Below, in pieces: positions 1-13,539 of a stretch of DNA of 13,539 bases (position 1 is its first letter; the number at the start of each line of letters is the position of its first letter). Both the position numbers and the translations under genes were made by a program. The stretch is from Parcubacteria group bacterium (GTDB lineage: Bacteria; Patescibacteriota; Minisyncoccia; UBA6257; JAAZHW01): positions 1 to 13,539 of the forward strand of contig JAAZHW010000073.1 in the NCBI GenBank assembly GCA_012510515.1, given 5' to 3'. The notes under the pieces are model-generated. The model ran no database searches and had not been told where the DNA came from. It saw nothing but the letters and a program-made list of their open reading frames with translations.

Positions 1-21
1 AAAAAGTCTGTTTATAAAAAA

Positions 22-27
22 TATAAA
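22..27 (+). promoter_or_regulatory. Possible -10 box of recA
   Basis: TATAAA (one mismatch to TATAAT) ends 7 nt before the recA ATG, so a transcript would start at or next to the start codon. A second TATAAA lies at 13-18. The matching -35 would fall at or beyond the left edge of the window, so this rests on one hexamer in very AT-rich DNA. Confidence 0.3.
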
Positions 28-34
28 AATTTTT

Positions 35-1066
35 ATGGCTACAAAACAAAAAAAATCAGAAGAAAAAAATAATGAAAAAACCAAAGAAGATATTTTGGAA
101 TCAACAATAAAAGATATTCAGTCAAAATTTGGTGAAGGAGCAATTATGAAATTAGGTGAAGCGCCGAGAGTTGATGTTGAAGCAATTCCTACCGGCTCTA
201 TTTCTTTAGATTTGGCTTTGGGCGTTGGTGGAATGCCTCGAGGAAGAATTGTTGAAATTTATGGTCCAGAATCAAGTGGAAAAACTACATTAGCTCTTCA
301 TATTGTTGCTTCAACTCAAAAACAAGGTGGAAAAGCAGCTTTTATTGATGCAGAGCACGCCTTAGATCCGGAATACGCTAAACGCATTGGTGTTAAAATT
401 AACGAATTATTAATTTCTCAGCCCGACAATGGAGAAGAAGCTTTAAATATTATGGAAGAATTAGTAAGATCGGGATCCATTGATATTATCGTGGTTGATT
501 CGGTTGCTGCTTTAACGCCACGAGCCGAAATTGAAGGAGAAATGGGCGCTCAACACATTGGATTGCAAGCGCGATTAATGTCTCAAGCTCTAAGAAAAAT
601 TACAGCTATTGCCAATAGAACGAAGACAGTTATTGTTTTTATTAATCAAATTCGAATGCAAGTAGGAATAATGTTTGGTAATCCTGAAACAACTCCCGGT
701 GGTAAAGCTTTAAAATTTTATTCATCAGTAAGAATTGATATTAGACGGACAGCTCAAATTAAGAAAGGAGAAGAAATAATCGGCTCACGTATCAAAGTTA
801 AGGTAGTAAAAAATAAAGTAGCCCCACCTTTTAAAATTGCCGAATTTGATATTATGTATAATGAAGGGATTTCTAAAGAAGGCGATTTAATTAATACCGG
901 AGTGAAAACAGGAGTAGTTGAACGATCAGGCAATTCTTATGTTTATAATGGAACAAAATTGGGAGTAGGTATTGATAATGCTAAACAATTTTTAAAAGAT
1001 AATCCTAAAATATTTAATGAAATTGATAAAGTCATTCGTCAAAAAATTTTAGAAGAAAAAAAATAA
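35..1066 (+). CDS. recA: RecA recombinase
   Basis: RecA is the ATP-dependent strand-exchange protein that coats single-stranded DNA in homologous repair. The 343-residue product is near full family length. It shows Walker A GPESSGKT at residues 77-84, the catalytic Glu in IDAEHALDP (E107), Walker B IIVVDS ending near D155, the DNA-binding loop region from about 161 to 178, and the hallmark [24 protein letters not shown] at about 204-229. A lysine/glutamate-rich N-terminal stretch of about 20 residues precedes the conserved core, and the acidic C-terminal tail of E. coli RecA is largely absent. The ATG is preceded only by A/T sequence without a Shine-Dalgarno; TATAAA at 22-27 lies 7 nt ahead of it. 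The gene is monocistronic here, ending at a terminator shared with mltG. The identification is certain. Confidence 0.98.
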
Positions 1067-1073
1067 AATAAAT

Positions 1074-1100
1074 AAAAAATCCGTTTTAGACGGATTTTTT
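1074..1100. terminator. Bidirectional intrinsic terminator between recA and mltG
   Basis: A perfect 11-bp inverted repeat (AAAAAATCCGT at 1074-1084 and ACGGATTTTTT at 1090-1100) encloses the 5-nt loop TTTAG. The TCCGT/ACGGA core is flanked by A and T runs on both sides, so each strand gives a hairpin followed by a U tract. It lies 8 bp after the recA stop. The mltG stop codon (1099-1101 on the minus strand) overlaps the stem, so one structure serves both convergent transcripts. Confidence 0.85.
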
Positions 1101-2127
1101 ATTTCAGATATTGTTTGATAGCTTGATTATGTTCTTTTAGGGTTTTAGAAAAAATAGTATTACCAGTTTGAGGATCAGATAAATAATACCAATAAGGACT
1201 ATCTAATGGATTGAGAGCGGCTTTAATGGCGCTTAATCCCGGATTATTAATTGGTCCTTTGGGCAATCCTTTGTTTTTATAAGTATTATATGAAGAATCT
1301 GTTTTTAAATCATCGGGAGAAATTTTACGACAATCATCAGTCTTTAAAATATTACATTTATAATAAATTATTGAGGCATCTACTTGGAGAGGCATTTTAT
1401 TTTCCATTCTTTTTAATAAAATACCAGCTACTAACGGACGATCTTTTTCATGGGGTACCTCGCCTTCAATAATAGAAGCTAAAATAATGATTTGATAAAA
1501 ACTTAAAGAAGAATTTTTTATTTCTTCTGATAAGTTAGAAATATTTTTTTCAAAATTATCAAGCATGCGAGTGGCAATAAGAGTGGAGGGTGAATTTATT
1601 TTGAATCGATAGGTATCGGGAAATAAAAATCCTTCTAAATTAGCATCAGCTGGCGAATCTTTTAAAAAATCATATTCATTTTGAAAATCAGCTATTTTTA
1701 AATCAAAAAGCGATTCGTTTTCGTTTAACACTCCCTCGCTTTTTAATTTATTTTCAATATTTAATAAAGTATATCCTTCAGGAATTACAATAGTTTTTTC
1801 ATTAGGCATTCCTAAAAGAAGTGTTTTGGCAATATCAACTGGTTTGGCGCCGTAGTTAATTTGATAAATTCCCGGTTGTAATTTATTAGCCCAGCCTTTA
1901 ATCAAAAGATACATTTTGAATGCCTGTGCTGATTTAATTAAATTTTGATTTTCTAAGTTTTCAGCAATTTCTTTAAATCCACTTCCTTTTTCAACGATAA
2001 ATTGAATACTTTGATTTTGATTTTCCGCTGAGACGGTAACGGGTTTTAATTGATAATAAAAAACGCCAATAAAAAAAATGACGCCGATTAAATAAACTGA
2101 TAATACAAGAATAATAAATTGTTTCAT
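1099..2127 (-). CDS. mltG: Endolytic murein transglycosylase MltG (YceG-like)
   Basis: MltG is a membrane-anchored lytic transglycosylase that cleaves nascent glycan strands and is thought to set their length. The 342-residue protein begins with one N-terminal membrane segment (about 4-24) in signal-anchor orientation. A LysM-like YceG N-terminal part follows (about 41-115, with LQPGIYQI near 83-90). The catalytic part has EGFLFPDTYRF at about 165-175, LASIIEGE with the likely catalytic E221, MPLQVDASIIY at 245-255, the SYNTY..KGLPKGPINNPG stretch near 279-297, and a C-terminal FSKTLKEHN. Family landmarks are all present. It is the last gene of the minus-strand unit, 101 nt after rodA, which fits joint work on peptidoglycan growth. 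There is no Shine-Dalgarno ahead of the ATG. The stop lies in the shared terminator. Confidence 0.95.
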   Translation of the reverse strand: MKQFIILVLSVYLIGVIFFIGVFYYQLKPVTVSAENQNQSIQFIVEKGSGFKEIAENLENQNLIKSAQAFKMYLLIKGWANKLQPGIYQINYGAKPVDIAKTLLLGMPNEKTIVIPEGYTLLNIENKLKSEGVLNENESLFDLKIADFQNEYDFLKDSPADANLEGFLFPDTYRFKINSPSTLIATRMLDNFEKNISNLSEEIKNSSLSFYQIIILASIIEGEVPHEKDRPLVAGILLKRMENKMPLQVDASIIYYKCNILKTDDCRKISPDDLKTDSSYNTYKNKGLPKGPINNPGLSAIKAALNPLDSPYWYYLSDPQTGNTIFSKTLKEHNQAIKQYLK

Positions 2128-2182
2128 AATGGTTAATCTATTAATTTTTAATTAGAAATGATTATTTATTAATTGATTTAGA

Positions 2183-2201
2183 TATCAACAAGCGATTGAT
2201 A
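2183..2201 (-). other. Small stem-loop between rodA and mltG
   Basis: TATCAA and TTGATA form a perfect 6-bp inverted repeat around a 7-nt loop, in the only sizeable gap (101 nt) between rodA and mltG. No T run follows on the minus strand, so it does not look like an intrinsic terminator. It could be an operator, an mRNA structure or chance in AT-rich DNA. Confidence 0.25.
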
Positions 2202-2228
2202 AAATTAAAATTAAATTATATTTTAATT

Positions 2229-3326
2229 TTATTTTCTATTTATATTTTTGATATTTTGAATAATACCTAAAGCAATAAAATTTATCAAGAGGTTGGAGCC
2301 GCCATAGCTTAAAAATGGTAATGGCAAGCCAGTCACAGGCAGAAATCCAAGATTAGCGCCTAAGTTAATAGTAATTTGTAAAATTAAAATAAAAAGATAA
2401 CCAAAACAAAAAAGTTTAGAGAAATTGTTTTCGCTTTTTACTCCAATGTGATAAATTTGAAAAAATAACCAGCCATAAATTACAAAAAGAATTAAAGCGC
2501 CAACAATTCCCCATTCTTCAACAAAAGCAGCAAAGAAAAAATCGGTTTTGGCTTCGGGTAAAAAATGAAGTTGCGTTATTAATCCTTGCCCCAATCCTTT
2601 TCCCAACAAACTAGCCGAACCAATAGCAATTTTCGCTTGAATAACATTATAGCCGCTTCCTAACGGGTCGTGCGCTGGATTAAAAAATGTTAAAATACGA
2701 TCTTTTTGATAATCTTGTAAAAAATATTGCCAACCAATAAAACTTAAAATTATAAAAATAAGCAAAAGAATGGCGAAATGTTTAAATTTTAATCCGGAAA
2801 TTAAAAGCATTCCAATCCAAATCAAAATAAAAAAAATAGCTGACCCCATATCAGGCTGAAGGAAAGCCAAAAAAGCGCATAAACCAGTGTAAATAGCCGT
2901 GGCAATTAAACGTTGAGGTCGCCAAATTTCAATGTGCCAAATAGCAAAATATTTTGCTAAAAGAATAATTAGAGAAAGTTTGGCTAACTCTACTGGTTGA
3001 AAACTAAAATTTCCAAAAGTAATCCAGCCGGTAATACCTTTAATTTTTGGTCCAAATAGCAAAACAGCAATTAATAAAATTAGCGATAAAATATATAGTC
3101 CGATAACGAAAAAATTTTGATTAACTAAAATACGATAATCAAAAAAATTAGCAATGAGATAAAAAACAACAAAACAAAAAACAAACCAAAACAGTTGTTT
3201 TCTAAAAAGTTGCAAAGGAGAAGCATCTTCTATCGAAAGGCTGTATAGGGTTAAAAGGCTAAAAAGCGCTAATAAAAAAATCGGGATAATTAAAGAAAAA
3301 GAAAATTTTTTCCACGAAATTTCCAT
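2229..3326 (-). CDS. rodA: RodA/FtsW-family peptidoglycan glycosyltransferase (SEDS), RodA-like
   Basis: SEDS proteins polymerise lipid II into glycan strands together with a class B penicillin-binding protein in the inner membrane. The 365-residue product is strongly hydrophobic with about ten membrane segments. It has GWITFGNFSFQPVELAKL at 100-117, QPDMGSA at 157-163, DPLGSGYNVIQAKIAIGSASLLGKGLGQG at about 220-248, LPEAKTDFFFA with the putative catalytic D262, and the C-terminal LGFLPVTGLPLPFLSYGGSN at 326-345. The QGLITQLHFLPE wording is closer to RodA (QSQL.FLPE) than to FtsW, so elongation rather than division is the better guess. No class B PBP gene is in view. It follows the DCGG-motif gene by 9 nt and precedes mltG, forming a cell-wall end to the operon. 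Confidence 0.93.
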   Translation of the reverse strand: MEISWKKFSFSLIIPIFLLALFSLLTLYSLSIEDASPLQLFRKQLFWFVFCFVVFYLIANFFDYRILVNQNFFVIGLYILSLILLIAVLLFGPKIKGITGWITFGNFSFQPVELAKLSLIILLAKYFAIWHIEIWRPQRLIATAIYTGLCAFLAFLQPDMGSAIFFILIWIGMLLISGLKFKHFAILLLIFIILSFIGWQYFLQDYQKDRILTFFNPAHDPLGSGYNVIQAKIAIGSASLLGKGLGQGLITQLHFLPEAKTDFFFAAFVEEWGIVGALILFVIYGWLFFQIYHIGVKSENNFSKLFCFGYLFILILQITINLGANLGFLPVTGLPLPFLSYGGSNLLINFIALGIIQNIKNINRK

Positions 3327-3335
3327 AAAAATAAA

Positions 3336-4151
3336 TTAATTAATAGCATCAGCAATAATATCAATATGATAAAAATCAACAATGTTTAAATCAGGAAAAC
3401 TATATTGCCAAACATAACTAAAAGTTTTGTTATCATAAGCGGCTAAATTAGCTGTTTTTGTTTTGGCGGCATTTATAATTTCACCGGTTTTAGAGTAAAG
3501 AATAATAACAATTTCTATTTCGGAAAAATCTTTGTTGGTATTGTTTTTTATTTGAGCAGTTAATTCAAGAAAGCCGGCTTCTTGAGGCGTCATCATTCTT
3601 AATTGTTTGTTGGGAAGAGAAAATAATTTATCAGTTGATAAATTACTATAAAACCAATCTTTTTGATCATAATTAAATTTTATTTCAACACGGTTAATTT
3701 TTTCCGCGGGAATAGGAATTTTTTGCAAAAGAAGATATTTATTAGAAAATGGCAAAATAAAATTTTTATCAGAAATAGTTTTTAATTCTTGGCCAAATGA
3801 ATCGTATAGTGTTGCTGTATATTCAAACCAAACGCCGTATTCAGCATTACTATTCTTTATATTTATTAAAATCTGGCTATTATTTTGATTTTCTTTTAAG
3901 ACTTTATTGAATACCACTTCAATCGGGGTAGCATATTTAATACCGCAAGCTAGACAAGGTCCGCCACAATCAATTCCTTGTTCATTGCCGTTTTTTATTC
4001 CATCGATGCAAGTTGGCGCGGGTTTAATAAAAAAAATTCTTATTAAAACAATTAAAAGAATAATCAAAATAGGAATAGAAATAATTACTATTTTTTTTCT
4101 TTGGCGAATTTTTTCTAATTTCATTATTTGTTGAGAAAATTTATCTTGCAT
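3336..4151 (-). CDS. Membrane-anchored protein with Cys-rich DCGG motif, function unknown
   Basis: I do not recognise a function for this 271-residue protein. It has a short basic cytoplasmic head (about 1-20, several Lys/Arg), one membrane segment at about 21-42, then a compact motif CIDGIKNGNEQGIDCGGPC followed by LAC, with cysteines at 48, 62, 66 and 69. The rest (about 70-271) is rich in alternating hydrophobic residues with two beta-looking stretches (about 75-165 and 185-271), like repeated Ig-like or FxLYD-type extracytoplasmic domains. Similar C.DG..NG.E..DCGG.C..C segments occur in surface proteins of many bacteria, as I recall them; no search was done. It lies 20 nt after mnmA and 9 nt before rodA, so an envelope role is plausible but inferred. 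M10 is an alternative start. Confidence 0.85.
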   Translation of the reverse strand: MQDKFSQQIMKLEKIRQRKKIVIISIPILIILLIVLIRIFFIKPAPTCIDGIKNGNEQGIDCGGPCLACGIKYATPIEVVFNKVLKENQNNSQILINIKNSNAEYGVWFEYTATLYDSFGQELKTISDKNFILPFSNKYLLLQKIPIPAEKINRVEIKFNYDQKDWFYSNLSTDKLFSLPNKQLRMMTPQEAGFLELTAQIKNNTNKDFSEIEIVIILYSKTGEIINAAKTKTANLAAYDNKTFSYVWQYSFPDLNIVDFYHIDIIADAIN

Positions 4152-4157
4152 AATTTT

Positions 4158-4163
4158 ATTATA
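4158..4163 (-). promoter_or_regulatory. Possible internal -10 box for the DCGG-motif gene
   Basis: The minus strand reads TATAAT exactly 6 nt before the ATG at 4151, the same distance as in the stronger mutM promoter. No convincing -35 lies 16-18 nt upstream (GTAATA at 17). It could give an internal leaderless transcript for this gene, rodA and mltG, or be chance. Confidence 0.3.
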
Positions 4164-4171
4164 AACAAATT

Positions 4172-5242
4172 TTATTTTTTTATTACTCCACCACCAATTA
4201 ATTCATTATTTTTATAAAAAACAGCGGATTGACCGGGAGTTGGTATAAAATAATTTTTTTTCAGCAAAAGATAGTAGGATTTTTTAAAACAAAGAGTAGC
4301 GGGAATTAATTCACTACGATAACGTAATTTTACTTGACAAGGAAAAGGCGTTTTGGGTTTTATTCCAACAAAATTAACTTTTGTTAGCCAAACAATTTTT
4401 TCAGTAAATAAATTTTTTTGAGAACGAGGAGCTACAATAAGAATATTTTTTTTCGAATCCTTTTTTATCACATAATAAGGTTCTTTATTAGAAAAACAAA
4501 TATTTTTTCTTTGACCAAGAGTATAAAGAGGAAGTCCCTGATGTTGTCTTAAAACTTTATTAGAGGTAGCATCAATAATTAAACCATTTTTTAGCGGAAT
4601 ATTTTTTTTAATAAATTTTTCTAAATTGTTGGTAAAACAAATATCTTCACTTTCTTTAATTTTTTCAAAATTTAAATGCCATATTTCGGCCATTTTTTTT
4701 ACTTCTTCTTTGGTAAAATCTCCTAAGGGGAAAATAATTTTTTTTAATAATTTTTGATTAAGTGACCATAAAAAATAAGTTTGATCTTTGTTTTTGTCTT
4801 TAGCTTTAATTATTTTGTAAATTTCTTTGGGGTTATTTTTTTTAATAATTTTAGCGTAATGACCAGTGGCAATATAATCAATATCCAAATTTTTAGCTAA
4901 ATCATAAAAAATTTTAAATTTAATATAGTGATTGCATTGAACACAAGGATTGGGCGTTCTTCCGGATTTTAATTCGTTAATAAAATATTCAATAACATAT
5001 TTTTTGAAAATATTTTCAGCATCAACAATAATCAAATTAGATAGACCGATTTTTTGAGCTGTTTGTTTGGCTAATTTTTCTCTTTTTTGAGTAATGGTTT
5101 TGTTTTCGTGCCACAATCGCAAATAAACACCATAAACATTAAAACCAGCCATCATTAATAATTTAGCGGCAACAGCGCTATCAACACCACCAGATAATCC
5201 AATTAAAACAGTTTTGGGTTTAAAAGAATCATTTTTAATCAT
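4172..5242 (-). CDS. mnmA: tRNA-specific 2-thiouridylase MnmA
   Basis: MnmA activates U34 of Lys/Glu/Gln tRNAs with ATP and replaces its 2-oxygen by sulfur, which supports accurate decoding. From the chosen start the protein has 356 residues, the usual length. The PP-loop SGGVDS is at 17-22, the TPNPCVQCNHYIKF segment carries the likely nucleophile C100, ATGHYAKI follows at 125-132, KDQTYFLW at 152-159, and EDICFTNN contains the second catalytic cysteine C202. The C-terminal part has HQGLPLYTLGQRKNI, PGQSAVFY and a closing GGGVIKK. The ATG at 5242 begins right after the holA stop (1-nt gap). An upstream in-frame ATG at 5263 would add seven residues and overlap holA by 20 nt; I prefer the shorter form. 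No sulfur-relay partner genes are nearby. Confidence 0.95.
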   Translation of the reverse strand: MIKNDSFKPKTVLIGLSGGVDSAVAAKLLMMAGFNVYGVYLRLWHENKTITQKREKLAKQTAQKIGLSNLIIVDAENIFKKYVIEYFINELKSGRTPNPCVQCNHYIKFKIFYDLAKNLDIDYIATGHYAKIIKKNNPKEIYKIIKAKDKNKDQTYFLWSLNQKLLKKIIFPLGDFTKEEVKKMAEIWHLNFEKIKESEDICFTNNLEKFIKKNIPLKNGLIIDATSNKVLRQHQGLPLYTLGQRKNICFSNKEPYYVIKKDSKKNILIVAPRSQKNLFTEKIVWLTKVNFVGIKPKTPFPCQVKLRYRSELIPATLCFKKSYYLLLKKNYFIPTPGQSAVFYKNNELIGGGVIKK

Positions 5243-5243
5243 A

Positions 5244-6200
5244 TTACATAAGTTTAATTTCAATAATTAATATTTCTAAGGCGGTTTGATAATCAAGAAC
5301 TCCTTTTTTAACTAGCCAATCTATTTTACTTAATTGGTCATAAATTTTTAACATTTTTTCTTGAGCATCAGGCCATTTTAATAATTTTTGTCTAATTTTA
5401 TTAATAGCAAAAGGCGGTAAATCAATTTTTTTTGTTTGGTGTTTTAAAATATAAATTGCCGCGCGAATTTGTTTAATAAAATAATTAAAAATTTGTCCTT
5501 CATCAATACCGCTTTTAATGGACTTTTCAATATTAAAAATCATTTGTTTTTTATTGCCATTAAAAAAATCATCATAAATAGCAAAAAAATTAGGATGAAG
5601 ATAAAAGTGAGAAAGGTCTTTTACTTCGTTTAAAGTGATTTTTTTGTTTGGTTCGTATAAAGAAAGTTTTATTAATTCGTTAATCAATCCATAAGAATCA
5701 TTAGCAAAATTTTCAAATAAAATTTTAAGAGCGGGTAGCTCAATATTGATGTCGTGTTTTTTTAATTCTTTTTTTAGCCATGGTAAGGCCTCGGAAAAAT
5801 TTTTAAAAAAAGAAAAATTTTGACAGGTAGCTGTTTTTTTTAAATAGTTTAAAAAATCTTTTTTTTCAGCGGTTAATTTTTCTTTTGTTTTATCAAAATT
5901 TGTTTGAATGAGAATGAGGTTTTTTTCTTTGTCTTTATCTAGTTTAGATTTTTTGAGAAAAGAAGCAATTTGGGAAAATTCGGGACTTTGAAAAATATCA
6001 TCAGCAATAGCTAATTTTTGTAAGGCAAACATTGAGGAGCTGCTAAAAAAATTTTTAAAAGAATCAAAAGCATTTTTTTCGCTTAATTCAAAATGTTCAA
6101 AACCAAAAAGTTCCGGATATTTTTTGTGATACTGTTCTTTAATTTCTTCCGCTTTTTCCAAAATTCGATATTCATCTGTGCCAGAAAGAAAATAAATCAT
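5244..6200 (-). CDS. holA: DNA polymerase III delta subunit (clamp-loader HolA)
   Basis: HolA is the clamp-loader subunit that opens the beta sliding clamp. The 318-residue product has the expected diverged family pattern: MIYFLSGTDEYR at 1-12, an early SSSSMFALQKLAIADD segment that corresponds to the clamp-contacting region and strand (about 47-63), a LILIQTNFDK strand near 93-102, the ALPWLKKELKKHDINIELPALKILFE domain II helix region at about 135-160, INELIKLSLY near 170, and a helical C-terminal collar domain to the end. The ATG at 6200 overlaps the mutM stop as ATGA, suggesting translational coupling. A longer reading from 6227 would start inside mutM and adds nine residues not typical of the family. 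Sequence conservation is modest, as usual for HolA, but the layout is convincing. Confidence 0.87.
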   Translation of the reverse strand: MIYFLSGTDEYRILEKAEEIKEQYHKKYPELFGFEHFELSEKNAFDSFKNFFSSSSMFALQKLAIADDIFQSPEFSQIASFLKKSKLDKDKEKNLILIQTNFDKTKEKLTAEKKDFLNYLKKTATCQNFSFFKNFSEALPWLKKELKKHDINIELPALKILFENFANDSYGLINELIKLSLYEPNKKITLNEVKDLSHFYLHPNFFAIYDDFFNGNKKQMIFNIEKSIKSGIDEGQIFNYFIKQIRAAIYILKHQTKKIDLPPFAINKIRQKLLKWPDAQEKMLKIYDQLSKIDWLVKKGVLDYQTALEILIIEIKLM

Positions 6201-7075
6201 ATTTTTTGACAATGAGGGCAATAACAACTTGAACGACCGCCAATTTTTATTCGTTTAATGATATGTCCACAGCGATAACACTTTTGATTTTCGCGTTGAT
6301 ATACTTTTCTAACTTGATCGTATCGGCCCTTTTTACCTAATGGATCGCGATAATCACTGACTGAAGCGCCACGATATTTTATTCCCATTTTTAATACTTT
6401 TTTAATGGCTTGATAAATTTTTTTTAATTCATTGTCGGTTAATGATTGAATAGAGTAAAGGGGGTGAATTTTAGTCCACCATAAAATTTCATCAGCATAG
6501 ATATTGCCAATGCCAGCGATTATTGTTTGATCCATTAAAACTTGTTTAATTTTTGCGCGAGGAGAAGCAGAAGAAATAACTTCTTTAAATTTTTTAAAAG
6601 TAAAATTTTTATCAAGAGGATCGGGTCCCAGTTTTTTTAATTCTTTTAAATTTAAAATATTTTCTTTTTTATCTAAAATAATTTTAGCAAATTTTCTTAA
6701 ATCTGATAGAGCAAGTTGATAAAAATTATCTAAAAAAAGAATAAAATGAATATAGCTATTAACTGATTCATTAAATTCATTGTTGCTTAAAGGAATTACT
6801 TTTTTGCCGTTGATTTTCCATTTTCCATAAAGAAGATGGCCAGTCATTTTTTGGTGAATTAAAAGCGTATAATCGTGAGACAAATCAAATAAAATATTTT
6901 TGCCTTGACGGCTGACGTTTTTAATTTCTAAACCTTTAATTTGGTTTTTAAAAGTAGTTAAGTCGGGATGTTTAATTAGTTTTGGTGTATCAATCCAAAC
7001 GTCAGTGATTTTTTTTCCAATCACTAATTTTTTTAAATCATTAACAATTGTTTCTACTTCGGGTAATTCGGGCAT
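6197..7075 (-). CDS. mutM: Formamidopyrimidine-DNA glycosylase MutM/Fpg
   Basis: Fpg removes 8-oxoguanine and ring-opened purines and nicks the abasic site by beta/delta elimination. The start is fixed by chemistry: MPELPEVETI gives the Pro nucleophile (Pro2, first after Met removal) and Glu3, so the ATG at 7075 is right and the in-frame ATG at 7096 is not. The 292-residue protein has GKNILFDL with the conserved Lys59, HQKMTGHL at 75-81, DLRKFAKI near 125-132, the helix-two-turn-helix GIGNIYADEILW at 188-199, and a C-terminal zinc finger C266, C269, C286, C289 (CYRCG...CPHCQ). It heads the minus-strand unit and overlaps holA by 4 nt. A promoter match at 7082-7110 predicts transcription starting at or beside the ATG. 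Confidence 0.97.
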   Translation of the reverse strand: MPELPEVETIVNDLKKLVIGKKITDVWIDTPKLIKHPDLTTFKNQIKGLEIKNVSRQGKNILFDLSHDYTLLIHQKMTGHLLYGKWKINGKKVIPLSNNEFNESVNSYIHFILFLDNFYQLALSDLRKFAKIILDKKENILNLKELKKLGPDPLDKNFTFKKFKEVISSASPRAKIKQVLMDQTIIAGIGNIYADEILWWTKIHPLYSIQSLTDNELKKIYQAIKKVLKMGIKYRGASVSDYRDPLGKKGRYDQVRKVYQRENQKCYRCGHIIKRIKIGGRSSCYCPHCQKI

Positions 7076-7081
7076 AAAAAC

Positions 7082-7110
7082 ATTATATAAAATCAAACTT
7101 CAAAATGCAA
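7082..7110 (-). promoter_or_regulatory. Sigma70-type promoter for the mutM operon, leaderless geometry
   Basis: On the minus strand, TTGCAT (7110-7105) and TATAAT (7087-7082) are separated by exactly 17 nt. That matches four of six and six of six consensus bases. Only 6 nt lie between the -10 box and the mutM ATG, so the normal start point would fall at or within a base of the A of ATG. A second TATAAT at 7128-7123 lacks a good -35. Confidence 0.6.
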
Positions 7111-7173
7111 AAATGAAGATTTATTATAGAATGGCGTATTATTTTTATTTGTCATTCTGAATATTTTATTTTT

Positions 7174-7271
7174 GTCATCCTGAGCGTTAGCGAAGAATCC
7201 CATGCAATGCAGTGATTGCTGATTAGTACTAAAATCCGAGGGATCCTTCGGACTGAAGTCCTCAGGATGAC
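7174..7271. repeat. Palindromic element copy 1 (98 bp)
   Basis: Outer arms GTCATCCTGAG and CTCAGGATGAC are a perfect 11-bp inverted repeat. Inside, CGAAGAATCCC near 7191-7201 pairs, with one wobble or mismatch, with GGGATCCTTCG near 7240-7250. The right side bulge carries its own hairpin GGACT-GA-AGTCC (7250-7261). The centre has GCA-GTGAT-TGC. The whole copy can fold as a branched cruciform. Confidence 0.85.
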
Positions 7272-7305
7272 ATCAGTGAGGGCGTCATTCTGAACGTTTT
7301 GTTTT

Positions 7306-7402
7306 GTCATTCTGAGCGTTAGCGAAGAATCCCATCCACAGTAGTGATTGTTGATTATTTCTAAAATCCGAGGGATCCTTCGGGCTTCGCCCTCAGGATG
7401 AC
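7306..7402. repeat. Palindromic element copy 2 (97 bp)
   Basis: Same organisation as copy 1 with GTCATTCTGAG as left arm (one G-T mismatch or wobble to the right arm). The right-side hairpin is GGGC-TTC-GCCC, different in sequence from copy 1 but still self-complementary. The central stem CAGTA-GTGAT-TGTTG is kept by G-T wobbles. Confidence 0.85.
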
Positions 7403-7414
7403 ATCGGTGAGAGC

Positions 7415-7507
7415 GTCATTCTGAGCGTCAGCGAAGAATCCCACGCACAGCAGTGATTGCTGATTATTGCTAAAAGCCAAGGGATCCTTCACTACGTTCA
7501 GGATGAC
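7415..7507. repeat. Palindromic element copy 3 (93 bp), degenerate right side
   Basis: Left arm GTCATTCTGAGCGTCAGCGAAG and central CAGCA-GTGAT-TGCTG stem are intact. The right side CACTACGTTCAGGATGAC has lost the small hairpin seen in copies 1 and 2, and four bases. It lacks its own leader, being joined directly to the spacer after copy 2. Confidence 0.8.
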
Positions 7508-7540
7508 ATTAAAAAACAGCAGTGATAGTTGTGTATTCCT

Positions 7541-7546
7541 TATAAT
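7541..7546 (+). promoter_or_regulatory. -10 box upstream of rpsF (P1)
   Basis: A perfect TATAAT lies just right of the repeat array and about 50 nt before the rpsF ATG. The hexamer 17 nt upstream (AGCAGT) is a poor -35, so it is a candidate only. Confidence 0.35.
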
Positions 7547-7559
7547 AACATGCAAGTAT

Positions 7560-7588
7560 TTGACAATTAAAAAAATAATAATTAAACT
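7560..7588 (+). promoter_or_regulatory. Sigma70-type promoter for rpsF-ssb-rpsR (P2)
   Basis: A perfect -35 TTGACA (7560-7565) is followed after 17 nt by TAAACT (7583-7588), four of six bases of the -10 consensus. It would start transcription near 7595, leaving only a few bases before the rpsF ATG at 7599. Confidence 0.5.
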
Positions 7589-7598
7589 AAAAATTATT

Positions 7599-8078
7599 AT
7601 GGATAAGAAAGTTTACGAAATTAGTTTTCTTTTGAGTGGAAAATTAATTGATACCGAAATAGCAGATGTGCTTCAAAAAATTAAAAAAAGTTTTGAAGAA
7701 GTCGGCGCCACTGTTTTAAAAGAATTTGAATTTAATAAAATTAATTTAGCCTATCCTATCAAAAAAGAAAATGCGGCTTATTTTGGTTATTTTTGGTTTG
7801 AATTAGATCCTCAAAAAATAGCAGAATTAAGAAAAAAATTTGCTTTTGAAAAAGAAATTTTGCGCTATTTATTGGTTACACCTCCTCCAAAATATCAAAC
7901 AAAATCAGCTTCTTCTCAAATATTTAAAAAACGTTATAATGATAGAAAGGTCAAAAATTTTTCTTCTGAAAACATAGAAGAAACAAATAAAGATTTTATT
8001 TCTACCACTCCAATAAAAGAAGAATCAGCCGATGAAAAATTAGAAGAAAAATTAGAAGAAATTCAAAAATTAGTTTAA
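7599..8078 (+). CDS. rpsF: 30S ribosomal protein bS6 with long C-terminal tail
   Basis: bS6 binds bS18 on the platform of the small ribosomal subunit. The start MDKKVYEISFLLSG at 7599 is chosen because it opens the first beta strand of the fold. The in-frame ATG at 7467 lies inside palindromic repeat copy 3 and would add 44 non-homologous residues. The core (about 1-97) shows strand KVYEISFLL, helix IADVLQKIKKSFEEVGATVL, NKINLAYPIKKENAAYFGYFWFEL and EILRYLLVTPP. Beyond it runs a charged tail of about 60 residues: first basic (KKRYNDRKVKNF), then acidic with LEEKLEE repeats. That makes 159 residues against about 95-135 for most bS6. It is first in the rpsF-ssb-rpsR cluster, and the following gap is 53 nt. 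Confidence 0.93.
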   Translation: MDKKVYEISFLLSGKLIDTEIADVLQKIKKSFEEVGATVLKEFEFNKINLAYPIKKENAAYFGYFWFELDPQKIAELRKKFAFEKEILRYLLVTPPPKYQTKSASSQIFKKRYNDRKVKNFSSENIEETNKDFISTTPIKEESADEKLEEKLEEIQKLV

Positions 8079-8131
8079 TTAATTTTTTTTAGCTTTCTTT
8101 TAATAAATAAATAAAAATAAAAAACAAATAT

Positions 8132-8605
8132 ATGAATTTTAATAAAGTATTTATTTTGGGAAATTTAACTCGTGATCCCGAATTGCGCACAACGCCGGCT
8201 GGTCAAAGTGTGGCTTCTTTTGGTGTCGCCACTAACCGTATTTGGAATGATAAAAATGGTCAAAGACAGACAGAAGTGGAATTTCATAACGTTGTTGTTT
8301 GGGGAAAATTAGCCGAAACAGCCAGTCGTTATTTGTCAAAAGGTAAATTGGTTTTCATTGAGGGTCGGTTAAAAACTCGAAGTTGGACAGATCAAGGAGG
8401 AGTTCGTCATTCGCGAACAGAAATTATTGCTCAAAGTTTTCAATTGGGGCCGCGAGGCAGTGATGAAGGAGGAAGTGGTCGTTCAAATCTTTCTGGTAGA
8501 GAAGGAACGGACATAGAAGCGCCAGCGGATCTTGATAGTATTAACGAAAGCGATATCCCAGTAATTAGTGAAGATGAAATTTCAATTGATGATTTGCCTT
8601 TTTAA
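8132..8605 (+). CDS. ssb: Single-stranded DNA-binding protein SSB
   Basis: SSB coats single-stranded DNA in replication and repair and recruits partner enzymes through its C-terminal tip. The 157-residue protein has a full OB fold at about 1-108, with MNFNKVFILGNLTRDPELR at the start, SVASFGVATNR at 26-36, VEFHNVVVWGKLAE at 49-62, GKLVFIEGRLKTRSW at 71-85 and TEIIAQSFQLG near 96-106. A Gly/Ser/Asp-rich linker of about 40 residues follows, ending in an acidic stretch and the canonical DDLPF tip (DDxPF). The position between rpsF and rpsR is the conserved bacterial arrangement. The ATG is preceded by A/T only. Nothing is odd in length or motif. Confidence 0.97.
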   Translation: MNFNKVFILGNLTRDPELRTTPAGQSVASFGVATNRIWNDKNGQRQTEVEFHNVVVWGKLAETASRYLSKGKLVFIEGRLKTRSWTDQGGVRHSRTEIIAQSFQLGPRGSDEGGSGRSNLSGREGTDIEAPADLDSINESDIPVISEDEISIDDLPF

Positions 8606-8636
8606 TTTTTAATTAAAAAATAAAATTAATAAAAAT

Positions 8637-8846
8637 ATGAAACAATGTTTTTTCTGTAGTCAAAATGTTACTAATATTGATTATAAAGAGATATCATTAT
8701 TTTCTCGTTTTTTGACGTTTCAATCAAAAATTATGCCAGCTAAAAAAACTGGTCTTTGTCGAAAACATCAAAGAAAATTAGCGCAAGCAATTAAAAGAGC
8801 GCGTTATATGGGATTGATTAATTACGTTCCCGATGAGGTTTCTTAA
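8637..8846 (+). CDS. rpsR: 30S ribosomal protein bS18, zinc-binding form
   Basis: bS18 pairs with bS6 on the 30S platform. The 69-residue product has the core signature IDYKEISLFSRFLT (14-27), KIMPAKKTGLCRKHQRKLAQAIKRARYMGLINYV (31-64). It retains a C+ type metal site: C4 and C7 (CFFC) with C41 and H44 (CRKH). The family also has C- versions without these residues, so this organism keeps the zinc-dependent form. It lies 31 nt after ssb and closes the cluster. The next gene has its own possible promoter 30 nt downstream, and I see no clear terminator after the stop. Confidence 0.95.
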   Translation: MKQCFFCSQNVTNIDYKEISLFSRFLTFQSKIMPAKKTGLCRKHQRKLAQAIKRARYMGLINYVPDEVS

Positions 8847-8875
8847 TTAAAACTTTTCTTTTTATTTTTCGTATT

Positions 8876-8881
8876 TATAAT
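8876..8881 (+). promoter_or_regulatory. Possible -10 box upstream of htrA
   Basis: A perfect TATAAT lies in the 92-nt gap after rpsR, about 57 nt before the htrA ATG. The -35 region (TTTTCT or CTTTTC about 16-17 nt upstream) is weak. The G-containing stretch AAGAGGTGTCTGTCG just after it is the only non-A/T-rich part of the leader. Confidence 0.35.
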
Positions 8882-8938
8882 AAGAGGTGTCTGTCGTTTA
8901 AAGATATCTATTTTAATTTACTTTAAAATAAATAAAAT

Positions 8939-10279
8939 ATGAAACAAAATAATAAATTTATCTTAGTTATTGTAATTAGTATCTTAATTGGCAGTAGTTT
9001 TGGTTTTTTAATTTCTCAAAAAATAGCTTATTCTTCTGAAGGTAGAGGAGAAAATCAAAACAATTTATTAGCCAATCTTTCTCAAAACACAAACAATATT
9101 TTTAATTTTAAAAAATTAATTCCCCAATGGTTTAAAGAAGAGACAACCAGTCCAACGCCCACCGCTTCACCTACGCCAACAACTTATAGCTCAGAAGTAG
9201 AATACGAACAAAAAATAATTGATGTAGTAGAAAAATCTTCTAATGCGGTAGTGAGTATTATTATTACTAAAGACGTCCCAATTATTGAACAATATTACAC
9301 TAATCCATTTGAAGGAATACCACCAGAAATTCAACAATTTTTCTGGCCATTTTTTCGGTTTGAGTCGCCTCAAATACCTCAATATCGCCAAAAAGGAACA
9401 GAAAAACAAGAAGTGGGAGGTGGAACGGGTTTTATTGTTTCCTCTGATGGTTTAATTTTAACCAATAAACATGTGGTTAGCGACAAAGAAGCGGAATACA
9501 CAGTTTTTCTTAATAATGGAGAAAAATATCAGGCTAAAATTTTAGCTCAAGATCCTATAGATGATATTGCTTTAATTAAAATAGAAGCTAATAATTTACC
9601 AGTCCTTACTTTGGGCAATTCAGAAAGTATTAAGTTAGGACAAACAGTTATTGCGATTGGTAATGCTTTAGGTGAATTTCGCAATACTATTTCTTTAGGA
9701 GTTGTTTCCGGGTTAGCGCGTTCAGTCACTGCTACTGATTCTTCGGGAAATATTGAAACAATAGATAATGTTATTCAAACTGATGCGGCAATTAATTTTG
9801 GTAATTCGGGTGGGCCGTTAATTAATTTAAAAGGGGAGGTGATTGGTATAAATACCGCTATTGCTTCGGGAGCAGAAAATATTGGCTTTGCCATACCAAT
9901 TAATCGAGCTAAAAAAGATATTGAATCATATCAAAGTTTAGGAAAAATCGCTTCGCCATTTATAGGAATTCGTTACACAATTATTACGCCAACCCTAAAG
10001 GAACAGAAAAATTTACCAGTTGATTACGGCGCTTTAATTAGTAGCGGAAATAGCAATGAACCAGCAGTTTTATCTAATTCTCCGGCTGAAAAAGCGGGAC
10101 TAAAAGAAGGTGATATTATATTAGAATTTGATGGCAAAAAAATTAATTCAACCAATTCCATTTCTTCTTTAATAAAAAATTATAAGATAGGCGATAAGAT
10201 TAATTTAAAAGTTTTGCGCGGTCAAGAAGAATTGAATCTTGAATTAATCTTGACGGAACGGCCAGAAGATATAGAATAG
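8939..10279 (+). CDS. HtrA/DegP-like trypsin-family serine protease with PDZ domain
   Basis: HtrA proteases degrade or refold damaged proteins outside the cytoplasm. The 446-residue product has an N-terminal membrane anchor or signal (about 7-28), a low-complexity linker with SPTPTASPTPT at 71-81, the protease domain (about 95-325) and one PDZ domain (about 340-435, with SPAEKAGLKEGDIILEFDGKKI). The triad is visible: H178 in TNKHVV, D209 in DPIDDIALIKI, and S290 in GNSGGPL. The segment 110-156 (Pro, Phe and Gln rich, EQYYTNPFEGIPPEIQQFFWPFF) corresponds to the LA-loop region. One PDZ and a membrane anchor look like the DegS/HtrA class common in bacteria with small genomes. It stops at TAG, with TAA eight codons later. 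Its neighbour clpB is also a protein quality-control gene. Confidence 0.95.
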   Translation: MKQNNKFILVIVISILIGSSFGFLISQKIAYSSEGRGENQNNLLANLSQNTNNIFNFKKLIPQWFKEETTSPTPTASPTPTTYSSEVEYEQKIIDVVEKSSNAVVSIIITKDVPIIEQYYTNPFEGIPPEIQQFFWPFFRFESPQIPQYRQKGTEKQEVGGGTGFIVSSDGLILTNKHVVSDKEAEYTVFLNNGEKYQAKILAQDPIDDIALIKIEANNLPVLTLGNSESIKLGQTVIAIGNALGEFRNTISLGVVSGLARSVTATDSSGNIETIDNVIQTDAAINFGNSGGPLINLKGEVIGINTAIASGAENIGFAIPINRAKKDIESYQSLGKIASPFIGIRYTIITPTLKEQKNLPVDYGALISSGNSNEPAVLSNSPAEKAGLKEGDIILEFDGKKINSTNSISSLIKNYKIGDKINLKVLRGQEELNLELILTERPEDIE

Positions 10280-10296
10280 AAACACTGCAAAAACAA

Positions 10297-10320
10297 AAAT
10301 TAAAAATAAATTTTTAATTT
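10297..10320 (+). terminator. Possible weak terminator after htrA (A/T-only hairpin)
   Basis: AAATTAAAAAT (10297-10307) and ATTTTTAATTT (10310-10320) are a perfect 11-bp inverted repeat with a 2-nt gap, 17 nt after the htrA stop. It has no G-C pair and little T tract afterwards, so it may not work as a terminator. Confidence 0.25.
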
Positions 10321-10372
10321 AGACTAATAAATACTTATTTAAGTTTAAAATCAGACTAATAAATACTTATTT
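10321..10372 (+). promoter_or_regulatory. Pair of 20-bp direct repeats upstream of clpB, candidate operator
   Basis: AGACTAATAAATACTTATTT occurs identically at 10321-10340 and 10353-10372, 32 bp apart start to start, close to three helical turns, so both sites face the same side of the DNA. Each copy holds a small dyad, AAATA-CT-TATTT. The pair lies about 95-146 nt before the clpB ATG. It does not match the CIRCE (HrcA) or HAIR (HspR) heat-shock operators. A repressor or activator pair of sites is inferred, not shown. Confidence 0.45.
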
Positions 10373-10466
10373 TACAAAAAATAATAAAAATAATAATAAT
10401 AAAATAATAAATTAATAAAAGTTTAATATTAATTATCATTTATTACTATTAAAAAATACAAATATT
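10373..10466 (+). repeat. A/T-only leader of clpB with (ATA)n simple repeat
   Basis: From the second direct repeat to the clpB ATG the DNA is almost pure A/T, with runs of ATA/AAT triplets around 10379-10420 (ATAATAAAAATAATAATAAT and on). It has three C and one G. No Shine-Dalgarno and no confident -35/-10 pair can be picked out; TACTAT at 10444-10449 is the best -10 look-alike. Confidence 0.6.
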
Positions 10467-11195
10467 ATGCCATTTAATCGTTTTACATTAAAAGCTCAAG
10501 AAGCGCTTCAAGCAGCGCAAGATTTAGCTATTTCTAAAAATCAAGGCGAGTTAAAACCCGTCCATCTTTTGAATGCTTTAGTTATCCAAGAAGATGGGGT
10601 AATTGGAATGCTTTTGTCACGTTTAGGTATTAATTTGAAAGCTTTAATAAATAGCTTGGATTTAGAAATTGATCATTTACCAAAAGTTTTTGTTGTTAAT
10701 GCCAATGTCGGACAGCTTTATTTATCGCAAGAATTGATTCAATCTTTAGATCGGGCAGCTAAAGAAGCGGCAGAATTAAAAGACGAATATGTTTCTTGTG
10801 AACACCTGCTTTTGGGTTTAATTGAATCAGCAAAAGATTTAAAACCAATTTTTGATAAATTTAAAATTACACGAGAAGAAGTTTTAAAGGCCTTAAAAGA
10901 AATTCGCGGTAATCAACGAGTGGTAGATGAAACGCCTGAAACTAAATTTCAAGTTTTAGAAAAATACGCGATAAATTTAACTCAATTAGCTAGGGAACAA
11001 AAATTAGATCCAGTAATTGGTCGTGAAGAAGAGCTTTATCGAGTGATTCAAATTCTTTCTCGGCGAACAAAAAATAATCCTTTATTAATTGGTGAGCCGG
11101 GAGTAGGAAAAACCGCAATTGTTGAAGGATTAGCTCAAAAAATTGTAAATGGCGATGTGCCTGAAAGCTTAAAAAATAAAGAAGTAATTTCTTAG
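10467..11195 (+). CDS. clpB: ClpB N-terminal fragment (N domain and start of AAA1)
   Basis: This 242-residue open stretch holds the substrate-binding Clp N double repeat ([13 protein letters not shown] at 6-18; [13 protein letters not shown] at 106-118). It also has the linker EIRGNQRV at 145-152 and the first part of AAA1 through [21 protein letters not shown] and the Walker A loop. It stops 26 residues after Walker A, before the pore loop and Walker B, so alone it cannot form a working ATPase. The leader has no Shine-Dalgarno. If the TAG is real and not read through, this is the main product expected from the clpB promoter. Confidence 0.85.
11193..11195 (+). other. In-frame amber codon within clpB
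   Basis: The codons read TCT TAG GAT in the clpB frame, with homology continuing without shift on both sides. A single T-to-A change of a TTG Leu codon would produce it. Confidence 0.95.
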
Positions 11196-11207
11196 GATTT
11201 ACCCGGT

Positions 11208-13133
11208 ATGGTGGCAGGAACAAAATTTCGCGGTGAATTTGAAGACCGTTTAAAGGCTTTTATTAAAGAAATAAAAGCCGGAGAAGGAAAATACATTCTT
11301 TTTATTGATGAAATTCACACTATTGTTGGCGCGGGGGCGGCCGAAGGAGCAATTGATGCTTCTAATGTTCTAAAACCGCCTTTAGCTCGAGGCGAATTGC
11401 GAGCTATTGGCGCGACTACTTTAAGAGATTATCAGCGTTATATTGAAAAAGATCCGGCTTTAGAAAGACGTTTTCAATTAGTTTACGTAGAAGAGCCATC
11501 GACTGAAGAAGCGATTGCTATTTTGCGAGGATTAAAAGATAAATACGAAAGTTTTCATGGAATAAAAATTTCTGATAGCGCCTTAATGACCGCAGTGAAT
11601 CTTTCGGTTCGTTATATCCCGGATCGTTTTTTGCCAGATAAAGCCATTGATCTTATTGACGAAGCTGCTTCAGCGCGACGTTTGGAATTAGATAGTACTC
11701 CGCCGGAATTAGATGAGTTAAAAAGAAAAATTCTTAATTTAGAAATTGAAAAACAAGCATTAAAAGATGAAAAAAAATCAGCAATGCGTTTGAAAAAAAT
11801 CGAAGCTGATTTAAAAGAAGCCAAATCTGAATATGAAAAATTAAATAAAAAATGGAATGGTAATAAAAAAATAATTGATGAAATTCACGCTTTGCGAAAA
11901 AAATTAGAAGATTTAAAAAAGGAAAAGGAAATTGCTGAATTGCACGGCGATTTAGAAAAAGTAGCGCGATTAATGTACGGCGAAATTCCTCAATTAGAAA
12001 AAAAATTAGAAGAAATAGAAAAGAAAAATCAATTAAAAAAACAAAAATTAATAAAAGAAGAAATTAATGAAGAAGATATCGCCAAAGTGGTTTCTCAGTG
12101 GACAGGCATTCCTGTAAGCAAAATGCTTCAAAGCGAAATAGAAAAATTAAGATCAATAGAGAATGCTTTAAAACAACGCGTTGTTGGTCAAGATGAAGCA
12201 ATTAAGGCCGTGGCGAATGCTATTTTACGAGGCCGAGCTGGTTTAGCCGAAGAGGATAAGCCGATTGGTTCATTTATGTTTTTAGGGCCAACAGGTGTGG
12301 GTAAAACTGAATTAGCGCGAGCTTTAGCCGAATTTCTTTTTAATGATGAAAAGGCGATGGTGCGAATTGATATGAGTGAATATATGGAAAAACATACAGT
12401 AAGTCGTCTGATTGGTTCGCCACCCGGTTACATTGGCTATGAGGAAGGCGGTCAATTAACTGAAATTGTAAAACACCGTCCTTATAGTTTAATTTTGTTT
12501 GATGAAATTGAAAAAGCTCATCCTGATGTGTTTAATATTTTATTACAAATTTTAGACAACGGACGTTTAACTGATGCCAAGGGGCGGACAGTTAATTTTA
12601 AAAATACGGTTATTATTATGACTTCCAATGTGGGTAGTGAATATTTAGAACAAATGTCCACTTTAGGATTTAAAGCAACCAATGATGATGAAGAAAAACA
12701 AATTATTCAATCAAAAAATTTAAAAGAAAAAATTCGTTTAGCTCTAAAAGAACATTTTCGACCAGAATTTTTAAATCGAATTGATGAAATAATTATTTTC
12801 AATCCTTTAAATCAAAAAGAAATTGAAAAAATTGTGGAAATTCAGTTAGAGATAGTAAAAAAACGTTTATTACAAAAAGAAATTCAGTTGCAAATTGATG
12901 AGGTGGTAAAAAAATATTTGGCTAAAGAAGGTTTTAGTCCTGATTTTGGCGCTCGCGAATTAAAACGAGTAATTCAGAGAAATATTTTAGACCCACTGGC
13001 TTATAAAATTATTAACGGAGAGATTGGGGCAGCTGATATTGTAAAAATAACAGTGGAAAATAATAAACTTAATTTTATTATTGTTCATTTTCATTCGCGT
13101 AATTTTAAGATATCATCAGAAAAAACAAAATGA
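11208..13133 (+). CDS. clpB: ClpB C-terminal fragment (rest of AAA1, M domain, AAA2)
   Basis: The first in-frame ATG after the TAG lies 12 nt downstream and opens 641 residues. They begin with the first pore loop segment TKFRGEFED (Phe where Tyr is more usual). Then come AAA1 Walker B and the arginine-finger region [10 protein letters not shown], a Glu/Lys-rich coiled coil of about 115 residues with [30 protein letters not shown], and a complete AAA2 including the sensor MTSNVGSE and [15 protein letters not shown], formed partly by the TAG, lies 10 nt before the ATG and might allow re-initiation. No other gene here uses such a signal, so I think it accidental. The last 20 residues or so ([14 protein letters not shown]) extend past the usual family end. 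Confidence 0.85.
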
Positions 13134-13539
13134 GGAATTTTTTAATTACTTTTGTTCTGTCAGAAATTTATTATTTATCCGGATTTAGTAATTTTTGGTT
13201 TACGATTGTTTTGTTATACTCTATTTATTGGTTTATTAAATTTTTAAAAATAAAAAACGAATCTTTAGCAAAGAAAACATTTTTCTTTGCTTGGCCTTTA
13301 GTTTTTTTGTTTGGAGTTTTTTTGTTTTTTCCTAGTGTTTTTGTTTGGTCAACAGTATTGGAACAAGTTTATTTAGTTAGTGGTTTTATAATTTTTTATT
13401 TTCTGATTAGATTTTATAAAAAATCCTGTATTTATATTGATTTTTTTCGTTTTTTTTCGCCATTAATTATTTTACCATTTTCTTTTTTGTTTTTCCGTTC
13501 TAATCTCTTTTCCGATTTTTTTCTTAAGCAACTATTACT
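13130..13539 (+). CDS. Polytopic membrane protein, N-terminal part, function unknown
   Basis: An open frame begins at ATG 13130, overlapping the clpB TGA as ATGA, and runs off the window after 136 full codons. The visible sequence ([20 protein letters not shown]...) is extremely Phe/Leu/Ile rich, with about four or five membrane segments near 4-14, 21-40, 51-72, 79-96 and 108-123. Short basic loops (KIKNESLAKK, RFYKKS) mark cytoplasmic sides. Phe is nearly always TTT, fitting the AT bias of the window. I recognise no family motif. Overlap with clpB suggests translational coupling, so the clpB amber codon might affect it too. The true start could be later, but no better ATG is near. Confidence 0.7.
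   Translation, partial: MRNFLITFVLSEIYYLSGFSNFWFTIVLLYSIYWFIKFLKIKNESLAKKTFFFAWPLVFLFGVFLFFPSVFVWSTVLEQVYLVSGFIIFYFLIRFYKKSCIYIDFFRFFSPLIILPFSFLFFRSNLFSDFFLKQLL

Follow-up and report, generated by a model that had tools for sequence, protein, structure and literature searches.

The window analysed here, a stretch of 13,539 bases, is the entire contig C54 of a draft genome that totals 526,731 bases over 95 contigs, for which completeness is given as 98.88% and contamination as 3.44%; the names that homologous proteins bear suggest Patescibacteria. It contains a clpB frame (10467–13133, + strand) that ends in TGA and carries a single internal stop, the TAG of codon 243 (11193–11195, +). Upstream lies a gene for an HtrA/DegP-like serine protease (8939–10279, +), which ends in TAG, and downstream follows an ORF (13130–13537, +) whose ATG overlaps the clpB TGA and which runs off the contig end. 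The remaining window genes that we scanned look whole. Two further ORFs were seen on the minus strand. One of 271 aa (3336–4151) sits between rodA/ftsW-type and mnmA-type genes and gave no Pfam match at E 0.001; the other, of 64 aa (7361–7555), contains NVVKDP, ADAQND and AKPEGS in its translation, and may resemble a protein-like interspersed repeat known from between the genes of other bacteria.

The two parts of the interrupted gene

Translation and profile searches bear out what an earlier note on this DNA had claimed, namely that one in-frame TAG splits a clpB frame with family-like sequence on either side and no other lesion. The N-terminal part of 242 aa (10467–11195, +) holds Clp_N repeats and the Walker A motif of AAA1 and matches positions 1–234 of the 853-position NCBIfam profile TIGR03346, the ClpB equivalog. 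The remaining frame (11196–13133, +), with Walker B of AAA1, the lid, the middle region, AAA2 and the D2-small domain, matches positions 236–852. The two matches are colinear with one residue absent, and clpB therefore contains no second lesion. Across the frame, Pfam returned Clp_N, AAA_lid_9, AAA_2 and ClpB_D2-small, and in PDB both halves have ClpB chains as their top matches. The stretch that stays open 3′ of the TAG comprises 645 codons (TIGR03346 match, 7.3e-282).

TIGR03346 is the best NCBIfam family for both halves, which score 269.9 and 937.7 bits. An intact, near-identical database protein, P0001, covers positions 1–852 with 1224.7 bits, and none of the other NCBIfam families listed scores near TIGR03346 for it. 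The curated cut-off of 1232.1 bits is not reached by the halves, and P0001, too, falls 7.4 bits short. Contig C23 encodes, in an open frame of 843 codons, a second ClpB/ClpA-like AAA ATPase; a 582-aa piece of it scores 478.5 bits against TIGR03346, far below the cut-off.

Walker motifs are found at residues 209–216, 277–285, 607–614 and 675–683, so that the set is complete yet divided by the stop. The first of them, GEPGVGKT, lies 5′ of codon 243. We take residues 209–216 to be Walker A and residues 277–285 to be Walker B of AAA1, which places the break between these two motifs, again as the earlier note had it.

Residue 243 in near-identical proteins and relatives

At least 11 of the database proteins listed are 97% or more identical to the read-through frame; according to the table they come from 18 contigs, and all are 888 aa long. 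Every one of the 11 (97–100% identical to the window ClpB) carries a sense residue, Leu, at position 243. P0001 differs from the window ClpB at this residue only, while the other ten show 3 to 26 differences, residue 243 included. A source (jgi, ena or ncbi) is named for four of the 11 and for none of the other seven, P0001 among them. These source-less proteins may come from the same sample as the window, and at least some of the near-identical intact proteins originate outside any one unnamed source.

Among the best 120 database proteins listed, the column reads Leu in 119 cases and Met in one. A ClpB match above 1000 bits was obtained in 46 of the 60 relatives searched, the others being partial, split or weaker, and the nearest relative, G002, has a ClpB that is 82% identical and free of stops. 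The aligned ClpB sequences of relatives, 29 loci plus those of G028 and G047, have Leu at residue 243 in all 31 cases. Of the 29 loci, 25 contain no stop at all and four have one at query positions 872–876, that is, at the gene end; relatives for which no ClpB locus was returned, for example G011, G015 and G050, stand outside this alignment. The expectation that the lost residue is normally Leu is thus confirmed, and among the proteins listed the comparison with close relatives that had been suggested for this codon gave a sense residue throughout. We also considered a conserved split clpB gene and ruled it out, since no listed relative or near-identical protein has the break.

When each half was searched separately against a clustered protein database, no near-identical truncated protein appeared among the matches listed, and the top listed match of the N half was 82% identical. 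This absence of further truncated copies is weak and weighs less than the 11 intact proteins, because the database is clustered, the best 120 matches were listed, and the window's own clpB fragments were absent among them. A scan of genome contigs, from which the window's own and very near genomes may be omitted, kept 80 loci, the best of them 60% identical. A short-pattern scan of viral contigs, with the same possible omission of own and very near records, gave no match.

Stop codon usage, tRNAs and release factors

Stop usage was assessed in a sample of 116,917 bases that consisted of the window and 18 contigs chosen by number, not randomly. Simple ORF picking left 93 ORFs, of which 80 have a stop: 69 end in TAA, seven in TAG and four in TGA. 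For the six TAG-ended ORFs other than the clpB N half, the frame stays open for another 1, 1, 2, 5, 7 and 26 codons, and in one of these six, a YifB homologue, the TIGR00368 match reaches the last profile position. A long in-frame extension past TAG is found in clpB only, and because these 645 ClpB-matching codons stand against extensions of 1–26 codons, the open stretch behind the clpB stop is more than chance. By this sample, the genome seems to use TAG as an ordinary stop. A reassigned codon would lie inside many conserved genes and go unused as a stop, whereas TAG ends 7 of the 80 sampled ORFs; on this usage, and on the Leu of the near-identical proteins, we reject a reassignment of TAG to an amino acid.

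The search for a tRNA with anticodon CUA that the earlier note had proposed came back empty: none of the 35 Rfam tRNA matches carries it according to ARAGORN, in a set that is incomplete and misses tRNA-Asn. As an argument against reassignment, this CUA-less set is the weaker support. One tRNA-like match of 93 bases (G000:C23:5608-5700; L147:208-300, −), in which ARAGORN sees a 69-base tRNA-Lys(TTT), contains, close to the 5′ side, the palindrome CCTGCCTGCCGGCAGGCAGG; this may be a second tRNA-Lys gene that is broken and carries an insert.

The sample of the window and 18 contigs contains 13 pairs of neighbouring ORFs in one frame, and in seven of them, clpB included, no further stop lies in between. 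Four of the six other pairs are different known genes, one (in the window) is the rodA/ftsW-type gene and an ORF without family, and the last has a family match in neither half. A second split gene was not demonstrated in these 116,917 bases.

Neither an RF1 gene, nor any PCRF or RF-1 domain, was found in the assembly of the window genome, and the RF2 gene was likewise not found, at the given completeness of 98.88%. A bacterium with neither RF1 nor RF2 is not expected to be able to terminate its genes. Each of 30 relatives has at least one PCRF match, nine of them, G028 included, just one. In G002, one release factor gene follows lepA and precedes ftsE, and the other lies between a peptidase-like gene and rpsB; from sequence features we take the former to be RF2 and the latter RF1, and the names of the neighbouring genes are our own reading of the sequences. 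In the genome to which the window belongs, the homologue of ftsE begins no more than 40 bases into contig C50; lepA ends at most 290 bases from the C27 start, the side on which the next gene would be expected; the peptidase is truncated by the beginning of C33; and rpsB, going by the length of its locus, is close to the C7 end. Because the G002 neighbours sit at contig ends here, both release factor genes are probably hidden in assembly gaps, if the G002 gene order holds. The loss of RF1 was accordingly discarded as evidence for readthrough, RF2 being missing too and the G002 neighbours of both genes lying at contig ends.

Two relatives of one genus showed a different kind of interruption. The ClpB locus of G028 (C1:11181-13802; L148) has three in-frame TGA codons and that of G047 (C5:2-1636; L149) has one, at the position of the first G028 TGA; in-frame stops in both are TGA only. 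Two of the three G028 columns are Trp in 116 and in 120 of 120 listed homologues, while the third is Tyr, His, Phe or Leu and never Trp. G028 also has a tRNA with anticodon TCA (L215:98-172), which ARAGORN labels SeC. The single PCRF match of G028 is not telling, because nine of the 30 relatives, G028 included, have one only. The pattern fits a reading of TGA as Trp. Such a UGA-to-Trp reassignment is reported for the Patescibacteriota family JAKLIH01 of the order UBA6257, class Minisyncoccia (PMC13092985), and G028 and G047 probably belong to this published lineage; if they do, the window genome would fall in UBA6257 as well. For the window genome we saw no sign of a UGA-to-Trp reassignment. 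A further tRNA-like match in G028 (C1:34819-34896; L221:222-295), to which ARAGORN assigns the anticodon TTA, is weak (28.1 bits, below the Rfam cut-off) and probably not a working tRNA.

Origin and consequences of the stop codon

With a stop in one consensus and near-identical copies intact, the most likely origin is a recent mutation that is rare, or else an erroneous base. We hold with great confidence that the TAG is a private nonsense variant of one assembled consensus, be it an allele both rare and very recent or an erroneous base in the assembly: clpB is otherwise intact and ordinary, and the listed near-identical copies from the same Patescibacteria species are unbroken. Of the four options that the earlier note had left side by side, recent mutation, strain polymorphism and assembly or sequencing error survive, merged into one private change. 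Readthrough or suppression gained no support: TAG seems to serve as an ordinary stop, and the tRNA set, incomplete as it is, contains no CUA anticodon, although no release factor gene is present in the assembly either.

Between the two forms of a private variant the balance is about even. It is a toss-up whether the stop is a base error or a chimeric consensus call, in which case no cells with a broken clpB would exist. The fragmentation of the draft into 95 contigs speaks for this, as do P0001, an intact protein identical at every other residue, the wide occurrence of clpB among the relatives (46 of 60 above 1000 bits) and the lack of decay in the rest of the gene; against it, errors of this kind do not abound in the assembly, no second split gene having been demonstrated in the sample. 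The chance that one strain really carries a nonsense allele of very recent origin, hence a young clpB pseudogene, we put slightly under one half. The rest of the clpB sequence is clean, and the species does vary, given that ten near-identical listed proteins differ at 3 to 26 residues, but the truncated form occurs in no other copy among the matches listed.

Readthrough or suppression of the TAG, with production of full-length ClpB, appears very improbable. The frame is perfectly open 3′ of the stop, no RF1 gene was found, and a tRNA set that misses at least tRNA-Asn leaves room for a suppressor tRNA in a gap. RF2 is missing too, however, the G002 order places both release factor genes at contig ends, other genes end normally in TAG, the 35 tRNA matches of the incomplete set contain no CUA anticodon, and the TAG is not conserved, because near-identical proteins carry Leu at 243. 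We are just as sceptical of the more specific version, in which a gap-located suppressor tRNA or weak termination would make clpB a conditional readthrough gene that yields some full-length ClpB. Scarcely any probability at all is left for a working two-piece ClpB, in which the stop ends piece one and an ATG 12 bases beyond it (11208–11210, +), preceded by AGGA (11194–11197), starts piece two: the break falls inside AAA1, between Walker A and Walker B, and no listed relative shares it.

If the private variant is a real allele, translation would halt at codon 243 and the resulting fragment, 242 aa long, would keep the N domain and Walker A. The allele would then probably be null or near-null, because Walker B, the middle domain and AAA2 would all be missing from this fragment. 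As judged from the domain layout, we may fairly infer that neither half would be functional alone. More speculatively, a restart at the ATG of 11208 could give a 641-aa fragment and could sustain translation of the overlapping downstream ORF, but would not restore ClpB activity.

Private nonsense variants and base errors are known in draft or metagenome-assembled genomes. The clpB TAG is a common kind of feature, and a new mechanism is unneeded. It counsels caution: when an otherwise perfect conserved gene of a draft genome shows an in-frame stop, near-identical proteins should be consulted before anyone argues for recoding or gene loss. Should the stop be real and fixed in the strain, it would represent a naturally occurring clpB null, in a bacterium with a small genome whose order has clpB widely, and as such a modest point on the need for chaperones in Patescibacteria.

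Set beside known systems, the UGA-to-Trp reassignment of JAKLIH01 (PMC13092985) shares with the window genome the phylum, and the relatives G028 and G047, which would belong to the same order as the window genome, seem to show this reassignment; it differs in that it concerns TGA in a whole lineage, whereas here it is TAG in one codon. With the ClpB disaggregase (TIGR03346; PDB 1qvr_A, 6qs4_A) the window gene shares the family, both halves being colinear with it, and it differs by the one in-frame stop at codon 243. From the private variants and base errors of draft genomes we saw no difference, and the likeness extends to a single stop, an otherwise clean frame and intact conspecific copies.
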